Source: a virus
Virus record (IMG/VR): IMGVR_UViG_3300017527_000643
Location: 1-64,000 of that record
Strand: one strand, 5' to 3'
DNA: 64,000 bases
Positions 1-64,000 of the stretch are shown here, one piece after another. The position numbers were made by a program, and so were the translations under genes. Numbering within the stretch: the stretch's first letter is position 1; each line of letters begins with the position of its first letter. Under the pieces are notes generated by a model, which worked only from the letters and a program-made list of their open reading frames with translations, searched no databases and was not told the origin of the DNA.

Positions 1-156
1 TGCTACGTGGGAGTTCATAGATTGTTACTTCATCCTGAAGAAGTAATCTCTATTCCTGAATTGAAAAAAGAGCAAAGGAAACAAAGAATTCGAGGCAGCG
101 GGCGTAGAAAAATTGGTCAAGTAATCCATTTAGAACCAAAAGGATCAAGACGTTAG
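1..156 (+). CDS. 3' end of an unidentified gene
   Basis: The window opens inside a gene read in frame 1, with 51 codons left before TAG at 154-156. The remaining tail is rich in Lys and Arg and has no motif I recognise. Genes just upstream of a portal in tailed phages often encode terminase or other packaging proteins, but no terminase motif lies in this short piece, so no function is assigned. It is followed by a 54-base gap that carries the ribosome binding site of the next gene. Confidence 0.6.
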   Translation, partial: CYVGVHRLLLHPEEVISIPELKKEQRKQRIRGSGRRKIGQVIHLEPKGSRR

Positions 157-210
157 TTAAATATTAGCTCGTATCTCGATGTAAGATTTTCTGCAGAAAG
201 GGGTAATGTT

Positions 211-864
211 ATGTATAAAGTTCAAAATATGACTCCAGGTAATCTTCCAATAGATTTGGAACAAGGTAGCATTATATTGACATCTGGTCAGGTAATTGAC
301 CTAGACGCCCATTGTTCAAGGAAGTGGATAAATACAAATATGTTATTGAAACAATTGCTTGCTTCAAAAGCGTTAAGAGTGGTTCATGATTCTACGGTCG
401 TAATTCCAAAGGCTCCTGTAAAGCAGGTGCGTAATATTAAGACAGAGGCTCGTGCGAAAAGGGCTAAGAAACTTCCTAAGCCTGCTATTGCTAAAGTTGC
501 TAAGAAACCAAAAGTTATAGATTTAAGTGGCAAAGAAGGCCCAACAGAGAAAAAATACAAGAAGCCAAGCACAAGATCTAAAAAAGAGACGAAAAAGAAG
601 GACGAGAAAGAAGAAAAACCTAAGAGAAAATATACAAGAAAAAAGAAGAAAGATGAGGATAAAGAGGACAAGCCTAAAAGGAAGTATACAAGAAAGAAGA
701 AAGAAGACAAGGAAGAAAAAAAGACGACAAAGAAGCGTACCTATACGCGTAAGAGTTCTACAAAAAAATCTTCTTCTAGAAGTTCTTCAAGCAGTTCTAG
801 GAAGAAGTCAGACAGCAAATCTACAAAAAAGAGAACATACAGGCGTAAAAAGAAGGATGATTAA
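211..864 (+). CDS. Lys-rich, histone H1-like protein
   Basis: 217 residues in two parts. Residues 1 to about 65 form a normal folded-looking segment. From about residue 70 to the end the chain is almost all Lys, Arg, Glu, Asp, Ser and Thr. Four copies of a basic motif of the form KRKYTRKKK (also KRTYTRK and KRTYRRK) are spaced by acidic or Ser linkers, and a poly-Ser block lies near residues 185-200. This resembles the disordered tail of histone H1 and would bind nucleic acid by charge. The ATG follows an AAAGGGG site at 197-203. A frame-shifted reading through the same stretch gives another Lys/Arg-rich open frame, an artefact of the purine-rich DNA. Role unknown; a DNA-condensing or packaged internal protein is possible. 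Confidence 0.75.
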   Translation: MYKVQNMTPGNLPIDLEQGSIILTSGQVIDLDAHCSRKWINTNMLLKQLLASKALRVVHDSTVVIPKAPVKQVRNIKTEARAKRAKKLPKPAIAKVAKKPKVIDLSGKEGPTEKKYKKPSTRSKKETKKKDEKEEKPKRKYTRKKKKDEDKEDKPKRKYTRKKKEDKEEKKTTKKRTYTRKSSTKKSSSRSSSSSSRKKSDSKSTKKRTYRRKKKDD

Positions 865-885
865 TTTTTAGGAACGGTGACCGCT

Positions 886-3153
886 ATGGCAAAGATTGAC
901 ACGCTTAAGTCTCATTTTGCATTCTTGGCAAGTTCCCAAGGATATATTAGTGAGGATGACTACCATACAGCATGCCATAGTATTACTGACAGCGGAATGC
1001 TGCAGGAATTGGCTGACTGGATAGTAGAAAAAGATTATAAATTGGTAAAGGGAGTTGGCCCACAGTACCAGCAGGAAGTAATGCAAAAGGTAAAGAACCC
1101 TAATGTAAACGATGTGAAAGATACAAAACATCGAACGCATAAAAATAAGAACAAATTTCAGAAGTCCAAGAAGAAGGACGCTGATTGGGAAGAAGACGAG
1201 CGCAAGCTTGAAGATCAATCAGCGGGTTGGGATCGTTTTAAACTAGTTGAAGGTGATACGTGGGATTACGTAATAGAAACAGGGATGGGTAATCCAACTG
1301 AAGAAGAAGAAAACGCTATTATGCGGTCGGATTATTATGGAAAAGAAATAACAGACGAAAGCATAGAAAGATTGAAAAAGGGATTGCCTTGGGAACCGAA
1401 GGGTAAATTTTCCATGACGTATTCTGGCGTGGATGGGAAGGAAGAAATGTCATTCGACTCGGCAGAAGAAGCCAAAGAATATATAGTAGACCGTAGCCCG
1501 CTTAGGGTAAGTGAAGATGGCTTTGGTACGGACTACGCAAGTTATTCGTTTAACAATTTCACGCTATCTGATTTAGGGTTGTCTCACAATGAGTACGGTG
1601 AACTGAAAACAGACGCGTCATTTCATCTGAATAAAACTATCGAAGATATGCAAGAATTCGAAGATGAGTTTCTTCCTGCCTGGAAGAAATGGAAAGCATC
1701 TTTGAACGACGATAAAGAATTTCTCGCACAGCTTGCTGCTGTGGGACTTACTGCACAGGATTTTAGCAACTACGAGCAGGCCCAACGTTCAATTATGCAG
1801 CTTATTGAATCATACGCAAATGAGATCCCAGAGGATGCACATATTGACCACGGGGCACTACAGAGTGAATTTTTGAAAATCGATCCGCGTTCTGAGCTTC
1901 CAATTAATCAGCGCATCACTAATGCAATCTCGCGGATGTATGATCCTGTAGTATTGAAAGAAATATTTGATACTATTTTTAGGGGCGTTCAGGCTGGCTT
2001 TGAAAAGGTGCCGCCGAAGCCCGATGAAGCGCCAGGGACGCCAGAAGAGCCTATGCCGTCTGGTACGCGTGAGATAGAATTCGATCTTGGCCCATCCGGG
2101 TTGGAAACTGCATCTAAGAAACCACGAGCACGTAAGGTTGCTGCAACGGTTGCTCGCATTGGGTATTCTGATAAAGAAAAGCTGAATATAAAGTTTGAAA
2201 ACGGTGCTAAGTTTTCTTCCTATGTGGCAGAAACTCCGTTGCAGAAGGCTGCTGGCTTAGAGGTATTTGATTCGTTAGCTACTACTGAGGGGTTGTTTTT
2301 CCCGTTTGAAGAAGAGGGCAGTGTAACGTTCCATATGGGCGCGGTTGCATTCCCAATTGATATTGTATTTTTGATGGAATCACCTAACGGGCTTGAAGTC
2401 GGAAAAGTAGTTGCGAATATCGAACCGGGCGCACCCGACTGGTGGTCCTACCCGAATACTGGTGCTGTATTGGAAGTAGCTGGAGGTATGTGTAAAAAGT
2501 CCAATATCAAAGTTGGGTCGGTTTGTAACGTCACTAGAAGAATTGAAGCTGATACGCTTCCTCCAGAGTACAGCTTGAGCTTACCTGATTACGCGGGTGA
2601 GCATGGTATCTTTGATTTGTTCAAGCTGCTGAGTGAATACCACAGCGGCCAAAGTGACCCTATCTATGCAGTTCAAAGTAGAGAAAGCAAAGACAATATT
2701 TCCTTAGATGAATTGGAAGCAATCGAAAGTCTGCTTGAAGATATTGATATGGGACGCTACATGCCGGGATATCCTCACGGGCAATTGGCTCCGGGTGAAG
2801 GCCCAATGAATAAACAAGAAGAGGAAGAGTACGAGAACGAGCAGGCAGAAGCGCGTAAAGATATGAGCATTGCTGAATCCTGGCTTCCAGAGATTAGAGA
2901 ACTAATTAGTGAAAATTCTCCTGAAGAAGACAGCGAGCCTGAACCAGAAGAAGATGATATCTTTATGCAGCCTTCTGGTTCGCTGGGCGGCAGAACGAGC
3001 GTTAGTGCCGGTGGAAAATTTTTAGGAGAGTTCTCTTCAGATGAAGAGGCCGAAGCTGCTATAAAAGAATGGATGGAAGAACATAAGTGGTACCCTAACG
3101 TATGGAGAGTATCAGATCACGGCAACATAATTGGACCAATCGTTCTGGAGTAA
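886..3153 (+). CDS. Large head-region protein with embedded DUF192 domain
   Basis: 755 residues from ATG 886. A GTG at 877 is in frame, but AGGA at 870-873 lies too close to it, so 886 is preferred. Residues about 425-550 match the DUF192 pattern: a strand region, a hydrophobic 'GL' segment, an aromatic FPF segment, then FHMGAVAFPIDIVFL, which corresponds to the family's conserved Met/Asn-Pro-Leu-Asp-Ile core. DUF192 proteins are small beta-rich proteins of unknown function, usually alone or secreted. Here one is buried in a long acidic protein. A Pro/Glu linker precedes it (near residue 385). The C-terminal 50 residues form a separate small domain ending in a YPNVWRVSDHGN motif seen in other phage proteins. 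It probably acts in head assembly or as an internal protein, by location only. Confidence 0.7.
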   Translation: MAKIDTLKSHFAFLASSQGYISEDDYHTACHSITDSGMLQELADWIVEKDYKLVKGVGPQYQQEVMQKVKNPNVNDVKDTKHRTHKNKNKFQKSKKKDADWEEDERKLEDQSAGWDRFKLVEGDTWDYVIETGMGNPTEEEENAIMRSDYYGKEITDESIERLKKGLPWEPKGKFSMTYSGVDGKEEMSFDSAEEAKEYIVDRSPLRVSEDGFGTDYASYSFNNFTLSDLGLSHNEYGELKTDASFHLNKTIEDMQEFEDEFLPAWKKWKASLNDDKEFLAQLAAVGLTAQDFSNYEQAQRSIMQLIESYANEIPEDAHIDHGALQSEFLKIDPRSELPINQRITNAISRMYDPVVLKEIFDTIFRGVQAGFEKVPPKPDEAPGTPEEPMPSGTREIEFDLGPSGLETASKKPRARKVAATVARIGYSDKEKLNIKFENGAKFSSYVAETPLQKAAGLEVFDSLATTEGLFFPFEEEGSVTFHMGAVAFPIDIVFLMESPNGLEVGKVVANIEPGAPDWWSYPNTGAVLEVAGGMCKKSNIKVGSVCNVTRRIEADTLPPEYSLSLPDYAGEHGIFDLFKLLSEYHSGQSDPIYAVQSRESKDNISLDELEAIESLLEDIDMGRYMPGYPHGQLAPGEGPMNKQEEEEYENEQAEARKDMSIAESWLPEIRELISENSPEEDSEPEPEEDDIFMQPSGSLGGRTSVSAGGKFLGEFSSDEEAEAAIKEWMEEHKWYPNVWRVSDHGNIIGPIVLE

Positions 3154-3177
3154 TTCAAAGAGGGAAGAGGAACCTGA

Positions 3178-4326
3178 ATGAAAACTACAAATAAAATGGA
3201 CGGAGATTCCTTCGCCAGGGAACTTGCTACTGCGGTGTCTTCTCCCAAGGACAACCACATAATTATTGCGCAGGAAGCCGTAGATCTTAAAGATGAAGCA
3301 ACGCAGTCTGCACAATCGTATTGGATGATGGGGTGGACTTGGGATGAAATTGAATCTGTCTTAGAAGATTCAGAATACCCCAAGAACGTTATCACCCACG
3401 CGATAAAGAACACAAAAGAATATGCTAAAAAGATACTGAACGAAGGTCCGTTTTCAGTTTTAAAGATGGGGCAGGATGTAAAATTGGTCAATGGGTCAGT
3501 TGGTGTATTGGAAGAGAAGTACGCTGACCACATTACTATCAATTTAAAAGATCTTGGCAGTACAAATATTACTGCTGATCAGTTGGATCTTCCTGCTACG
3601 GAGATGTTACGAGAAGCATACGGGCTTAGAATGAAAGCTGACCACATGCTTTATAAGCTGTCTACTGACCAGCTAGAGCCTATTTCGGTGGAGAGCCAAG
3701 CTATAGATCCTGCGCTTGAATCCGTTGATAATGCGCTTTCAGTAATGGCAAGCATTAAACAAAATACGGATGAAGTAAAGCGTGAAGCGGCGCAATTACA
3801 CAGCAAATGGGAATCCGATGTGGGCAAATGGGAACCCCAATCAGAAGAAGAGCGTGAATTTGCGCAGTATGTACAGGTAACGCTCACTGGAGAAAGCCAA
3901 GTAGACAGTGAGATTACAGAGGTATTTCATAATAGATTAGGTAGCGTTCTTGCCTCTCTGCACGATGAAATCCGTAAAGGAGCAGCAGTTGTAGATGAAG
4001 GTGTTCTAGACTTTCTGAATAATACGTTTCCCAACATTACAGATAAACTCGAAGCACATCTTTATGGGATCAAGCAGCGTAACGCTAAGGCACGGGAATA
4101 TGTACAGCAGTTCGCAAAATTTGATAAAGAAGATGCTGAGTGGAAGAAAAATGCAGTTCAATTTGCCGTGTCTTCATGGGAACTTACAAAAGAATTTATG
4201 GAAACATGGGAGTCTATAACTGTTCCTAGAATTGAAAAGGGCATTCAATCCATTTCGGGGCTTTTGGGGAATGTAGCTAAACAGCAAATAACTGCATCAG
4301 TTCAGAAAGCTTTGAAAACCCTTTAG
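3178..4326 (+). CDS. Unrecognised, mostly helical head-region protein
   Basis: 382 residues starting at ATG 3178, a few bases after an AGAGGAA site. Residues about 40-85 predict a helical hairpin (WMMGWTWDEIESVL). Residues about 100-140 look like a small SH3/KOW-type beta barrel (GQDVKLVNGSVGVLEEKY). The rest is long amphipathic helix, acidic and basic mixed, with coiled-coil character. No enzyme motif is visible. It lies between the DUF192-containing gene and the small genes before the portal, all on one strand with short gaps, so co-transcription with the head genes is likely. The family is not known to me. Confidence 0.7.
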   Translation: MKTTNKMDGDSFARELATAVSSPKDNHIIIAQEAVDLKDEATQSAQSYWMMGWTWDEIESVLEDSEYPKNVITHAIKNTKEYAKKILNEGPFSVLKMGQDVKLVNGSVGVLEEKYADHITINLKDLGSTNITADQLDLPATEMLREAYGLRMKADHMLYKLSTDQLEPISVESQAIDPALESVDNALSVMASIKQNTDEVKREAAQLHSKWESDVGKWEPQSEEEREFAQYVQVTLTGESQVDSEITEVFHNRLGSVLASLHDEIRKGAAVVDEGVLDFLNNTFPNITDKLEAHLYGIKQRNAKAREYVQQFAKFDKEDAEWKKNAVQFAVSSWELTKEFMETWESITVPRIEKGIQSISGLLGNVAKQQITASVQKALKTL

Positions 4327-4347
4327 TATAATGTAATGAGGTGAGGA

Positions 4348-4590
4348 ATGTACCTATACTACGATAGAGTTTCTAAAATGTTTACGTTGGACGCAGGCGA
4401 CGACGGCGTTGTTTTTCTAGGGCCAATTACGAATGCCCTGGTCATGCTGCGATCCTACGGGCTTACGGACTCTCAAGCCAGAGAAGCCGCCCTACAAGCC
4501 GTTTTCAATATGGGCGCAGCGGTTGATATCGCAACGGTTCGTAGAATCGCATCTAAGGAAAGCCAATTCTTTAGGAGAAATGTTGCGTGA
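4348..4590 (+). CDS. Small conserved-looking protein, 80 residues
   Basis: The ATG at 4348 follows GAGGTGAGGA closely, which is a good ribosome binding site. The protein starts with a short beta segment (MYLYYDRVSKMFTLD) and continues as two helices with a basic end. No family is recognised. A TATAAT at 4328-4333 sits just upstream of the start, but no matching -35 was found, so I do not call a promoter. Its last 11 bases overlap the next gene, which suggests translational coupling towards the portal gene. Confidence 0.65.
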   Translation: MYLYYDRVSKMFTLDAGDDGVVFLGPITNALVMLRSYGLTDSQAREAALQAVFNMGAAVDIATVRRIASKESQFFRRNVA

Positions 4591-4792
4591 CAAGCCACAA
4601 ACATACGTTTACCCAGATGATAATGATGGATTAGCGTTTGCTCCTCCATGCGAAATTGTTGATCTGGTTAAATTCGTAGATGGAGTTTGTCCGTTTTCTG
4701 GGCATGAGGATTGTAGGGATTGTATTTCAAATGAGTTTGATGCAGAGTGCATCTGGCAGCTTTGTAATTCAGACAGATTTGGATTGGCATAG
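4580..4792 (+). CDS. Small acidic, Cys-containing protein before the portal
   Basis: 70 residues. The frame is open further upstream (ATG at 4433), but that start would lie inside the preceding gene. ATG 4580 has a TTAGGAGA site at 4571-4578, so it is chosen. The sequence is acidic with five Cys, four of them in a CPFSGHEDCRDC and ECIWQLC arrangement that could bind a metal, although spacing fits no standard zinc finger. It overlaps the preceding gene by 11 bases and the portal start by one base (TAG/GTG). Function unknown. Confidence 0.65.
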   Translation: MLRDKPQTYVYPDDNDGLAFAPPCEIVDLVKFVDGVCPFSGHEDCRDCISNEFDAECIWQLCNSDRFGLA

Positions 4793-6621
4793 TGGCTAAA
4801 AAATCAAAAACAAAGAAGAAAGCATCTACGCGTAAAAAAGCTGCTGCACCCATCGTGCATAGTCCAAACGTAATCCAGACTAAAGCTCGTGGACCCATCC
4901 GAAGAACCGCCCAAACATATGGTGGAAGCTCTGGGGCTGGCAGCACTTCTCGTGGTAGTGGCCAATCTTTAGCCCAATCTCCTCTCTACTACGACTACAG
5001 ATGGTCTACGCCAGATAAGTTCTATTATCCTAAAAATAGAGTAGTAGCGAATTCTATTTGGAGAGAAGTTTATAAAAGAGATCCTGCTATTGCTGCTGCT
5101 ACAGATATGTACGCTGAACTTCCCTGGTCGCAGTTTGACCTTATGGGTATTGACGACAAGCACATTCGACATGTCTACGAAGATATGTTCACCAGTTTGA
5201 ACCTTGTTCCCAAGCTCCCCTCGTTTACTCGGGACTATATGATAACTGGAGAATTAGTCCTTCATAATATTTTCAATTCTACCAAGGGAATATGGGATCG
5301 GATAATCCCGCACAACCCAGATTATGTAAAGGTGGATGGGATTGGGTTGGCAGTTGAGCAACCGTTACTTTCGCTACTTCCCACGCCAGAAATAAAAAGA
5401 CTGATCAATTCAACTGACCCACGGATACGCAGATTGCAGAAGGTTATTCCTAAAGAGATCATCAATGCCTTTAGGATGAATCGTGAAGTTCCCCTTGATG
5501 CACTAAACACTACGTATCTTCCTCGTTTGAATTCGTCTACAGATGTACGTGGAACATCATTATACACTCGGCTGTTCCGCGTCATTATGTATGAAGACTT
5601 TATTGTTAATGCCAGCCTCGCGGTTGCCCAGCGAAACGCTGCGCCGTTACGTATCTTCAAACTAGGTGATCCAAACAGCGGTTGGTTGCCAGATGAAGAA
5701 GACGAAGCTGCCTTTGCTGAGATGCTGAGTATGGCAGAAGCTGACCCGCTTGCTGCTATTATCATGCACCATAACGTCACCGCAGAGTTGGTAGGGGTGA
5801 GTGACCGCGTGCTGCTTATTTCTCGTGAGTGGGATTTTATAGAGCGGGTAAAGCTGCTTGGTTTGGGAGTTGCTAAATCGTTTCTGGTAGGTGAAACCTC
5901 GTTTGCTGCCGCAGTTGCAGGCTTACAGACTTTGATGGAAAGGCTTGCAGCGTTACGTTTGCGGTTTGAAGACGATTGGATGATAAAGAAGATATGTGCA
6001 CCCATTGCAGAAATTCATGAATTTTACAAAAGACCGCGCTGTGAAACTGAGCATCGAATTAGGGTGCAACGACCGTTAGAAGAGCGCGAGTTGATTATTC
6101 CAAAAATTAAATGGCATAAGAGCCTGGAACCCACCCAGGATGTTGCTATTCTTAATGTATGGAGAGATCTGAAAGAGCGTGGCATTCTTTCTGAGCGCAC
6201 TTACACCGCTGGTGCGGGTGTGGATATTGACGCTGAACGTAAGAACATCGCAGAAGAGCGTAAGTACAAGCAGGAGCACCCAGAGATATATGGTGCGCCG
6301 CAGCAGCAACAGGCCCCTCCGAAGCCCGGTGCGCCGGGTGCCCCAGGCGCTCCTCCGGGAGCACCGGGAGCCAAGCCGCCAATTCCTCCCCCTGCCTCCT
6401 TACAAAAGAAGTATGGGTCTAATAACCCCTATATGGCTAGTAGTCGGGATGAATTGGTAACTCGGTTAGACGAATTGGCCGATACAGAAAATAAAGTAGA
6501 TGTTCGGGATGTTGTAGAGGCCATGGATGATTTGGAATTTGAAGAAGGCATAAACCGCCGTGAAGAGCTTTTGCTTAATGATATCCCCTTAGCAGGCTCA
6601 GATCTTCTCACTGGAGAATAA
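4792..6621 (+). CDS. Portal protein
   Basis: 609 residues, GTG start at 4792 overlapping the preceding TAG by one base. The N-terminus (1-60) is a Lys-rich and then Gly/Ser-rich tail. Residues about 65-430 carry the features of large-phage portals: an aromatic clip region, a long helical stem, and the run FIERVKLLGLGVAKSFLVGE followed by a helix with LMERLAALRLRFED. The C-terminal region has a Gly-Ala-Pro linker around residues 500-530, then an acidic helical end. The portal forms the dodecameric ring at the capsid vertex through which DNA enters and leaves. Family assignment rests on overall layout, length and position upstream of the prohead protease, scaffold and capsid genes. Confidence 0.85.
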   Translation: MAKKSKTKKKASTRKKAAAPIVHSPNVIQTKARGPIRRTAQTYGGSSGAGSTSRGSGQSLAQSPLYYDYRWSTPDKFYYPKNRVVANSIWREVYKRDPAIAAATDMYAELPWSQFDLMGIDDKHIRHVYEDMFTSLNLVPKLPSFTRDYMITGELVLHNIFNSTKGIWDRIIPHNPDYVKVDGIGLAVEQPLLSLLPTPEIKRLINSTDPRIRRLQKVIPKEIINAFRMNREVPLDALNTTYLPRLNSSTDVRGTSLYTRLFRVIMYEDFIVNASLAVAQRNAAPLRIFKLGDPNSGWLPDEEDEAAFAEMLSMAEADPLAAIIMHHNVTAELVGVSDRVLLISREWDFIERVKLLGLGVAKSFLVGETSFAAAVAGLQTLMERLAALRLRFEDDWMIKKICAPIAEIHEFYKRPRCETEHRIRVQRPLEERELIIPKIKWHKSLEPTQDVAILNVWRDLKERGILSERTYTAGAGVDIDAERKNIAEERKYKQEHPEIYGAPQQQQAPPKPGAPGAPGAPPGAPGAKPPIPPPASLQKKYGSNNPYMASSRDELVTRLDELADTENKVDVRDVVEAMDDLEFEEGINRREELLLNDIPLAGSDLLTGE

Positions 6622-6631
6622 GAGGTTTTCT

Positions 6632-7150
6632 ATGGCCGGGAGATTGAAAAATATCTTCGTGCATTGTTCTGCGTCCCCGTGGGGTGAGGTTCTGATTTTT
6701 GATGAGTGGCATAAGAAGCGCGGCTGGAGCGGCATAGGCTATCATTATATTATTTTGAATGGTCGGCCTTTTGCCGATGTAGATTATTGGGAGTTTCTGG
6801 ATGGACAAATCGAACCGGGGCGTCATCTCGATGATGACCCGATATTTGAAGACGATGAAATTGGTGCTCACGTTGCCGGTAGGAATCGTAGCTCTATTGG
6901 AATTTGTTTGGTGGGTAAAAAAGAATTCACGGACAAACAACTCGAAACAGCGAAAGAACTATTGAAGACCCTTACAGCCCACTTTGATCTTACGTTAGAC
7001 GATGTGCTGGGGCACTATGAAGATCCGAATACCAGCAAGACTTGCCCAAACATTCCGATGGAGTTCTTTAGAGAGTATTTGAAGGATAACCTTTCTTTGA
7101 AAGATTTGCAGGAGAAGATAGCGCATCACATTCAGGGTATCTATGGATGA
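6632..7150 (+). CDS. N-acetylmuramoyl-L-alanine amidase (Amidase_2, T7 lysozyme type)
   Basis: 172 residues. The zinc site is plain: H11 in FVHCSAS, H128 in GHYED and C138 in KTCPN. Y37 (GIGYHY) and K136 occupy the T7 lysozyme catalytic positions. The fold covers residues 4-155; a short helical C-terminus follows, with no cell-wall-binding domain and no signal peptide. The enzyme cuts the amide between MurNAc and L-Ala in peptidoglycan, so it is the endolysin candidate or a virion-associated wall enzyme. Its position between portal and prohead protease is unusual. The stop overlaps the next start as ATGA (7147-7150), so it is coupled to the membrane HExxH gene. No holin is recognised nearby. 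Confidence 0.92.
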   Translation: MAGRLKNIFVHCSASPWGEVLIFDEWHKKRGWSGIGYHYIILNGRPFADVDYWEFLDGQIEPGRHLDDDPIFEDDEIGAHVAGRNRSSIGICLVGKKEFTDKQLETAKELLKTLTAHFDLTLDDVLGHYEDPNTSKTCPNIPMEFFREYLKDNLSLKDLQEKIAHHIQGIYG

Positions 7151-7827
7151 ACATTACAAAAGAAAACATAGATCATTTTTGGCAGAATGTGGTTGTAAAG
7201 AACTTTCCAGATGCTAAAATAAAGTTCAAGAATAAAAGCATTTTGATGCGCATTCTTGGCGTGTTGCTATTTTTCAACCCTTCCTTTATGACAAAATTTA
7301 TTACGGTGCTTGGCAATACTATCTACGTGCCAACAGCAAAGTGGATGGAGGATGAATACCGTACTATCTTATTTGTTTTTTCCCATGAGTTTGTCCACAT
7401 GTGGGACCGCAATCTTTCTAAACTTGCGTACAAATGGGATTTGTTTTCTTTGGGGTACCTTTCCCCGCAACTATGGGGCTTGCTTAGTTTGACTGCGTTT
7501 TTGGCTTTCATCAATTTATGGTTTTTATTGTGTTTGATTCCTTTGGTTTTTGTAGCTCCTTGGCCTTCTCCTTGGCGCACAAAGATTGAAGCTAATGGCT
7601 ACGCAATGACTATGTATATACGGTCCATTACAATTGACCCGCAGTATGATAAAGAGCAGGGAGCAGAATTGCTAGCTAAGAAGCACTTTGTCAGTAAACA
7701 ATATTACTGGATGTGCCGCGATAAAGATAAAGTCAAGAAGATGCTGATTGAACGATACGAAACGTTACCGCAAACGCATGGTGCATTTAACGAGGTTTCC
7801 CAATGGGTAAAGACCCAACTACGCTGA
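7147..7827 (+). CDS. Membrane-associated HExxH (gluzincin-like) protein
   Basis: 226 residues, start overlapping the amidase stop as ATGA. A hydrophobic stretch covers about residues 33-55. The zinc motif HEFVH lies at 80-84. Two closely spaced membrane segments lie at about 107-138, and a candidate third ligand E148 sits in KIEANGYAMTM, which resembles the ExxxDxxA helix of M48-type peptidases. This order is typical of integral-membrane zinc proteases. Short hypothetical phage proteins with this layout exist, but I know of no assigned function. Coupling to an amidase suggests a lysis or cell-envelope role; cleavage of a host membrane protein is another option. It overlaps the following nuclease gene by 25 bases. 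Confidence 0.75.
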   Translation: MNITKENIDHFWQNVVVKNFPDAKIKFKNKSILMRILGVLLFFNPSFMTKFITVLGNTIYVPTAKWMEDEYRTILFVFSHEFVHMWDRNLSKLAYKWDLFSLGYLSPQLWGLLSLTAFLAFINLWFLLCLIPLVFVAPWPSPWRTKIEANGYAMTMYIRSITIDPQYDKEQGAELLAKKHFVSKQYYWMCRDKDKVKKMLIERYETLPQTHGAFNEVSQWVKTQLR

Positions 7828-8594
7828 CCCTATCTCCATCAAAAGTTGATACATTTCAGGGATGTAGACGCCTTTTCAAATACCGTTATTTGGAGCAGCC
7901 ATTCATTCCTGAAGAAAACAAGTACTTTCTTATTGGGAATATTGCACATAAGGTGCTAGAAGATTTGCATAAAGAACAAATGGATAGTTCCAAGCTAAAC
8001 TGGAAATCGGCTATGGGACGCCATTTCAAAGCTGCGGTTAAAACCTACAAAGCGTATGACAAAATAAAAAAAGGGGTAATCACAAAGGACGATTTATATT
8101 CTATAAAGATGATGATGGCCAAGTACCTAAAGCACTTGAAAAAGAATGATGTTCCTAATGTGTTTCAGGTTGAAAAGCTGGCCAAAATCACATTCGATGG
8201 TGTTGTAGTTTGGTTGAAAGCAGATAGGATAGATGAATTAAACGAAAACTCATACAAAGTTATAGATTATAAATCGGGGAGTCCTGCGACTAAAAAAGAT
8301 GAATTGGCTTCTGTACAAATTCCTTCATATGGTATATGGTTGAGGCAATTACTGCCTGATGCGGATTATATAAAAGGGCAGTACCTGTACTTGAAATATG
8401 TTGACTCTAAAAGGGGCATCCATACCTACGATATATCGGATGAAATGATGGATCAGGCAAAAGAAAAATACTTGAAAGTTGACCGGAAGTTAAAGAATGG
8501 CTGCGATTATAGGCAGAATTTCAAGTACAAATATTGCCGGTGGTGCGACTTTAGGCGACACTGCCTGGAGGATGAAAACGATGACCTTTCATAA
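7803..8594 (+). CDS. PD-(D/E)XK nuclease with Fe-S type cysteines (Cas4/AddB-like)
   Basis: 263 residues. Motifs in order: C21 (FQGC), H49 (GNIAHKVLEDL), D141 (LKADRIDEL), D155 and K157 (VIDYKSG), Q172 and Y176 (VQIPSY), then C245, C248 and C254 (YCRWCDFRRHC). The four Cys and the DxK core are those of the RecB-family nucleases that hold a 4Fe-4S cluster, such as Cas4 and the AddB nuclease domain. All key residues are present, so activity is expected: a Mg-dependent DNA exonuclease or endonuclease. No helicase or Cas gene is nearby. It overlaps the gene before (25 bases) and after (14 bases). Possible roles are DNA end processing, recombination or host DNA breakdown. Confidence 0.88.
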   Translation: MGKDPTTLTLSPSKVDTFQGCRRLFKYRYLEQPFIPEENKYFLIGNIAHKVLEDLHKEQMDSSKLNWKSAMGRHFKAAVKTYKAYDKIKKGVITKDDLYSIKMMMAKYLKHLKKNDVPNVFQVEKLAKITFDGVVVWLKADRIDELNENSYKVIDYKSGSPATKKDELASVQIPSYGIWLRQLLPDADYIKGQYLYLKYVDSKRGIHTYDISDEMMDQAKEKYLKVDRKLKNGCDYRQNFKYKYCRWCDFRRHCLEDENDDLS

Positions 8595-8757
8595 GACTGG
8601 TATATCCCCAATAGAAGAGATCAAATGCAGTTGCGGGCATGAGATCAAGGGGCACATTAGTTCATGCCCTAACTGCAAGAAGACATTAGTTCCTGAGAAT
8701 CTACAAACTGCACCGAAAGATCCTCCTCCCGATAAAGAAGAATCAAAAGTTAAATAA
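8581..8757 (+). CDS. Small zinc-ribbon protein
   Basis: 58 residues. ATG 8581 lies nine bases after GGAGG (8567-8571); an ATG at 8572 is too close to that site. The sequence has a single treble-clef or ribbon motif, CSCGHEIKGHISSCPNCKK, with two CxC/CxxC knuckles, and a disordered Pro/Lys/Glu tail. The start lies inside the end of the nuclease gene, so translation is coupled. It may be a partner or adaptor for the nuclease, but nothing in the sequence proves this. Confidence 0.75.
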   Translation: MTFHKTGISPIEEIKCSCGHEIKGHISSCPNCKKTLVPENLQTAPKDPPPDKEESKVK

Positions 8758-8780
8758 TTGATCTAATCTCAGTTTATACT

Positions 8781-8823
8781 CTCTCCTGTAACTTTGGTTG
8801 CAAACCTTATGTTTACAGGAGAG
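8781..8823 (+). promoter_or_regulatory. Hairpin burying the Shine-Dalgarno of the prohead protease
   Basis: CTCTCCTGTAA (8781-8791) is the exact reverse complement of TTACAGGAGAG (8813-8823), an 11-base-pair stem. The right arm contains the AGGAGAG ribosome binding site of the gene starting at 8828. The 21-base loop can itself pair GGTT (8796-8799) with AACC (8803-8806). No T-run follows, so it is not a terminator. As drawn it would block ribosome binding until melted, by translation, a protein or temperature. Confidence 0.65.
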
Positions 8824-8827
8824 AACT

Positions 8828-9718
8828 ATGCCGTTTTACAAGACCGCTCAGACTCCCATCGTTAGCGTCTACGAATCGTCTGGAAAATTTAGTAAAAGAG
8901 CAGCCCAAAATGATGAAATGACACAGCAAGAAGACGATGCTGTGAAGACTGCGTTGAACATCTTATCAAAAGATGTTCTCAAGGCTGTTTCTAAAGTTTA
9001 TAACATATCTGATAATATCAATGATTATATTTTTCCAGTGCCTCGTGCGGTGACTGCTGATGAACCAAACAACAATGGTGATAATTTTAGGCATGATGAA
9101 CTTACGCGGTTCTCATCCAATCACCGTTGTTTAGTTTTTCAGACTTTCCGCAATGATCCTCTACATATAGAGCACGCAGCAGACGACCCAAAGAGTGCGC
9201 GTGGCTATATTCCTGATGCCCACTATGTGACAGCTAAGGATGACGATAAGCACGTTCTTACTGTTGTGGCGATGGATACTACTAAAGATGCGCCTCTAGC
9301 AGAAAGCTTATTGAGCGGGGATGTTGACACATTTTCTATGGGATGCATTTGTGACCAAGTGCGTTGTAGTTACAGCAAATGTAACTCTCCAGTGGCTAAC
9401 TCGGATAGGGACTTATGCGATCACTTGAAATGGTACAAAATGTCTACCATTGATGGTGAGCTTATTTATGAAGATTGCTTGGGAGTTGAGTACCAGGAAT
9501 TGTCCGTTGTTGGTAATCCTGCAGATCCTAAAGCAAAAACACAAGCTCTCCTGAAGTATGCTGCAAGAAAAGCTAAACTTGGTCAGCCTCGTGCGGCATT
9601 TAGTTTACTTTCTACATTAGTTAGTGAGCCAGACCAGCGAGAAGTAGCTAGATTCTTTAGTAAAAACGCAGGTAAGCTGCCTGAGTCTATGTTAAGATTA
9701 GCCGACAAAATCTTATAA
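8828..9718 (+). CDS. Prohead maturation protease (serine type)
   Basis: 296 residues from ATG 8828, seven bases after AGGAGA; an earlier in-frame ATG at 8798 lies in the regulatory hairpin and is rejected. Residues about 70-235 form the protease core: VPRAVTADEPNNNGD, HIEHAADDP with catalytic His (H113 or H116), and DTFSMG with nucleophile S170. These fit the herpesvirus-assemblin-like prohead protease group. After the serine comes a Cys/His cluster (C173, C175, C180, C185, C197, H199), an insertion seen in some large-phage maturation proteases that may bind zinc. The protease cuts scaffold and capsid N-termini during head maturation. The C-terminal 60 residues are helical. It lies directly upstream of the scaffold and capsid genes. 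Confidence 0.85.
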   Translation: MPFYKTAQTPIVSVYESSGKFSKRAAQNDEMTQQEDDAVKTALNILSKDVLKAVSKVYNISDNINDYIFPVPRAVTADEPNNNGDNFRHDELTRFSSNHRCLVFQTFRNDPLHIEHAADDPKSARGYIPDAHYVTAKDDDKHVLTVVAMDTTKDAPLAESLLSGDVDTFSMGCICDQVRCSYSKCNSPVANSDRDLCDHLKWYKMSTIDGELIYEDCLGVEYQELSVVGNPADPKAKTQALLKYAARKAKLGQPRAAFSLLSTLVSEPDQREVARFFSKNAGKLPESMLRLADKIL

Positions 9719-9798
9719 ATATAAACTTTCAAAATATTCTAACAGAAGTTTAACAATTTTTCCTATAAATTAGATAATAACAATAAGGAGTTTCAACA

Positions 9799-11526
9799 AT
9801 GTCGCATGGACTTCGCGCCCGCGTAGCAAAAAAAGCTAAGCGCCTAGCAAAAAAAGCGCAAGTAGCGCCGCCAGGTGCACCGCCCGCACCAGGGGCTGTA
9901 CCGGCCCCTGGAGCACCCACGGGCGCACCTCCTATGCCCGGTGCCCCTCCTGCTCCTGGAGCAGTCCCTGGAGCGCCAAAACCCCCCGGAAGGCCCCCTG
10001 CTGGCGGTGCGCCCCCCGGCGCACCTCCTGGCGCACCAGCACCGGGAGCACCTAAACCTAAAGAGGAAATCGAACAAGACGTAGAAAAGGACATTCGCAA
10101 GCAGAAAGAGACTGAAAGCAAGATTAATGATTTGGATGAAAAGGTAACTGCTATCAGCGATCAGGTGGAAGGGCTAACCAAATCTATAAATAAACTAGTA
10201 AACACTATACAAAAAGGCGACGGTGGCCCTACTGATTTTGAAAAGAAGTTCGAAGAAGTAAAAGAAGAAGACGACGAGGGACTATCTTCCTCTGAATTTG
10301 GTTTAGGTAACGACGATGACAGTCTTATTGTAAGCAAGGAGGGACATAAAATGTCCGATAAGCAAAAACTGAGAAAAGCGCGTAAGGAACGGCTGCAGGC
10401 GAAGGAACTTACGTATGAAATGAAGGAAATGCCCAACAAGAAGTACAAGCAACAAGTTCCAGCACCGACGATCACTAAGCTGAAGGACGAACCGGATGAT
10501 TGGGGTCAGTACCGGCTGAAGGCGTCAGACATGGCTATGGATCTGAACGCCGCTGGCGATGAGTGGGCTATTGTAAATAAGCACAACGATCAGGTTTTCT
10601 ACACAATCAAGCCGACTGCTGAGACTAAGGAAGTTTTCTCTACCCGTGAGTTTGCCGAGGCAGTAATCAACGACGTGCGCGAAATGGGCCTTGAAGCGGC
10701 CATGGATAAGTACGCTGCCCTTCCTATGGAATTCTTGAAAAAGAAGAAAGAGGAAGATGGCGACGGCGATGAGAAGCCGAAGATGCCGATGAAGATGAAG
10801 CCGAAGGACAAAGAAGAGAAGAAAATGCCTCCCTTTATGAAGAAAAAGAAAGAGGAGGATGTTGATGATAAGATGGAAGAAGAAGCTTGCGGTGCGATGA
10901 AGTCCGCACAAGCAGAAGAAGGTGATGCACCTGCGGAAGAAGAAGCTCCTGCAGAGGAAGTAGAGGCCGCTGCGGAGGAAGCACCCGCAGAAGAAGCCCC
11001 GGAAGAAGTAGCACCTGCAGAAGAATCTACTGATGATGAGCCTACGGAAGCTACAGCCTCGTTGGCTGACGTTCAGCGTAGATTCATTCGGGCATTCCGT
11101 CTAGCGCTTTCTGCCCAGCAGAAAAACCTGACTGACAATCCGCTCAAAGCAGCTTGGTACGAGACGCTGGCAGGGTTGGATATTCCTAACGCCGAGAAGG
11201 TGATCGAAGCTACGTTTGCTCGCGCTGCCGCTGAGCATTTCGAAGTTGCATTGCTGAAGACTGCTGAGTTCCTGGGTATGAGCGATGAGGCTTTTGTAGA
11301 AATGGAATCTCAGATTGGCGAATTGAATACCCAACCCCCTAAAACCGCATCCGAAGAAGAAGCAGATGAACGGCACCAGAAATCTGCTGCACTTCGGGCG
11401 CGTGCACATAATGCTTCGTTGCCGCTGTCCACAGCCAGTGACGCAGACCCTACCAACTTTGCTTCGCAGATCGAAAGCGCACTGCCGAAACCAAAGCTTC
11501 ATGGGGTAAGTCGGTTAGGTAAGTAA
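9799..11526 (+). CDS. Scaffold / prohead core protein
   Basis: 575 residues, ATG 9799 after AAGGAG. Regions: a basic start (1-23); a collagen-like Gly-Ala-Pro tract (about 25-92); a coiled coil (about 93-140); an acidic linker; a folded block (about 230-315); Lys- and Met-rich tracts; a Glu/Ala/Pro tract (about 370-420); and a helical C-terminal domain (about 425-575). The layout, charge bias and place between prohead protease and major capsid protein fit a scaffold, which fills the prohead core and is degraded. An internal in-frame start with a strong ribosome binding site at 10351 probably makes a second, shorter product. Base composition becomes more GC-rich after that point. Function is inferred from context. 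Confidence 0.7.
   Translation: MSHGLRARVAKKAKRLAKKAQVAPPGAPPAPGAVPAPGAPTGAPPMPGAPPAPGAVPGAPKPPGRPPAGGAPPGAPPGAPAPGAPKPKEEIEQDVEKDIRKQKETESKINDLDEKVTAISDQVEGLTKSINKLVNTIQKGDGGPTDFEKKFEEVKEEDDEGLSSSEFGLGNDDDSLIVSKEGHKMSDKQKLRKARKERLQAKELTYEMKEMPNKKYKQQVPAPTITKLKDEPDDWGQYRLKASDMAMDLNAAGDEWAIVNKHNDQVFYTIKPTAETKEVFSTREFAEAVINDVREMGLEAAMDKYAALPMEFLKKKKEEDGDGDEKPKMPMKMKPKDKEEKKMPPFMKKKKEEDVDDKMEEEACGAMKSAQAEEGDAPAEEEAPAEEVEAAAEEAPAEEAPEEVAPAEESTDDEPTEATASLADVQRRFIRAFRLALSAQQKNLTDNPLKAAWYETLAGLDIPNAEKVIEATFARAAAEHFEVALLKTAEFLGMSDEAFVEMESQIGELNTQPPKTASEEEADERHQKSAALRARAHNASLPLSTASDADPTNFASQIESALPKPKLHGVSRLGK
10351..11526 (+). CDS. Predicted internal-start scaffold product
   Basis: An AAGGAGGG ribosome binding site (10336-10343) lies eight bases before ATG 10351, which is exactly 184 codons into the scaffold frame. 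Translation from here would give a 391-residue protein lacking the Gly-Ala-Pro tract and first coiled coil. Nested in-frame scaffold products are established in lambda (Nu3 within C). Codon use also shifts here towards AAG, CTG and CAG, as if two once separate genes were fused or the C-terminal part is the abundant form. Not proven without protein data. Confidence 0.55.
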   Translation: MSDKQKLRKARKERLQAKELTYEMKEMPNKKYKQQVPAPTITKLKDEPDDWGQYRLKASDMAMDLNAAGDEWAIVNKHNDQVFYTIKPTAETKEVFSTREFAEAVINDVREMGLEAAMDKYAALPMEFLKKKKEEDGDGDEKPKMPMKMKPKDKEEKKMPPFMKKKKEEDVDDKMEEEACGAMKSAQAEEGDAPAEEEAPAEEVEAAAEEAPAEEAPEEVAPAEESTDDEPTEATASLADVQRRFIRAFRLALSAQQKNLTDNPLKAAWYETLAGLDIPNAEKVIEATFARAAAEHFEVALLKTAEFLGMSDEAFVEMESQIGELNTQPPKTASEEEADERHQKSAALRARAHNASLPLSTASDADPTNFASQIESALPKPKLHGVSRLGK

Positions 11527-11585
11527 TCTAACACTTTGTTTTTTGAATAAAAAACTTGATGAAAGCTTAAAGAGGAGAAAGTAAA

Positions 11586-12308
11586 ATGCTAGACAAAAAA
11601 AGAGGATACGCGTATGACCGCCCGTTCTATGATGTAGACACTAACGTTAACATCTGGGCAGGTATGGTTGCCTTCCTAGCAACCAATGCGGCTGGAGCAA
11701 CTGTGGCAACTACGGCTGCTTCTGGTTCGGTTCCTATTGGAACCTTCTGGAAGGATAGTGCGCTGGCCTACATCCGTACCAACATTGAGAGTGGTACATT
11801 CAATGCTACGAATACGCTCAACTTGAGCAAGGGTAATGTGCTTGGAACCGGATTCATTAAGGTAACGAGTGCTACTGGCATGACCGTGTATACTCAGGGA
11901 ACTGACTATACGGTATCAACCACGAATGGTGTAGTTACACGCCTGGCTGCAGGTACTATTCCTGCCCTGGCCACCGTTCTGATTTGGTACAGCTATAACC
12001 TGCAGCAGACCCAAGTTTATTGGGACAATGTGTCCACGCAGTTCACCGCCGCAGGCCAGAACTATGATCGTCAGCCTGATGATACCTTGGGTTCTGGCAA
12101 GATCACGGTTGCTGAGAGTGACGCAAAGCTGTACACCGATCAGTACGATGTCAACCAGACTTACACCCTGAATGCGCCACTTTATTCCAATTCAGTGAGT
12201 CAGTGGACGACTGTTGCTGGATTTACCAATGTGTGTGGTCGTGTAATTGGCGTGCCGACTGCCGCAGATCCGTTCCTGGGAGTGCAGCAGATTACGGTGG
12301 CTGTGTAA
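11586..12308 (+). CDS. Capsid decoration or minor head protein candidate
   Basis: 240 residues, ATG 11586 preceded by AGAGGAGAAAG. It is Ala/Thr/Gly-rich, beta-rich, without enzyme motifs. Residues about 75-135 form an Ig-like module with the pattern GTDYTVSTTNGVVTRL followed by strands ending WYSYNL; similar modules occur in the sheath and baseplate genes of this window. Position between scaffold and major capsid protein, high-expression codon use and a strong ribosome site fit a decoration or minor capsid protein. The family is not recognised with certainty. Confidence 0.6.
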   Translation: MLDKKRGYAYDRPFYDVDTNVNIWAGMVAFLATNAAGATVATTAASGSVPIGTFWKDSALAYIRTNIESGTFNATNTLNLSKGNVLGTGFIKVTSATGMTVYTQGTDYTVSTTNGVVTRLAAGTIPALATVLIWYSYNLQQTQVYWDNVSTQFTAAGQNYDRQPDDTLGSGKITVAESDAKLYTDQYDVNQTYTLNAPLYSNSVSQWTTVAGFTNVCGRVIGVPTAADPFLGVQQITVAV

Positions 12309-12365
12309 GTTAGGACACCGGGAGTCTTAACCGCTACTTAAACCATTTGTCAAGGAGGATTAGTT

Positions 12366-13502
12366 ATGAAGTTTAACCCGTACACCAGCAAGCAGGCTTC
12401 CGGTGTAGAAACGCTGGACCGAAAAACCGGAGCACCTTTCAACCCAATGAATGTGGGCAAAGTACAGAAGTCTGGCAATATGCAGATCTCTGCTTCTGAG
12501 CGTATGTTCAACAACCAAGGCGAAATCAACGCCAGCGGTAACGGTGAAGTTCTCGAAAAGATCAAGCACCTGCTGGACGGTATGGCTGACGGCACTTATG
12601 ACGTTGAGCGTACCGCCTCGTATGCAGGCGAAGGGATGAGCGGAGCGGAGAGTGATGCTATTCTTCGTGAAGCTTTCTCCGATCCTTCAAGCGAGGGATT
12701 CCGCCAGGTTGGTCAGGGCCTCCTGAACCCCATTAAGGAAGTCATTGACTATGAGGGTCTGGCACGCAAAGTATTCGCGCCCAGAACCGTGAAGGCTGGG
12801 GAAGTTGTACGTTACGACAAGGACGTGTACATCCGGGGTTGGGTGATCGCAGAAGACGGTCAGACCCCGCAGTCCGTTGTCGAGGGACGCTACATCTACC
12901 CGCCTGAGTTCGAAGTTACCGCTTATCCTTCGATTGAGATCAAGGACAAGTATCGTGCGCAGTACGCCATCCTGGCCCGTGTGCAGGATCGTGCGCGTAT
13001 GAGCATTGAGTACCAGGAAGACTTGGCGCTCATCAACCTGCTGCAGGCTGGCGCGAACGCCACCAACACTACCACGTTCTTTGCTACACTGAACTTGGCA
13101 GCGCTGGAAGGCATTCGTTACCAGATTGAGCGGCACCGTCTGATCTGTGACAAGTTCATCATCCATCGTCAGGAAGTCTCTGACTTGGTGAACACTCTGT
13201 CCCAGCAGGTGGACCCGGTAACCCAGCGTGAGTTGATCATGGCCGGTTACATCGGTACCGTGCTGAATGCTATGATCGTGACCACTGCCGGTACGCAGAC
13301 GTTTGAAATTCTGCAGCCTGGTGAAGTTGTGGCCGTTACCGCCCCTGAGTACTTGGGTGGTATGCCTATCCGTGTCGAGTTGTTCAGCGAGCCTGTCAAC
13401 GAGTTCATGGAAGGCCGTCCGCGCCAGGGTTGGTTCTGGTACGAGTTGATTGCACAGGTACTCGTGAATCCTGCTGGTGTTGCACAGGGCACCAAGGTTT
13501 AA
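12366..13502 (+). CDS. Major capsid protein (HK97 fold)
   Basis: 378 residues, ATG 12366 after AAGGAGG. The first 100 or so residues are a helical N-terminal arm, likely cut by the prohead protease. Then comes a core with E-loop-like segment (GEVVRYDKDVYIRGWV), a long spine helix (ARMSIEYQEDLALINLLQAG), P-domain strands, and a C-terminal segment on the conserved 'hub of the A-domain' style (VVAVTAPEYLGGMPIRVELF). Very strong ribosome site and the most GC-rich, optimised codons in the head module fit the most abundant virion protein. Assignment is from fold-like pattern, length, position after the scaffold and codon bias. Confidence 0.82.
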   Translation: MKFNPYTSKQASGVETLDRKTGAPFNPMNVGKVQKSGNMQISASERMFNNQGEINASGNGEVLEKIKHLLDGMADGTYDVERTASYAGEGMSGAESDAILREAFSDPSSEGFRQVGQGLLNPIKEVIDYEGLARKVFAPRTVKAGEVVRYDKDVYIRGWVIAEDGQTPQSVVEGRYIYPPEFEVTAYPSIEIKDKYRAQYAILARVQDRARMSIEYQEDLALINLLQAGANATNTTTFFATLNLAALEGIRYQIERHRLICDKFIIHRQEVSDLVNTLSQQVDPVTQRELIMAGYIGTVLNAMIVTTAGTQTFEILQPGEVVAVTAPEYLGGMPIRVELFSEPVNEFMEGRPRQGWFWYELIAQVLVNPAGVAQGTKV

Positions 13503-13537
13503 CGAGTAGCTAACTAGTTGTATTGATTAGCATGTAG

Positions 13538-13564
13538 CCATCTGGGAGATAACCTCCCAGGTGG
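13538..13564 (+). other. Stem-loop downstream of the capsid gene
   Basis: CCATCTGGGAG (13538-13548) pairs with CTCCCAGGTGG (13554-13564) over 11 positions with one G-T wobble and an ATAAC loop. Only TTT follows, so it is a weak terminator at best. Its place between the capsid gene and the next gene suits an mRNA-stabilising or attenuating element that keeps capsid transcript levels high. Confidence 0.5.
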
Positions 13565-13605
13565 TTTACGTGCGTTTACAACCTTACAAATAGGGAGGAT
13601 CGAAA

Positions 13606-14037
13606 ATGAAGTTTGACAAAAATGCCGCACGGGACCAACTGGACCTTGCAGCCAACGAATTGGAGAAAGCTGGTTTTGCCGATCTGGCAGAAAAAGTCGA
13701 TTACTATGCTGCACGCCTGATGAAGGCTACCGCCAGTGAGATTCCGTTGGTCAAACGCGCCCTCTCTAGAATCCAACAAGAAGCTAAAAAGAGGTTGGGT
13801 GCAGCACAAAAACCCAAGGCTGCTACCAAAAAGGATAAGGCAACGGCTGCTACTTCTAAATCTCGGCGTGCGGGTGAGGCCAGGAAGGCAACATTGAAGA
13901 GACGCCTGAAGACCATCGTTGCTAATCGTAAGAAGGCAGCAGAACGCTTGGAAGCTCTGCGGGCCGACCGCCAAGAGCGTCGGAGTGGCAAGGAAGCGCG
14001 GAGACATTCTAGGAAGAAGAGAATTTCTAAATCCTAG
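13606..14037 (+). CDS. Small protein with helical head and basic tail
   Basis: 143 residues after a GGGAGGATCG site. Residues 1-65 form a helical domain (DQLDLAANELEKAGFADLAE). From residue 66 on the chain is Lys, Arg and Ala, with a final run of RRHSRKKRISKS. The basic tail resembles histone-like or internal head proteins that bind packaged DNA. It is the last gene before a clear terminator, so it belongs to the capsid transcript. No named family is recognised. Confidence 0.65.
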   Translation: MKFDKNAARDQLDLAANELEKAGFADLAEKVDYYAARLMKATASEIPLVKRALSRIQQEAKKRLGAAQKPKAATKKDKATAATSKSRRAGEARKATLKRRLKTIVANRKKAAERLEALRADRQERRSGKEARRHSRKKRISKS

Positions 14038-14061
14038 CAAATATAAATAAAAGCATGAATC

Positions 14062-14093
14062 AAGGCATACTCTTCGGGGTATGCCTTTTTTTG
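14062..14093 (+). terminator. Rho-independent terminator after the head module
   Basis: AGGCATACTC (14063-14072), loop TTCG, then GGGTATGCCT (14077-14086), with one T-G wobble, followed by a run of seven T. This is a textbook terminator with the very stable UUCG tetraloop. It closes the capsid operon. Confidence 0.92.
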
Positions 14094-14150
14094 TTTATAA
14101 ACTAAACTTATAGATATTTTTGTAACAGTAATTAAGTTTTTTGCATGTAA

Positions 14151-14200
14151 TATAATAGAATAGGACTGAAATTGCGTAGAAACCCATAGTGGGTTGCTAC
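14151..14200 (+). promoter_or_regulatory. Probable promoter -10 and leader hairpin
   Basis: A TATAAT lies at 14151-14156 in a very AT-rich stretch just after the terminator; I see no good -35 at the right distance. Downstream, GTAG (14176-14179) plus AACCC (14181-14185) pair with GGGTT (14191-14195) plus CTAC (14197-14200), a two-part stem with one mismatch. The arrangement fits a new transcript that starts here with a structured leader before the gene at 14230. Confidence 0.45.
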
Positions 14201-14229
14201 AACGCCACGAAACGAAAAGGAGAAGTAAA

Positions 14230-14904
14230 ATGGCGACCAAAGGAAAGAAGAATGTGAAAACTGCGAGAGCACGTAGACTTACCCTGCAGAACCTCATTGC
14301 TGAAGGTGAGGAAATTTGGGTAACAAACAGATCTGGAGAACTTACGGGTAAAGAAGCCGGTAATATTGTTCTTCAGGTAGGTTCGGGCAACATGATCGAT
14401 ACTGTTGTAATTCCTCCTGGAAAAGACCCCGTATGCCTGACAGATCAGGTTACTCCTAAACTTCTGGCCGATTGCATGGATTTGTTCAAGCTGGTGCGTG
14501 CGGACGCGCTGGTGCTGCAAGATCCTGCACACGCGGAAGCGTATTACGAGAAGAATAAGTCTCGCAAAAACGTTGTAGAAGAGAAGATCAACAAGTTTAT
14601 CAAAATGAAGCCTGAAGATGTTGTAGTAAAGAAAGCTTCATCGGCAAACGTTGAGATCAATCCTAAGATTGGTGATATTTGCCTGAAAGCTAAGCATGCT
14701 GCGCTGTCTGAGCATGAATCGCTTGAGCGTTTGATGGAGCAGGAGTCCGTTCTGAAATTGGATGATTACAACTATCTGATGATGAACGGCGTCTACAACG
14801 GTGTCAAGCGCTGGGCTAAGGATCAGCAAAACAAGCTTTTGAAGGCTGAGATGGCAACGCTGGATGACGAGGAAGATCCAGTAGAAGCAGCGTTGAATAA
14901 GTAA
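14230..14904 (+). CDS. Unrecognised head/neck-region protein, 224 residues
   Basis: ATG 14230 follows AAAAGGAGAAG; an in-frame TTG at 14194 lies in the leader and is rejected. The N-terminus is basic (MATKGKKNVKTARARR). Residues about 15-85 are beta-rich (NIVLQVGSGNMIDTVVIPPG), and the rest is helical with an acidic end. The beta part resembles small capsid-associated domains, but I cannot name the family. First gene after the terminator, so head completion or decoration is plausible. Confidence 0.65.
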   Translation: MATKGKKNVKTARARRLTLQNLIAEGEEIWVTNRSGELTGKEAGNIVLQVGSGNMIDTVVIPPGKDPVCLTDQVTPKLLADCMDLFKLVRADALVLQDPAHAEAYYEKNKSRKNVVEEKINKFIKMKPEDVVVKKASSANVEINPKIGDICLKAKHAALSEHESLERLMEQESVLKLDDYNYLMMNGVYNGVKRWAKDQQNKLLKAEMATLDDEEDPVEAALNK

Positions 14905-14917
14905 CGGTTTGAATGAA

Positions 14918-14943
14918 AGGAGGGGGGCTTTGGTCCCCCTCCT
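14918..14943 (+). other. Strong GC-rich stem-loop between genes
   Basis: AGGAGGGGG (14918-14926) pairs perfectly with CCCCCTCCT (14935-14943), loop of eight bases. Only a short TATTT follows, so termination would be partial. The next gene's own ribosome site (AGAGGAG) lies after the stem and stays free. A partial terminator or processing site is likely. Confidence 0.55.
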
Positions 14944-14964
14944 ATTTGAAAAGAGGAGTTTACA

Positions 14965-15903
14965 ATGCCATTGCTTACCGCTGAAAAGCACCAATGGACT
15001 AAGCAGCCGCCCTATAATTTTTATCATTTTCCTGATGAGCACCGGGCTGGCTGGCAAGTCTTTTGGGAAGAGATGGACGGCGATATCGATAAGATATTAG
15101 AGTTCGCAAAGAAAGCGGATATCGAGTGCCCAAACGAGTGGTATGAAAGTCTGCACCGTTTCCTATTTCTTACCTTCGATGGCAATGTGAAGCTTCTGAA
15201 GTGTGGTGCAGATACGTCTTTTGGAACGTTCATCCAAAAGATCCGAGATTCACACTTCAACAATCCAAAGAATAAGCAATGGTATACGGTTCGCGGGATA
15301 ACCCAGAATAACTTCATTGCTATGCTAGAACGTGCTGTCGATATCAAGGATGTTCGACAGGCAGTTGCGTTTGTAAACGCCCGTGTAAAGGATATGGGAT
15401 TCTTCCTTTACAGTGAGTTTGTCCTTTCAAAAACTAAGGGTAAGAGTGAGATTAAAAGCGTAGCGTCCCACTTGAACAAGAAAGCCTATAAGCTTGAGAT
15501 GGAAGCTATGGGACATTCTCCATTGGAGGTATTGAAGGACGGAGACATTATTCGCCATAGCTTATTCCCGGAAGATGAGTTTGAAATCAGTGAAATTGTA
15601 CGAGATGAAAACAAAGAAATTGAAATGCTGGTTACGCTTGATAAGCAGGGGCGTGTAGCTTTTGTTACAGACCTTTGGAATGTAGCGCAAACACAGCCTG
15701 GAGTGCAACCTATAGGGCAACCTCCTGATCAAACTGATACTACCCCTGATGTAGGTGCGCTTTTACAAATAGATGACTATAACGAGTTTATAAATGCGTT
15801 GGAAGTACAAACACAGCAGAACACAAGTTTAGTTCCCCGGCGCGACGAAATTATTCAACAGTGGCAGCAAAGTCATCCAGGAACGCATACGGTTAGTTTT
15901 TAG
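14965..15903 (+). CDS. Unrecognised protein, 312 residues
   Basis: ATG 14965 follows AAGAGGAG. The N-terminal 210 residues look globular and helical with many aromatic residues (YNFYHFPDEHRAGWQVFWEE). The C-terminal third is Gln/Thr/Pro-rich and disordered, ending QQWQQSHPGTHTVSF. No catalytic motif is visible. Its position among head-completion genes suggests a structural or assembly role. Family unknown. Confidence 0.65.
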   Translation: MPLLTAEKHQWTKQPPYNFYHFPDEHRAGWQVFWEEMDGDIDKILEFAKKADIECPNEWYESLHRFLFLTFDGNVKLLKCGADTSFGTFIQKIRDSHFNNPKNKQWYTVRGITQNNFIAMLERAVDIKDVRQAVAFVNARVKDMGFFLYSEFVLSKTKGKSEIKSVASHLNKKAYKLEMEAMGHSPLEVLKDGDIIRHSLFPEDEFEISEIVRDENKEIEMLVTLDKQGRVAFVTDLWNVAQTQPGVQPIGQPPDQTDTTPDVGALLQIDDYNEFINALEVQTQQNTSLVPRRDEIIQQWQQSHPGTHTVSF

Positions 15904-15934
15904 TCTAATAACGAAACGAAAAGCAGGTACAATA

Positions 15935-16162
15935 ATGGAAAACAATCAGTTTGTTACGAATGATTTGAGCCTAGCGGCTTATTTAGTGATGCGTGGTTGT
16001 GAATTAAAGCAGGCTCAACAATTGGGTAAAACATTCAAGTTTATTATAAACTTGGGCGACCACAGAGCACGGACATTGCAAGCTGATTTTATAAATTCTG
16101 AAGCAAGGCGGTTTGATGGTGCAGTTCGTGATCTGAAAAAGATCATGTTTAGTGGAGGCTAG
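15935..16162 (+). CDS. DUF5659-like small phage protein
   Basis: 75 residues. The pattern fits DUF5659: an opening F-x-T-x-DLSLAAYLVMRG, a central beta turn with FKFIINLGD, and a final helix with VRDLKKIMF. Members are small phage proteins of unknown role that often sit in structural gene clusters. The start has a leader with CGAAACGAAAAG at 15912-15923, shared with two other genes here. Confidence 0.7.
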   Translation: MENNQFVTNDLSLAAYLVMRGCELKQAQQLGKTFKFIINLGDHRARTLQADFINSEARRFDGAVRDLKKIMFSGG

Positions 16163-16163
16163 G

Positions 16164-16568
16164 ATGCCCAAAAATATAAAAGCATATGAGCTTGATCAGG
16201 TGCTCGAACTGCTGGGTACTGTCCAAGAAAAGGCAGACGACATCGCAAAGCGTTTGGAAGTTGTGTACGACTTAGGGCCTGCGCTAGAAGAGCAGGACGT
16301 TGGAGAGTTGGGTGAAATTTTAGAATCAGTGGATGACGTTATTGAAGATTTCCATTACTCACTAGCATCCTATATGGAAGGCGTTGGTATTGAATTTGAA
16401 AAAGAGGAAGAAGGCGAAGAAGAAATAAGAAAATTAGAAGGACCATCTGGGTTAGAAAAATTTATTGAAGATAAGCTTGAGTGGGAAGAGGAAGAGGAAG
16501 AAGAGGAGGAACTAGATCCTGAAATGATGGAAGAAGAGGAAGAACCAGAGCCAGAGTTTTTACGCTAA
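16164..16568 (+). CDS. Acidic coiled-coil protein
   Basis: 134 residues from ATG 16164; a GTG at 16152 lies inside the preceding gene and within the GGAGG site, so ATG is chosen. Residues 1-75 form heptad-like helices (DQVLELLGTVQEKADDIAKR). The C-terminal half is almost pure Glu with Asp. It overlaps nothing and follows the preceding stop by one base. Acidic proteins of this kind can be chaperones or DNA mimics; nothing specific is shown. Confidence 0.65.
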   Translation: MPKNIKAYELDQVLELLGTVQEKADDIAKRLEVVYDLGPALEEQDVGELGEILESVDDVIEDFHYSLASYMEGVGIEFEKEEEGEEEIRKLEGPSGLEKFIEDKLEWEEEEEEEEELDPEMMEEEEEPEPEFLR

Positions 16569-16578
16569 GGATTGTAAA

Positions 16579-17448
16579 ATGCCTAACCATTCTTTCACTG
16601 ATTTCGATGTGTTACGCACCGGCACTATTGAGCCGCTTACTGTATTTGTGCGCGATCCTAAGACGGAAGACTTGGTAGATGTTGTAGGCACAAGCACATT
16701 CAATCTGATTGATATAGCAGATGACTCTGTAAAATTCACTACTACGTTTAGTGGAACAGGCGGTACAGGAATAACAAGGGCATCTTGTGGTGTTTACCAA
16801 TATTCTATGGATACTGCTACCTTTCCTGATGAGTACATTGCGTCTTGGCGCTGCGTATTAGAGGGAGATGTTGTAACTAATAATGTATTTATAAAAAATG
16901 TACCAAGTAAAATGTTTGCAAGAGCCGCTGCGTTACGGGTGCAGGTGGACAAAGCTCGAAAATCAATATCTGACGATATTGAAAATATGGATAAATCGGA
17001 ATTTGAACCTGCTGTAGGATTTTTTTACGGATATACAGACGCACACCTTATCTACTACTTGGAACGTGGTGCGCAGTACATAAACTTGATTCCTCCATAC
17101 ACTGCGTTTAACCCTGTCACGTTCCCGTGGGCGCAGTACGGAATGATTCTTACAGATGCTGCTGTAATAGCTGCGTTGGAATCGCAGGGAATTTTTGCTA
17201 TCGATACTGATTACAACTATTCGCTTGGTGGGAATAGTTTGGTTATAGATCATTGGGCTAAAATCTCAGGATTATTGGGTACTTTAATTTCTAGATTTGA
17301 TAGTAATGTTATGAAGTTCAAGCAACAATATCGTTCCAAAGGAATGGTTATGTTCCAATGGATGCCCGGTGGTGTCCGCGCTGCTAGACAATTGTCCGCA
17401 ATGCCTTCTGGCTTTTGGAGTCGCATGCTTAGCTCAGCATTCGTCTAG
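16579..17448 (+). CDS. Putative neck or head-fibre structural protein
   Basis: 289 residues. Residues about 10-110 look like a beta-sandwich of the BppU N-terminal type (LTVFVRDPKTEDLVDVVGTS and a later SWRCVLEGDVVTNNVFIKNV). Residues about 115-289 are helical with conserved-looking aromatics (PPYTAFNPVTFPWAQYG) and a basic end. No enzyme motif. It is directly upstream of a beta-helix fibre gene, so it could anchor a fibre to the head or neck. Inference only. Confidence 0.6.
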   Translation: MPNHSFTDFDVLRTGTIEPLTVFVRDPKTEDLVDVVGTSTFNLIDIADDSVKFTTTFSGTGGTGITRASCGVYQYSMDTATFPDEYIASWRCVLEGDVVTNNVFIKNVPSKMFARAAALRVQVDKARKSISDDIENMDKSEFEPAVGFFYGYTDAHLIYYLERGAQYINLIPPYTAFNPVTFPWAQYGMILTDAAVIAALESQGIFAIDTDYNYSLGGNSLVIDHWAKISGLLGTLISRFDSNVMKFKQQYRSKGMVMFQWMPGGVRAARQLSAMPSGFWSRMLSSAFV

Positions 17449-17457
17449 GAGGCAACC

Positions 17458-20133
17458 TTGACTGCTAAACTTGTATTTTCCGAAACGGACGGCCAGCAGA
17501 TCTACTATGTAGGTAAGCACGGTAACGATAGTGATGATGGGCTTACTATAAACCGTGCGTTCCTGACCTTTGGGGCTGCTATTGCCGCAGCCGTTGCTGC
17601 AGTTCCGGGTGCAGCTAATCGCTTTGTTATCTACTGTGAAGATGATGGAATTTACAGCGAGGCTATTACCGTCCCGCAGTATGTGGATGTACATGCCGCT
17701 AACGCTAAGATTACAAGTGCAGCGGGTGCAGGACTCGGGACAGGCACAGTTCTGATTGCAGCCGATTGCACTGTTACATTCCGTGAGATCGAGCAGACGA
17801 GCGCTGCGGCGCTATCTTCTGCCGTTGTCCGCACCAACACGGTGGGCACCGGCAAGGTCGTGGCTGAAACGGTCAGGGTGAGCAACCAGACCATCGGGAT
17901 CTTCAACATCGGGTTCACGAACGGGGCTGTGCTCATGGCCGAAGTCAAGCAGGTTTTCGTGGACACCGGCTGGGGTGTTGGTGATGCAAGCTCTGACCAG
18001 GGGCATACGCACATTGACATCGAGGACATTTACATTGGCGGTACTAGCGGTACGGGCATCTCCCGCTTTTCCACAGGTTCGACCGTGGGGCGTGTTTCAC
18101 ACATCCTGGAGACAGGTTCTCCGCTAACCACTACCGGGCTGTTCTGCTCAAACGGCTCGCTGGACTTGGTTATCGGAACTATCACGATGGATACCGCGTG
18201 GAACATTGCAGCGGGCGGTACGCTTCACTTGCTTATAGACACTGTTACCGGCACCCGCACTGAAGTGGGTACCGCTCTTGTTACTGAAGCAGGCTACATT
18301 CGAGAAACCAGTGGCCCAACTAATTTGACGCCAGCCGCTATCACTGACACTGAACTACTACGCCGCAGTGGCACTACAATTGACAGCATCGCGGGATCAT
18401 CCTTGACCGGGATGGATCACGGTCTTTTGAACGCAGCTAGTCTATTGGATGACGACCATGCGAACTATTTATATTTGCCGGGACGTGTTGGCGGTCAGGT
18501 CGCTATTGGTGGAACTATAGCCGCTAATGTGCTTACTCTTCAGGACAACGTAGCCAATGCTAATCAGATTACATTCGGCACAGGGATAAACGCTGGACTG
18601 CTTGACGCGCAGACGGGCGGCAACGACATCGAAGCACGGCACATGGCACTCGGCGTTTCCAGAACAGCGACCGACTCGCACAGCCTCATTATCACGCAGG
18701 ACTATGCCGGGACAGTTGGAACGGTAGTTGGCGTCGGGATTTTCAATCGGGTTACGCCGGGAGTTCCCGTTACTACAAGTCAAGCGGTAGCGGTTCAGGG
18801 CAATCAGTGGTTCGACGGATCAAACTGGCAACAGGGTGGTGCTCCGATTGCAAATAGCCAAGTAAGGTGCTTGGATTTTTATCCTGCTCCCGCGATCTTT
18901 GGCGCGTCGTGGGGCGCTCCTACTTTGGACATCGGCGGCATCGGTACAGCGGGACTTCTCAATGTCGCTAATCGTGCGGTTGTTGCGGAGAACATCACAG
19001 GCATCGGTGTCGCTCCCATCGCTGGCATCTTCGGCAACGACAACACTACAGCTCAGATTGTCTTAGGAATCAAGATCGCACAACCAATCACTACTACTGG
19101 ATTGTGGGGAAGGCTCTGCGGCCTTCAGATAGAGCCACAGACTGAAGGCTTGATCAATCAGGGTTTGTGGATGATGGGTGACGGCATCGGGTCTGACCTG
19201 TGCTTAGGTGCGGGTGACGGTACCGGCGAGATCCAGTGTACGTTTCCACCTGACAACTTCGCGTTCGCAGTAGGAGTCGTGACGCTTACCGATTTCGGAG
19301 GTGCTTTCACGGCTGCGATGGTCGGACGCACAATCCACATCAAAGGTGCTACCACAGCCGGGAATAATGGGACGTTCGTGATTGCCAGCTTCATCGGTGC
19401 GACTCAGGTTACTTGGGCGAACGCAGCCGGGGCCGCAGAGGCGTTCACTGGTACCTACAGTGTCACCGGTAAGGGCGATGCCTGCATCTACTACGATGGC
19501 TCAGACCTGATCGTTGACCCAGATGCACTCACGGCAGGAGACAGGGTTTATATCGGTGCAACTGGCGACGACGATATGTTGCTGAACGACATTGAGATCG
19601 GCGGTAACGCACAGTTCGGAGCAGATGTTGTACTTACTAGAGGTGCAGCGAACCGGCTTGATTTTGCTGCTGGGGATAGCTTACGTCTTTCATCCACGGG
19701 TACATTACAGTTTATAGATACTGCTGCCCAACTAGCAGCAACAGCTACGGGAAACTTGACTGCAACTGTTTATAGGCTGATTCTTAATGGATTCCACAGC
19801 TATACTTCTGCTAGTCCAGCACAAATTACAGCAGACCAAAATGATTATGCACTCCCATCTGCTGGGAGTCAGCGGTTCAAGCTGAGACTTTCAACAGATG
19901 CTGCCCGTACTATTACAGGAATTGCTATTCAAGTAGATGGAGATGCTATTTATATTATTAATGTAGGTGCTAATAATTTGGTATTGGCACATCAGAATGT
20001 AGCTTCTGCTGCGGCGAATCGTATGATTTCTCCGACCGGAGCAGATTTGACATTAGGTGCCGACGAGTACGCCTATCTTTGGTATGACGATGTAACGCTT
20101 AGATGGCGTATTTTGGAAACTAACGGAGCGTAG
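17458..20133 (+). CDS. Beta-helix fibre or spike protein
   Basis: 891 residues from TTG 17458, which has GGAGG eight bases upstream and sits nine bases after the previous stop. The N-terminus matches the DUF1565 / pectate-lyase-like entry (YYVGKHGNDSDDGLTINRAF) followed by repeated short strands typical of a right-handed beta helix (about 20-290). The middle is a series of Gly/Thr/Ala-rich beta modules. The C-terminal 140 residues match a common tail-fibre end domain (LDFAAGDSLRLSS, then a segment ending YLWYDDVTLRWRILE). Probably a trimeric fibre that binds the cell surface. Composition changes along the gene: a clearly GC-richer middle (about 17800-19600) than its flanks, which suggests module exchange. 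Confidence 0.78.
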   Translation: MTAKLVFSETDGQQIYYVGKHGNDSDDGLTINRAFLTFGAAIAAAVAAVPGAANRFVIYCEDDGIYSEAITVPQYVDVHAANAKITSAAGAGLGTGTVLIAADCTVTFREIEQTSAAALSSAVVRTNTVGTGKVVAETVRVSNQTIGIFNIGFTNGAVLMAEVKQVFVDTGWGVGDASSDQGHTHIDIEDIYIGGTSGTGISRFSTGSTVGRVSHILETGSPLTTTGLFCSNGSLDLVIGTITMDTAWNIAAGGTLHLLIDTVTGTRTEVGTALVTEAGYIRETSGPTNLTPAAITDTELLRRSGTTIDSIAGSSLTGMDHGLLNAASLLDDDHANYLYLPGRVGGQVAIGGTIAANVLTLQDNVANANQITFGTGINAGLLDAQTGGNDIEARHMALGVSRTATDSHSLIITQDYAGTVGTVVGVGIFNRVTPGVPVTTSQAVAVQGNQWFDGSNWQQGGAPIANSQVRCLDFYPAPAIFGASWGAPTLDIGGIGTAGLLNVANRAVVAENITGIGVAPIAGIFGNDNTTAQIVLGIKIAQPITTTGLWGRLCGLQIEPQTEGLINQGLWMMGDGIGSDLCLGAGDGTGEIQCTFPPDNFAFAVGVVTLTDFGGAFTAAMVGRTIHIKGATTAGNNGTFVIASFIGATQVTWANAAGAAEAFTGTYSVTGKGDACIYYDGSDLIVDPDALTAGDRVYIGATGDDDMLLNDIEIGGNAQFGADVVLTRGAANRLDFAAGDSLRLSSTGTLQFIDTAAQLAATATGNLTATVYRLILNGFHSYTSASPAQITADQNDYALPSAGSQRFKLRLSTDAARTITGIAIQVDGDAIYIINVGANNLVLAHQNVASAAANRMISPTGADLTLGADEYAYLWYDDVTLRWRILETNGA

Positions 20134-20134
20134 T

Positions 20135-20665
20135 ATGTCGTTAATGCGTGGAGCACAGGGCGGCCAGGTGCGCTGGGATGACCTTCGGTTCCCATTCACA
20201 CGGGATAAGCAAGGTCAATCATCTTTGCCTGATTACGACTTCACGAATATGGGGTTGCTGTTCCCAGAGAACGGCGCATCTGAGATCGTTTACCTACATG
20301 CGCAGTTCCCACACCGGATGCTCCTGGGAAGTGATATCTACCCGCACATTCATTATGTACAAGATGTAGCAGACGAGCCTGTATTCAAGATGGATTATCG
20401 CTGGACCAAGAACGGTGACGATCCTACTGGAAGCTTTACTACTATATCTGCTTCTACGTTTGCGTTCGCTTATACATCTGGTAGCATTCTACAGATAGTA
20501 GCTTTTCCAGCTATTGATGGAAGCGGTATTGATACCGTAAGTTCGATGATGGACATTAAAATATATAGGGATGACACTTCAGTGTCTGGAGACGTGCTAA
20601 CTAAAGAATTCGACATCCACTATCAAATTGATGATAGGGGCAGTCGGGAAGAGTATACAAAGTAG
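20135..20665 (+). CDS. Phage structural protein with PHIHY motif
   Basis: 176 residues, start one base after the fibre stop. It carries a pattern shared by many phage virion proteins: VRWDDLRFPFTRDKQG near the start, then DIYPHIHYVQD (about 67-77) and a following beta strand with YRWTKNG. The family is beta-rich, often next to fibre genes, with no known enzyme activity. Probably a fibre-associated or head-surface protein. Confidence 0.65.
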   Translation: MSLMRGAQGGQVRWDDLRFPFTRDKQGQSSLPDYDFTNMGLLFPENGASEIVYLHAQFPHRMLLGSDIYPHIHYVQDVADEPVFKMDYRWTKNGDDPTGSFTTISASTFAFAYTSGSILQIVAFPAIDGSGIDTVSSMMDIKIYRDDTSVSGDVLTKEFDIHYQIDDRGSREEYTK

Positions 20666-20674
20666 GAGAACGAT

Positions 20675-20929
20675 ATGGCACTTTCAGATATGCATTGGAA
20701 CAAGATCCTGGAGGCAATTTCACTGAAGACGCAGATGACCAATCCCAATGAAGTGTTTCTGGCTTTCAAGGAGAATTGGGAATTGTTTAGTGATGAAGCT
20801 GCGTTGGATAAGTTCCTCCAGCCAACGAAGTTGGAGAGGTTGGAGAAATTGAAGGCAAGTCGGGAGCATCAGCAATGCTGCCTGGACGGCCTGTGCGCAG
20901 AAATCGAAGAACTCGAAAAGGAAAGGTGA
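20675..20929 (+). CDS. Small helical protein
   Basis: 84 residues, ATG 20675 close to a GTAGGAGAACG site. It is predicted entirely helical, with a final coiled coil (LERLEKLKASREHQQ) and one CCLDGLC cluster. No family recognised. It sits between two fibre-associated genes and may assist fibre folding or attachment. Confidence 0.6.
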   Translation: MALSDMHWNKILEAISLKTQMTNPNEVFLAFKENWELFSDEAALDKFLQPTKLERLEKLKASREHQQCCLDGLCAEIEELEKER

Positions 20930-20934
20930 TCGAA

Positions 20935-21138
20935 ATGGAAAACGAAACGCAAAAACAAGAAGGCGTAATGGGTACTGCAGGGGTTCCTACAGAGCACGCA
21001 GTAATGCTTGTTCCATTCAATGTGATGCAAGCAATCTCAACCTATCTTACGACGAAGCCGTACAACGAGGTAGCACAGTTCATCCAAGTATTGTCGCAAA
21101 TTCAGGCGCAAGATGTGAGAAAAATAAAAGGAAAGTAA
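20935..21138 (+). CDS. Small protein, 67 residues
   Basis: ATG 20935 follows GGAAAGGTGA; the longer in-frame start (20875) would lie inside the preceding gene. The mid part VMLVPFNVMQAISTYLTTKP and the following helix resemble small phage proteins of unknown function. Translation is probably coupled to the long fibre gene, whose ATG is the next base after its stop (21139). Confidence 0.6.
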   Translation: MENETQKQEGVMGTAGVPTEHAVMLVPFNVMQAISTYLTTKPYNEVAQFIQVLSQIQAQDVRKIKGK

Positions 21139-23883
21139 ATGGCGTTTGTACAACCATGGTTTGAAGTAAGCTTCGGCAGGAGATTTACAGGACTCCTGAC
21201 TGTAGGATACCGTCTATATAAAAACGACGGCAATGATTCAGTAGCGCGTACTACTTTAAACGTGGTTGAAGTTGGTGGGGGCGGTTACGGTGTACCAAAC
21301 GTGAATGTACCCAATGATGCGGCTGGCATCGAATGGGATACAGGCGGTGCAATAGTTCGGTACGCGCATGAGGATATTGACCCATTCCGTAGTCGGGAAG
21401 AAATGCCCGATGATATTGATACTGAACTTACCTTGAACCATGGTGCTGGTAGCTGGCAAACTGCTACAATCGCGGCGTCTGCCGTAGCTTATGAAGTTTG
21501 GAGTGAGGCGCTTCCAGGAGCATACGGCGCAGGTGAAGCAGGTAACATAGTAGGAAACAATTTGGACACCAATGTGGGCAGTCGTGCTGCTCCTGGTGAT
21601 CAGATGGATCTGATAAACGACGCTGTAGACTCGAATAGTTTAGCTGACTCTGCCGTTCAAGAAATTGACGCTGAGCTAACCTTAAATCATGGGGCTGGTA
21701 GTTGGCAATCTGCAACAGTGACTCCATCAGCAGTTGCGTATTCAGTTTGGAGTGAACTACTTCCGGGTGCCTATAACATTGGTGAAGCTGGCAACATCGT
21801 TGGAACCAATTTAGACGATACTATATCTTCTAGATTAGGACTTACTAGATTCAATTCTATGACTGTGGCAGCAGAATCTACTGCACAAGTAGGATCTACA
21901 GCTACTAACATTCAGACTTTGTTTGTTCAACTTGATGATTTCTTTAACAATATGCAGGTTATTGTAATCAACGCGGCAGGAACAGCAGTCAGAAATATCA
22001 ATGATTACAACCAGTTGAATGGTGAAATCATAGTAGATGCACTACCATTTGTACCTGCATTCAATGACCCTGTGATCGTTCTTTCTCGCACAGGATCAGT
22101 GCCCTTAGACGTTGCTGCTATTGATGCTGAGCTAACATTGAATCACGGTGCTGGTAGTTGGCAGTCCGCAACAGTAATGCCGTCTGCTGTCGCTTACGCA
22201 GTCTGGAGTGAAGGACTCCCTGGCTCATACAATATTGGTGAAGCTGGAAATATTGTAGGAAACAATTTGGACACCACCGTTGGTAGTCGTGCCGCACCCG
22301 GCGACCAGATGGATTTAATCAACGATGCTGTTGACGCAAACAGCTTAGCCAATTCTGCAGTTCAAGAAATAGATACAGAATTGACGCTGAATCATGGTGC
22401 GGGCAGTTGGCAATCTGCTACGGTTTCCGCATCGGGTATTGCTTATGCTGTTTGGAATGAACCGCTTCCGGGCGCTTATGCGATTGGTGCCGCTGGAAAC
22501 ATAGTAGGCACTAATTTAGACACCAACGTGGGAAGCCGTTCTGTCCCTGGCGATCAGATGGATCTAGTCAATGATGCTGTTGACGCAAACAGTTTAGCTA
22601 ACTCTGCTGTTCAAGAAATAGATACAGAGCTTACTTTGCAACACGGGGCTGGCTCATGGCAGTCCGCTACTGTTTCTGCGTCAGGAATTGCTTATGCAGT
22701 ATGGAGTGAACCACTTCCAGGAGCCTACAACATCGGTGAAGCAGGCAATATAGTAGGCTCTAATCTAGATACCAACGTTGGTTCCCGCGCAATACCTGGC
22801 GATGAAATGGCATTGGTTGATGATGCAATCACCAATGATAAATATGACGAAGCTACTGCATACCCACTTGAATCTGTAGATAGTGGTGCAACCCAAGTAG
22901 CTAGAACTGGCGCTGATGGGGACACACTAAAAACATTATCGGATCAAATCGATGGAACTGCGGTTCCTGGCGACGAGATGAATCTTGTAGACAACGCTAT
23001 TACATCAGCTAAATACGATGAGATAACAGCATTCCCAGTAAAATTTGATGACAGCGGTAACACCCTTATTGCACGCACTGGTGCGGACGGTGATACGTTA
23101 GAAACTCTGTCTGATCAGATCGACGGTACAGCGGTTCCAGGCGATGAAATGAACTTGGTAGACGATGCAATTACGTCTGATAAATACGATGAGACAACGG
23201 CATTCCCATTAGAATCTGTTGATAGCGGTTCAACAGAAGTAGCGCGTACTGGTGCTGATGGCGATACACTAGAAACCATTAGTGACCAGATAGACGGGAT
23301 TCCTGCGGCGGTTTCCACAGATGTTTGGAGTGAAGCACTTCCTGGCGCGTTTGCTGCTGGTGAAGCAGGAAAGATTGTTGGGGATAATGTTGACGCAACT
23401 ATAAGCTCCAGAGCCGTTCCAGGCGATGCTATGGACTTGGTAACGGATGCTGTGGATGCAGATGCCCTAGCAACGTCAGCTATGGCTGAATTGAACACGT
23501 ACTTAGAAGTCACTGCAGGCCACGGCGCAGGCCCATGGACCAGCGCATCAGCAGTTGACTGGACTACTGCTGAGAAGGAGCAGATCAGGGATGCACTTGG
23601 TGTAGACGGTACCAAGAACACTGCGGTAGGTGGCCAGGTACAGGACATCGAAGACAAGATCGATATCATCGATACCAATGTAGACACGGTAGTAGCAGAC
23701 GTTGCTACGATTAAGATCGATGTGGCTTTCTTGAAGCAGCTAGAATCGGGTAATTGGGAGATCCTAAATAACCAGATGATCTTCTATGATACCGATGGCG
23801 TAACACCGTTGCGCACCTACAACCTATTCAACCGGCTTGGCGTTCCAGCAGACGTAGATACATACAAGCGTGAAAAAGTGTAA
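21139..23883 (+). CDS. Long repeat-built tail or head fibre
   Basis: 914 residues. A unique N-terminal domain (1-90) starts WFEVSFGRRFTGLLTVGYRL and is probably the attachment part. Then come five copies of an about 83-residue unit that opens ELTLNHGAGSWQ, followed by VWSE, LPGAY, GEAGNIVG and PGDQMDL, starting near 21424, 21672, 22131, 22378 and 22627. A 70-residue insert splits copies two and three. Next, three copies of an about 53-residue unit (DKYDEATAY, VARTGADGDTL, LSDQIDG) lie at about 22830-23300, then one more diverged large unit and a C-terminal coiled coil (about 23640-23730) with a short end domain. Such repeats are typical of long extended fibres. Role by context. Confidence 0.75.
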   Translation: MAFVQPWFEVSFGRRFTGLLTVGYRLYKNDGNDSVARTTLNVVEVGGGGYGVPNVNVPNDAAGIEWDTGGAIVRYAHEDIDPFRSREEMPDDIDTELTLNHGAGSWQTATIAASAVAYEVWSEALPGAYGAGEAGNIVGNNLDTNVGSRAAPGDQMDLINDAVDSNSLADSAVQEIDAELTLNHGAGSWQSATVTPSAVAYSVWSELLPGAYNIGEAGNIVGTNLDDTISSRLGLTRFNSMTVAAESTAQVGSTATNIQTLFVQLDDFFNNMQVIVINAAGTAVRNINDYNQLNGEIIVDALPFVPAFNDPVIVLSRTGSVPLDVAAIDAELTLNHGAGSWQSATVMPSAVAYAVWSEGLPGSYNIGEAGNIVGNNLDTTVGSRAAPGDQMDLINDAVDANSLANSAVQEIDTELTLNHGAGSWQSATVSASGIAYAVWNEPLPGAYAIGAAGNIVGTNLDTNVGSRSVPGDQMDLVNDAVDANSLANSAVQEIDTELTLQHGAGSWQSATVSASGIAYAVWSEPLPGAYNIGEAGNIVGSNLDTNVGSRAIPGDEMALVDDAITNDKYDEATAYPLESVDSGATQVARTGADGDTLKTLSDQIDGTAVPGDEMNLVDNAITSAKYDEITAFPVKFDDSGNTLIARTGADGDTLETLSDQIDGTAVPGDEMNLVDDAITSDKYDETTAFPLESVDSGSTEVARTGADGDTLETISDQIDGIPAAVSTDVWSEALPGAFAAGEAGKIVGDNVDATISSRAVPGDAMDLVTDAVDADALATSAMAELNTYLEVTAGHGAGPWTSASAVDWTTAEKEQIRDALGVDGTKNTAVGGQVQDIEDKIDIIDTNVDTVVADVATIKIDVAFLKQLESGNWEILNNQMIFYDTDGVTPLRTYNLFNRLGVPADVDTYKREKV
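21424..22875 (+). repeat. Five tandem 249-base coding repeats
   Basis: Units near 21424, 21672, 22131, 22378 and 22627 are about 249 bases apart apart from one 210-base insertion. They encode about 83 residues each and have diverged at silent sites more than in protein, which points to old duplications held by selection rather than recent slippage. Confidence 0.75.
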
Positions 23884-24065
23884 TGACTAGAAAAATAACA
23901 AGAGGTATGGGTGAGGGTGGTCAGATTGGTAGAGGTGGTAATCAAATTACCAGAGGATTTGGAACACAATTTGGAAATGTTTGGAGAGAAGTTCTTAGGA
24001 TGTGTTCCAGGGTAGCTAAAACTTTGAATCTTGAATCGGTGATCAAATGGAGACGGACCAGCTAG
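23883..24065 (+). CDS. Small Gly/Arg-rich protein
   Basis: 60 residues; the start overlaps the fibre stop by one base (TAATG). The sequence repeats an ITRGMGEGG / ITRGFGTQ motif in its first half and ends in a basic helix. Short proteins with repeated 'TRGxG' motifs sit beside fibre genes in other phages, but I know of no function. The last 19 bases overlap the next small gene. Confidence 0.55.
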   Translation: MTRKITRGMGEGGQIGRGGNQITRGFGTQFGNVWREVLRMCSRVAKTLNLESVIKWRRTS

Positions 24066-24223
24066 AACTTGATTCGTACATCAGTCCGCAGCTTGAGTTT
24101 GATGGGCGAAATGAAGATTACCCAATGTCTACTATATGTAGAACACTAGAATTGGAGTCTGAAGAAAAACTGAAGTTGGAAGAAGATTCAGCAATCGAGT
24201 TAGAATATAGGGACTGGCCGTGA
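24047..24223 (+). CDS. Small acidic protein, 58 residues
   Basis: ATG 24047 to TGA 24221-24223. It begins METDQLELD and is acidic, with repeats of the form xLExD/E (QLELD, TLELE, LKLEED, IELEYR) that could form short strands. A GGTGA site lies at 24038-24042. It overlaps the gene before by 19 bases and the next start by four (GTGA), which supports real translation because the whole chain is tightly coupled. No family recognised. Confidence 0.55.
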   Translation: METDQLELDSYISPQLEFDGRNEDYPMSTICRTLELESEEKLKLEEDSAIELEYRDWP

Positions 24224-24693
24224 TTTTGATACTGGACATAGATGATACACTCGCAGATACGAAGGAGCGTAGTGGTTTTGTAGATAAGCCTGACCCTTCA
24301 CAGGAGGATTGGGACAAGTTTTTTGATCCTGAATTGATGGATCAGGACGAGCCGATCAAAGAGGCGCAATTAGCTTTAGAAAACATTTTGCCATTTGCAG
24401 AGGATGTTTACTTTATAACTGGTCGGCCTGAAAAAACTAGAGATGTAACTGAAAGCTGGTTACATATTCATTACGGCTTCAATGACTTTGATAAACTTTT
24501 TATGCGAGGCGACACTGATCGAAGAAAAGCGGCTGAATTCAAAAAGAGTGTACTAGAAGACGAGATTCTTCCAAAAACTGAAGGTAAAACTTTAGTTATG
24601 ATAGACGATGGAGAAAGTATTCTGGAGATGTTTGACGAGTACGGAATCCCCATAAAAGCTCCTGAAGGTTGGGACGCATTTATAACAGGGTAA
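24220..24693 (+). CDS. HAD-superfamily phosphatase
   Basis: 157 residues, GTG start overlapping the previous stop as GTGA. Motif I is DIDDTLADT with nucleophile D6 and acid D8, motif II is ITGRPE (T67), motif III has K103 or K108 in RRKAAEFKKS, and motif IV is MIDD (D129, D130). All catalytic positions are present. The short cap fits the 5' nucleotidase or polynucleotide 3'-phosphatase side of the family. It may act on nucleotides or on nicked DNA or RNA ends, possibly together with the NAD ligase at 54460. It is an enzyme placed within a structural block, with no other nucleotide enzyme next to it. Confidence 0.85.
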   Translation: MILILDIDDTLADTKERSGFVDKPDPSQEDWDKFFDPELMDQDEPIKEAQLALENILPFAEDVYFITGRPEKTRDVTESWLHIHYGFNDFDKLFMRGDTDRRKAAEFKKSVLEDEILPKTEGKTLVMIDDGESILEMFDEYGIPIKAPEGWDAFITG

Positions 24694-24698
24694 GGATC

Positions 24699-25010
24699 AT
24701 GCCTATAAATCAATCTAAATATTATGTTGGAGATATAGGAACAGAAATCTTGGTTGACACGGGGAGCGATATCTCTACAGCCACTGTTATGAAACTCCTT
24801 GTGAAGAAGCCCTGTGGTGCTGAAGTCGAATGGACTGGCACCCTTGGGCCACCCAATGCTGTAGGTGTCTACACTAAAATATTGTATGTAGTAAAGGCAG
24901 GAGATTGGGATAGTCAGGGCTGGTGGAATGTGCAGTCCTACATTGAAATGCCGGGATGGAGAGGCAAAGGCGATACAGTAAAGTTTAAACTGTACCCTGA
25001 TTACCAATAG
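24699..25010 (+). CDS. Small Ig-like structural protein (BppU N-terminal type)
   Basis: 104 residues from ATG 24699 (TAAGGATC upstream); an upstream in-frame start at 24669 lies inside the HAD gene. The sequence follows a compact beta-sandwich pattern: YYVGDIGTEILVDTGSD, then VKKPCGAEVEWTG, then WWNVQSYIEMPGWRGKG. This resembles the N-terminal domain of BppU-type baseplate or neck proteins. Probably a neck or connector accessory protein. Confidence 0.65.
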   Translation: MPINQSKYYVGDIGTEILVDTGSDISTATVMKLLVKKPCGAEVEWTGTLGPPNAVGVYTKILYVVKAGDWDSQGWWNVQSYIEMPGWRGKGDTVKFKLYPDYQ

Positions 25011-25018
25011 GAAGTTGA

Positions 25019-25936
25019 ATGAGTCCATTCTGGAAACCACCGTATAAGACGCGCAGAGCTAACAGGATTCTTACCTTTGCCGTCAAGCAAAACAACACGC
25101 TTCTTGAAGTGGGTGGTGAGGCTTGTTTTCTTTTACAAAGGAAAGCAAGATTAACTGCACCGTTCCAAAAGGAGTCTAGAAGGGTAAGCACAATAACAGA
25201 GACTGCTTCGTCGCACTCATATAGTATTGATCCAGACACTGGAATGCTCCGGTACTGTTTGTGGTCAGAGACAACTGATTTGTCAAGTACGTATCCAGAT
25301 ATTGGGACACTTACTGCGACTGTTCAGTCTTCTGGAGGAACCGCTGTTTGGGAAGCTGCCGTGGATAAGTACTCGTTTATTCCTGATAGGGATGAGTACA
25401 CGTTCGATATTTTCCAAGATGAAATAGATAGCGATGGGAATACCATTAACGATGCAGTTTATGTAGTGTTTAATACACCGCCGTTTACAGCAGACAACAG
25501 TGTTTACTTTAATTTTGGAAATATTAATCCATTGGTTAATTTTCCTGCAATGCAACCAGTCAGAGATAATGAAGAAGGATTTCAACGAAGCTTGTTTGGA
25601 TTTGAGCAGTGGTTAAACCCATTTCCAAAGATACGAAAGAAATTTGCACCTAATTCATTTCTCCTTGCGTTTCCAGGAGTTAAATCAGATTTTGAAATTA
25701 CGGAGAGCGGCCTTTTGCAAGAAACGCGTGCCGATTTTTGGACTGTTCCTCCTCCCTATAGTCCTGCAATTGTGGAGCACGATATAATTATTCGACCATC
25801 AACTACAGAGCGCTATCAAGTGGTAAACTATACCCCAATTTACATAGAACACATATTGGTTTCTCAACATTTCGACATGGTAGAACTAGATCCACGAAGT
25901 AGTATTTACGATGTTGAATACGATCCAGGGTGCTGA
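25019..25936 (+). CDS. Putative neck / head-tail joining protein
   Basis: 305 residues, ATG 25019 with a GGAAG site. It is beta-rich, with an opening basic stretch (PPYKTRRANRILTFAV), a middle jelly-like region, and a C-terminal part with VEHDIIIRPSTTERYQVVNY and IYIEHILVSQHFDMVEL. That last pattern is seen in phage proteins that sit between the head-completion and tail-terminator genes. Position directly upstream of the terminator-like gene and sheath supports a neck role. Confidence 0.6.
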   Translation: MSPFWKPPYKTRRANRILTFAVKQNNTLLEVGGEACFLLQRKARLTAPFQKESRRVSTITETASSHSYSIDPDTGMLRYCLWSETTDLSSTYPDIGTLTATVQSSGGTAVWEAAVDKYSFIPDRDEYTFDIFQDEIDSDGNTINDAVYVVFNTPPFTADNSVYFNFGNINPLVNFPAMQPVRDNEEGFQRSLFGFEQWLNPFPKIRKKFAPNSFLLAFPGVKSDFEITESGLLQETRADFWTVPPPYSPAIVEHDIIIRPSTTERYQVVNYTPIYIEHILVSQHFDMVELDPRSSIYDVEYDPGC

Positions 25937-25938
25937 TT

Positions 25939-26580
25939 ATGAGTCTAACTATGTGGTACAGAGGCATTCGGTTTATGAAGGACTTTATGTGTCAATACCT
26001 GAATTATATCTTTATTGCTAATGAAAAAGAAAGTTTGATCTTTACAGATGGGACAAAATCCATACAATTTTCCAGGACACCTGAAGCTGTAAAGCGGGCT
26101 TCTTGGGAATACCGCGTACTGCCTGCTGTGCTCGTTGGGAAAGTCACTGGTGGCCTACAGTACGTTTCATTTACTAAGGATTTACTGGACACAGCCAAGG
26201 CTGATGATACAGACCAAACGTATAGAGATGGTGGGGATTTTGACATAAACCTATCATTGGACGTTAGGGCTACTACAATAGAAGAACGGGATAATTTGAC
26301 AGATATTACAGGCATTTATTTGTCTCATCCAGATGCTAAAGATTACTTCTTAAGGCAGGGACTTCGCTTACCTGAAGCTCCTAAACTAGGGGCTGAATCA
26401 GAGGTTAAAGAGCCTACTATTGATTACCCTATTTATGCCAGGGAAATGAGTATAAGGATTCTTAGCCGTTGGCAAGAAGAAAGAGCCATGGAAGAACGGC
26501 TACTTAGCATTCTTTTAGATTTGGAGCTTTATGTCGAATATGATCCAAATACTGGAAGATCGACGGTCATTACTGAGTAA
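25939..26580 (+). CDS. Putative tail completion / sheath terminator protein
   Basis: 213 residues from ATG 25939; a GTG at 25930 overlaps the previous gene and lacks a site. Residues 1-150 are mixed alpha/beta with aromatic patches (YRGIRFMKDFMCQYLNYIF), and the C-terminal half has a helix (RWQEERAMEERLLSILLDLE) and a final strand. Its size and place, directly before the sheath and tube genes, are those of tail terminator proteins in contractile-tail phages. No sequence motif proves it. Confidence 0.6.
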   Translation: MSLTMWYRGIRFMKDFMCQYLNYIFIANEKESLIFTDGTKSIQFSRTPEAVKRASWEYRVLPAVLVGKVTGGLQYVSFTKDLLDTAKADDTDQTYRDGGDFDINLSLDVRATTIEERDNLTDITGIYLSHPDAKDYFLRQGLRLPEAPKLGAESEVKEPTIDYPIYAREMSIRILSRWQEERAMEERLLSILLDLELYVEYDPNTGRSTVITE

Positions 26581-26657
26581 ACAGGAGTTAAATTTAAAGA
26601 TAGCCTTTATGGTAACGTATGTTTTAGCTTATGCAGGATTAACTACGGAGAAACACA

Positions 26658-28022
26658 ATGGCAATAAGAATACCTGGGATCATTGTTAGGATAGTAAATG
26701 ATGCGGGGATTATCGCCCCACCACTTTTCCAGCGGTACCCTACGTACATCGGGGAAGGCGATCCCTATCGTGAAATCATCGATTCAAAACTAACCAGGGG
26801 AACTGGCGCTTGGGAAAATTTGCCAACAGTTACGACTGTTAATGAGATTGTGAGTGTTGGCGATCTTCCTGGAATTGCTAGTTACGTTGCGGGTACTGAT
26901 TATAGTTTAGTTGGAAATACGATTAATTGGAATGGTGCCGCAAGTGAGCCAACCGCAGGCGATTCTTACTATGTTACTTTTACTGAAACTCGCCCAGCAT
27001 CTGCCTACACACCAATGCTCTACTTGAACGAAAACCTTATTTATGCAGACCACGGAAACGGCACTAGGACAGATGGAACGATCAATGATGTGTCTGTTGC
27101 AGGCGCACTAGGGCTGAATGCTGGAGCTTTAGGTGTTATTATTGCTCAACTAAACTTGAGCGGCGCGGTAGACCCTGATAATCCAACGAATGCTGAACTT
27201 GAAACTGCGTTTATTGCTATGCGCGATGAACTGGATAAGGTTACAGACTATAAACTATTCTTAAACCCGATGTCTTCTGGAACCCTGAATACCACATCGG
27301 CTGCGAATATTTTCTTCAATCATGCTGTTTTGGCATCTCAGCCTGCTAATAAGCAAGAAAGAACTGTGATTGCTTCGCTTCCACAAGCCACAGGCTATCA
27401 GGCCGCTGCCACATTCGCTCAGAGCTACGCACACGAGCGTATGGTGGTCCCCGTTACCCCCGGTGCAATTAGCAGCGTTGTGGGCTACACAGGCACCTAT
27501 GATACGCGGTTCTATGCCGCTGCATTGGCTGGGAAGCTTTGCTCGGTAAGCATCGGGCGTGAGATCTCAGACGAGATTATTCCTAATGTGCTGTTTACTG
27601 ATAACTTCACTCCAGAAGAACTAAACTATCTGGTACAGCGTGGCGTCTCTCCTGCCAAGATTTCGGGCGAAGTTGTGCGTAATGTAATGGCGATTACCAC
27701 AGATACAACCAATGCGCTTACAGAATCCCTCGGCGTGCAGGACATTGCAGATTACGTGAAGAAGTACTGGAGGGAAGGGCTGTGGGCAGCGTTTAGGAAC
27801 GCGCCAATTACACAAACATTGGTTGGGCAGGTACAGGCTGCATCTACCAATATTTTGAATTCATTAGCAGGGGACGCAATTATAGCTGAATATAGAGACA
27901 TTTCGGTAGCACAAGATGTTGAAGAGCCACGGCAGTTGAATGTTACTGGCAAGATTAAACCCGCATTTGGCTTGCAGTGGATGGACGTAACGTTTACATT
28001 CGTGTTGTCATTTACTGCATAA
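26658..28022 (+). CDS. Tail sheath protein
   Basis: 454 residues after a GGAGAAAC site. The N-terminus is short and basic with PGIIVRIV. A variable domain (about 60-190) includes a GTDYSLVGNTINW Ig-like module. The conserved C-terminal half has the sheath signature: a Gly-Arg-x-Ile run (SIGREISDE), then LTESLGVQDIADYVKKYW, VGQVQAASTNILNSLAG, and a final domain with EEPRQLNVTGKIKPAFGLQWMD. Sheath subunits contract to drive the tube through the envelope. This gene, with the tube next to it, shows that the phage has a contractile tail. Confidence 0.9.
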   Translation: MAIRIPGIIVRIVNDAGIIAPPLFQRYPTYIGEGDPYREIIDSKLTRGTGAWENLPTVTTVNEIVSVGDLPGIASYVAGTDYSLVGNTINWNGAASEPTAGDSYYVTFTETRPASAYTPMLYLNENLIYADHGNGTRTDGTINDVSVAGALGLNAGALGVIIAQLNLSGAVDPDNPTNAELETAFIAMRDELDKVTDYKLFLNPMSSGTLNTTSAANIFFNHAVLASQPANKQERTVIASLPQATGYQAAATFAQSYAHERMVVPVTPGAISSVVGYTGTYDTRFYAAALAGKLCSVSIGREISDEIIPNVLFTDNFTPEELNYLVQRGVSPAKISGEVVRNVMAITTDTTNALTESLGVQDIADYVKKYWREGLWAAFRNAPITQTLVGQVQAASTNILNSLAGDAIIAEYRDISVAQDVEEPRQLNVTGKIKPAFGLQWMDVTFTFVLSFTA

Positions 28023-28032
28023 GAGGTGAAAC

Positions 28033-28548
28033 ATGCCTTATCCATACAATGCATTGCCCAATACCCAGCATAGCGTATTTTACTCATACGCTGTTACGGT
28101 GGGGTCTGGAGCACAAATAGGTTCTTTTGAAAAGTTCTCGTCTACGTTCTCCAGAACGGCAGAGCGTATTCGTGAAGTTTATTTTTCAAGAGGTGCCCAG
28201 ACTAAAGAAATCGTATGGGCTGGTACGGACATCCAGGTAAGTATTGACCACGTTGAGCTATACCAAACGTCCATCCTGCAGGCTCTGGGTTTTCAAATCT
28301 ATACAATTGAAGATCTGAACCAGACGTTGCATATTCACGAAATGATGTTTATCCCAAATAGCCCGGTTCAATCTTCCAATACGGAAGATCCTGGGAGTGC
28401 AAATACCGAATATCGACTGATCACTTATGAAGACTGTGTGGCGACCGCTGCAAGCAAAGAAATAAACATTGGGACTGCTAGGATTGTCGAATCCATGACA
28501 TTTGAGTGCAGAACTGTCACGGGGCAAAACTTACCAGTTCCTCCTTAA
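28033..28548 (+). CDS. Tail tube protein
   Basis: 171 residues, ATG 28033 after GAGGTG. Beta-rich with one helix, consistent with the tube fold: FYSYAVTVGSGAQIGSFEKF, then EIVWAGTDIQVSIDHVELY, and a C-terminal strand RIVESMTFECRTVTGQN. Size and place immediately after the sheath fit the inner tube protein. Hexameric rings of it form the channel for DNA. Confidence 0.85.
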   Translation: MPYPYNALPNTQHSVFYSYAVTVGSGAQIGSFEKFSSTFSRTAERIREVYFSRGAQTKEIVWAGTDIQVSIDHVELYQTSILQALGFQIYTIEDLNQTLHIHEMMFIPNSPVQSSNTEDPGSANTEYRLITYEDCVATAASKEINIGTARIVESMTFECRTVTGQNLPVPP

Positions 28549-28591
28549 TGTTTATAGTTTATAGTTTATCGAAACGAAAAGGAACGCAGCT

Positions 28592-29092
28592 ATGACAACG
28601 AAGCCTATTCCCCCTTCCGATATTACTAATTTGCCACCGCAAGACATTGGCCAAATAGAGCATAATTCTGAGTTTTATGCTTTTGAGCAATTGTTCTTTA
28701 TGGGATATGCGGAATCTGAGCCAATCGTAATATATAAAGACGATAAGCACGAATTTATTGTTAAATTCAGAACGCTCACCCCAAATGAATTGCGCGATGT
28801 TATCGAATCGGCGCATAAATTTGAGACGGTTGGTGCACAGGCGATCACCGAAAAATTGGAAACATTAGCACGAGTTATCGTTACAATTAACCATACACCA
28901 CTCGTACTTACACAAAAAGAGCAACAGGAATATTATGATAAACATAATGAACACCCAGCATCATTGACTATGGCACGCATCATTCTGCACGAAAAGATAA
29001 AGTCAATGGAAATCATTGAGATCATGTACGATAAGTATATGGATTTTCAGATAAAAATAAATGAAATGTTTGAGGAGGCAAAAAAAAAATAG
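28592..29092 (+). CDS. Tail assembly chaperone, short (0-frame) product
   Basis: 166 residues, ATG 28592 with AAAGGAACG. It is helical and acidic with a long central helix region and a C-terminal Glu/Lys helix (MFEEAKKK). It lies between tube and tape measure, the standard place of the gpG/gpGT type chaperones that wrap the tape measure during tail assembly. The gene ends GAGGAGGC, ten A (29080-29089), then TAG at 29090-29092, which is the hallmark of a programmed frameshift site. The leader contains CGAAACGAAAAGG at 28570-28582. Confidence 0.82.
   Translation: MTTKPIPPSDITNLPPQDIGQIEHNSEFYAFEQLFFMGYAESEPIVIYKDDKHEFIVKFRTLTPNELRDVIESAHKFETVGAQAITEKLETLARVIVTINHTPLVLTQKEQQEYYDKHNEHPASLTMARIILHEKIKSMEIIEIMYDKYMDFQIKINEMFEEAKKK
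29080..29089 (+). promoter_or_regulatory. A10 slippery site for -1 frameshift
   Basis: Ten A preceded by a Shine-Dalgarno-like GAGGAGG (29072-29078) and followed at once by the 0-frame TAG. The -1 frame is open from here through 29559 without a stop. Both features are known stimulators of -1 slippage. Slippage one base back converts the stop into ATA-GAA and fuses the two products. Confidence 0.8.
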
Positions 29093-29559
29093 AAACGAGC
29101 GGCTTCTTCAATCTTAATTTAGAGATAATGACACAATTCAAAGTTCTCCCTACCGATCCACGATTTCAGTCCTTAAACCTTTTCCAAAAACTTGTGTTAG
29201 CATCTGCCTTACGTAAAGATTTTACTAGCAAGGTAGAGATCGGAAAAGGCATATTTGATAAAGCTTTACTATATATAAACCCTGAAGTATGGTTGAAAGA
29301 AAAGGCAATTCAAGGAGAATTACCCCCAGGTAAATATGATAAGGTGAACTCAGAATTTAAAAACATACAGGCGTATGGACGGGCTACTGGTGAAATGCCT
29401 GAAGATACTATGATAGCCAAGGCACTCAAGCAGGCATTAGCTATGAAGGGAAAAGTGTCCCCTAACGATAGGTTAGTTTTGCGTGGGGATCTTGACAATC
29501 TTCAGGAATTCAAGGGTGCACCCCTCCCAACGCACCCTACTTCCTCTGACGAATTGTGA
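29089..29559 (+). CDS. Tail assembly chaperone, -1 frame extension
   Basis: The -1 frame reads on from the A10 slippery site as ATA GAA ACG AGC and stays open to TGA at 29557-29559, about 156 codons. A stand-alone ATG exists at 29128 but has no ribosome binding site nearby, so this part is probably made only by frameshift, giving a fusion of about 320 residues. It is helical and basic-acidic mixed, ending in a Pro/Thr-rich tail (LPTHPTSSDEL). This matches the gpT half of gpGT, which binds the tail tube or tape measure. Confidence 0.75.
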   Translation: METSGFFNLNLEIMTQFKVLPTDPRFQSLNLFQKLVLASALRKDFTSKVEIGKGIFDKALLYINPEVWLKEKAIQGELPPGKYDKVNSEFKNIQAYGRATGEMPEDTMIAKALKQALAMKGKVSPNDRLVLRGDLDNLQEFKGAPLPTHPTSSDEL

Positions 29560-29566
29560 TAATATA

Positions 29567-31897
29567 ATGGCAGATTCCTTTGATCCAAGTGCAGTAAGCA
29601 GCATGGAAGCCTCCATGGCGAAAATGGCTACCAGTTCAGCAACTGTAGCTGACGCCATGCAAGGAATGCAAACTTCGATGGGTGGGATGCGTGAGTATAT
29701 GGAGACGGTTAATACTTCTAGTGATAGTTTGGATGCTGCTTTAAAAGAAATTGTAACAACTGTAAATTATATGGCAAGGGGGATAGATGAAGTTGCAGAT
29801 AGTGTAAAAGAGTCAACGACTAACATGCAAAAATTTAACAAAGAGACAAAATCCGCAGCAAAAAACGCTGGTATGATATCTAAATTTTATGCAAAGATGA
29901 AAAAAGATATTAAAGGTCTACCAAAAAGCACGGCGAGTTTTGCTAAAAGTTCGGCTGCTCAAGTTACTGGAATGAGTATTGGGTTAGGAACTATTGTTAC
30001 TTTACTATTAAAAGCCGCCAACAACATGCGTATGCTTAGCGGAATGACACGCCAAGCTTCTGCGCATTTTGAAGGAGGGCAGAAACAAATCGGTTCAGCT
30101 AGGGCAGCGGTAATGCAACTTCGTCGTGGGTTTGCTGCAACTTATGAAGAAGCTGGTGGGGTTGTAAGTTCTTTGGCTCAGATGGGAATGAGTGCAAAAG
30201 AGATAGAAGGAACGCATTTCAAGAAAAAAACATGGATTGAAGGCCCCGTGGCGATGACGGAAGAACTGAAGAGATTGTCGAAGAGTGAATATAACGCATT
30301 TAAGGATGTTGGTCGATTACAACGAGATTTATCTGATAACCAAACTACTATGACAGATGAAGAATTTGAACATAAAAAAGGACTAATGAAAGAACGCATG
30401 TGGGATCAGGAATACTCAAGCCAACGACAAATGAGAATTATTAAAGACCAAAAGGAAGCAAGCATAGCAGCACACGAGGCTTCGGAAAAGACGAGAAGAA
30501 GAGAATATAAGACTACATACGGTGCTGCACAAGAATTATACGCCATTGAAAAAGCATTTGGAGTAAAAGTGCAGCAGAGCGGTATGTTTGTTAAGCAGAT
30601 GGAGCAGGATTATGGAAAAGCAAATGATGAAGCAAGGAAGATGTTAGGGGCTGCGATAGCAACAGCCACCCAAATAGACAATATTGGTGTAGATGAGCTT
30701 CTGTCAGATTGGCAGAAAATGATTAATTCAGCACAGACGTACAAAACAGACGTAAATGGTATCCTTGCTTTGTACAATACTATGATGAGAAAAGAAGCAC
30801 AGATGGGATTGAAGGGTGTTCCAGTTGGCGTGCGTAAAGATATCGCAGCAACAGTGACTTCCTGGAAAGCCTCTATGGATCTAGGTATGAAGGCACGATT
30901 AGGAAAGGGTGCTACGCCAGCAGAGCGTGCGCTTGAATTTGAAAATATAGATTATGGAGAACAACTATCGCGTGCCATGAACTTCCTGCGTGAAATTGTT
31001 CCTGAAGGTATTGAAGGCGGCACAGCAGCAGAAAAATCAAGAGCTAAGATAAAAGTTCGTAAAATGGCAGAGAAGATGGAATTTCCCCCAGATGTACAGA
31101 AGCACCTTGCTGATGCTGTTGTGGAAGGAAAAATAACTTCTGAAGAAACAAAAAAGATGAATGCGCAATATGAGGCAGAAAGAGACGCAGTAGCAAAAAA
31201 TGAAAAGATATGGAATGAGCAGCGGGGGAAGTTGATTGAACACGCAGGAAAAACTGCTACAAAGTTATTAACAATTCAACAATTGCTAGAAAGAAAAGCA
31301 GCAGATTTTGCTGCTAACTATTTACAACCTATAGTGAACTGGTTATCTGAGATATGGGGCGCAGTTTCTAAACTTTGGGAAGACCCCGAGCAGAAGCTAG
31401 AGAGAAAAGCTATGGAGGAATTGACAAAAACTATGTCCCCTGCACAGGCTAGTTATTACCTGACAGATGTAATGAAAAAACATGGAGGAAAAGGTGGGGC
31501 ACTAGAACCAAAGGAATTTGCAGGAGCTACCGGTTTTGATTTGATACATTCTTACGCTCAGCAGCAAGGGGAAGGTACTTTGGGGACTGGTATGGCTACG
31601 ATTGGCGGATTGGCTAAGTGGGTGACCGGTAGCGCGGAAGAAGAAAGAGAAAAATACAGAGTAGCAGCAACATATGCTTCGGCTACTCGGCGTTCTAAAG
31701 AGCTAGCAGCAGACCCTGATTGGGGTCCAAAGTATGCGTCAGCACGAAAACAAAGTGGAAAAGCGGCTGCAAAGGTTTTTAATGATTATCTAGATCACAT
31801 AAGCGGAAAAAAGACACCAAGCGCCGAAATGCGTATACCGGGTGGTGACGGTGAAAATCTTGCTGGAGAAAGAACACCGGTTGGATCTAAACTTTAA
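29567..31897 (+). CDS. Tape measure protein
   Basis: 776 residues from ATG 29567, seven bases after the chaperone stop, with no clear ribosome site, so coupled translation is likely. An upstream in-frame start (29483) lies inside the chaperone frame. The protein is almost all helical: N-terminal Met/Ser-rich coiled coil (1-125), a hydrophobic patch (GMSIGLGTIVTLLLKAA, about 135-155), then long helices with Lys/Glu/Ala and a C-terminal linker. At about 0.15 nm per residue the length predicts a tail near 115 nm. It sets tail length and travels through the tube with the DNA. Confidence 0.8.
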   Translation: MADSFDPSAVSSMEASMAKMATSSATVADAMQGMQTSMGGMREYMETVNTSSDSLDAALKEIVTTVNYMARGIDEVADSVKESTTNMQKFNKETKSAAKNAGMISKFYAKMKKDIKGLPKSTASFAKSSAAQVTGMSIGLGTIVTLLLKAANNMRMLSGMTRQASAHFEGGQKQIGSARAAVMQLRRGFAATYEEAGGVVSSLAQMGMSAKEIEGTHFKKKTWIEGPVAMTEELKRLSKSEYNAFKDVGRLQRDLSDNQTTMTDEEFEHKKGLMKERMWDQEYSSQRQMRIIKDQKEASIAAHEASEKTRRREYKTTYGAAQELYAIEKAFGVKVQQSGMFVKQMEQDYGKANDEARKMLGAAIATATQIDNIGVDELLSDWQKMINSAQTYKTDVNGILALYNTMMRKEAQMGLKGVPVGVRKDIAATVTSWKASMDLGMKARLGKGATPAERALEFENIDYGEQLSRAMNFLREIVPEGIEGGTAAEKSRAKIKVRKMAEKMEFPPDVQKHLADAVVEGKITSEETKKMNAQYEAERDAVAKNEKIWNEQRGKLIEHAGKTATKLLTIQQLLERKAADFAANYLQPIVNWLSEIWGAVSKLWEDPEQKLERKAMEELTKTMSPAQASYYLTDVMKKHGGKGGALEPKEFAGATGFDLIHSYAQQQGEGTLGTGMATIGGLAKWVTGSAEEEREKYRVAATYASATRRSKELAADPDWGPKYASARKQSGKAAAKVFNDYLDHISGKKTPSAEMRIPGGDGENLAGERTPVGSKL

Positions 31898-31911
31898 CGT
31901 AGGTAAATCCC

Positions 31912-32685
31912 ATGGGAAAAAATAGTGCACTAGAGATTTCAAAGAAATTTGTAGACTTTCTGACGCCTGATGCGCAGGCCGAAAAACTCATATTTAGAAG
32001 ATACCCCGGCGAAATTCTCCAAGCTGCTGCAGCGTATGGAGAACCCATTAATGAAAAGCAGATCGACAAAATCATATTGAAGATCAATCCTCGAAACATA
32101 GGTTTTACAAAAGCCAAAGTTATCCAAAAAGTACAGACAAGTGCACCTGACCGTTTTATTGTGTTTGATTGGGGTCATGAACTTACGGTAATAAATATAG
32201 AGGGCGTTACTGGAAATTTGCTTCCTGACTCACTTACAAAAGGCGTCTTAGACCCTGTTGCTGATGCTACTATGGAATCGCTAGCATGGTCGCCTAACAC
32301 GCAACAAAATCTTCGAGGGAATGAAGGCTGGAAAAGTTTCCAAAATGTTAGTTCCCAGATGAACTCTATATTTAATGATGTTACTTTGGGCACAATGACA
32401 TACAGTGAGTTACTAGAATTATCTCCGAAATATAAAACGTTCAAGAAACTAGAAAAGATATATGACGATGCAGACGCAGATGATGATATCATTACTTTAG
32501 AATTGGGAAATGATATCTACAGAGGGTTTTTTGAGCAATTCAATTTTTCAATTTCGGCTGAATCTCCATGGAGTTGGACTTACAGTCTTGTTTTTGTAAT
32601 ACTTTCTAATCTTTCAGAAAAAGTTAAGAAGCTAGATCCTGCGCATACAGATAAAGATAATACTAACAAATTTACAAACAGTTAG
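31912..32685 (+). CDS. Baseplate or tail-tip protein
   Basis: 257 residues, ATG 31912 after an AGGTAAATCCC leader. Residues about 50-100 carry KINPRNIGFTKAKVIQKVQT followed by FIVFDWGHELTVINIEGVTG, a pattern found in baseplate proteins of several large phages, often beside hub genes. The C-terminal half has an acidic patch (YDDADADDD) and ends with a beta segment. It is directly before the large hub-like gene and fits a baseplate hub accessory or distal tail protein. Confidence 0.65.
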   Translation: MGKNSALEISKKFVDFLTPDAQAEKLIFRRYPGEILQAAAAYGEPINEKQIDKIILKINPRNIGFTKAKVIQKVQTSAPDRFIVFDWGHELTVINIEGVTGNLLPDSLTKGVLDPVADATMESLAWSPNTQQNLRGNEGWKSFQNVSSQMNSIFNDVTLGTMTYSELLELSPKYKTFKKLEKIYDDADADDDIITLELGNDIYRGFFEQFNFSISAESPWSWTYSLVFVILSNLSEKVKKLDPAHTDKDNTNKFTNS

Positions 32686-32692
32686 AGATAAG

Positions 32693-34840
32693 ATGCCAAT
32701 AAAAATCGATACAAATGATCTTATAGCTAAGGCACTTGTCCAGGAATTATATTCCAAACCGGATAAAGAAGATCAGGTGCTGGCGACTAACGCGTTGGAC
32801 AAAAGCGAAATTGTAAAATTTATGGAAGCGTATCCGCTAAAATCATCCCACGTAGACAATAATTTATTAGCTGTGGTACCACAAGATGTGTATCATCCAG
32901 AAATTACAATAGCTATTGATTTTACGCATCAATTTGTACAAAGTACAAAAGCTATTAAAGGGAAGCGCCCATTAGACCCTCGGTTTTTTGCAAAATTTGC
33001 GGATAAGCTATTTGTATTTACAAAAAGATACTTTGATTATGTGATGTCTGTTGGAGATCGTGTAGATTTTGTAGCTGATATTACTAAAGATTATGAGTTT
33101 TCTTCGCACAATGAAGAGGACATGAACCTTTTTGTGAATCGTATCATTAACTATTTCCTAACGAACGTAAGTGTAAGTAAAGCACGTAAAGAGATAGGGA
33201 ACGCATCTCTTACATTCAAGGATATAAAAAATCCACTAAAAGATGGTAAAGGCAACTACAGAATATTTTTTGATGGAGCATTTAGGATATTCAATCAATT
33301 ATTAGCGCCTATGCTTCCAATTGTTATTTGGGGAAGGGGTCGTTTGTATAAGAACTGGTATTTTCCAATCTTTGATGGATTCATTGTTTCAACTTCCCCT
33401 ACTGATTCTAATGGGTTTGTTGAGTACCAGATTTCTTGCAAGGACGTGCTTGAGTTAGCAAGAATAAGTGTGGAGATGATTAACCCTGCCATTCAGCAAG
33501 AAGCTGAAGATAAAAAAATAGATGCGATCAATCTTTTAAGTAAGCCGTTTTATGGGCATGACCACTTTACTATAGTTGACCGCATGTTCAGAGGCGGTAA
33601 GCTAGTCTATGATCCTTCAGCACGCGCAAATCAAATTCAAGAAAAATTCAATGTAGATATAACCAGAAAGCCTACCCTTACAGATGCTCCCGCTATTCCT
33701 AAAGTACATGACCCAGAGCATGCCCCAATAGAAGAGGAAGGCTTACCATTAACTGCATTAGGTAGATTCGATCCGGTTGATGGGGATGATTTTAAACTGA
33801 AGGAGGGTTTAGACGAAATTGGCGTGTATAAAGATCAGTTTACTGACAAATATAGATTAGATTATGTTTCTCATCAACGCGTGCGCAAACTCATTACATG
33901 GGGAGATAAAATGACTCCCTATAGAGTGTGGACGCTCCAATCCCCAGACTTATTTACATCTACCTTTGCTACACGATTAGATGTAATAAATGAAGTTGCA
34001 GGCAAAGTTTATTATGATTTTTTTGTTGATGGATGCGGGAATGTTCATTATCATCCAATGCGGTTAACCAATGACTTTCTAATGAACAATGCAACAACTT
34101 ATGATCCATCATCTCCCAATAATAAAAAATTTGTTCCACGTTCATTTCCTCATTCCCAAGTAATTACTCCTGAAGAAACTTTTTCTGTGAATAGTGCATT
34201 AAATATTGAAGAATTGGTTACCTTTTTGCGCGTGACTGGTGTAGATGAAGTAATAGGCTCTACCGCTCCAGAACTTTTAACTTTATATGGAAGCGCTAGA
34301 GATAAACGAATGATATCCAAGTATGGATATCGTAGAAAAGAAATTAATAATACACTCTTCAATATCAATCAGAATATCGCTAAGAAGATAACATTTTTGG
34401 ACGTAGCAGCTATGGTAATGATGCAGTTTGCTAACGCTGAGTTGTATACTCGTCAGCAGGTTATTGCTTTTCGACCAGAACTGGAACTGGCATCACCGGT
34501 AATTTTTAGTGAAGATAACAATGTATTTTATATAAATTCTATAGAGCATAATTTCGTGGTTGGTGGGGATGCTACGACCAACATCAATGGCAGTTTTGGA
34601 AGAAGAGATTTGGAATTGCCACCAGATTTGAATAGTTTACTAGTGGCAACACAAACCGTGTACGATCTTAAGGGATTCGAACCAGCAGAATTTTGGAGCA
34701 AACTAAAAATTGATGATTGGAAAAATTATTTAGATGCAACCCAAGATACTATTGAAGAACTAGAATTAATGGAATTTCTGGATAATACTTATGGATCTTC
34801 GGACGTAAGTGGGCCGGTTGATGACGATGAGTGGCTTTGA
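32693..34840 (+). CDS. Baseplate hub protein (gp27/gpD-like)
   Basis: 715 residues, start at ATG 32693, seven bases after the previous stop. The N-terminal half shows beta segments with a barrel-like core (about 195-265), including WGRGRLYKNWYFPIFDGFI and a following ISCKDVLELARIS, as in tail-hub proteins that form the ring under the tube. The C-terminal half has further beta domains and an acidic end. Length and position, between tail-tip and spike genes, fit the hub. Inference from layout; no catalytic motif is visible. Confidence 0.7.
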   Translation: MPIKIDTNDLIAKALVQELYSKPDKEDQVLATNALDKSEIVKFMEAYPLKSSHVDNNLLAVVPQDVYHPEITIAIDFTHQFVQSTKAIKGKRPLDPRFFAKFADKLFVFTKRYFDYVMSVGDRVDFVADITKDYEFSSHNEEDMNLFVNRIINYFLTNVSVSKARKEIGNASLTFKDIKNPLKDGKGNYRIFFDGAFRIFNQLLAPMLPIVIWGRGRLYKNWYFPIFDGFIVSTSPTDSNGFVEYQISCKDVLELARISVEMINPAIQQEAEDKKIDAINLLSKPFYGHDHFTIVDRMFRGGKLVYDPSARANQIQEKFNVDITRKPTLTDAPAIPKVHDPEHAPIEEEGLPLTALGRFDPVDGDDFKLKEGLDEIGVYKDQFTDKYRLDYVSHQRVRKLITWGDKMTPYRVWTLQSPDLFTSTFATRLDVINEVAGKVYYDFFVDGCGNVHYHPMRLTNDFLMNNATTYDPSSPNNKKFVPRSFPHSQVITPEETFSVNSALNIEELVTFLRVTGVDEVIGSTAPELLTLYGSARDKRMISKYGYRRKEINNTLFNINQNIAKKITFLDVAAMVMMQFANAELYTRQQVIAFRPELELASPVIFSEDNNVFYINSIEHNFVVGGDATTNINGSFGRRDLELPPDLNSLLVATQTVYDLKGFEPAEFWSKLKIDDWKNYLDATQDTIEELELMEFLDNTYGSSDVSGPVDDDEWL

Positions 34841-34876
34841 TTAGTATTTTTGGTATTGTTTCTTTAGAGGATTACC

Positions 34877-35959
34877 ATGGCATTAGACGCATTTTTATTC
34901 GAAGCACGCGTAACAGCGGTGTTTCCTGAAGAACGTGTGGTAAGTGCATCATGGCTTAAGTCTGGTGAACATCAGATTTTTGATGCGCGTGTCATAATGA
35001 GTCATGGGAATTTTTCATTTCCTATGGTAGGCGATATCGTCCTAGTTATTGGTGGTCCTTCAAGTTACTATTGCATAGGGAAAATAGATAATCAGTATAA
35101 AGTAAAGCTTGGGCTAGGCCAGGAAGATGAGGACGGTAATCCTGCTATAGTTAAGCTAGGTGATGGCACGGAAATTGGTGAAGATCTAAAAGCTAAAAAG
35201 GTACATGGAGGAGAAACTGTCCTTGGAAATTTAGCTAAAGGAATCTGGTTATCGCTTTCCAATTCGCGCAATTTTTCCTTGATGGGTGGTGTAAACGAGG
35301 GGATCAAATATATTTACAATGCAGGAAAGACCACGATACGAACGCTACAAGTATTAAGTCAAACGATTGTAAATGATGCAAGCGGGCAAATTACCACATT
35401 GGGCGCTGTCATGCGCTTCTTTCCTGGTGTTGGTAACTTTATCGCTAAGAACCCACAAACGCAGCAAGGTGCAGTAGAAGCTACTACTACAATTTACGAT
35501 ACTGCTACTGCTCTTGCAAAAGCAACGTTCAAACTAGGTGATATTTTTATTGAACCGATTGCCTCTCAAGATGCAGGGATACTTCAGCCCCATACGGAAG
35601 CAGGAGTCGCTGGTACAGCATCCTGGCTGAATGCCATATTAGCTGTAATGAACGCTGCGGGAATAGAAGTAGCTTCTATTAAAATGGACGCAGTTGGTAA
35701 TTTAACAATAAACACTCCACTAGGCGGAAAAACAGTTATAAATTCGAGTACTACTACGCATATTATTAGCACGGCGGGTACATGGATTGGCGGAACGACT
35801 GAAGGGCCTCCTGTAGACCCGATGGTGTTGGGGCAACAATTATATACTTGGCTTGCTGCGCATAAGCACCCCACGGGGACTGGCCCATCTGGGCCACCTA
35901 CACCAGATGACCAAGCTACATTAGCTACAATCCTTAGTCTGAAAAACTTCGTAGACTAA
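34877..35959 (+). CDS. Baseplate spike (gpV/gp5-type)
   Basis: 360 residues after TTAGAGGATTACC. An N-terminal OB-fold-like domain (1-75) has ARVTAVFPEERVVSASWL and FPMVGDIVLVIGG. A middle helical section is followed by beta-helix-like strands (about 235-300). The tip carries AHKHPTGTGPSGPP (about residues 329-342), which matches the metal-binding HxH tip of gpV-type spikes. The spike pierces the outer membrane during contraction. The HKH iron site is intact. Confidence 0.85.
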   Translation: MALDAFLFEARVTAVFPEERVVSASWLKSGEHQIFDARVIMSHGNFSFPMVGDIVLVIGGPSSYYCIGKIDNQYKVKLGLGQEDEDGNPAIVKLGDGTEIGEDLKAKKVHGGETVLGNLAKGIWLSLSNSRNFSLMGGVNEGIKYIYNAGKTTIRTLQVLSQTIVNDASGQITTLGAVMRFFPGVGNFIAKNPQTQQGAVEATTTIYDTATALAKATFKLGDIFIEPIASQDAGILQPHTEAGVAGTASWLNAILAVMNAAGIEVASIKMDAVGNLTINTPLGGKTVINSSTTTHIISTAGTWIGGTTEGPPVDPMVLGQQLYTWLAAHKHPTGTGPSGPPTPDDQATLATILSLKNFVD

Positions 35960-35960
35960 A

Positions 35961-36452
35961 ATGGCTCTTTTACCCGCTACATTAGCTTCAGCATTGATTG
36001 CAAACATTGATAACTTCACGATGGAAGCACAGGCAACGGCTGCGTGGGCAGACTCTTTTGATACGTATTTTCAGACAGCGATGGCTGGTGCTGTTCCTAT
36101 AATTCCTCCCCCGTTTACTGCTACAGCCGATGCACGGGATCAAATGGAAGACGCACTTACAGGAATGTCGGTGCAGGATATGGGGTCAACCAAAATCGTA
36201 GCTGGAATTACAGCATATTGGACACAACTAACTGCAGATGCAACGACTATTTTTTCTGCATGTACGGCTATCGCAGCCCCCGGTGGTTTGGCTGCGCTTA
36301 AGGGTCTGTTGGATCTTGATTTTGCATCGAATACGACTGGTGTTGTAGCAAAAGAAGCGGCGTTAACTACAATTGCAAATACGATCCATACTGCACAAAG
36401 CGGGGGAACTGCGACATTTCCAGCACCGGTTGGTGTGCAAACTATTGTTTAG
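35961..36452 (+). CDS. Baseplate-region protein, 163 residues
   Basis: The ATG at 35961 is two bases after the spike stop. The protein is Ala/Thr-rich, helical in the first half and disordered at the end. It is always next to spike genes in the layouts I know of, but I cannot name the family. The stop overlaps the minus-strand DHH gene by four bases, so the two transcripts converge here. Confidence 0.55.
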   Translation: MALLPATLASALIANIDNFTMEAQATAAWADSFDTYFQTAMAGAVPIIPPPFTATADARDQMEDALTGMSVQDMGSTKIVAGITAYWTQLTADATTIFSACTAIAAPGGLAALKGLLDLDFASNTTGVVAKEAALTTIANTIHTAQSGGTATFPAPVGVQTIV

Positions 36453-37363
36453 CTAATTTCTAAACTATTCAATAATTTCCAAACTTTAGCTTCAATTTCT
36501 TCGGTAAATTCATAAGGAAATCCTGCTGCACCAGGGTGCCCTCCCCCATCAAAATACTTAGCGATTGCTGCCACGTCAACTTCACCAGTCCTAGCGCGTA
36601 ACGAGCACGAGTTTATAATGGGGTTGATGACACAAATATAATTCAGATCCTCAGAAGCTGGGTGGTCTAGGGCTGCGTGCCCTATTTCTGAAATGTAATC
36701 GGTAGCGAATATGATCTTGAATTTATTTCTGAATCCGTCTGCGTACAGCCGTGTTCTTTCTAGCTGTGTCCTAATTACTTGGGATACATAGCGTTTTTTG
36801 CGGGCAATCAAATACCCTATGATGGTCTTGAATGGTTCTTTAGTATCGGCGTCTAGGCTCTCCAGAAAAGCTTTTACAAATGCATCCTTACCAATAAAGC
36901 CTAACAGGGTGTTCATTTGCTCGGAACGTTCTCTATAGGGAGAATCTAGTTGCCACATATCCCAGGCAGTTACCGTCTTTACAAAATCAAAATATGTTCC
37001 CTGTGTCTTGCCTTCATGAAGAGAAAACAGGATTTCGGTGGCTGATTTGGTTAAATCTACGGTTGCCCATTCATATTTTTTTACCCAGGCACGCGTTTTG
37101 TGATGATCCACTAAAATGACATCCAATCCATTTTTTGCTTCTTTATCAATCAGTAAGGCCGTTTCCTTGGTGGGGCAGATGTCGCAGATTAATAACCTAT
37201 CACCGTTGCTGAACTCTTTGTTTTTTATATAATTTACTATTGCTTCATCTATGTTTTTGTAAGTATGATAGGAAGTAGAAGCAATTTCAAGCCCGGAGGC
37301 TTCAGCGACAATGCGAGAACCTACTGCGTCTAGATCATTATGGAGCTTGAGGTGGTCTGCCAT
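36449..37363 (-). CDS. DHH-family phosphoesterase (NrnA/GdpP/RecJ-like)
   Basis: 304 residues on the minus strand. Motif I H8-x-D10-x-D12 (LHNDLDAVG), D61 (ICDICPT), D86-H87-H88 (VDHHKT), D135 (TAWDMW), and the DHHA1 motif GGGHPGAAGF at 273-282. All metal and substrate residues are present. The group cuts short RNA, pAp, or cyclic dinucleotides; a single DHH-DHHA1 chain of this length is closest to NrnA and the cyclic-dinucleotide phosphodiesterases. Its own SD GGGAGGT lies at 37373-37379. It is the only minus-strand gene in the tail module, so it looks like an inserted accessory gene with its own promoter. Confidence 0.88.
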   Translation of the reverse strand: MADHLKLHNDLDAVGSRIVAEASGLEIASTSYHTYKNIDEAIVNYIKNKEFSNGDRLLICDICPTKETALLIDKEAKNGLDVILVDHHKTRAWVKKYEWATVDLTKSATEILFSLHEGKTQGTYFDFVKTVTAWDMWQLDSPYRERSEQMNTLLGFIGKDAFVKAFLESLDADTKEPFKTIIGYLIARKKRYVSQVIRTQLERTRLYADGFRNKFKIIFATDYISEIGHAALDHPASEDLNYICVINPIINSCSLRARTGEVDVAAIAKYFDGGGHPGAAGFPYEFTEEIEAKVWKLLNSLEIS

Positions 37364-37388
37364 ATTAATTTACCTCCCGTTTTATAAC

Positions 37389-37416
37389 ATAATACTTTAA
37401 ATCCTAGAATTTCCAA
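37389..37416 (-). promoter_or_regulatory. Promoter for the minus-strand DHH gene
   Basis: Read on the minus strand: TTGGAA (37416-37411), a 16-base spacer, then TATTAT (37394-37389), with the start codon about 25 bases further. The -35 matches TTGACA at four of six positions. It is unlike the CGACC-containing promoters near 54-64 kb. Confidence 0.45.
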
Positions 37417-37480
37417 GGAAATTTTTCAGAAGTTAACGTAGGCGGTTCATAGTTGGCTATAGTATACCAGAGGAATTTTT

Positions 37481-37954
37481 ATGGCAGAATCTAAACTAGA
37501 AGACAATGCTTGCCTGTGCGCTTGGGTATCCTTCATTGGGGATTTCCGGGCTACGCTGGAAGCTCTGATTGACAGCAGTATTGCGATCTTTACTACGATC
37601 AAAGTTACGTTGGCTTTGGTTCCTACGAACCTCACTGACCAGTTGAAGAAGCTGCGTTATGAAGCTGAGCTAGCTGTGATAGAGCAGGTAATAGCAGTCA
37701 TTGAAGCTCCTCTAGGCTACGTGGGGCGCTATGCGCGACCTTATGCTGATTGTGACCCTGTGTCGTCGCTTATCGTAGCTAATAATAAAGTACGGGAATT
37801 TTTGACTGCAGACGTTGAAGAACGGCGATTTGAAGTGGAACAGTTTATTGCGGCACTAAACAGAGAAAGCCTAAAGATCGAAGAAATCGATCAGATAATT
37901 GATGTGCTCACAGAAATAAAATCTGCTATAGAAATCTGTGGTGGCGAGGAATAA
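37481..37954 (+). CDS. Unrecognised baseplate-region protein, 157 residues
   Basis: ATG 37481 lies after AGAGGAA. The protein is helical with a middle Leu/Val-rich helix (LKKLRYEAELAVIEQVIAVI) and an acidic end. It begins the second baseplate block after the DHH insertion. Cys in CLCAWV and DCDPV give no metal motif. No family recognised. Confidence 0.6.
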   Translation: MAESKLEDNACLCAWVSFIGDFRATLEALIDSSIAIFTTIKVTLALVPTNLTDQLKKLRYEAELAVIEQVIAVIEAPLGYVGRYARPYADCDPVSSLIVANNKVREFLTADVEERRFEVEQFIAALNRESLKIEEIDQIIDVLTEIKSAIEICGGEE

Positions 37955-37956
37955 TT

Positions 37957-38712
37957 ATGAAACTTGACCCTACCGTTCAATATGATTTGGGAGTTAATTT
38001 TAAACAAGAGATAACTGGATTTTCTCCAAAAGCTACCCTTACACTTACTCCGACAGGTGATCTTCAATTTATTAATGGAAAAAGTAAACTTGTAACACAA
38101 TTAATGCGGGCGCTTGTAAACGAAAAGGTAGGTTTACCACTAAATATTCCTGCGGACACATCTGGAAGACAACTACAAACATTGATTTCCCTAATTTTGA
38201 GAAATTTCAAACGCATTCAAGTGGAAGAAACGGATCTTATAAACCCTAATTTTATTGGATACACAATATATAGACGGGGTGGTCCTGTTGACTTTAGTGG
38301 AGATACCTCAGATACATTTGTTAAAATATCTAAAAGTGAAGTGACCCACAGATTTTCAGATCTAAACTTAGAAAATGGAAGTGTTTATGAATATGGTATA
38401 TCAAAAACTTTTAGAAGAGGTGCAGTGTCGCCGCAGGTTGAGCAGATTAACGTTACTCCATCGCAGTTTTTGACTAACCAAAAAATTGTAATTGGAACTA
38501 ACATAGTTGGAATTCCTGGTAATGAATCAGTGACTTTATATGTAAATACAAATAGGCTATATAAGAAATCTGAATTGTTAGAAACTATTGAAGAAATTAA
38601 AACTTATATAGATGAAACGGAACCAAGAAGAATGCTTGTTGATATAGAGATTCGTAATCTGCTCGATGAATTTGTTAGTTTGGCTGTTGGAAGGCAGAAT
38701 CAAATATCTTAA
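37957..38712 (+). CDS. Baseplate protein with gp25-like start and FN3-like insert
   Basis: 251 residues. Residues about 30-80 (LQFINGKSKLVTQLMRALVN and LQTLISLILRNFKRI) resemble the N-terminal part of gp25/W or DUF2634-type baseplate proteins. Residues about 95-150 (YTIYRRGG to YEYGISKTF) look like an FN3-type beta sandwich, which is an unusual insert here. The C-terminal end is helical and acidic. Position immediately before the baseplate J gene supports a wedge role. Confidence 0.6.
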   Translation: MKLDPTVQYDLGVNFKQEITGFSPKATLTLTPTGDLQFINGKSKLVTQLMRALVNEKVGLPLNIPADTSGRQLQTLISLILRNFKRIQVEETDLINPNFIGYTIYRRGGPVDFSGDTSDTFVKISKSEVTHRFSDLNLENGSVYEYGISKTFRRGAVSPQVEQINVTPSQFLTNQKIVIGTNIVGIPGNESVTLYVNTNRLYKKSELLETIEEIKTYIDETEPRRMLVDIEIRNLLDEFVSLAVGRQNQIS

Positions 38713-38721
38713 GAGGTAACC

Positions 38722-40137
38722 ATGGTACAATTCAAATCAAAAGAGACTGTCTTAGGCGAGCTTCAAACATTTTTGAAAGCCTATAATAGGCAGATTGATA
38801 CTGGACAAAACAGTCTTACTAAAGATTTTGTACTGCTTCCACAAGCGGTTGGTGGCTCTTTAGTTTTTGACCAGATTGAAACAGTCAATGATCAATTCAT
38901 TTTGTCGCAACAAGACACTGCCGAACTAAATTTAGAAGGAACCAATTATAAATTAGAAAGGTCTGCTGGAACATTTGCAATAGTTACTGCTACCTTTTAC
39001 ACGGAAACTATTCCTACCTCTGACATTTTTATTCCTGCAGGTACTCAAATACAAACAGTCGGTACATCATTTGTTTCTCCAGTGGTTTTTGAAACAGTAG
39101 CTGATTACTCCTTAGCAGTATCTGCCATTACCGACTTTTTTTCTTATGACCGCAACAGATATGAATTTCCCGTGCTATGTACAGCAGAAGAGACTGGATC
39201 GGATAGTAATGTTGGTACAGGCACCGTTATTACTATTTCAGGATCAATAACACAGATATCGGGAGTAACGAATCTTGCAGCGAGCAGCGGCGGTTCTGAT
39301 GCAGAATCAAATGAGGATTTTAGAGCTAGAATTCAGGCAACTAAAACAGGAAGAGATTTAAACACGGTCAATGGGATTACTGCCTATGTAGAATCAGCAG
39401 GATTTATTGATGCGCATGCGGTACGCGTTGAAGATGCTGATTCTGAAAGAGCTACTGGAATCGATGTGTTTATTATTGATACATACATAGCTGCAGATAC
39501 CCAAACGTTTACTTATCAAACGAATACCCCCAGATATTATTTTGAAAATCCACCAGTAGTATCAGTTTCTTCTGTCTCATCGTCTATTTCGGGAGTTGTC
39601 AGTACTGCGGATTATGATGTGCGTTTAGATAATTCTACACCATTAAGACGGAGTGCGCTTGCACAAGATTATATTGAAATTAGAGCTTCTGCATCATTAA
39701 CACCTGGAACTACATTTGAAGTTACATATACATATAGAGCAGACATTGCACAGCTTCAAAGCACGTTTGATGAGGATGATAATAATGTGCTTACTGCGGA
39801 TGCGCTAGTGAAGCACGCATACCCGTTGTCGTTCATTATCAATGCCACGCTGACTTTGAAAACTAATGCAGATGGCCCCGCGACTAGAAATAGAGTTAGA
39901 AATGCGTTGATTCAATTTTTGGCAACATACAGGTTGGGGCAAGATATTCAGAAGAGCGATATTATAATCGTACTCCAAGAAGGATACGGCGATTTTGCGG
40001 TGGATTCTGTAGATGCAGTTATAATCAACGAGTACTATCTAGAAGACGAATTTGGAGTTTCATATCTTCCAGTGGACGAAACGATTGCAGTTTCTGACAA
40101 ACAATATGTAATACCTGGGACTTTTACGATACTCTAA
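38722..40137 (+). CDS. Baseplate J-like protein (gp6/gpJ type)
   Basis: 471 residues, ATG 38722 after AAGAGGTAACC. The family pattern runs through the protein: an N-terminal helical part, a middle beta region ending GTQIQTVGTSF, a GGSDAESNEDFRARI helix, LNTVNGITAYVESAGFIDAHAV, and a C-terminal strand region with FIINATLTLKT and the end IQKSDIIIVLQEG. A TADYDVRLDN Ig-like module lies at about 295-345. The protein forms the wedge ring of the baseplate. It is the last baseplate gene before the fibre cassette, whose first ATG is the next base. Confidence 0.85.
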   Translation: MVQFKSKETVLGELQTFLKAYNRQIDTGQNSLTKDFVLLPQAVGGSLVFDQIETVNDQFILSQQDTAELNLEGTNYKLERSAGTFAIVTATFYTETIPTSDIFIPAGTQIQTVGTSFVSPVVFETVADYSLAVSAITDFFSYDRNRYEFPVLCTAEETGSDSNVGTGTVITISGSITQISGVTNLAASSGGSDAESNEDFRARIQATKTGRDLNTVNGITAYVESAGFIDAHAVRVEDADSERATGIDVFIIDTYIAADTQTFTYQTNTPRYYFENPPVVSVSSVSSSISGVVSTADYDVRLDNSTPLRRSALAQDYIEIRASASLTPGTTFEVTYTYRADIAQLQSTFDEDDNNVLTADALVKHAYPLSFIINATLTLKTNADGPATRNRVRNALIQFLATYRLGQDIQKSDIIIVLQEGYGDFAVDSVDAVIINEYYLEDEFGVSYLPVDETIAVSDKQYVIPGTFTIL

Positions 40138-42474
40138 ATGGTAGCCTACACCTCACAAGCAAGCGGCGATTGGTCCAACGCTGGGACGTGGCTTCCTGGT
40201 GGTGGCCCTCCTATTGCTGGGGACACCGCTACGATTGCTGGCACACACATTGTTGAGATTGATGGAGATACTACAGTAGGTACTTCACCAAACAATCAAA
40301 CTACGTTTGTAGTTACTGTTCAAAATCGCGGTACATTAAGGTGGAAAGCCCCACCAACAGGCGATTGGACTTTTGAAGTTCGCGGTAATATGAAGATTGA
40401 TGCAGGAGGCACCTTTCAGATAGGAAAATCTTCAAGCCCTATTCCAAACACGCGGACGGCTACACTTTATTTTCCATCGAATTTATCTTCCACCCACCAT
40501 TGGAGATTGAACAACGATGGTGATGTTGTTATCCACGGTGCACCAGATTACCGCCAGACTTCGGGGGTGCTTCGTGCACGGCTAGTAGGTAATGTTACCG
40601 CAAATCCTGGAACTCCCGTTGCTTTTCAAACAAATATTTCTACGGGCTGGCAAATGGGCGACACAGTATGGGTAGGGACAGGGGCAAGCCCTACAACTGC
40701 ACCTACTGCGTGTGAACAGATTGTGATTGCAACTGCCCCTGGTGCTACTTCTTATACCGCTGATTTTGCCAATGATCATGTGGCTGGTGATGTGGTTGTT
40801 CATGACTCTGGCAATGTACTGATTAGAGGAGGAAGTGCCAGCCCCCTAAAGGGATTAACTTTATATTCAACTTCCAGTACTACGCTTACAGCGGCAAACA
40901 TTAAATACGACATACGGTGGGCACGTTTTCTTTATTGTGCAACGAGCACCACTGACTCACGATCTGCTATATATTTTGCATGCTCACCATCGACAATAAC
41001 CAATGCACATTTTGATCCTAACAATTTCGTACTGGAGGGGTGTATATTTAGCGATCCTGCCACAACTGCAACGCCTGGGAAAGTACTCTATTTTCAGTGC
41101 ACCCTTGATTTGGAAGATCAGCACACTATGATGGATAATTGCCATTGTTGGGATCACTATACCCTAGTTGAGCTTGCAAGTAATGTAAAAGGAAGACCTG
41201 TCATACACGATTGCAGTGCTATAGAAATGTTCGACGCTGGTATCCTTGCTGAATCATCTAATTTGGGGTTGTATGTAGATGGGTTTATATACGTATCGGA
41301 TTCTACGTGGTCAGGTAGTGGTCGAATCGGAATTGAGGGGTGGGTCAGATCAGTAGTGAACACAGAAATTCATAGAGGATATCACGGAATAAGTATAACT
41401 GATAGTGGCGTTCAAACCACACCTGAGTTGATGCTTTTTCGCAATGTTAAGATCTACAATGCTTATTACTCTGCAGTCACGCATCCTGACGCTCGTCGTG
41501 TGAGCATGATGTTTGATACTTGCGAAATTTACAACAATAGACAGAACGGCCTACAGTTTTCTGGAACTCATGGAAGAATAGAAATTCTAAATTCCTCATT
41601 TGATGATTGTGGAAATGCTGCCTCTAATAAGGGCGCTGTTTATATGACCGGGAAGCCCCGATTGTTACGTTTCCATACCTGTACTTTCGGATTAAACGAT
41701 AGAAACAACAATAACAATGTGCATATAGGGGGTACGCAGCTAGGTACAGGAGATTACCGGATTATTGCAGAGAACTGCACATTCAAAGAACCCGCGAATT
41801 GGGTTGCTGGATCGTACCGATGGGCTACAGATGTACATAAGTGGGCGCTTTCATTGGGTGGAGAAAGCAGCGCAGGAGATTGGCGCACACGCATGGACCA
41901 GACGCCCAATGTTTCTGCAGAGTATGTTGATTGTGGGGTCTTAGACTATTCCGATGTAGACCAGTGGCCAGTTCAATATCCGAATGTTACTCGATTAGCG
42001 GTCGGTGCTGGGGGTGGTGAAATTAGAAACGAAACGACTGAGATAATTGACAATACATTCCCAGCAGTCAAGCTACTACCATTTGGTCCTGCCATAGATT
42101 TTATTACAAGACACCGTTCAATATTGCTCCCGTTGACCGCAGGCCAGACGCTGACGGTTACATTATCTATGAAGAAAACAGCAGATGGCTTAGCCTACCT
42201 TCCTGGGATATTCTTGGAAGGACTTGGGATTAATGATGAATCACGCATGACTGCCGCATTGTTAAACACATGGGAAGAACTATCTGTTACTGGAACCGCT
42301 CAGTGGACTGGTGTGGCTGAATTTTACATATCAGGCGGTTCGAATGTAAATGACCCTTCTGTAACGTTTGGCGATGACTACTATTCACCACCAGATCCAA
42401 CCGTCCCTGCGGATTGGGATACCATGTTCGGTTGCAAAGTTTATGCTGATGGGTTCAGCATTACGGTGACGTAA
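40138..42474 (+). CDS. Tail fibre/spike with G8-like start and beta helix (copy 1)
   Basis: 778 residues, ATG 40138 directly after the baseplate J stop. Residues 1-100 resemble the G8 domain (DWSNAGTWLPGGGPP, GDTATIAGTHIVEIDG, then GGTFQIGKSSSP). About 250-560 hold repeated short strand motifs of a right-handed beta helix. A C-terminal carbohydrate-module-like beta sandwich follows (about 630-778: IIDNTFPAVKLLPFG, then YLPGIFLEGLGINDESRM, then a Trp-Glu-Glu strand). It shares this plan with the next gene. Such proteins are tailspikes that bind or cleave surface glycans; no catalytic residues can be placed from sequence. Confidence 0.75.
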   Translation: MVAYTSQASGDWSNAGTWLPGGGPPIAGDTATIAGTHIVEIDGDTTVGTSPNNQTTFVVTVQNRGTLRWKAPPTGDWTFEVRGNMKIDAGGTFQIGKSSSPIPNTRTATLYFPSNLSSTHHWRLNNDGDVVIHGAPDYRQTSGVLRARLVGNVTANPGTPVAFQTNISTGWQMGDTVWVGTGASPTTAPTACEQIVIATAPGATSYTADFANDHVAGDVVVHDSGNVLIRGGSASPLKGLTLYSTSSTTLTAANIKYDIRWARFLYCATSTTDSRSAIYFACSPSTITNAHFDPNNFVLEGCIFSDPATTATPGKVLYFQCTLDLEDQHTMMDNCHCWDHYTLVELASNVKGRPVIHDCSAIEMFDAGILAESSNLGLYVDGFIYVSDSTWSGSGRIGIEGWVRSVVNTEIHRGYHGISITDSGVQTTPELMLFRNVKIYNAYYSAVTHPDARRVSMMFDTCEIYNNRQNGLQFSGTHGRIEILNSSFDDCGNAASNKGAVYMTGKPRLLRFHTCTFGLNDRNNNNNVHIGGTQLGTGDYRIIAENCTFKEPANWVAGSYRWATDVHKWALSLGGESSAGDWRTRMDQTPNVSAEYVDCGVLDYSDVDQWPVQYPNVTRLAVGAGGGEIRNETTEIIDNTFPAVKLLPFGPAIDFITRHRSILLPLTAGQTLTVTLSMKKTADGLAYLPGIFLEGLGINDESRMTAALLNTWEELSVTGTAQWTGVAEFYISGGSNVNDPSVTFGDDYYSPPDPTVPADWDTMFGCKVYADGFSITVT

Positions 42475-45240
42475 ATGGTTGCTTACGTATCCAATACATT
42501 GGCGAGTAGTGGAATATGGAATAACCCATTATCATGGCTACCCGTTGGCGTACCTGCACTCGGAGATTCGGCGCTAATTCAGGCAAATCATACCATAGAA
42601 ATAACAGCTAATCATTCGATTGGTACCGACCCCAATGCTGATATGGGCGGTAGTCCTGGTGCGTGGACGAATGCTGATCTTATTGTTTATGGTTTGTTGA
42701 AGTGGGCGGATAACCCAGGTGCGAACCTTACACTTTTAGTTCAAACTAACGTAGTTTTAGATGGTGCAACGGGTGGGGGCTTAGGTCGTTTTAGAATTGG
42801 GCAGAGTGCAGGAAGCCCCCTACCATCGAATAGAACTGCAACAGTACACTTTACAAGTTTAGCTGGATACCAATATCGAATGCACATTTGGCACGGGGAA
42901 TTTGTGACACATGGTGCGGTTGCATACCATATGGCAGATGCTACAAGCCAGCGTACAAAGTTAACGGCTGCTCCGACTACGATTAGTCAATCCGCTAATC
43001 AGGTTGCAGTAGCAGATGATGGGGGGGCGCTTACTACTGAAACTGTGGAAGCAAATGACGCCACGGCCAATGATATGACACTACTGCCTGCAGTTCCTGC
43101 AATGAACGACGCATATTATTGGGGAGATGATGGTAAATTTGCTAAATTGGTGCTCAATCAAGGAACAGCCGGGGCTGGTACTTGGACGATTTATTGGGAA
43201 TATTATAATGGAGTAGCTTGGAATAGAATATTAACTCCTGATGGTAATAATCAATCATATGCATTTAAATCTTCTGGAACGCAAACTATTGAATGGCAAA
43301 TACCTGGAGATTGGATAAAGACTTCGGTAAACGGCATTAGCGCTTATTGGATTCGTGCGCGTGTAAATTCATACTCAGCGGTCACAACACAACCATTGGG
43401 TACACAATCTTGGCCATATATATCGGATGCTCCAACTATTTCTTTAGATGACGCTGTAGATTGGTCTGTGGGGGATGAGCTTGTTGTTGGTCAGGGAGGG
43501 GATAAGACCGCTGTTATGTGGACTGCTCCTGGTCCTACACAATCGGGCGATTGGGGAATAGAAAAAACAACAATTACGGGTAAAACAGACGCATCAAATT
43601 ACACATTGGATAGTTTAGCATTTGACCATCAAGCAGGCGATTTTGTGATTCAGTTGGATCGTAATATTATAATAAAAGGAGATGCGATCTTACGTGGATT
43701 CGTAATTTATGTTCCTAACCACTCTGGTACAGATGATTGGGTAATAGATATTAATTGGACAAAGTTTCAATTTATCGGAAGAAGTTCCCCCCCAACAACT
43801 TCTGCGGGTTTTAATATTAATCAGGCGATACTCACTGATGGAAATTTAAATATAAAAGATACTGTTCTAGATACATGTGCAGGAGGCCAGCCACCTAGTC
43901 TTGGTCGGGTGCTACTCATGAATGACTGCACATGCAAAGCAACAACTGATTTGTGTGATGAACTTCATTTTGTTTTAGCACAAGAAGGCATTCTGAACAA
44001 TAACTGCGACGGTCGATTCCCGTATGGACATCTTTCATTTATAGGTATTTTTGAAACATGTGTTACGAACACCTCTGCATTAGATTTGCAAAGTTTTTGG
44101 TCTTCTAATCTTGCTAGAAATCCTGCGTCAGCTAACCAGTATACATTTTCAGGAAATGCTGGAACCGTTCGTGTGTATAGTGGAGAACATCACTGCGGGG
44201 CTGGCGTAGCAGAAATGTCTACAGGAACAACCTATGATAAATTCGGTGGCATTTTTGAAAATATAAAAGCTTATCATAGCAGGTTGCGTGGAATTACTAT
44301 AAATAGCCATGCTTTAATTTTTTTCATACGTAACTGCGAATTCTATAATGGATCGGTTGGAATATACATAATATCTGATGATAATTGTATGACAATTGTA
44401 GAAAATACTTCATTTGATGATTGTGACACAGAGGCAAGCAATACAGGTGCAGTTGTTGTTGCTAGCGATATGAACATGAAATTTAGAAACTGCACTTTTG
44501 GTACTGTAACAAGAAATTTTCATAATATGATTTTTACCGCTACAGCCCCTTGGATAAATAATGGCGGTACATGCGTTTTTGAAAATTGCATTATTAAAGA
44601 ACCTACCTATTCAACGGCTGTCGCAGGCCCAGATTGGGGCATCCGTCAATGGATCTGGTGGGAAAGTAATTTGGACGATTATGATGATCTAAGTCTTTGG
44701 AATAGGATGTGTGCATATGAATTAGCTGATGTTCAATTGTTGAATAGCAGCGGCGTAAACCAATGGTCTACATTATTCGGGACTGCTTCTCGTGTGATTA
44801 TTTCTGGCGGGCGTGGGGAAGTGCACCAAGAAGCAAGCACTATCATCGATAATTCGTTTGCGATTAAGCTAATTCCGTTTAGTTGCGTAGCTGAATTTTC
44901 AGGAACCCACTATCATCCATTGGAAATCCCGGTGGATTCCGGTCAAACAATTACTGTGAAGCTGTCATTGCAAAAGAACACATCGCTTCCAACCGGGCGG
45001 CGTCCAGCAATTCACCTGTTTGGTTTGGGAATCGATGAAGAATCAGAGATGTCGAATGTGAATAATAGCTGGGAAGAATTGACTGTATCAGGAACAGCAT
45101 CTGTTAGTGGTTTTGTACGTTTTTGGGTGAGTGGCGGGTATAACACTCATGATAGTTCGAGCCTTGATAATTTTTTACGGTCTGATCCATTAGGCACCGT
45201 GTTTGCCTACGCTGATGGATTAGATGTGACAATTAGCTAG
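42475..45240 (+). CDS. Tail fibre/spike with G8-like start and beta helix (copy 2)
   Basis: 921 residues, ATG 42475 directly after copy 1. It has the same order: a G8-like start (VAYVSNTLASSGIWNNPLSW, then GDSALIQANHTIEITANH), an added middle beta domain (about 165-310, with a YYNGVAWNRIL strand) absent from copy 1, a beta-helix region, and the same C-terminal sandwich (IIDNSFAIKLIPF, LFGLGIDEESEM, SWEELTVSGT). The two are clearly paralogues that diverged most in the receptor-facing middle. The extra domain is a good candidate for a specificity change. Confidence 0.75.
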   Translation: MVAYVSNTLASSGIWNNPLSWLPVGVPALGDSALIQANHTIEITANHSIGTDPNADMGGSPGAWTNADLIVYGLLKWADNPGANLTLLVQTNVVLDGATGGGLGRFRIGQSAGSPLPSNRTATVHFTSLAGYQYRMHIWHGEFVTHGAVAYHMADATSQRTKLTAAPTTISQSANQVAVADDGGALTTETVEANDATANDMTLLPAVPAMNDAYYWGDDGKFAKLVLNQGTAGAGTWTIYWEYYNGVAWNRILTPDGNNQSYAFKSSGTQTIEWQIPGDWIKTSVNGISAYWIRARVNSYSAVTTQPLGTQSWPYISDAPTISLDDAVDWSVGDELVVGQGGDKTAVMWTAPGPTQSGDWGIEKTTITGKTDASNYTLDSLAFDHQAGDFVIQLDRNIIIKGDAILRGFVIYVPNHSGTDDWVIDINWTKFQFIGRSSPPTTSAGFNINQAILTDGNLNIKDTVLDTCAGGQPPSLGRVLLMNDCTCKATTDLCDELHFVLAQEGILNNNCDGRFPYGHLSFIGIFETCVTNTSALDLQSFWSSNLARNPASANQYTFSGNAGTVRVYSGEHHCGAGVAEMSTGTTYDKFGGIFENIKAYHSRLRGITINSHALIFFIRNCEFYNGSVGIYIISDDNCMTIVENTSFDDCDTEASNTGAVVVASDMNMKFRNCTFGTVTRNFHNMIFTATAPWINNGGTCVFENCIIKEPTYSTAVAGPDWGIRQWIWWESNLDDYDDLSLWNRMCAYELADVQLLNSSGVNQWSTLFGTASRVIISGGRGEVHQEASTIIDNSFAIKLIPFSCVAEFSGTHYHPLEIPVDSGQTITVKLSLQKNTSLPTGRRPAIHLFGLGIDEESEMSNVNNSWEELTVSGTASVSGFVRFWVSGGYNTHDSSSLDNFLRSDPLGTVFAYADGLDVTIS

Positions 45241-45248
45241 AGGTTATT

Positions 45249-47030
45249 TTGGTAGACTGGCGCGGAGCACACCCGTTTTATCTTTGGTTTTCTGAAACGG
45301 GTTTATTTGACGGCGGATTCCCTATGGGAACCGGCTCGTTTGCCTATCCGTCGCTAGTGCTTTCTCCTACAAGCCTGACTTTCAATGCTGTACTCACGCG
45401 GGCTGACCCGCAGATACAGACTGTTCAAGTAACTAATGGTGGAGGAGGCACCCTAAATAACATTTCAATTTCAGAAGGAGCAGATTGGCTTGTAGTTTGG
45501 ATTGGTGGGAGCGGTGACACTCAGCGGATAATGAACCGCGTAGATATCGAAGGACTTGAGCTAGGAACATACACAGCAACTGTGACTGTTTCTTGTAGCA
45601 ATGCTGATAACTCTCCAATTACTTATTTAGTAACTCTGACTATTGGTATTCATGCTGATTCTACACCACTGGAACCAAGCATTATTATCTGGGTTGCTAC
45701 AACGGGCAACGACACTACAGGAACAGGATCGCAGACCAATCCATATTTGACAATTGAAAGAGCGCTTCAAGATTTTGTTAGTGGTAGCCAAATTCGTATC
45801 GTGCAGGGGACATATACTCCAACGGATACAATTGCGATTAACAATTTAGAGGGATCGATATTCTCGGAAACGCCTGGTGGAGCAATAATTCAACCACAAA
45901 TGACTTCGCAGTATGGGGCAGCAATTGCAATAACAAACTCGTCTAGATTTACAGTGCAGGGTGTACATATAAAGCAATCAACAGAAACAGTCACAGCAAC
46001 TTCAGTTCCTAATACCGTTGGGTTGTATGCAACTGCTGTTCAAAACTTTGTGGCGCATACAGTTACTGTTTCAGATTTCTCTTGCCCATCTGGTTGTGCA
46101 GGGATCTGGGCAATAGGATCTGGCCGCATACAGGATTGTGTGATTGAAGATATAACCATTGATAATGGAGATCTTTACGGAATTTACGCAAATGGGATCA
46201 GTGTTATAGATAATACTGTTAGGAGATTGATAGATAGAGGAAATAGCAGCGCTTCGGGGATATACGTAATAAATGACTATACACCACCTAGTCCTACACC
46301 TACGCCCCCTTCTGGTCCTTTTGGCGGTCACGCAACTCTAACTAACGATTTGGTCCTTTATTATATGTGTAATGATGATGCTGCTAATACAACTGTTCTA
46401 GATTCAACTCCAAATAATTATGATGCAGCGTCGTTACATGATACTGATGAAATGGCAGATGTTGACGCGCCCGCTGGTGCATCAAATTCATTTTCAACTA
46501 AATTTGCAGTTATTGGAAAACATTCTTGGACAATACCAAACATTTCAGGCGAATGGAATAATGATGCAACTGATGAAGCAACTTTAGTATTGTGGCTAAA
46601 GTTAGTCGATGCAACACCGTCAGCAACAACGAGAACTGGCATTTGTCATTTGTCAACCGGTATTGGTTCAGCATCTGTTTACCCATGGACTGATGGTAAA
46701 CTCTACATGGGACAATTTCATAATGTGCGTGCAGACGCAATTGTGCCAGATGCAACAGTTGATCGTGAAACTTGGCATATGTTAACAATTACTGAAAAAA
46801 GTGGTACTGGAAATTATAAATGGTATCAAAATTTGATTGAAATTCTTTCGACTGGTGGTGTCGGTTTTATAGGAGGTAGGTTAGATAGTGCCGGTTTGCT
46901 ATTTGGAAAATCCAATGGTCCTTATTATTTTGATGGGAACATGATGGGAATAGGTATTTGGAACAGAGTTTTGACGACTCAGGAAAGAACTGATCTGTAC
47001 AACGGTGGAGATGGTTTATTTTATAGCTAG
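45249..47030 (+). CDS. Modular tail fibre: Ig-like, beta helix, LamG (copy 1)
   Basis: 593 residues from TTG 45249 after AGAGG. Residues about 30-135 form an Ig-like sandwich of the BACON/choice-of-anchor sort (LVLSPTSLTFNAV, VTNGGGGTL). Residues about 145-345 form a pectate-lyase-like beta helix (IIWVATTGNDTTGTGSQ to GIYVINDYTPP). A Pro linker follows, then a LamG/concanavalin-like domain (about 360-593, ending IGIWNRVLTTQERTDLYNGG). The last two domains recur in the next gene. The architecture suggests glycan binding, with the LamG end as the likely receptor contact. Confidence 0.78.
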   Translation: MVDWRGAHPFYLWFSETGLFDGGFPMGTGSFAYPSLVLSPTSLTFNAVLTRADPQIQTVQVTNGGGGTLNNISISEGADWLVVWIGGSGDTQRIMNRVDIEGLELGTYTATVTVSCSNADNSPITYLVTLTIGIHADSTPLEPSIIIWVATTGNDTTGTGSQTNPYLTIERALQDFVSGSQIRIVQGTYTPTDTIAINNLEGSIFSETPGGAIIQPQMTSQYGAAIAITNSSRFTVQGVHIKQSTETVTATSVPNTVGLYATAVQNFVAHTVTVSDFSCPSGCAGIWAIGSGRIQDCVIEDITIDNGDLYGIYANGISVIDNTVRRLIDRGNSSASGIYVINDYTPPSPTPTPPSGPFGGHATLTNDLVLYYMCNDDAANTTVLDSTPNNYDAASLHDTDEMADVDAPAGASNSFSTKFAVIGKHSWTIPNISGEWNNDATDEATLVLWLKLVDATPSATTRTGICHLSTGIGSASVYPWTDGKLYMGQFHNVRADAIVPDATVDRETWHMLTITEKSGTGNYKWYQNLIEILSTGGVGFIGGRLDSAGLLFGKSNGPYYFDGNMMGIGIWNRVLTTQERTDLYNGGDGLFYS

Positions 47031-47043
47031 AAGGTTTATATAG

Positions 47044-49098
47044 ATGACGACTTGGCCATCCATATATGCAGCTTGGTGGGAATTTTCTGCACTTAACAAT
47101 GTAGATATTACATCTAAAGCTCCCGATCAAACTGCATTCGATCTGGTTGTTAATGATCACTTCTCTTGGGTGGCAGTAGTAGATCTAGTCAGTACAGCAG
47201 ACGCTGAATATGCTTGGAAATGGAATGGCATCGGGCGTGGCTGGTACGGACGCAGCACGGTTGCAAATACAGTTATGCACTATCAAGGAGCAGCCGGTCA
47301 AGGTGAGCCACTAATTGCTGGCCCACCCCCCACTGGCGAAAAATTATTAATAGCAGGTGTACTGGAGAATATTGGTCCTGATACCTATGATTGTTATGGT
47401 TATCGTATCTCTGTTTCGGGAGGGACCGAAACAGACAGTGATTTAGGTAGACTCCTTGGAGGAGTCACTACTTTTACGGATTTTCATTTATGGGGTCACC
47501 CTGCAGACAACCGTAATCTGGATGGCAAAGCTTATAACTTTTCAATTTGGAAAGGAACAGCACTATCGCAAGCACAATGTGAGCAGATCTTCACCGAAGC
47601 TATTCATCCTACGGATGTTCCTAATTTATTTTTCATGTGGGACGGTTGGCGGGTTCCTTCTCCCGAATACGACCCCGAATACCCGGAGGATTCGGTTTCT
47701 TACCTCTTAGACGTGTCTGCACCACCTATAGGGTACAGTGGTCCACCCCCAACACCAACGCCTCCGACACCCCCATCACCTGAACTTCCCCACGCAGACC
47801 CTTCTCCATGGCCCCCTGATAGCATTATAATTTGGGTGTCTAAGGAAGGAAGTGACACGACAGGAACAGGCAGTCAGCAGGAGCCGTACCTGACGATAGA
47901 ACGCGCCTTTCTGGACTTTACAGCAGGTGATCAGATTCGAATTTTGGATGGGACGTACACGCCAGCCGATACGATAGTTTTTGATGGTGTGCCCGGTTCG
48001 CTATTTGCTGAAAATCCAAATGAAGTTACGATTCAACCACAGCGAACATCACAATATGGGACCGCATTGGCAATTTTGAATTCGGATAGATTTACTGTTC
48101 AAGGAATAAACATATTACAATCGACAGAGACACAAACAGCTACGTCTGTTGTTAATAATGTAGGTTTATATGCAAACAATGTAGAAAATTTCCATGCGTA
48201 TACTTGTTCAATAAGCGGTTTTGATTGCCCGTCTGGTTGTGCTGGTATTTGGGCAAGTGGTACAGGGCGGATTGAAAATTGCACTGTAAGTGACCTAGCT
48301 ATTGATAATGGGAATTTATATGGAATTTACGCTAATGGGATGAGCATACTAGATAATGAGATCACAGAACTTATTGACAGAGGATCAAGCGGCGTTTACG
48401 GGATGTACGCCATAGACGATTACACCCCACCTGGACCACCTACGCCGCCTACGCCACCTGTATACCCACCGTTTGATGGGCACCATTCCTTAGTTGTTGA
48501 CTTGTGGGCCTATTACTCCCTGGACGCACCAGATGGGGCCGATTCGACCGGAAAGCACGATGCTGTTCCTACGGGTGCACCAGTCTCTGTGCCGGGTAAA
48601 CACAATAACGCAATAGACTTTACGATTGCGAACAACTATTTCGATATTGGCGAAACCGGCGCTGACGCAGCGTGGTCGGTGTCCTGTTGGCTCTATATGC
48701 CAAGTACCCGTGGCTGGGCTGGTACTGGGGTTGTTCTGAGCAGCGTAGCGCACGGGTACACTTCGTATGTGGATACAAATGGTAATCCGGGGATGTACGT
48801 TGGTGGTGCTTCTCCATGGCAGACTCATGTAACAAGTTTGGGTACAGATGCGTGGAAACACGTTGTGTACAGCCAGACCACCGGAGGATTTTACGTTGTG
48901 ATTGATGGTGACTGGGCTGGAAGGTTATCCGGTGTTGCTCCGGGCAAGACAATGGGGCCAGACAACCTTGGTGCAGACGGCAATGGGTTCAACGGGCTGA
49001 GGTGCTATGGAGATGAAGTTGGGATTTGGTCAAGGGTGCTAACTCAGGCCGAAGTTGAGGAGTTGTACAACGCAGGCGCTGGATTGTTTTATTCGTGA
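47044..49098 (+). CDS. Modular tail fibre: LamG, beta helix, LamG (copy 2)
   Basis: 684 residues, ATG 47044. Residues about 1-200 form a LamG-like domain (WEFSALNNVDIT, FSIWKGTALSQAQ). A Pro-rich linker (about 235-255) precedes the same beta helix as in copy 1 (IIWVSKEGSDTTGTGSQ to GMYAIDDYTPP, about 260-470). A second LamG domain (about 480-684) ends VGIWSRVLTQAEVEELYNAG. Protein similarity to copy 1 across the shared helix is high while silent sites differ, so the duplication is old. Domain order differs only at the N-terminus, a sign of domain swapping. Confidence 0.78.
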   Translation: MTTWPSIYAAWWEFSALNNVDITSKAPDQTAFDLVVNDHFSWVAVVDLVSTADAEYAWKWNGIGRGWYGRSTVANTVMHYQGAAGQGEPLIAGPPPTGEKLLIAGVLENIGPDTYDCYGYRISVSGGTETDSDLGRLLGGVTTFTDFHLWGHPADNRNLDGKAYNFSIWKGTALSQAQCEQIFTEAIHPTDVPNLFFMWDGWRVPSPEYDPEYPEDSVSYLLDVSAPPIGYSGPPPTPTPPTPPSPELPHADPSPWPPDSIIIWVSKEGSDTTGTGSQQEPYLTIERAFLDFTAGDQIRILDGTYTPADTIVFDGVPGSLFAENPNEVTIQPQRTSQYGTALAILNSDRFTVQGINILQSTETQTATSVVNNVGLYANNVENFHAYTCSISGFDCPSGCAGIWASGTGRIENCTVSDLAIDNGNLYGIYANGMSILDNEITELIDRGSSGVYGMYAIDDYTPPGPPTPPTPPVYPPFDGHHSLVVDLWAYYSLDAPDGADSTGKHDAVPTGAPVSVPGKHNNAIDFTIANNYFDIGETGADAAWSVSCWLYMPSTRGWAGTGVVLSSVAHGYTSYVDTNGNPGMYVGGASPWQTHVTSLGTDAWKHVVYSQTTGGFYVVIDGDWAGRLSGVAPGKTMGPDNLGADGNGFNGLRCYGDEVGIWSRVLTQAEVEELYNAGAGLFYS

Positions 49099-49142
49099 GA
49101 TAACTATGACAGGTATTACAAGTGCATAAAGGCTAACGAATG

Positions 49143-49173
49143 TTGAATATCATAGGATTTTTTATGCTATACT
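49143..49173 (+). promoter_or_regulatory. Possible promoter before the adaptor-like gene
   Basis: TTGAAT (49143-49148), 19-base spacer, TATACT (49168-49173) preceded by TGC, an extended -10. It sits in the 105-base gap after the fibre cassette and before the gene at 49204. The wide spacer makes this a moderate call. Confidence 0.4.
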
Positions 49174-49203
49174 CAGCCGGTAAGTTTAGCTTTTAGGTGA
49201 AAA

Positions 49204-50865
49204 ATGCCAACTATTGAGCAATATTACCCGGATAATGTTTCCATAAACATGGACGATACTGTCTTTGTGCGCGGGAATAATGTGTCCGATATCACTGGAA
49301 ACAATGCTATTGCATTTAAGCTACAGAATATCAAAAATCTTAGAGCCAAGAATAACAAAGCTATAAGAATCAGATCGCCACTTAACAATGCCAAGGGATT
49401 TGAAGTTTCGAACATTGAAGATGCTTATTTGCTCTATAATGTAGCCAGCAGAACAGACACTGGCTTCGATTTTTATACGTTAGAAAAGCTAAACGTTTTC
49501 AACATGACGGCACACAATTGCACATCTTGCACAACGGTTGCAGCTACTGGCAATTTCAATAATATTGCGTTTTCCGCATATCAGGATACTGCGCTATACC
49601 GGGTAGCAAAAGGATTTGAGATCGACCCTGCGTATTCGATTAATATTGATTACGTAATTCACTTTGGATTGGATACTTTAGTTGATGGGACAGCCGTTGA
49701 AGGCGATGAAATCTCAGAAAAGCAGATTCTCTATTTAGATGAACCAAATGACGACTTTACCCCTGATTACATTTCTGAGCTAGTAAACACAGGTACTGAA
49801 AACCCAATCAGAGATGAATATATAGATACTGGAGGAATAGAAAGTTATGTAACCGATGAAGCAACTGCTGACCGGAAGTATTGGTATGATATACTTGATA
49901 ATGTTTTTTGGAATGTTGATGATACCCAATCAATAGAAGTAAGCTTCATTAAGGCTTTCCAAAGCAGGGTTCTTGCTAGTACAGAGGTCACGGTATCCCA
50001 AGTAGAGAATGACACACATTTAAAGTTTGCTGAATCTCTAACCAGATTTTCAGAACTTTATCCTATGTACGCACGCTACGCAAGTCAGACTAAATTCCAC
50101 AAACGCGTCATGGATATGTGGTTTTCGGGACTGAACCCTGCGGTAGTTCAGTCTTACCAGAATGGAATTGGTGGCTACAATTTCTTACCATCTTTCTTCA
50201 AACGCATGGAAGACTATGAAGACGGGTGGATTATTGGAGTTTCCTATATAGCACATGATAATTGGCTGAACAGCATGGAGGATTTGAAATACGGGATCGG
50301 CCTTGATGTATTGGGCACATCTACGATGAACCAAGCTACTTCAGGAGAATGCTACAACAACGTGATGAAGTCACTTGCCGATATCGCTCCTGTACGCTGG
50401 TTTTTGCATGATGAAGTTCAGCCAGATGGCTATTTAATGTTCACGGATATGTATAATAGTTTTGAGGGCTGCGTTTTAGACAACATGCATTATAACGATG
50501 ATTTCAATATTTCTATTAATGAAGTAGGCGAAGATGGAGAAGCGGTTACACCAGTAATTAGAACAAGTACAGTTCTTCCATCAGGTGCGCCGTCTGGTTA
50601 TGTTGAAGTTTCATTGCTGGACAGGACTTACAGTGAAAATACCACTCGTGAATTTTATTATAGGCAAGGAACAAGCGAAGATACAATGCCTGCGTGGGAA
50701 GAAATTACGGACTGGATAGGGGGTGTTCTAACGATAGAACAGCCCTATGTACAATTTAAGATAAATGTTGAAAATGTAATTAGAGAAGTAGATTATGAAT
50801 TCCAAGGAATAGGACTAAGACAATATTCGAGTGCCCGTGACTGGACTCGACCACAATCAGGGTAG
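49204..50865 (+). CDS. Tail fibre adaptor-like protein
   Basis: 553 residues, ATG 49204 after TTAGGTG. The first 160 residues contain beta-solenoid-like strands (LQNIKNLRAKNNKAIRI). The centre has an all-helical region with many aromatic residues (about 250-400) and the C-terminal region has beta domains (VEVSLLDRTYSENTTREF, then a closing VDYEFQGIGLRQY). No enzyme motif. Its place between the LamG fibres and the 1054-residue fibre suggests a connector to the baseplate. Family not recognised. Confidence 0.55.
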   Translation: MPTIEQYYPDNVSINMDDTVFVRGNNVSDITGNNAIAFKLQNIKNLRAKNNKAIRIRSPLNNAKGFEVSNIEDAYLLYNVASRTDTGFDFYTLEKLNVFNMTAHNCTSCTTVAATGNFNNIAFSAYQDTALYRVAKGFEIDPAYSINIDYVIHFGLDTLVDGTAVEGDEISEKQILYLDEPNDDFTPDYISELVNTGTENPIRDEYIDTGGIESYVTDEATADRKYWYDILDNVFWNVDDTQSIEVSFIKAFQSRVLASTEVTVSQVENDTHLKFAESLTRFSELYPMYARYASQTKFHKRVMDMWFSGLNPAVVQSYQNGIGGYNFLPSFFKRMEDYEDGWIIGVSYIAHDNWLNSMEDLKYGIGLDVLGTSTMNQATSGECYNNVMKSLADIAPVRWFLHDEVQPDGYLMFTDMYNSFEGCVLDNMHYNDDFNISINEVGEDGEAVTPVIRTSTVLPSGAPSGYVEVSLLDRTYSENTTREFYYRQGTSEDTMPAWEEITDWIGGVLTIEQPYVQFKINVENVIREVDYEFQGIGLRQYSSARDWTRPQSG

Positions 50866-50874
50866 AGGTACGCT

Positions 50875-53800
50875 ATGCAAAGAACAGAATACTGGAACCA
50901 GACTCGCCCAACTGATACGCAGTTAAATTGGACTGAAACGTCCAAAACATCCGCAATTAATCAGCGATTGCGCTCATCTGCTCAGATGGGGATTGCGTGG
51001 GGATTTCAGGTAACTGTTAACTCTGTAGATAACACCAAAATTGACGTTGCCCGTGGTGAGGGCTATAGCGGTGGGGAATTCCTAATCAATGAATTCGAAA
51101 CTGCAGGTTCGGGACAGCGCATTTCCACCTATACAGATACCCCTAGCGGTACTGATGATACCGGGCCTGCCGCTACCAGTCAAGGACTTGCAGATTATAC
51201 TGCCGGGGTACTAAACTATGTATCTTTGGTTTATTCCGAAACTGAATCGCACCCATTGTCTGAAAGAAGCTATCCTTTTACAAATCGGCAAACTGTTGTA
51301 ACAGAGACGTTTACAGTTTCGGTGCTTACCGAAACTCAATGGAATGCTCTTGATGCAGAAGCATTGAACAACCGGATACTCGTTGGGATCGTGACTGCAC
51401 AGGGTGCAGGCACCCCGATTACTTCTGCAAATATTGAACAATTTGTCCAGCCGAAAACACTTCCTTCTTCCAGCCAGCCTTCTACAATTTCTGGTGTAAC
51501 AATTGTTGGTATATCTGATGTTACGCCATTAGGAATTGGTACTCTGCGGTGGGAACCAAGTACTAGCAGTATGTATTGGACTGCTCCAGGAGATACCGAA
51601 GGGACAGCGCTAACAATTAGCGATTCGGGCGTCTTTACCATATATTCTAACAACACGAATTATACACTAAGTCTAAATGTTGTGTGGGGGTCGTTGTCCT
51701 TAGTAGCTGCAGAAACGTCCGAAAATATTAGTATTAGATCTTTATACGGCAGAGAAATTCCTATGTTTAGCGCAACGGACCAAATCCATAGAGATATGGT
51801 GGGGTCTGGCCAACCAAGCACGACAAATCCGCACGCACTGACTTTAGCAGATATCGGAGGTGGAACACTCGATCACGCAGATTTATTCCACGTAAATGGG
51901 ATATCCAAAGATGCGGATAGTACGCAGCTTGAGTGCCAAATAGATGCGATTAATGACCGTATTCAAGTTACGAGCTTAGGAGGATTTGAAAATAGTTTTT
52001 TGGTGGATGGTGTTACCCTTACAGAAGCTTCTGGATCAAATTATGTAAATTTTGATACGGCACCAGCCCCTGATTCGGGTGAATATTTGATCTATGTAGA
52101 CAGCGCTGGCAATCTTGGAAAAGTCCAAATTGGTAATGCTTTTACTAATTTTACTAACTTAGATATATGGGACATAAGTAACATTGTAGCTGGAACCGGA
52201 GAGATTGAATGGGATGCTACGAATGACAGAATTAGATATAAAGCTCCGGGGGATGCCGTCTGGGGTGATTGGGTTTATGTAGCAGATAGGGCACCTCCAT
52301 TGACAGGTAATGGTGGTTTTTACAAAGTGTATTCTAGTACTACAGCTAATTGGATCATTCTTGAATTTTCTGGAATCATTGGTGCTTCAAATACTGAAAC
52401 ATTTACAGTTGTAAAGGATGAAACCAGTTATTCAGATGAATCCATGCTGAAGCTCTCCGTTGTACATTGGGATCAGCCTACTGAGGTATTGTCCAATCTT
52501 CGTGACATTCGTAGATTTGTTACTGCAGATAACCGCACTGAGTTTGAAGAAGAACATGATGAAAATGGGCACCATACAAAAACACTTAGAAATGGATTAG
52601 ACATATACAATAGAGAAGCTAATACGTTGCTAGATGTTTATGGCGAAAGTGTTGTTGTGCGTGGAAGAGCCGTTAGCCATACGGCTGGGTATTTCTCTGC
52701 AGAAAGCACTATGGGGTTGGAAGCCCACGCAAGTGATAGCCTTGGAGCAAAAATCCACGCACCGAATTTTGGTTTGTATGCTAGCGCAGCTACTGAGACT
52801 GCTATCTATGCAACCGCCCCAAATACTGTTGTTACTGTTCTTGCAGGCACTGATACTGCAATTAGAGCATCTGCGGTGGGCAATATTGCTGGGGCTTTTA
52901 TAGCTGATAATATTCGTGCAGTATACGGGTCTGCTGCGAATGAAGCATGCTATTTCTACGCTGAAACTGACACAGCTATTCGCGGAAATGCAAACGGTGA
53001 TACAGCAATCATGGGAACTGCTGCTAATACAGCGGTCTTTGGACGAGCAGAAACACGCTACGCTGCCTATTTCTCAGCACCAAATACTGCTCTTTATGCT
53101 ACTGCAGCTACGGAAGTCGCGGTAAGCGGGCTTGCTGATTCGAATGCAATTCGTGGGACAGCCGCAGATTCGTTTGGAGTGGCGGGTCTTGCTGGCGTAA
53201 AAGTTGCTGTATGGGGAAGTGCTCCTAATACAGCCGCTTCTTTTTTTGCTAATACCGCAACAGCAATTGAGGCAAACGCAGACAGGCTAGCTATTTATGC
53301 AACCGTTACAGATTCCCAAGGTATTTATGTAACAGCCCCTAATACAGCCGCTCAATTTACTGTAGAAACTAATACGGCAGTGGATGCAGGTGCATTGGGC
53401 GAAACGGCTGTTCGCGCTGTCGCATCAGCTACTGCTATATGGGTATCAGCTACGAATGAGGGGATACGCGTTACAGCAGCAGGTGCCACTGCGATATATG
53501 CTACCGCAGGAGCCGCCTATGGTGTCGCAGCCCAAGCTAATCAACTTGCGGGCTGGTTTAATGCAAGCAGTGATTATTCAGGAAATGAGGTACTAGGTTT
53601 ATATGGCGCAGCTACTAATGCAGCAGCAGGCCATGAGGAGTCTGCAATAGGTGTAAGTGGTTGGGTGGTGGGATCTTTAGCTACGGCAGTGCATGGGTCT
53701 GCTGCACATGCTTCCTATGGAACTGGCGTACTAGGGGAAGCCGGTTCTGGCAACATTGGGGTTGGTGCATATGGTGTCTTTGGTAGCGCAGGAGTTGCTG

Positions 53801-54039
53801 GCATTGGTCTAGCAGGCGTTGCAGGAATTATGGGGGCATCCCTGTCCATAAGTGCCGCTAACGCTGTGGGGCTACGCATCGTTGCTGACACTGCTGTTAA
53901 TGGAACAGGTATGCAAGTTTTTGCATCAAGCTTATTTGCAGAAATTTCTGCACCTACACAAGATGGTCACACTGATTCAGCAGAGGAAATTAAAGTTACC
54001 TTTAATGGAGCAGCTAGGTGGATTAGGTTGTATACTTAG
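50875..54039 (+). CDS. Long solenoid tail fibre
   Basis: 1054 residues, ATG 50875. The N-terminal 330 residues have fibre-attachment features (NWTETSKTSAINQRLRSSAQ). A middle beta part follows (330-570). From about 590 to 920 there are many 19-23-residue repeats of the form TAIYATAPNT / TAVFGRAETR / AIRGTAADS, with small residues and an AxYA core, typical of a beta-solenoid shaft. The C-terminal 120 residues are Ala/Gly-rich and end in a short beta domain (EIKVTFNGAARWIRLYT). The stop overlaps the stop of the minus-strand lipoprotein gene, which makes this the distal end of the structural block. Confidence 0.78.
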   Translation: MQRTEYWNQTRPTDTQLNWTETSKTSAINQRLRSSAQMGIAWGFQVTVNSVDNTKIDVARGEGYSGGEFLINEFETAGSGQRISTYTDTPSGTDDTGPAATSQGLADYTAGVLNYVSLVYSETESHPLSERSYPFTNRQTVVTETFTVSVLTETQWNALDAEALNNRILVGIVTAQGAGTPITSANIEQFVQPKTLPSSSQPSTISGVTIVGISDVTPLGIGTLRWEPSTSSMYWTAPGDTEGTALTISDSGVFTIYSNNTNYTLSLNVVWGSLSLVAAETSENISIRSLYGREIPMFSATDQIHRDMVGSGQPSTTNPHALTLADIGGGTLDHADLFHVNGISKDADSTQLECQIDAINDRIQVTSLGGFENSFLVDGVTLTEASGSNYVNFDTAPAPDSGEYLIYVDSAGNLGKVQIGNAFTNFTNLDIWDISNIVAGTGEIEWDATNDRIRYKAPGDAVWGDWVYVADRAPPLTGNGGFYKVYSSTTANWIILEFSGIIGASNTETFTVVKDETSYSDESMLKLSVVHWDQPTEVLSNLRDIRRFVTADNRTEFEEEHDENGHHTKTLRNGLDIYNREANTLLDVYGESVVVRGRAVSHTAGYFSAESTMGLEAHASDSLGAKIHAPNFGLYASAATETAIYATAPNTVVTVLAGTDTAIRASAVGNIAGAFIADNIRAVYGSAANEACYFYAETDTAIRGNANGDTAIMGTAANTAVFGRAETRYAAYFSAPNTALYATAATEVAVSGLADSNAIRGTAADSFGVAGLAGVKVAVWGSAPNTAASFFANTATAIEANADRLAIYATVTDSQGIYVTAPNTAAQFTVETNTAVDAGALGETAVRAVASATAIWVSATNEGIRVTAAGATAIYATAGAAYGVAAQANQLAGWFNASSDYSGNEVLGLYGAATNAAAGHEESAIGVSGWVVGSLATAVHGSAAHASYGTGVLGEAGSGNIGVGAYGVFGSAGVAGIGLAGVAGIMGASLSISAANAVGLRIVADTAVNGTGMQVFASSLFAEISAPTQDGHTDSAEEIKVTFNGAARWIRLYT

Positions 54040-54335
54040 TAAACGCAATCGTTGTTTGCGATTTTCTCGTTTACTTCCATTAGTTTTTCAGTGCAGTTGT
54101 GCGGTGTCCACCCTTCATACCAGGAATTTTGAACACAGTCCATCGGCTCTTCAACAAAATCTCCGCATTGCTCCTTGAGATCTGCAAGCGCGTGGCAGTA
54201 CTCGTAGCATTCCGCATACATTATCTTGAAAAAATCTTCTGTTGTCATTTCGTCCAGTGAGCACTCACATGTCGGGTCTGCCCCGCAGCCCCCAAGTAGA
54301 AATCCTAATGCTGCAATTACTGTAACCATTTTCAT
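54036..54335 (-). CDS. Cysteine-rich outer-membrane-type lipoprotein
   Basis: 99 residues on the minus strand; ATG 54335 follows AAGGAGAACGAA. An in-frame upstream start (54467) lies beyond the promoter and is rejected. The N-terminus is a lipoprotein signal (MKMVTVIAALGFLLGGC) with lipobox LGGC and acceptor Cys17. The mature part is acidic and has eight further Cys (C23, C25, C43, C47, C57, C67, C81, C97), enough for four disulfides. It converges on the fibre gene with a two-base stop overlap. Phage T5 places its superinfection-blocking lipoprotein Llp beside the receptor-binding gene, so exclusion is a likely role; an outer spanin is less likely because of the many Cys. Confidence 0.8.
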   Translation of the reverse strand: MKMVTVIAALGFLLGGCGADPTCECSLDEMTTEDFFKIMYAECYEYCHALADLKEQCGDFVEEPMDCVQNSWYEGWTPHNCTEKLMEVNEKIANNDCVY

Positions 54336-54356
54336 TTCGTTCTCCTTTCTAAACTC

Positions 54357-54385
54357 AATATCAGGTCGAAGTTTAGTTTTGTAAA
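54357..54385 (-). promoter_or_regulatory. Minus-strand copy of the CGACC promoter family
   Basis: Read on the minus strand: TTTACA (54385-54380), 17-base spacer containing CTAAACTTCGACC, then GATATT (54362-54357), and the lipoprotein ATG at 54335. The spacer shares CTAAACTT and CGACC with the + strand copy at 58677, so it belongs to the same family although both boxes are one base off. Confidence 0.65.
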
Positions 54386-54407
54386 GTAATTTTTTATGAG
54401 AAATCAC

Positions 54408-54435
54408 TAGACCTTTTGGTAATGATGAGTATAAT
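54408..54435 (+). promoter_or_regulatory. Promoter for the DNA ligase gene
   Basis: TAGACC (54408-54413), 16-base spacer, TATAAT (54430-54435), followed by AGGAG (54450-54454) and ATG 54460. The -35 matches consensus at four of six bases. It lies back to back with the lipoprotein promoter, so the two genes diverge. Confidence 0.5.
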
Positions 54436-54459
54436 GTCTCCAGGAACATAGGAGATTCC

Positions 54460-56382
54460 ATGGGCAAACCCCGAATCCAAGAACTCGAAAAAATCCTTAC
54501 AAATGCGCAGGATGAGTACTACAACGGCACCTCCATCATGGGAGATGACGAGTACGATGCCCTGGCAGATGAGCTTGCTGATTTGGACCCTAAGAATAAG
54601 GTTCTGAAGCGGGTAGGAGCCTCTGTTTCTGATGATGCCAAGCTCCAGAAAGCTAAACATGCGATTCCAATGGGATCGCAGAAGAAAGTAAATGAAGAAG
54701 CTGAATTTCGTAGCTGGGTAAAAAAGACAGGTGCAAAAACGCTAGTTTGCCAAGAAAAGCTGGACGGCTTATCAATTGATTTGGTATACAAGAAGTCAAA
54801 ATTAGTTCAGGCAATTACACGCGGAGACGGCGAAACAGGAGAAGACATCACACATAATGTTGTTCATATGGATAACGTGCTTCACAGGCTTCCCAAATTT
54901 AGTGGCAGTATCCGTGGTGAAATTGTCCTTCCGAAGAGCAGGTTCGAAAAGCATTTTGCAAATGAAGGTTACGCAAACCCAAGAAATGCTGCTTCAGGAC
55001 TTTCAAGGCGTAAAACGGTAAATAAGAAGACACTCCAACATATCAAGATCATTTCCTTTGACTGTACCCACTCCAAAATTGACTTCAAGAAAGAACACCA
55101 CAAAATACGCTTTTTGGAAGGTATGGGCGTTGATTGCGTTTTCACTAAAGTAGTAGATCTGACAAATGCCATCAAGGGCTACAATCTATATCAAAAAACC
55201 AAGCGTGAAAAGCTCGATCATGAAATCGATGGTATGGTTTTCAAAGTCAACGATGTAGCAGCACAGGAAGCGCTTGGAGAGACGGACGGAAGACCCAAGG
55301 GACAGGTTGCCTGGAAGTTTGCTGCAGAGATGCGTAAAACTATACTGGAGGATGTTTCCTGGGAGGTTGGCCTTACCGGTAGAATCACTCCTGTAGCGAT
55401 TTTGAAGCCCGTGGGCGTAGGTGGCGTTACTATCAAACGTGCCAGTCTCCATAACGTGAGCAACATGGAACGCCTGGGTGTTTACCCAATGGCAGACGTT
55501 TTGGTGAGTCGTCGTAACGACGTTATTCCCTACGTAGAGAAGGTTATTGCGAAAGGCAAATCAAAACAACCAGGGAAATTCAAGGTTCCTTCAGACTGCC
55601 CTGTTTGTGGCGAAGATACAGAATTTGAAGGCGAATATTTGATGTGTTCCAGCAAGGATTGCCCAGCGAAGAAAGAGGGCGATATTAAGAAGTGGGTAAA
55701 GAAGCTCGATATAGATGAAGTCGGAGAATCTTTTATCCGTGCCGCAATCAAGGCAGGTTTCATTGAAGACCCGGCTGACTTGTATACCTTATCTGCCGAT
55801 ACGGTTGCTACGCTGGACGGCTATCAAAGCAAGAGTGCGAAAACCATCGTGCGCAATATCAATAAGACAAGAGAATTGCCTCTCAAGAAATTTATGGGAG
55901 CATTGAACATTCCCAATGTAGGAACTACCACATTTGCAGCATTGGAAAAGGGTGGCTTTGATACTATTAGAAGTTTACAAGTAGCAACTTGGGGTGAATT
56001 TGCAAAAGTGGATGGAGTGGGAGATACCACGGCTTTGGCTATTTATAACGGGCTAATCGATAAAGAAAAATTGATCGAAAAGCTTTTGAAAAACGGTGTG
56101 TCAGTAAAAAAGAAGATCGTAGGCAAACTTAGCGGAAAATCATTTTGCTTCACTGGTCAGATTTCAATCAAACGTGGCGATGCAATGAAGCTCGTGGAAT
56201 CCATGGGCGGTGAAATCAAAAGCAGTGTGGGGAAAGGGTTGACCTACTTGGTTCAAGCCAATAAGACTTCTGCATCAGGCAAATCCCAAAAAGCAAAAAA
56301 GTATGGCACTGAAATTCTCGGTGAAAAAGAATTCTTCAAGCTTGTAGACTTTTCATTCAAACGCCTTCAATCACTTAGCTAA
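54460..56382 (+). CDS. ligA: NAD-dependent DNA ligase (LigA type)
   Basis: 640 residues, full domain set: Ia segment (YYNGTSIMGDDEYDAL, about 20-35), nucleotidyltransferase with adenylated lysine K100 in QEKLDGLSID and TRGDGETGEDITHNV, an OB fold (VGLTGRITPVAILKPVGVGG), a four-Cys zinc finger (CPVCG and CSSKDC, around 385-410), helix-hairpin-helix motifs (GVGDTTALAIYNG), and a C-terminal BRCT (about 560-640: GKSFCFTGQISI). It seals 5'-phosphate nicks using NAD. Slightly shorter than the usual 670 residues but with no missing motif. Most phage ligases use ATP; NAD ligases of full bacterial type are less common. Confidence 0.95.
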   Translation: MGKPRIQELEKILTNAQDEYYNGTSIMGDDEYDALADELADLDPKNKVLKRVGASVSDDAKLQKAKHAIPMGSQKKVNEEAEFRSWVKKTGAKTLVCQEKLDGLSIDLVYKKSKLVQAITRGDGETGEDITHNVVHMDNVLHRLPKFSGSIRGEIVLPKSRFEKHFANEGYANPRNAASGLSRRKTVNKKTLQHIKIISFDCTHSKIDFKKEHHKIRFLEGMGVDCVFTKVVDLTNAIKGYNLYQKTKREKLDHEIDGMVFKVNDVAAQEALGETDGRPKGQVAWKFAAEMRKTILEDVSWEVGLTGRITPVAILKPVGVGGVTIKRASLHNVSNMERLGVYPMADVLVSRRNDVIPYVEKVIAKGKSKQPGKFKVPSDCPVCGEDTEFEGEYLMCSSKDCPAKKEGDIKKWVKKLDIDEVGESFIRAAIKAGFIEDPADLYTLSADTVATLDGYQSKSAKTIVRNINKTRELPLKKFMGALNIPNVGTTTFAALEKGGFDTIRSLQVATWGEFAKVDGVGDTTALAIYNGLIDKEKLIEKLLKNGVSVKKKIVGKLSGKSFCFTGQISIKRGDAMKLVESMGGEIKSSVGKGLTYLVQANKTSASGKSQKAKKYGTEILGEKEFFKLVDFSFKRLQSLS

Positions 56383-56414
56383 CTGCCGCTCTTACGGCAC
56401 GTCGGGAGGAAATT

Positions 56415-56750
56415 ATGGAATCAGTATACATTGTAAGTACTGGTACGGGTTTTTTGTATGTTATTCAGGGGATTTTTACCACTAGAGAACTCGCAAACAA
56501 GTTCTCAGAAGCGTTTGAGGATGCAGTTGTTAATGAGGAGTGCCTATATACGGAATTTCCCAAATTATATAGATATGAATGCACCATAGATCTGGAAACT
56601 GGCAACCTGATCGAAGTGAAAGAGTGCAAACCTTCCGTAAGTCCCATGCTGCTAACTATCGATGGTAAAACGCTTTATTCGGTTGGCGAAACTAAGGCCG
56701 AGGCGCAGTACAATGCAGAATCTTACCTCAAGAAATTGCGCAAAGAATAA
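56415..56750 (+). CDS. Small protein, DUF7336-like
   Basis: 111 residues, ATG 56415 after GGGAGGA. It starts MESVYIVSTGTGFLYVIQGI and has FTTRELANKFSEAFEDAV, a beta-alpha pattern seen in short phage and bacterial proteins of the DUF7336 kind. The rest is beta and then a C-terminal helix. Function unknown. It is 32 bases after the ligase stop and probably cotranscribed. Confidence 0.55.
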   Translation: MESVYIVSTGTGFLYVIQGIFTTRELANKFSEAFEDAVVNEECLYTEFPKLYRYECTIDLETGNLIEVKECKPSVSPMLLTIDGKTLYSVGETKAEAQYNAESYLKKLRKE

Positions 56751-56912
56751 AGTGATTGATTAACAAAGAAATAAACAAGTCCTTCCCTGATTTAGCTACC
56801 TATTCCTATCAATTGACTCAAAAATCAATTTAGTAGCTGTTTGTAACTTCCAAAAATCACTTTATTTTATTACTAAATATTTTTTATTATCTGCTAGTTT
56901 AGCCTTTAGCGC
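56751..56912. other. AT-rich intergenic region with nested inverted repeats
   Basis: No gene is seen from 56751 to the promoter at 56913. Two nested inverted repeats lie here: AGCTAC (56794-56799) with GTAGCT (56833-56838), and AATTGA (56811-56816) with TCAATT (56825-56830). There is no T-run directly after, so a terminator call is not supported. It may separate the ligase transcript from the next promoter. Confidence 0.4.
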
Positions 56913-56941
56913 TTGACAAGCTACCATTGCGACCCTATATT
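56913..56941 (+). promoter_or_regulatory. CGACC promoter family, copy 1
   Basis: TTGACA (56913-56918), 17-base spacer with AGCTAC and GCGACCC, then TATATT (56936-56941). The leader to ATG 56988 is 46 bases and contains TGCGC, AAAGGAAA, GCGCA, a five-pair hairpin, then the ribosome site GGGAGAAC. Confidence 0.85.
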
Positions 56942-56987
56942 AGTAATGCGCAAAGGAAAGCGCAACTTATTAGAAGGGAGAACTAAT

Positions 56988-57887
56988 ATGACGGGCGTAA
57001 GCGGACTTTCGGTAATCGGGTACTTCGTGTGGTGGACGGTTAGCAACCAGAAGATTCGTAGGGATGACATGCAGAAGCTGATCGACGCAGCAGGTGTGAA
57101 GGACAATCAGGGGAAGCCGTTCAAGGTTCCTGAAGTGAAGGCGCGGTCTGCCTTCCTGAAGGCTGTCCGTGAGATTCGCGGGCAGAGCAAGAACAAGGGC
57201 ATCCTGATTCGCAAGATCAAGAAGGAATCAGAGGAATACCTTTTTGGGCTGGTTGATGAGGATGTGAACAAGCATGCACAAGAACTGAACTACTCGCACA
57301 GCGCCACCATGAAGTTCGATCCTATCCACGGTAATTTGAGTGTGGACCAGCCGCATCGAGGGTTCGATCTGGTCAAGGAACGGTACGCAGAGTACAAGGA
57401 TTTCATGAACAGCGATGATGTTCGGGAGATCGTCCTTACCATTCTGAATCAGATTCCCACTGTCAGTGTTCGTCAGCGCGGCGGCATCTACTTTGTGCCT
57501 GAGAAGTTCTCAGCCGAAGTGGAATGCCTGGAATCGCTGGTAGGCTCGCTGCCAGGTGGCGGGGAAGTTGATTTAGCTACGGTGGGCACCGGCTCCGCAA
57601 ACGGCAGTTACCTGGCGGTCGCTCCCCAGATCGATACTGAGAAGTCCAAGAAAGCCATCTACAAGGCATTTGTCGCTAGCTTGAAGTCCCGTATGCAGAG
57701 CTTCGAAAGTGACCTGGAAGAGAACGGTATCACCCAGACACACGCCCTCAAGACCCGTCTCCAGGAATTCAAGGACATGAAGGCTGAGATCGGATTCTAC
57801 CGGGATGCGCTCGAATTCCAGGTGGAAGATCTTACTGAAGGCTTGGATGCACTGACCAAGAAGGTGCAGAAGAAGTTGATGGAATAA
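56988..57887 (+). CDS. Uncharacterised protein linked to MoxR/vWA
   Basis: 299 residues from ATG 56988; the in-frame TTG at 56913 is the -35 box of the promoter and cannot be the start. N-terminus VSGLSVIGYFVWWTVSNQKI, then a helical domain (residues about 15-60), a beta-rich centre with RGGIYFVPEKF (about 162-172), and a C-terminal coiled coil (about 225-299). The layout resembles DUF6744-type phage proteins. It shares promoter type, leader and high-bias codons with the MoxR and vWA genes, so it may be the third member of that system. It ends in a clear terminator. Confidence 0.65.
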   Translation: MTGVSGLSVIGYFVWWTVSNQKIRRDDMQKLIDAAGVKDNQGKPFKVPEVKARSAFLKAVREIRGQSKNKGILIRKIKKESEEYLFGLVDEDVNKHAQELNYSHSATMKFDPIHGNLSVDQPHRGFDLVKERYAEYKDFMNSDDVREIVLTILNQIPTVSVRQRGGIYFVPEKFSAEVECLESLVGSLPGGGEVDLATVGTGSANGSYLAVAPQIDTEKSKKAIYKAFVASLKSRMQSFESDLEENGITQTHALKTRLQEFKDMKAEIGFYRDALEFQVEDLTEGLDALTKKVQKKLME

Positions 57888-57893
57888 TGATTG

Positions 57894-57915
57894 GGAGGGC
57901 TTAGCCCTCCTTTTT
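57894..57915 (+). terminator. Rho-independent terminator
   Basis: GGAGGGC (57894-57900), loop TTA, GCCCTCC (57904-57910), then TTTTT. It sits right after the 299-residue gene. Confidence 0.9.
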
Positions 57916-57946
57916 GTTTCTGCAGTATAATGAAAGGAGAAGTCTG

Positions 57947-58312
57947 ATGAAGAAGAAATTGACGAAGGTAAAAGAAGCCAGAAAGCGACTAGGACTTACA
58001 CTGCGGGATTTGGAGGAAAAGGTTGGAGTTTCCAGGCAAGCACTGTCAGCATACGAGCGTGGAGATTACCCCCCGCGTGAGGAAGTTTGGAAGAAGCTGA
58101 AGAAAGTTCTCAAGCTGAAAGGCAAAGTGGAAGAATATTGGGGCAGAGTTGCACATACCGGTAAAGCGAGACTGTACCATGAAGGTTCGGAATGCTACAT
58201 TAAGGGTTGCCACATTCAGCCAATTAGCCAGGGGTTGTGCCGCAAGCACTACCAGCGCATTCGTTATCATAGGATAACCCATGGCATTGCCCCAGAAATT
58301 AGCGAAGCTTGA
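57947..58312 (+). CDS. XRE-family regulator with zinc-type C-terminus
   Basis: 121 residues from ATG 57947 after AAAGGAGAAG. Residues 5-58 are a Cro/CI-type helix-turn-helix (ARKRLGLTLRDLEEKVGVSR, then QALSAYERGDYPP). The C-terminal part holds C83, C88, C98 and H101 in CYIKGC and GLCRKHYQR, a zinc knuckle seen in phage HNH-like proteins. The fusion is not standard for XRE repressors. It overlaps the ImmA-like gene by 32 bases, so the two are made together. A TATAAT lies at 57929-57934, but the -35 is unclear. Confidence 0.82.
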   Translation: MKKKLTKVKEARKRLGLTLRDLEEKVGVSRQALSAYERGDYPPREEVWKKLKKVLKLKGKVEEYWGRVAHTGKARLYHEGSECYIKGCHIQPISQGLCRKHYQRIRYHRITHGIAPEISEA

Positions 58313-58658
58313 AAGGCTGGCAAACAAACTAGGATATATAATAGTTCCTGGTAAAGAAAACGCCCTCCTGCCTGAAACAAAGACGATCACTGTAAACACG
58401 CGCCAATCTCCTATAAAACGCGCTTGGAATACCGCGCATGAAATAGGGCACGCAATTACGTTGACTCGTTGTGTGAACGAGATTGGTAAACGGGCACTTA
58501 GCGGTGCGTCCTACGAGTGGCCCACACTAGAGGCAGAATTTCGTGCGTGGCGCGAAGCAGATAAACTCATGAGAAAACTAAAGTTATACAATGACGCCTA
58601 CCTTAAGTATAAGCATTCCTGCATAAGATCCTATTATTGCTCATCAAATAAAAAATAA
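58281..58658 (+). CDS. ImmA/IrrE-like HExxH peptidase
   Basis: 125 residues. The motif HEIGH at 53-57 is followed by E84 or E86 in PTLEAEFRAWREADKL as the third ligand, the ImmA pattern. A basic, Tyr-rich end with HSCIRSYYCSS follows. ImmA of ICEBs1 cleaves its XRE partner ImmR, and the genes overlap as here. I expect this protein to cut or control the regulator at 57947. Confidence 0.82.
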   Translation: MALPQKLAKLERLANKLGYIIVPGKENALLPETKTITVNTRQSPIKRAWNTAHEIGHAITLTRCVNEIGKRALSGASYEWPTLEAEFRAWREADKLMRKLKLYNDAYLKYKHSCIRSYYCSSNKK

Positions 58659-58676
58659 ACTTTGTAAAAATTCCGG

Positions 58677-58705
58677 TTGACAAGCTAAACTTCCGACCCT
58701 ATATT
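58677..58705 (+). promoter_or_regulatory. CGACC promoter family, copy 2
   Basis: TTGACA (58677-58682), 17-base spacer AGCTAAACTTCCGACCC, then TATATT (58700-58705), and a 45-base leader ending CAGGGAGAACAAAT before ATG 58751. The leader can pair ATTAG with CTAAT around the GCGGG block. Confidence 0.88.
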
Positions 58706-58750
58706 AGAGGTGTCAGCGGGAAAGCTAATATAACCGCAGGGAGAACAAAT

Positions 58751-59896
58751 ATGAAAGCTCTGGAGAAAGTCAAGAAGTTGCAGGAAGAACTGGATGCCAA
58801 TATCGTAGAGCGGTCTACCGAGATCGAAGGTTCCCTGGCGGCACTGATTGCGAAGGTGCACGTCCTTTTCCTGGGGCCTCCCGGAACCGCCAAGTCCCTG
58901 TTGGCTGAGAACATCTGCAAGGCGCTTATCGGCGGAAAGTTCTTCCGCTGGCTCATGACCAAGTATACGACGCCTGAAGAGTTGTTTGGTCCACCCTCCC
59001 TGAAGGGGCTGGAGAACGACGAGTACCGGCGTATCACCAAGAACAAGCTCCCGGAAGCTATTATTGCTTTCCTGGACGAGATCTTCAAGGCCAATTCAGC
59101 CATTCTGAACAGTTTGCTGACGGCTATCAATGAGCGCAAGTTTGACAACAACGGCGACAATGGTCCGATGGATATTCCCCTCCTGTCCTGCTTCGGTGCC
59201 TCCAATGAGTTGCCGCAGGGCGAAGAACTTGGCGCACTCTATGATAGATTCCTGATGCGCTATTGGGTCAAGGAAATCCAGGACGATACTAACTTCTGCA
59301 ACTTGCTTGCTGGCAATATCGGGAACAACGACCCTAGCGTGGAGCTTACCATCGAAGAGATCGATGAATTGAACAAGCTGGCGGCAGAAGTAACCCTCAC
59401 GCAGGACATGCTTACCAACATGCGGAAGGTCCAGGCCGATCTGAAGATCAAGGGCGTCACCGCAAGTGACCGTCGCTGGAAGAGCGCTGTAGGCGTTCTG
59501 AAGGCACTTGCGCTGCTGCGCGGGCAGGATGAGGTTACCGGAGAAGAACTGGAAGCGCTGGCAGACATGATGTGGCAGAAGCCTGAAGACCGCAGGACCA
59601 TCCTGGAAGTCGTGAGCCAGTACGGCAACCCTCTGAACCTGAAGGCTATCGAATACCTGGATATGGGCAAGGAAGTTTACGACAAGTGGGCGCAGGCAGA
59701 CAAGGATGCCCAGGAAATGGCAGCAATTCAGGCGAACAAGCAGATCAAGGAAATCCTCAAGAGCATCAAGGCTGACATCCACGGGCGCTCGGACTCCGAA
59801 ACCCGGAAGCTGCGGGAAACCCAGAAGACCCTGAAGCGCCACCTCAAGACCCTCACCATGAAGATGATGGATCTGGATGATTCGGACAGCTTCTAA
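58751..59896 (+). CDS. MoxR-type AAA+ ATPase (RavA-like)
   Basis: 381 residues. Walker A GPPGTAKS (42-49), Walker B FLDEIF (107-112) with D109-E110, sensor 1 N152 in GASNELP, and arginine finger R166 in LYDRFLMR. A helical lid follows, then a C-terminal tail of about 80 residues with Lys/Arg-rich helices. The size and order match RavA-type MoxR proteins, which use ATP to remodel or load metal into a vWA partner. That partner is the next gene, 56 bases away with its own promoter. High-bias codons indicate strong expression. Confidence 0.93.
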   Translation: MKALEKVKKLQEELDANIVERSTEIEGSLAALIAKVHVLFLGPPGTAKSLLAENICKALIGGKFFRWLMTKYTTPEELFGPPSLKGLENDEYRRITKNKLPEAIIAFLDEIFKANSAILNSLLTAINERKFDNNGDNGPMDIPLLSCFGASNELPQGEELGALYDRFLMRYWVKEIQDDTNFCNLLAGNIGNNDPSVELTIEEIDELNKLAAEVTLTQDMLTNMRKVQADLKIKGVTASDRRWKSAVGVLKALALLRGQDEVTGEELEALADMMWQKPEDRRTILEVVSQYGNPLNLKAIEYLDMGKEVYDKWAQADKDAQEMAAIQANKQIKEILKSIKADIHGRSDSETRKLRETQKTLKRHLKTLTMKMMDLDDSDSF

Positions 59897-59904
59897 AGAT
59901 TCAC

Positions 59905-59933
59905 TTGACAAGCTTCCCTCCCGACCTTATATT
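59905..59933 (+). promoter_or_regulatory. CGACC promoter family, copy 3
   Basis: TTGACA (59905-59910), 17-base spacer with AGCTTCCCTCCCGACCT, then TATATT (59928-59933). Unlike the other copies, the ribosome site GCGGAGGAAA follows at once, giving a leader of only about 19 bases to ATG 59953. Confidence 0.85.
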
Positions 59934-59952
59934 GTCTCTAGCGGAGGAAATA

Positions 59953-61401
59953 ATGAAGGGCAAAACTCTAATCGACTATACGAAGTGGGAAAAGGTTCAG
60001 AAGGAAGGCTTCCAAGAGAAATACGAACCGATGCAGGAAGCAATCAAGAACGGCGACAACAAGGGATATACGTTTGACCCATTCACGCAGGATCTTTTCA
60101 GTGCCCTTTACCAATTGAAGCCGCAGTTCCCGGAAGAAGCTACCCCTGGCACGAACTGGCAAAAGGAAGCACTCGATACGATGCGGGATCTCCGCGAGTA
60201 CAAGGATATTCGCAACGGTGGAACCCTCTGCGATAGCTTCCAGTCTGGTCTGGGCGCTACTGTGATGGCAAAGCATTTTGCAGAAGTGCTGCCTGAAATG
60301 GAAGAACCAAATCCCGATGAACTTCAAATGCAGCAAGAAGCTATCGAAGATTTTCTGCAGGAATTCCCCGATCACCCGAATAAGGAAAAGCACCAAAAGG
60401 CACTCCAGCGAATTGCAGACCAGAACAAGGCTTCGTCAAAGGCATGGCAGGAAGGTGCTATGAAGGGGCAGGATCTGCGGATTGCCATGCGCCAAGCGTT
60501 GACGAAGGCCAAAGAGGCTATCGGAAAAGCAGAAGAAATGGCAGATGCCTACGGGTTTGGCGACGAACCCGGTAAGGATGGGTACACTGACCCCACTATG
60601 AAGTTGCGGATCGCAGAGAAGGTTCGTGCCAATCCTAAGCTGCGCAAGCTGGCTGAACTGGCTGGAAGGTTCCGTAGAGAGGCTAGGAAGGCCCAGGCGC
60701 ACAAGAAGTCCCCTGGCCCGGATGAGATCACGGATATCGAGATGGGAGCCGACCTGGGGCGTCTTATCCCTTCGGAGCTAATGAAGCTGGCTCACCCTCT
60801 GATGAAGCTCGAATTTGCCCGCAGGATGCTGGAACGGGGCCTGTCTCAGTATAAAATGGAATCTGTAGAAAAGAAGACTCGTGGGCCTATCATCGTTTGT
60901 ATAGACAATTCATATTCGATGAGTGGTCCTAAAGAGATTTGGAGCAAAGCCATTGCGCTGGCTATGTGCCAGATTGCGGTCGATCAGAAGCGCACTTTCG
61001 AGGTTATGCATTTTGATACTAAAGTACAAAAGATCTTTGCATTTCCTGCTGGAAATACTAACCCAGAAGAACTGATTCAGTGTATGTCATACTTTAGTAA
61101 GGGCGGTACTAAATTTGCTCCGGTGCTTGCAACAGCGTATGACCATATTACGAATGCGGCTGAAAAGGATTTGAAGGAAGCGGACGTTATCTTTATCACA
61201 GACGGCGAAGCTCCACTGAGTACCACAGAACAGCAGATTATCACTGCAGCCAAGAAGGCGACCGGTGCGAGCCTGTACACGATTTGTTTGGGTGCGACTG
61301 CCCCTAGCCTGGAGCCGATCAGCGATAAGTTCCTGGATCTCAAGAATCTGACTTCTCCTGAAGATGAGGAACAGGCCAAAGAGCTTATTTTCTCTGTTTA
61401 G
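59953..61401 (+). CDS. vWA-domain protein (ViaA-like) partner of MoxR
   Basis: 482 residues from ATG 59953 after GCGGAGGAAA; the in-frame TTG at 59905 is a -35 box. Residues 1-305 are helical and charged. The vWA domain follows (about 310-482) with the full MIDAS metal site: D318-x-S320-x-S322 in DNSYSMSG, T386 in GGTKF, and D417 in ITDGEA. This is the order of ViaA, the partner of RavA in E. coli. From about 60850 the codons turn more AT-rich than in the N-terminal part. Confidence 0.9.
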   Translation: MKGKTLIDYTKWEKVQKEGFQEKYEPMQEAIKNGDNKGYTFDPFTQDLFSALYQLKPQFPEEATPGTNWQKEALDTMRDLREYKDIRNGGTLCDSFQSGLGATVMAKHFAEVLPEMEEPNPDELQMQQEAIEDFLQEFPDHPNKEKHQKALQRIADQNKASSKAWQEGAMKGQDLRIAMRQALTKAKEAIGKAEEMADAYGFGDEPGKDGYTDPTMKLRIAEKVRANPKLRKLAELAGRFRREARKAQAHKKSPGPDEITDIEMGADLGRLIPSELMKLAHPLMKLEFARRMLERGLSQYKMESVEKKTRGPIIVCIDNSYSMSGPKEIWSKAIALAMCQIAVDQKRTFEVMHFDTKVQKIFAFPAGNTNPEELIQCMSYFSKGGTKFAPVLATAYDHITNAAEKDLKEADVIFITDGEAPLSTTEQQIITAAKKATGASLYTICLGATAPSLEPISDKFLDLKNLTSPEDEEQAKELIFSV

Positions 61402-61480
61402 CCTTACCACTCCTAGACATTCCTTAATTTTTAGCCTCCACTGTGTGGTACAATACGCCGCATGTTTGGAGGATTTCATC

Positions 61481-61876
61481 ATGGCACGGGTACTTATAGT
61501 TGATGACGATCCATCTATATTGAAATTTGTAGAGGAAATATTAAACAAATATGCGAAAAACGAATATAGTTCAGATTGGGATTTACGGGTTACTTCAGTT
61601 AGCAGCGCGATTAAAGCGCTAGAAATAGTAAAAGAGCATAATTTTGAACTGATTATAACTGATATTCTGATGGCGCGTATGGATGGGTGGGAATTTATTA
61701 AGGAAATTAGAAAGAAATTTCCGCAGTTTGATACCCCAATTGTAGTTATATCTGCGATCCAAGGGGCAGATCTAAAGTATGAAAGTATGCGGCACGGAGC
61801 AAGTGCCTGGTTCCATAAGCCATTGCGCCCAAAGGAATTCACCACAGAAATTTTTAAATTGATTCAGGAGCGTTAG
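61481..61876 (+). CDS. Stand-alone response-regulator receiver domain (CheY-like)
   Basis: 131 residues from ATG 61481 after TTGGAGGATTTC. Acid pocket D8 and D9 (VDDDP), phospho-acceptor D61 (ITDILM), S91 (VISA), and K113 (FHKPLRP); all receiver residues are intact. There is no output domain. Such single-domain proteins act by binding partners after phosphorylation by a host kinase. A TACAAT at 61450-61455 could be its -10. No histidine kinase is present. Confidence 0.92.
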   Translation: MARVLIVDDDPSILKFVEEILNKYAKNEYSSDWDLRVTSVSSAIKALEIVKEHNFELIITDILMARMDGWEFIKEIRKKFPQFDTPIVVISAIQGADLKYESMRHGASAWFHKPLRPKEFTTEIFKLIQER

Positions 61877-61880
61877 GCAG

Positions 61881-62216
61881 ATGGACATCTCTACTATACT
61901 TAGCGGTATCTCTATACTCCTCGCAGCATCTTTAGTAATTTGGATGAAAGTCATTTCTGCACGGGCGTTTAAATCCCTTGATGACAAAATAAAGGATTTA
62001 CACGACACTGTTGCGGGCTTAGATTCATCTGTGCGAGACATGGAAAAGGAAATCGTTCGCTTCCAAGCTTTTGAAAAGGGTGTTGATAAAGACATCAAGC
62101 AAGTGAAAGCTGACGTTATCCGTGAAGCACAGGTGATGAATAACCATTTGGAGACTGTGCATAAAAAGATCGACCACGTTGATACTATATTAGAAAAGCT
62201 GCGGGATAAAAAGTAG
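61881..62216 (+). CDS. Membrane-anchored coiled-coil protein
   Basis: 111 residues, four bases after the receiver gene. One membrane helix (about 5-24: TILSGISILLAASLVIWMKV) is followed by a long coiled coil (about 30-108). Basic residues sit just after the membrane helix, so by the positive-inside rule the coiled coil should face the cytoplasm. It may be the target or anchor of the receiver protein. An inner spanin would need the opposite topology. Confidence 0.7.
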   Translation: MDISTILSGISILLAASLVIWMKVISARAFKSLDDKIKDLHDTVAGLDSSVRDMEKEIVRFQAFEKGVDKDIKQVKADVIREAQVMNNHLETVHKKIDHVDTILEKLRDKK

Positions 62217-62226
62217 GGAGCCGATT

Positions 62227-62424
62227 ATGGTAACTGAAAAATTTAAAGAACTTATAGCCTACGTGGCGTCCTGCAACGGTACTGGGCGAGCAGAATTAGA
62301 TCAAAAGGTTGCTGCGGGAATACTTAATAAAGACGAAGCTGATTTAGTTTTTTATTATGCTAGCATCAAAAAGATAAATAATAAATTAGACAACATTACC
62401 AAAAAAGCCAAAGCTTCTCTTTGA
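62227..62424 (+). CDS. Small helical protein, 65 residues
   Basis: ATG 62227 follows AGGGAGC. The sequence is two helices (VTEKFKELIAYVAS and AAGILNKDEADLVFYYASI) with a Lys-rich end. No family recognised. Its stop TGA begins the hairpin that covers the next gene's ribosome site. Confidence 0.6.
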   Translation: MVTEKFKELIAYVASCNGTGRAELDQKVAAGILNKDEADLVFYYASIKKINNKLDNITKKAKASL

Positions 62425-62456
62425 GCCTTCTTGAAGTATAATACTTCTAGGAGGCT
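62424..62456 (+). promoter_or_regulatory. Long palindrome over the ribosome site of the RmlC-like gene
   Basis: AGCCT (62424-62428) pairs with AGGCT (62452-62456), CT with AG, and GAAGTAT (62433-62439) with ATACTTC (62441-62447), with single mismatches between the stems and centre A62440. The right arm holds the AGGAGG site of ATG 62461. TATAAT (62437-62442) also lies in the centre, so it could be an operator over a promoter, or an RNA hairpin that blocks translation. Confidence 0.6.
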
Positions 62457-62460
62457 ACCC

Positions 62461-62952
62461 ATGCAACCCTACAAAAAAATCATCAGAGATCCCATTCAAG
62501 TGTTCAGGCGCAGATGGAATGCTGACGGGCGTGGTAGGCTTATGGAAGGGCTTAGGAACGACGATAAGGCGTTCTCAGAGGACTTTGGGCAAGCTTACGT
62601 GACTACGATCCTTCCTGGGGTTATCAAAGCATGGCACATGCACGAAAAGCAAACTGATCGGATGCTGCTTCTGCGTGGGACTGTGCGGTTCGTGGCTGTC
62701 TTAGGGCTTGTGGCACATACGCCTGAAGGGCTTGGCCCGGATGTAAAAATGGATTTTGTAGTTAGCGATTTTGACCCATATTTGATTGTTATCCCGCCGA
62801 CTCTCTACCATGGATTTCAAAATATGGCAGATGAAGAAGCTTATATTTTGAATATTCCTACTAAAGAATACAACCGTGAAAACCCGGATGAAAAGCGGCT
62901 TGATCCTCATGATATTGTGGACTTTCCCTGGAAAATATCGTTGGATGGATAA
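62461..62952 (+). CDS. RmlC-like cupin sugar epimerase
   Basis: 163 residues from ATG 62461 with AGGAGG six bases upstream; an in-frame TTG at 62431 lies in the palindrome. The family pattern is clear: DGRGRLMEGLRNDD, QAYVTTILPGVIKAWHMH (H59, H61), DRMLLLRGTVRFV, VIPPTLYHGFQNM, and ILNIPTKEYNRENPDEKR. This is the dTDP-4-dehydrorhamnose 3,5-epimerase-like cupin group. It may alter a nucleotide sugar for host surface or phage glycans. No other sugar gene is nearby. Confidence 0.85.
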   Translation: MQPYKKIIRDPIQVFRRRWNADGRGRLMEGLRNDDKAFSEDFGQAYVTTILPGVIKAWHMHEKQTDRMLLLRGTVRFVAVLGLVAHTPEGLGPDVKMDFVVSDFDPYLIVIPPTLYHGFQNMADEEAYILNIPTKEYNRENPDEKRLDPHDIVDFPWKISLDG

Positions 62953-63165
62953 ATGCCTATCTACTCTTTGAAATGTAATGCGTGTGGGCACCTCCAAGAT
63001 GAGCTTATAGGGGTTTCAGAAATAGCAGAATATGATCCAAAGGATATGAACCTATCAGAGCTTAAAGTTAAGTGCAAAAAGTGTGGTAAACATAAGTTTA
63101 GCAAGCAGGTTGCTGCCCATGGTAAAATGCCCCATAACTGGAGCGAGTGGCAGCGAAGGCCATGA
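62953..63165 (+). CDS. Small zinc-ribbon protein (FmdB-like)
   Basis: 70 residues; the ATG at 62953 directly follows the RmlC-like stop. The start MPIYSLKCNACGH and a second CKKCGKH give a CxxC-CxxC ribbon as in FmdB-type proteins. A basic end with WSEWQRRP follows. The stop overlaps the next start as ATGA. Role unknown. Confidence 0.75.
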   Translation: MPIYSLKCNACGHLQDELIGVSEIAEYDPKDMNLSELKVKCKKCGKHKFSKQVAAHGKMPHNWSEWQRRP

Positions 63166-63371
63166 AAGAGAGTTTTAAAGAATTAGTAGATTTGATAGGT
63201 GACCGTAATAGTTTATGGGTAGAGCTTCGTACAGGAATAAAAATTTGTCTTGTAGCTGTAAATGACTACAAAAAGAAAGTGCTTACAGGAAGATACACGC
63301 CATGTGTGCCAAAAGCCCGGATATTTCCCATAAAATATGAACAAATTAAACGCATAGCTGGAGGTAACTAA
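63162..63371 (+). CDS. Small basic protein, 69 residues
   Basis: ATG 63162 overlaps the previous stop (ATGA); a GTG at 63147 would be deeper inside that gene. The pattern ELRTGIKICLVAVNDYKKKV with a later beta strand suggests a small SH3-like or alpha/beta fold. Family not recognised. It overlaps the following RHH gene by one base. Confidence 0.6.
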   Translation: MKESFKELVDLIGDRNSLWVELRTGIKICLVAVNDYKKKVLTGRYTPCVPKARIFPIKYEQIKRIAGGN

Positions 63372-63532
63372 TGAAAGCTAAAGACAAAAAGATGGACAAA
63401 GTAGCATACCGTAAGAAGATCCATATCCGGTTGGATGACGATCTTCACAGAAAACTAAGGTTGAAAGTAGCTAATGAAGCTACGACTATTCAAAATTATA
63501 TTACAAATCTTCTAAGAAAATCCTTAGTTTAG
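63371..63532 (+). CDS. Ribbon-helix-helix DNA-binding protein
   Basis: 53 residues, ATG 63371 to TAG 63530-63532, with GGAGG (63360-63364) seven bases upstream. The Arc/CopG pattern is clear: a basic start, the ribbon strand KKIHIRLDDDLHRKLR, then a turn and second helix TIQNYITNLLRKS. Such proteins are dimeric repressors. It lies just before a promoter of the CGACC family and could regulate it. Confidence 0.8.
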   Translation: MKAKDKKMDKVAYRKKIHIRLDDDLHRKLRLKVANEATTIQNYITNLLRKSLV

Positions 63533-63564
63533 GAACTTTATTACTTCCCTTCATAAAAATAAAG

Positions 63565-63593
63565 TTGACAAATCTTTAGTAGATGTTTATATT
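63565..63593 (+). promoter_or_regulatory. CGACC promoter family, diverged copy 4
   Basis: TTGACA (63565-63570), 17-base spacer that lacks the CGACC block, then TATATT (63588-63593), and a 49-base leader ending GAAGGGAGAACGAAC before ATG 63643. It keeps the core boxes, spacing and GGGAGAAC leader end of the family. Confidence 0.8.
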
Positions 63594-63642
63594 ACATCTG
63601 TCGAAGTGCTGTCGGGAACTAAACAATGAAGGGAGAACGAAC

Positions 63643-64000
63643 ATGGGTAACAAGGTAAAGAAAACGGAGCCGAAGAAGCGGGTAAAGCGGTACGACGACG
63701 CTGAGAAGGTGAAGCTCTTGAATGACTATCAGGAACTTCGAAACGGTGGCAAAAACGCTGATGTTGCTGCCAAGGAAGTTGGCGTTCCCTACATCACTTT
63801 GCGGACGTGGCAGAAGGCCAAGGAAAAGAAGCCCAAGGGCAAGAAGAAGGCTGTGAAGGCCCTTGCGCGGGGCGCGAAGGCCAAGAAGGTACGCACTCCC
63901 AAGGCTCCCAGCGCGGCTGTCGTGCTCGTGCTCACGGATGGGACGCGGGTCGAATGTGCCAATGCTACGGATGCCGTGGCGTTCATCAAGGCCAATCGCT
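63643..64000 (+). CDS. HTH protein with Lys-rich linker (3' end outside window)
   Basis: 119 codons visible. Residues about 18-60 form a helix-turn-helix of the transposase/sigma-like kind (EKVKLLNDYQELRNGGKNAD, then VAAKEVGVPYITLRTWQKA). A basic Lys/Ala linker (about 60-90: KKPKGKKKAVKALARGAKAK) precedes a small beta-alpha domain (VVLVLTDGTRVECANATDAV). High-bias codons (AAG, CTC, GCC) match MoxR and the capsid gene. It may be an abundant DNA-binding protein. The frame is open at base 64000. Confidence 0.72.
   Translation, partial: MGNKVKKTEPKKRVKRYDDAEKVKLLNDYQELRNGGKNADVAAKEVGVPYITLRTWQKAKEKKPKGKKKAVKALARGAKAKKVRTPKAPSAAVVLVLTDGTRVECANATDAVAFIKANR

Follow-up and report, generated by a model that had tools for sequence, protein, structure and literature searches.

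A conserved internal start codon predicts a second, nested scaffold product in the head module of a largely uncultured phage group

Results

Organization of the head module

The 64-kb window, that is, the whole stretch of DNA analyzed here, is part of a virus record of 93,971 bases. On its plus strand, it carries a head module in the order of portal, further ORFs, protease, a 575-aa scaffold ORF, a 240-aa head protein, and major capsid protein (MCP). This is the gene order of the lambda C/Nu3 type (portal, protease, scaffold, optionally a head protein, and capsid), with extra ORFs separating the portal and the protease. Profile matches identified the portal protein (4792 to 6621; phrog_16240, E 8.7e-82), the head maturation protease encoded by its own gene (8831 to 9718; phrog_18299, E 1.1e-37), and the MCP (12366 to 13502; phrog_2522, E 8.8e-54). 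The head protein between scaffold and MCP (11586 to 12308) is decoration-like from its position alone. At the start of the head region, a 758-aa ORF (877 to 3153) carries a DUF192 domain (Pfam E 3.1e-15).

The 575-aa ORF spans positions 9799 to 11526, with the Shine-Dalgarno (SD) sequence AAGGAG (9785 to 9790) 8 nt ahead of its ATG. Pfam and PHROG scans of this ORF gave no match above noise and no match to a scaffold family. It lies between the protease and the MCP, and its product is charged and helical or disordered, as is usual for scaffolding proteins; gene order and composition thus suggest a scaffold function. The AlphaFold2 model was poor overall (mean pLDDT 57.6, pTM 0.22), and a Foldseek search of it against the PDB returned no match at E 0.001 or better. 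Together with the alignment of relatives, it delimits a basic N-terminal helix (residues 1 to 21, 9799 to 9861; modeled helix 4 to 21) with R6 and K12 invariant and A20 and Q21 nearly so, a Pro/Ala/Gly-rich tract predicted to be unstructured (residues 22 to 85, 9862 to 10053), and a predicted long, coiled-coil-like helix (residues 88 to 138, 10060 to 10212; pLDDT about 76 to 84 for most of it). An SEFGL motif, in which F167 and G168 are invariant, follows at 10291 to 10305. Farther downstream lie a second basic helix, LRKARKERL (residues 188 to 202, 10360 to 10404), a small alpha/beta domain that we call scafM (residues 236 to 320, 10504 to 10758), and the helical C-terminal domain scafC (residues 422 to 561, 11062 to 11481), the last two being defined by both profile and model. 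scafC is the most widespread part of the protein.

An internal ribosome-binding site within the scaffold ORF

A sequence-only reading had pointed to a ribosome-binding site before an ATG inside this ORF. We found the SD sequence AAGGAGGG at 10336 to 10343, followed by a spacer of 7 nt (acataaa) and ATG 10351, which lies in the frame of the 575-aa ORF and would give a product of 391 aa (10351 to 11526), in agreement with that reading. Judging by the model, both the long and the short form would begin with a basic helix. Across the 43 plus-strand ORFs with 150 aa or more, we ranked all 355 in-frame internal ATGs by their pairing with the bacterial consensus anti-SD, which may not be that of the host. 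ATG 10351 had the strongest pairing, and just one other reached -9 kcal/mol. As a bare pattern, AAGGAGG-N4..10-ATG is no rarer in the window than expected by chance, with two sites against 1.1 in shuffled sequences. These two sites are the internal scaffold start (10336 to 10353) and the MCP start (12352 to 12368, with AAGGAGG at 12352 to 12358).

No sigma-70-like promoter was reported ahead of the internal start within 9778 to 10351, and the two sigma-70-like sites in 9500 to 12400 equal the number given by shuffles. Elsewhere in the window, the in-frame ATG 61481 has a strong SD and lies 40 codons inside a 170-aa ORF (61364 to 61876); a shorter gene may in fact begin there.

Conservation of the internal start

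Relatives were gathered from IMG/VR using the scaffold and the MCP as queries. A search of genome contigs found no relative of the scaffold and one of the MCP (L087), and a tblastn search of phage records with the short form was negative at E 0.01. The first set comprised 20 ORFs, including that of the window and two near copies (L016 and L017). The long frame was open in all of them, and an SD-like site preceded the outer start in each, counted from the second start codon in L005, L006, L009, L019, and L023, whose first has no such site. In 19 of the 20, GGAGG or a better SD lies 5 to 8 nt upstream of an internal in-frame ATG, and in 18 this ATG occupies the aligned position. In L009, it lies about 37 codons farther upstream relative to the scaffold domain, as measured on the identical sequence L048/L049, and the alignment shows an insertion there. 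The only ORF without an internal SD-ATG was L005. In L005/L012, an in-frame deletion of 75 nt near L005:4995, either a real variant or an assembly fault, takes out the SD, the start, and the basic helix; apart from the deletion, L006/L022 are nearly identical around the site.

If only the long form were made, the internal SD-ATG would be a chance or protein-constrained match. This reading draws on the chance-level count of the bare pattern, on the lack of the site in L005, and on the residues at the site (KEGHKM), which belong to a stretch conserved in near relatives. However, the residues over the SD differ among the relatives (KEG, KEE, KED, TED, EEE, and REE), while GGAGG remains constant. 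We therefore scored, for 18 of the 20 rows (L005 and L017 omitted), how often sequence pairs with the same residue also use the same codon. Over 424 columns, the mean was 0.434, and the SD columns Glu181, Lys180, and Gly182 scored 1.00, 0.96, and 0.89, ranking first, third, and sixth. Thus, synonymous codons are fixed at the site and free to vary elsewhere.

This picture was further supported by a shuffle test, in which codons were swapped among identical amino acids within each ORF so that the protein was kept (500 shuffles; kinship ignored). The ORFs were thinned at 80% identity, which reduced the window's group, in which the protease is a separate gene (the split group), from 28 to 22 and a sister group that encodes both protease and scaffold in a single ORF (the fused group) from 31 to 27. 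In the split group, an SD of -9 kcal/mol or better preceded an ATG at the site in 16 of the 22 ORFs; the shuffles gave a mean of 3.9 and a maximum of 9. The exceptions with a weak or no SD were L012 (equal to L005, with the deletion), L046 (-5.8), L052 (-7.7), and L081 (none). Those of another kind were L048, with a strong SD outside the scanned positions, and L050, where the scaffold is a gene of its own. In the fused group, scanned from -12 to +1 codons around a reference point in scafM, an SD of -8 kcal/mol or better preceded an ATG or GTG in 19 of the 27 ORFs (shuffles: mean 3.65, maximum 9). Two further ORFs (L069 and L079) reached -7.7 at the site, and six (L053, L068, L073, L077, L083, and L084) had no good SD-start candidate there. 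Since the observed SD count was unreached by codon shuffles, and given the step in codon use described below, we consider it very unlikely that the long form alone is made.

Codon use changes at the internal start

The sequence-only reading had also noticed a change in codon use at this point, and this held up. Measured against the codon set of the window's head-protein and MCP genes, codon adaptation was 0.51 before and 0.643 after 10351 (protease, 0.50; MCP, 0.758), and none of 2000 amino acid–preserving permutations attained this difference. In the window alone, the change point is broad, with the best position at codons 191 to 195 and near-equal ones from 140 to 225 (the start is codon 185). 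Among the relatives, GC3 was higher in the 100 codons after the start than in the 100 before it in 18 of 18 sequences, although the gap was tiny in some (0.433 versus 0.430 in L024). Using each locus's own head-protein and MCP codon set, we found higher codon adaptation downstream of the start than upstream of it in 18 of 20 split loci, with z > 2 in 8 of them. Of the 27 fused loci, 24 showed the same rise, 13 of them with z > 2. Two loci had a strong SD yet no step (L010 and L014; z of -0.3 and -0.4).

The chief concern with this result is a regional gradient, since the reference genes are all downstream of the scaffold ORF. When the 47 loci were pooled, a step described the data with a weighted SSE of 175.6, compared to 213.4 for a straight gradient and 269.7 for no change, and the best change point fell +6 to +9 codons from the start. 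This position argues against a regional gradient.

The upstream extension

The conserved parts of the extension are the short basic helix, the coiled coil, and the [S/E]EFG[L/I] motif. Comparison of the window with five near relatives gave dN/dS values of 0.02 to 0.05 for the coil (in the three of the five pairs where it could be estimated), 0.07 to 0.26 for the Pro-rich tract, and 0.03 to 0.37 for the N-terminal helix; these values are rough, as dS is near or beyond saturation. Such low values suggest that the long product is probably under selection. The Pro-rich tract differs in length among the relatives, and L009, L023, L027, and L029 have little or none of it. It had been described from the sequence as collagen-like, a term that we do not retain, since the longest run of Gly-X-Y triplets in the whole protein is two triplets and lies outside the tract. 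The tract resembles the Pro/Gly/Ala-rich one in the window's portal (residues about 497 to 536).

That the short form alone matters, with the upstream part an untranslated relic or a mis-called extension, would agree with upstream codon use unlike that of capsid genes and with the variability of the Pro-rich tract, but we regard it as the least likely reading of all, given the frame open in 20 of 20 ORFs behind its own SD-like site, the low dN/dS of the coil, the invariant residues in the N-terminal helix and at F167-G168, and the survival of the upstream part as an intact ORF of its own in L050.

Gene layouts in the sister group

scafM was recognizable in 59 of the 60 loci examined, including the window (the exception being L074). 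In 31 of these 59 loci (27 after thinning), a single ORF of 750 aa or more contains the protease, the linker, and the scaffold. As in the lambda C/Nu3 layout, these fused ORFs are headed by the protease, and most (19 of the 27) have an internal SD-start at the scaffold domain, which in several is the only strong one inside the ORF. The window's group has a stand-alone protease gene, while linker and nested start persist in the scaffold ORF. In L050, protease, upstream part, and scaffold are three separate genes; the upstream ORF ends in EQEFGIMSPGYY, and the scaffold there thus starts at its own AAGGAGG-GTG. In L048 (4772 to 4790), the protease stop is followed by the scaffold ORF in the same frame, as if a fused ORF had been cut once. 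The start is thus kept across three gene layouts. The MCP tree places 17 of the 18 split rows together, although the support (96/59) is not strong; L081 falls among the fused rows, and the Alexandravirus branch is very long.

Split upstream parts and fused linkers also share frequent Pro-rich tracts and a linker motif (SSEFGL, TPEEFGI, TPEAMGI, and similar). We counted 16 matches in 3,082 aa in the split group, within 150 aa upstream of the start, and 23 in 4,050 aa in the fused group, whereas MCP sequence (18,555 aa) had none and unlabeled ORFs (33,583 aa) had 4; this enrichment is post hoc, as the pattern was widened after a first version had missed the window's SEFGL. The last 300 residues of the portals contained 13 matches, 5 of them linker-like and the other 8 of a different type (LGVKFSK, for example). 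The linker-like ones belong to five sister-group portals (L069, L073, L075, L079, and L080; for example, GLPPDALGM and GIPPEAMGF). The TPEAMGI/SEFGL/PPDALGM motif is a possible docking or cleavage site.

Comparison with known systems

In lambda, the scaffold arises from an internal in-frame start in a longer ORF between the portal and capsid genes, the two products share their C terminus, and the long form carries the protease upstream of the scaffold. This overlap of C and Nu3 was reportedly described by Shaw and Murialdo in 1980. Judged from genes alone, the window's scaffold resembles C/Nu3 in its internal in-frame start with its own ribosome-binding site, shared C terminus, and location between portal and capsid. 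It differs in that the protease, which heads the long form in the sister group, is separate here and the upstream part consists of a helix, a Pro-rich tract, and a coiled coil; the likeness described here is one of layout. Because the protease is a gene of its own, the window's long form is not an equivalent of gpC, and we call the arrangement a variant of the lambda type. The analogy with Nu3 drawn in the sequence-only reading therefore stands for the nested start, backed by its conservation, the codon-use step, and the internal SD-start of the sister group, but not for a protease-bearing long form. Phage Mu I/Z and herpesvirus UL26/UL26.5 likewise encode protease and scaffold in one ORF, with a scaffold product nested in frame inside it. 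In contrast to the window, the protease is in their long form, and herpesviruses use a separate mRNA.

The same head module is found around Rctr197k_047 of virus Rctr197k (KX853510; L001 5824 to 8820), with an MCP 43.7% identical to that of the window and a weak scaffold similarity of 26%. Unlike in the window, a single ORF of 998 aa spans the protease, a Pro-rich linker, and the scaffold, which places this virus in the fused sister group. It contains a candidate internal ATG at 7216 with AAGGAG, just upstream of the scaffold domain, and is annotated in the record only as "similar to hypothetical protein". A similar layout occurs in three mycobacteriophages: in Settecandela gp53 (852 aa; L092 3992 to 6550), AAGGAGG lies 8 nt upstream of an in-frame ATG (codon 321), and GAGGAGG precedes in-frame ATGs at codon 735 of Bixzunavirus Alice gp90 (L091 4953 to 9488) and at codon 593 of Bixzunavirus Loanshark gp97 (L093 2501 to 6610). 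All three are long ORFs that begin with a protease and lie two genes ahead of the MCP; they are annotated as hypothetical proteins. The recorded host of Settecandela and Alice is M. smegmatis mc2 155. Profiles of the window's family did not recognize the scaffold part of Alice gp90, the one ORF of the three examined in this way, so homology of these starts with that of the window would be conjectural. Other parts of Alice gp90 match tape-measure and further proteins of unrelated phages, as if domains had been inserted.

In the Alexandravirus-like Dickeya phage AD1 and Salmonella phage Sen-NF, a protein two genes before the MCP matched scafC (E 2.6e-7 and 2.8e-6), and neither phage has a scafM domain. 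An internal SD-start of -7 kcal/mol or better was found in none of these two and Xanthomonas phage PhiXhv-12. The protease of AD1 is a separate gene. AD1 gp140 (L088 2145 to 4139), annotated as an "ATPase", is scaffold-like by its C-terminal domain and its place before the MCP. A literature search covering few subscription papers found no description of a nested scaffold start in the window's family.

Discussion

The two starts, their conservation, the step in codon use, and the gene layouts can be read directly from the sequences compared here, and every relevant test except the bare pattern count supports the nested start, which is very probably used. We consider it highly likely that one ORF gives rise to two in-frame scaffold products and that the internal start was inherited from, or is shared with, a lambda-like fused organization in which protease, linker, and scaffold form a single ORF. 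Ribosomes starting at 9799 behind AAGGAG would make the 575-aa long form, and those starting inside at 10351 behind AAGGAGGG would make a 391-aa scaffold with the whole shared C-terminal part. The short form is probably the more abundant product. The long form would then probably be a minor partner that co-assembles via the shared C terminus and supplies the prohead core with its basic helix, flexible Pro-rich tract, and coiled coil. We infer the production of both proteins, their ratio, the scaffold function, and the role of the extension.

The long form might, in addition, bridge scaffold and portal as a vertex-specific initiation scaffold, which would extend the two-product reading without replacing it. 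Lambda Nu3, C, and portal B make up an initiator complex (PMC3224144). A Pro-rich tract like that of the long form occurs in the portal of the window, and five sister-group portals have a related motif near such Pro-rich tails. However, the tract is of low complexity and lost in several relatives, and only 5 of the 13 portal matches are linker-like, so we view a portal link as doubtful.

Alternatively, the prohead protease could release the short form from the long one, instead of or besides internal initiation. The protease gene adjoins the scaffold ORF, and scaffolds of protease-bearing phages are commonly processed. In the same direction, virion proteins are proteolytically processed in phage PaBG, which has an MCP related to the one of Rctr197k (PMC7412058). 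Yet cleavage leaves the conserved SD, the Met, and the constraint on synonymous sites unexplained, and we consider it improbable.

Returning to two products from one ORF, we tentatively suggest that the nested scaffold start could be older than the gene boundaries around it. The protease may have split off from, or joined, the scaffold ORF around a fixed start, and in one lineage the upstream part may have turned into a separate gene with the start still in place. The retained long form would be a second, protease-free scaffold that seeds assembly at a single place, for instance the portal vertex, and two ribosome-binding sites on one mRNA would set how much of each form is made.

A gene finder that allows one start per ORF would report only the long form. 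Thus, the probable main scaffold of a large, mostly uncultured phage group would go unannotated. A step in codon use within an ORF is a sign of internal initiation that is simple to read from genomes and could be looked for elsewhere, and the cultured mycobacteriophages with similar protease-headed ORFs allow a bench test. Within the family itself, protease and scaffold are fused, partly split, or fully split around a single conserved internal start, and this offers a natural series for asking why scaffold genes nest.

Follow-up and report, generated by a model that had tools for sequence, protein, structure and literature searches.

Probable host-polymerase promoters with shared spacer bases form a lineage-specific family in the non-structural arm of a large tailed phage

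The stretch of DNA analyzed here (the window) corresponds to bases 1-64000 of the linear 93,971-base virus record IMGVR_UViG_3300017527_000643, which is probably a fragment of a larger phage genome. The source is a large tailed phage infecting bacteria. Its portal and major capsid proteins group it close to Virus Rctr197k (36% and 44% identity, respectively), and capsid proteins 67-96% identical to that of the record are present in environmental contigs; first-pass single-protein searches against viral contigs retrieved nothing. The noncoding share of the record is ~6.4%, and a search of the record for tRNA genes gave none. The first ~54 kb of the window consist of structural genes and the set of promoter-like sites described below lies at the beginning of the non-structural arm, outside the structural genes, where the first-pass annotation had located it.

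Five sites, all of them exact matches to a common pattern, stand upstream of exactly the genes that this annotation had assigned to them, i.e., those of a lipoprotein, a 299-residue protein, a MoxR, a vWA, and an HTH protein. On the minus strand, TTTACA-N17-GATATT (54357..54385, TTTACAAAACTAAACTT subfamily) would serve the lipoprotein gene (54036..54335, same strand), whose ORF, signal, and lipobox were read directly and which has AGGAGAAC as its Shine-Dalgarno sequence. The other four sites are TTGACA-N17-TATATT, on the plus strand, as are all the genes named with them below. The copy at 56913..56941, with AGCT after the -35 and CGACC before the -10, precedes a DUF6744 gene of 299 aa (56988..57887; Pfam PF20529, E 1.4e-31), itself followed by a XRE-type HTH gene (57947..58312; Pfam HTH_3), a candidate regulator. 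The copy at 58677..58705, which has AGCT, CGACC, and CTAAACTT in its spacer, precedes the MoxR AAA+ ATPase gene (58751..59896; Pfam bpMoxR, E 2.1e-51), and the one at 59905..59933, again with AGCT and CGACC, lies between MoxR and the vWA-domain gene (59953..61401; Pfam VWA_2, E 5.3e-10). Further downstream, a small ribbon-helix-helix/HicB-like gene (63371..63532, plus strand), another candidate regulator, was read directly from the sequence and assigned by inspection, the HicB and RHH_10 Pfam matches being to one scanned protein each. It is followed by the copy at 63565..63593, without CGACC, and by a HTH_Tnp-like gene on the same strand (63643..64000 in the window, ending at 64002), whose match to Pfam PF01527 (E 6.3e-4) is below the curated cut-off. 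The DUF6744 and HTH_Tnp-like units each end at a strong intrinsic terminator (57893..57911 on the plus strand, fold -15.7 kcal/mol, z -3.7; and record positions 64031-64058). Three leaders do contain GGGAGAAC before the ATG, as had been noticed (56976..56983 for DUF6744, 58739..58746 for MoxR, and 63631..63638 for the HTH_Tnp-like gene, all on the plus strand), but this word is the Shine-Dalgarno sequence (GGAG and an A-rich spacer), and GGAG is found at 54 of 120 rough gene starts in the record. An Rfam search of the leaders revealed no known RNA element.

An exact pattern scan recovered the five copies at the positions, on the strands, and with the 17-base spacer first described. TTKACA-N17-KATATT has exactly five matches in the whole ~94-kb record, all inside the window, and no additional exact copy in the remaining 30 kb, while the reversed control pattern has none in the record. 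The expectation in the window is 0.11 from dinucleotide shuffles, none of 100 of which reached five, and Markov simulations of the record gave a mean of 0.12 matches. Spacings of 12-23 other than 17 produced only two isolated matches, with spacers of 16 and 23. CGACC stands in register in four of the five sites (three plus copies and the minus copy, as previously reported; all but 63565), and no 5-mer shared four-fold arose in 200,000 simulated five-spacer sets of noncoding composition. A chance origin of the five sites is thus rejected by the shuffles, the spacing scan, and the CGACC simulation. AGCT follows the -35 in three copies (56913, 58677, and 59905). The idea of one extended sequence common to all five holds for four sites; 63565 has the hexamers and the spacing only. 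Likewise, CTAAACTT was indeed found in two of them, 54385(-) and 58677, but one base out of hexamer register, and it is a frequent word in the record (23 copies, seven of them noncoding).

The hexamers of the four plus-strand copies agree with the sigma70/sigmaA consensus at 11 of 12 positions and those of 54385(-) at 9 of 12, with a spacer of 17. We found no TG ahead of the second hexamer, i.e., no TGn extended -10, in any of the five sites, and the A+T content of the 25 nt upstream of the -35, checked for UP elements, is 0.56-0.76, against 0.61 in noncoding DNA. Each of the five occupies noncoding DNA ahead of a gene with a Shine-Dalgarno sequence. From their anatomy, these sites are very probably promoters for the host primary-sigma RNA polymerase.

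We then scanned the whole record with a position matrix, built first from the five sites and later from the enlarged set. The top eight matches are all noncoding, so that the motif is not randomly scattered. The set of five was correct as far as it went, but three copies lie beyond its interval and the family is larger. These are TTTACAGTTTAGCTTTTAGACCCTACAAT at 69619, TTTACAAAACTAAACTTAGTGCTGATACT at 83021, and TTTACAAAACTAAACATGGTCCTTACTAT at 86530, given in record coordinates since they are outside the window, and each is noncoding and gene-proximal. In all eight members the distance from the -10 to the next start codon is 20-50 nt. With the eight-member matrix the weakest member scores 21.0, the best simulated genome 19.0, and the best non-member 14.7, a separation that is partly circular, since the matrix was derived from the members. 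When each was left out in turn, six members ranked 4-8, whereas 69619 came 12th and 63565 22nd, which makes the latter two the weaker members; indeed, 63565 is background-like once left out of the matrix (rank 73 in the first scan, 22 in the second). Two subtypes can be recognized, i.e., TTGACAAGCT-N7-CGACC-Y-TATATT at 56913, 58677, and 59905, and a weaker subfamily, TTTACAAAACTAAAC, at 54385(-), 83021, and 86530, in which 54385(-) and 83021 agree over the first 17 nt, and 54385(-) and 86530 over 15 nt. We regard two near-consensus sites with a 16-base spacing, at 66827 and 75006, as probable ordinary promoters. The structural arm contains neither these two sites nor any of the eight members.

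The codon usage of the genes was compared with that of the capsid gene over 98 rough gene calls in the record. MoxR ranks 1, DUF6744 2, the HTH_Tnp-like gene 3, and vWA 5; hence, the genes behind the four plus-strand copies look highly expressed. Against the rest, they give a Mann-Whitney p=5.5e-7, with genes treated as independent and calls being rough. These four genes rank 1, 2, 4, and 8 of 117 in a second gene set, and 1, 2, 5, and 7 of 96 with a broader codon reference; their codon score also exceeds that of genes preceded by another promoter-like class of sites (p=0.001). As for the remaining copies, 69619 stands before a gene of rank 6 among the 98, and the lipoprotein gene behind 54385(-) is average (53 of 98). 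This bias supports a high protein output rather than promoter activity itself.

Conserved spacers had been said not to be needed by sigma70 alone, from which a phage or host factor reading them was suggested as possible. This step to a dedicated factor is unsupported. T4 early promoters also have a consensus outside the sigma70 elements, yet they are used by the host polymerase (PMC2988021), so that the premise does not force a factor. The shared bases were also sought elsewhere. TTGACA-N11-CGACC-N-TATATT has 18 scattered matches in 84,980 species genomes, about the chance number by a rough estimate, and no cellular lineage is enriched among them, so a promoter feature of the host lineage was rejected. 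The closest-looking of the 18 lies ahead of a tRNA gene in a deltaproteobacterial MAG. Similarly, GACC precedes TATATT in 22 viral stretches, against 37 and 76 for the permuted words CAGC and CCGA, and a general phage feature was rejected, GACC being no commoner than permuted words in other viral contigs. One Gemmatimonadota chromosome contains 59 TTGACA-N17-TATATT sites, with unconserved spacers, and none of the reversed control; thus, these hexamers and spacing alone can be an ordinary cellular promoter. Sets of full-consensus promoters, each peculiar to one phage and with extra bases in common, also occur in other phages (G001, 14 copies; G015, 5; G010, 5). Since the four-fold CGACC exceeds what sigma70 needs and has no cellular or viral background, a phage-specific reader could still be involved; a spacer-reading factor is compatible with the data and not required by them.

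The reading that we find rather likely is that of strong host-polymerase promoters forming a lineage-specific family, spread in the genome and kept for their strength, in which the shared bases tune binding. The host primary-sigma RNA polymerase would read the five sites as members of a family that numbers at least eight in the non-structural arm. These copies would have multiplied across the genome and been retained because selection favored strong promoters, each one driving a single gene or a short unit, and the strong subset (TTGACAAGCT-N7-CGACC-Y-TATATT plus 63565) would yield abundant DUF6744, MoxR, vWA, and HTH-like proteins. As for the bases shared next to the two hexamers, they would most likely adjust the binding of the polymerase, in the way suggested for T4 early promoters, with no separate factor. 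What stands of the interpretation first offered is the promoters, very probable as such, their non-chance likeness, their non-structural placement, and the named genes, but not the dedicated factor.

The shared words could otherwise be putative operators, bound at CTAAAC(TT) and/or CGACC by the XRE or the ribbon-helix-helix protein, which would shut down or time the set. Both candidate genes are within the region, and CTAAAC is enriched in noncoding DNA (14 copies, where permuted words average 3.2 and none of 50 reaches 14). It turns up within or close to seven of the eight promoters, where its orientation and position vary, as they might for a repressor site, and 54385(-) carries a 7-bp inverted repeat, CTAAACT-N14-AGTTTAG, with its arms around the -10, although 19 of 300 shuffles gave one equally good. 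We nevertheless consider this unlikely: three members came partly through the CTAAAC word itself, CTAAACTT is common in coding DNA too, 59905 lacks CTAAAC, and 63565 lacks CGACC. Moreover, no consistent dyad or spacing is seen, and a palindromic operator common to the whole set was rejected, most inverted repeats being equalled by shuffles.

Recent duplication of promoter segments, leaving spacer bases without regulatory meaning, would explain the two subfamilies with long identical blocks, such as TTTACAAAACTAAAC at three dispersed sites. The exact family words are also absent from the read parts of three relatives, G026, G028, and G030 (84%, 93%, and 67% capsid protein identity to the record), save one lone TTGACAAGCT in G028, which points to recent turnover. 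Against this, the subtype-one copies are fully identical (1.00) at AGCT and CGACC, with identity falling to 0.43 over the seven intervening bases and to 0.23-0.38, i.e., about background, outside the promoter, a pattern not expected from plain copying. Conservation is concentrated where the polymerase makes contact and therefore argues for constraint beside the hexamers, so that duplication alone is quite improbable. As for a phage-encoded sigma factor or a sigma-appropriation system of the T4 AsiA/MotA kind, the shared bases beyond the hexamers would suit it, and its gene could lie outside the record, since this is a fragment. We consider it very improbable: a near-consensus -35 is present here, whereas in T4 middle promoters it is replaced by the MotA box (PMC2988021), and scans of the right-arm proteins with Pfam and PHROGs, and of 37 left-arm proteins with Pfam, revealed no recognizable sigma factor, anti-sigma, or RNA polymerase.

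The strong host-polymerase promoters favored here resemble several known systems. Like T4 early promoters, read by host sigma70, they are dispersed near-consensus -35/-10 copies with extra shared bases at non-structural genes; they differ by the absence of TGn, by TATATT instead of TATAAT, by AGCT/CGACC as shared bases, and by fewer copies (PMC2988021). The predicted host-sigma promoters of phage 7-11/phiEco32, several of 17 bp, are also found only at functional (non-structural) genes, but that phage encodes sigma and anti-sigma factors with separate phage promoters, none of which was recognized here (PMC4331800). Early-gene promoters of archaeal viruses likewise place one conserved regulatory sequence before separate genes, grouping genes of unknown function, and served to find anti-defence genes; they are of TATA/BRE type and their early expression was measured (PMC11065993). 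We are thus probably dealing with ordinary strong phage promoters, a known strategy, the novelty being a lineage-specific version. Promoter anatomy together with codon bias can in this way mark strongly expressed unknown genes of an uncultured phage without expression data, here DUF6744, MoxR, vWA, and the HTH-like protein. MoxR-vWA pairs of jumbo phages are proposed helpers of virion assembly (PMC7824862); if they are, abundant synthesis might belong to the late phase and not the early one.

G030 is the only one of the three relatives that spans the corresponding region. Synteny extends over its ligase, DUF6744, XRE, and response-regulator genes; the search for MoxR-vWA in that region gave nothing. 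At the junction past the ribbon-helix-helix gene, it has TTGACT-N16-TAGAAT in place of 63565, so that a promoter may keep its position there but not its sequence. A conserved footprint was rejected, the closest MoxR/vWA relatives being mostly ~30-47% identical and without these promoters. Since related viruses do not have the same promoter, this would be a local, rapidly changing form of a strategy already known in viruses.

A more distant relative, G039 (46% capsid identity), has TGGCACG-N5-TGCA ahead of each of DUF6744, MoxR, and vWA. We take this to be a match to the sigma54 -24/-12 consensus, its sigma54 identity being by consensus only. The motif occurs six times in G039, all on one strand, five times in G031, and four in G034, where the module genes are without it; the reversed control gave 0. 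This putative motif is of another promoter class than ours; as here, a shared motif is copied separately before the three genes, which lends support to the view that the module stands under shared promoters. In this phage group, every gene of the DUF6744-MoxR-vWA module may carry a separate copy of a promoter found across the genome, whose class is swapped between relatives, sigma70-type here and sigma54-type (-24/-12) in G039, a tentative proposal which, if true, would couple one phage module to distinct host sigma factors. These observations suggest that a layout with one promoter copy for each gene can outlast changes in the promoter sequence and perhaps in the sigma class, and the control of the phage MoxR-vWA module becomes a testable question. 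A phage-encoded sigma54 activator was sought in the three relatives with the motif and none was over the cut-off; the sole sub-threshold match overlaps the MoxR gene. DUF6744, MoxR, and vWA are also found together in a Moorella phage and in several environmental phages.

Besides the main promoter family (TTKACA-N17-KATATT), the studied phage carries a second promoter-like class, AGTATAATG, lying directly upstream of genes at positions 4327, 54430, 57926 and 62437 of the window and at 64067, 64876, 75391, 76703, 85584, 86779 and 93669 of the full record. Eight copies are exact, and all eight are noncoding and located on the plus strand. Comparing the copies in this record, we found no common -35. 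Two GTATAAT sites are placed immediately 3' of intrinsic terminators (57893-57911 and record 64031-64058).

The record itself finishes (93958-93971; L007:9987-10000) with AATTAGTTTACAAA, 14 bases identical to the first bases of the main-family promoter copy at 86530, and for this reason a further member of this family may be cut off by the contig end. At record 75028-75080, a perfect 9-bp inverted repeat, ACGTGCGTG...CACGCACGT, begins where the 75006 site has its -10 region, and both precede a response-regulator-like gene.

Similar promoter-like sequences occur in other virus records. A 150-kb one (IMGVR_UViG_3300048630_000197, G001; L049-L062) contains 14 TTGACA-N17-TATATT sites, many of which share the leader CATGTAAGCGATAGGAAAGG; in many, the inverted repeat CCTATCGC/GCGATAGG also flanks the -10. 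No match to the capsid protein of the studied phage was found in this record. Another phage (G015) groups five promoter-like sites, TTGACACGCA...TATATT, inside 3.7 kb (L106, L115, L121, L123, L125). On the bacterial side, the Gemmatimonadota chromosome CP070758.1 (G008; L076) presents 59 TTGACA-N17-TATATT sites versus 0 for the reversed control, which suggests that TATATT is a common -10 there.

The related phages G039, G031 and G034 carry a sigma54-type motif, TGGCACG-N5-TGCA, in 4-6 copies per record (L309-L323), confined to one strand in each of them and mostly located 20-65 nt upstream of a start codon. Our literature search, of partial coverage, returned no published account of such a motif set in phages. 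In G039, the motif is found upstream of DUF6744, MoxR and vWA, three of the genes placed behind main-family promoters in the studied phage.
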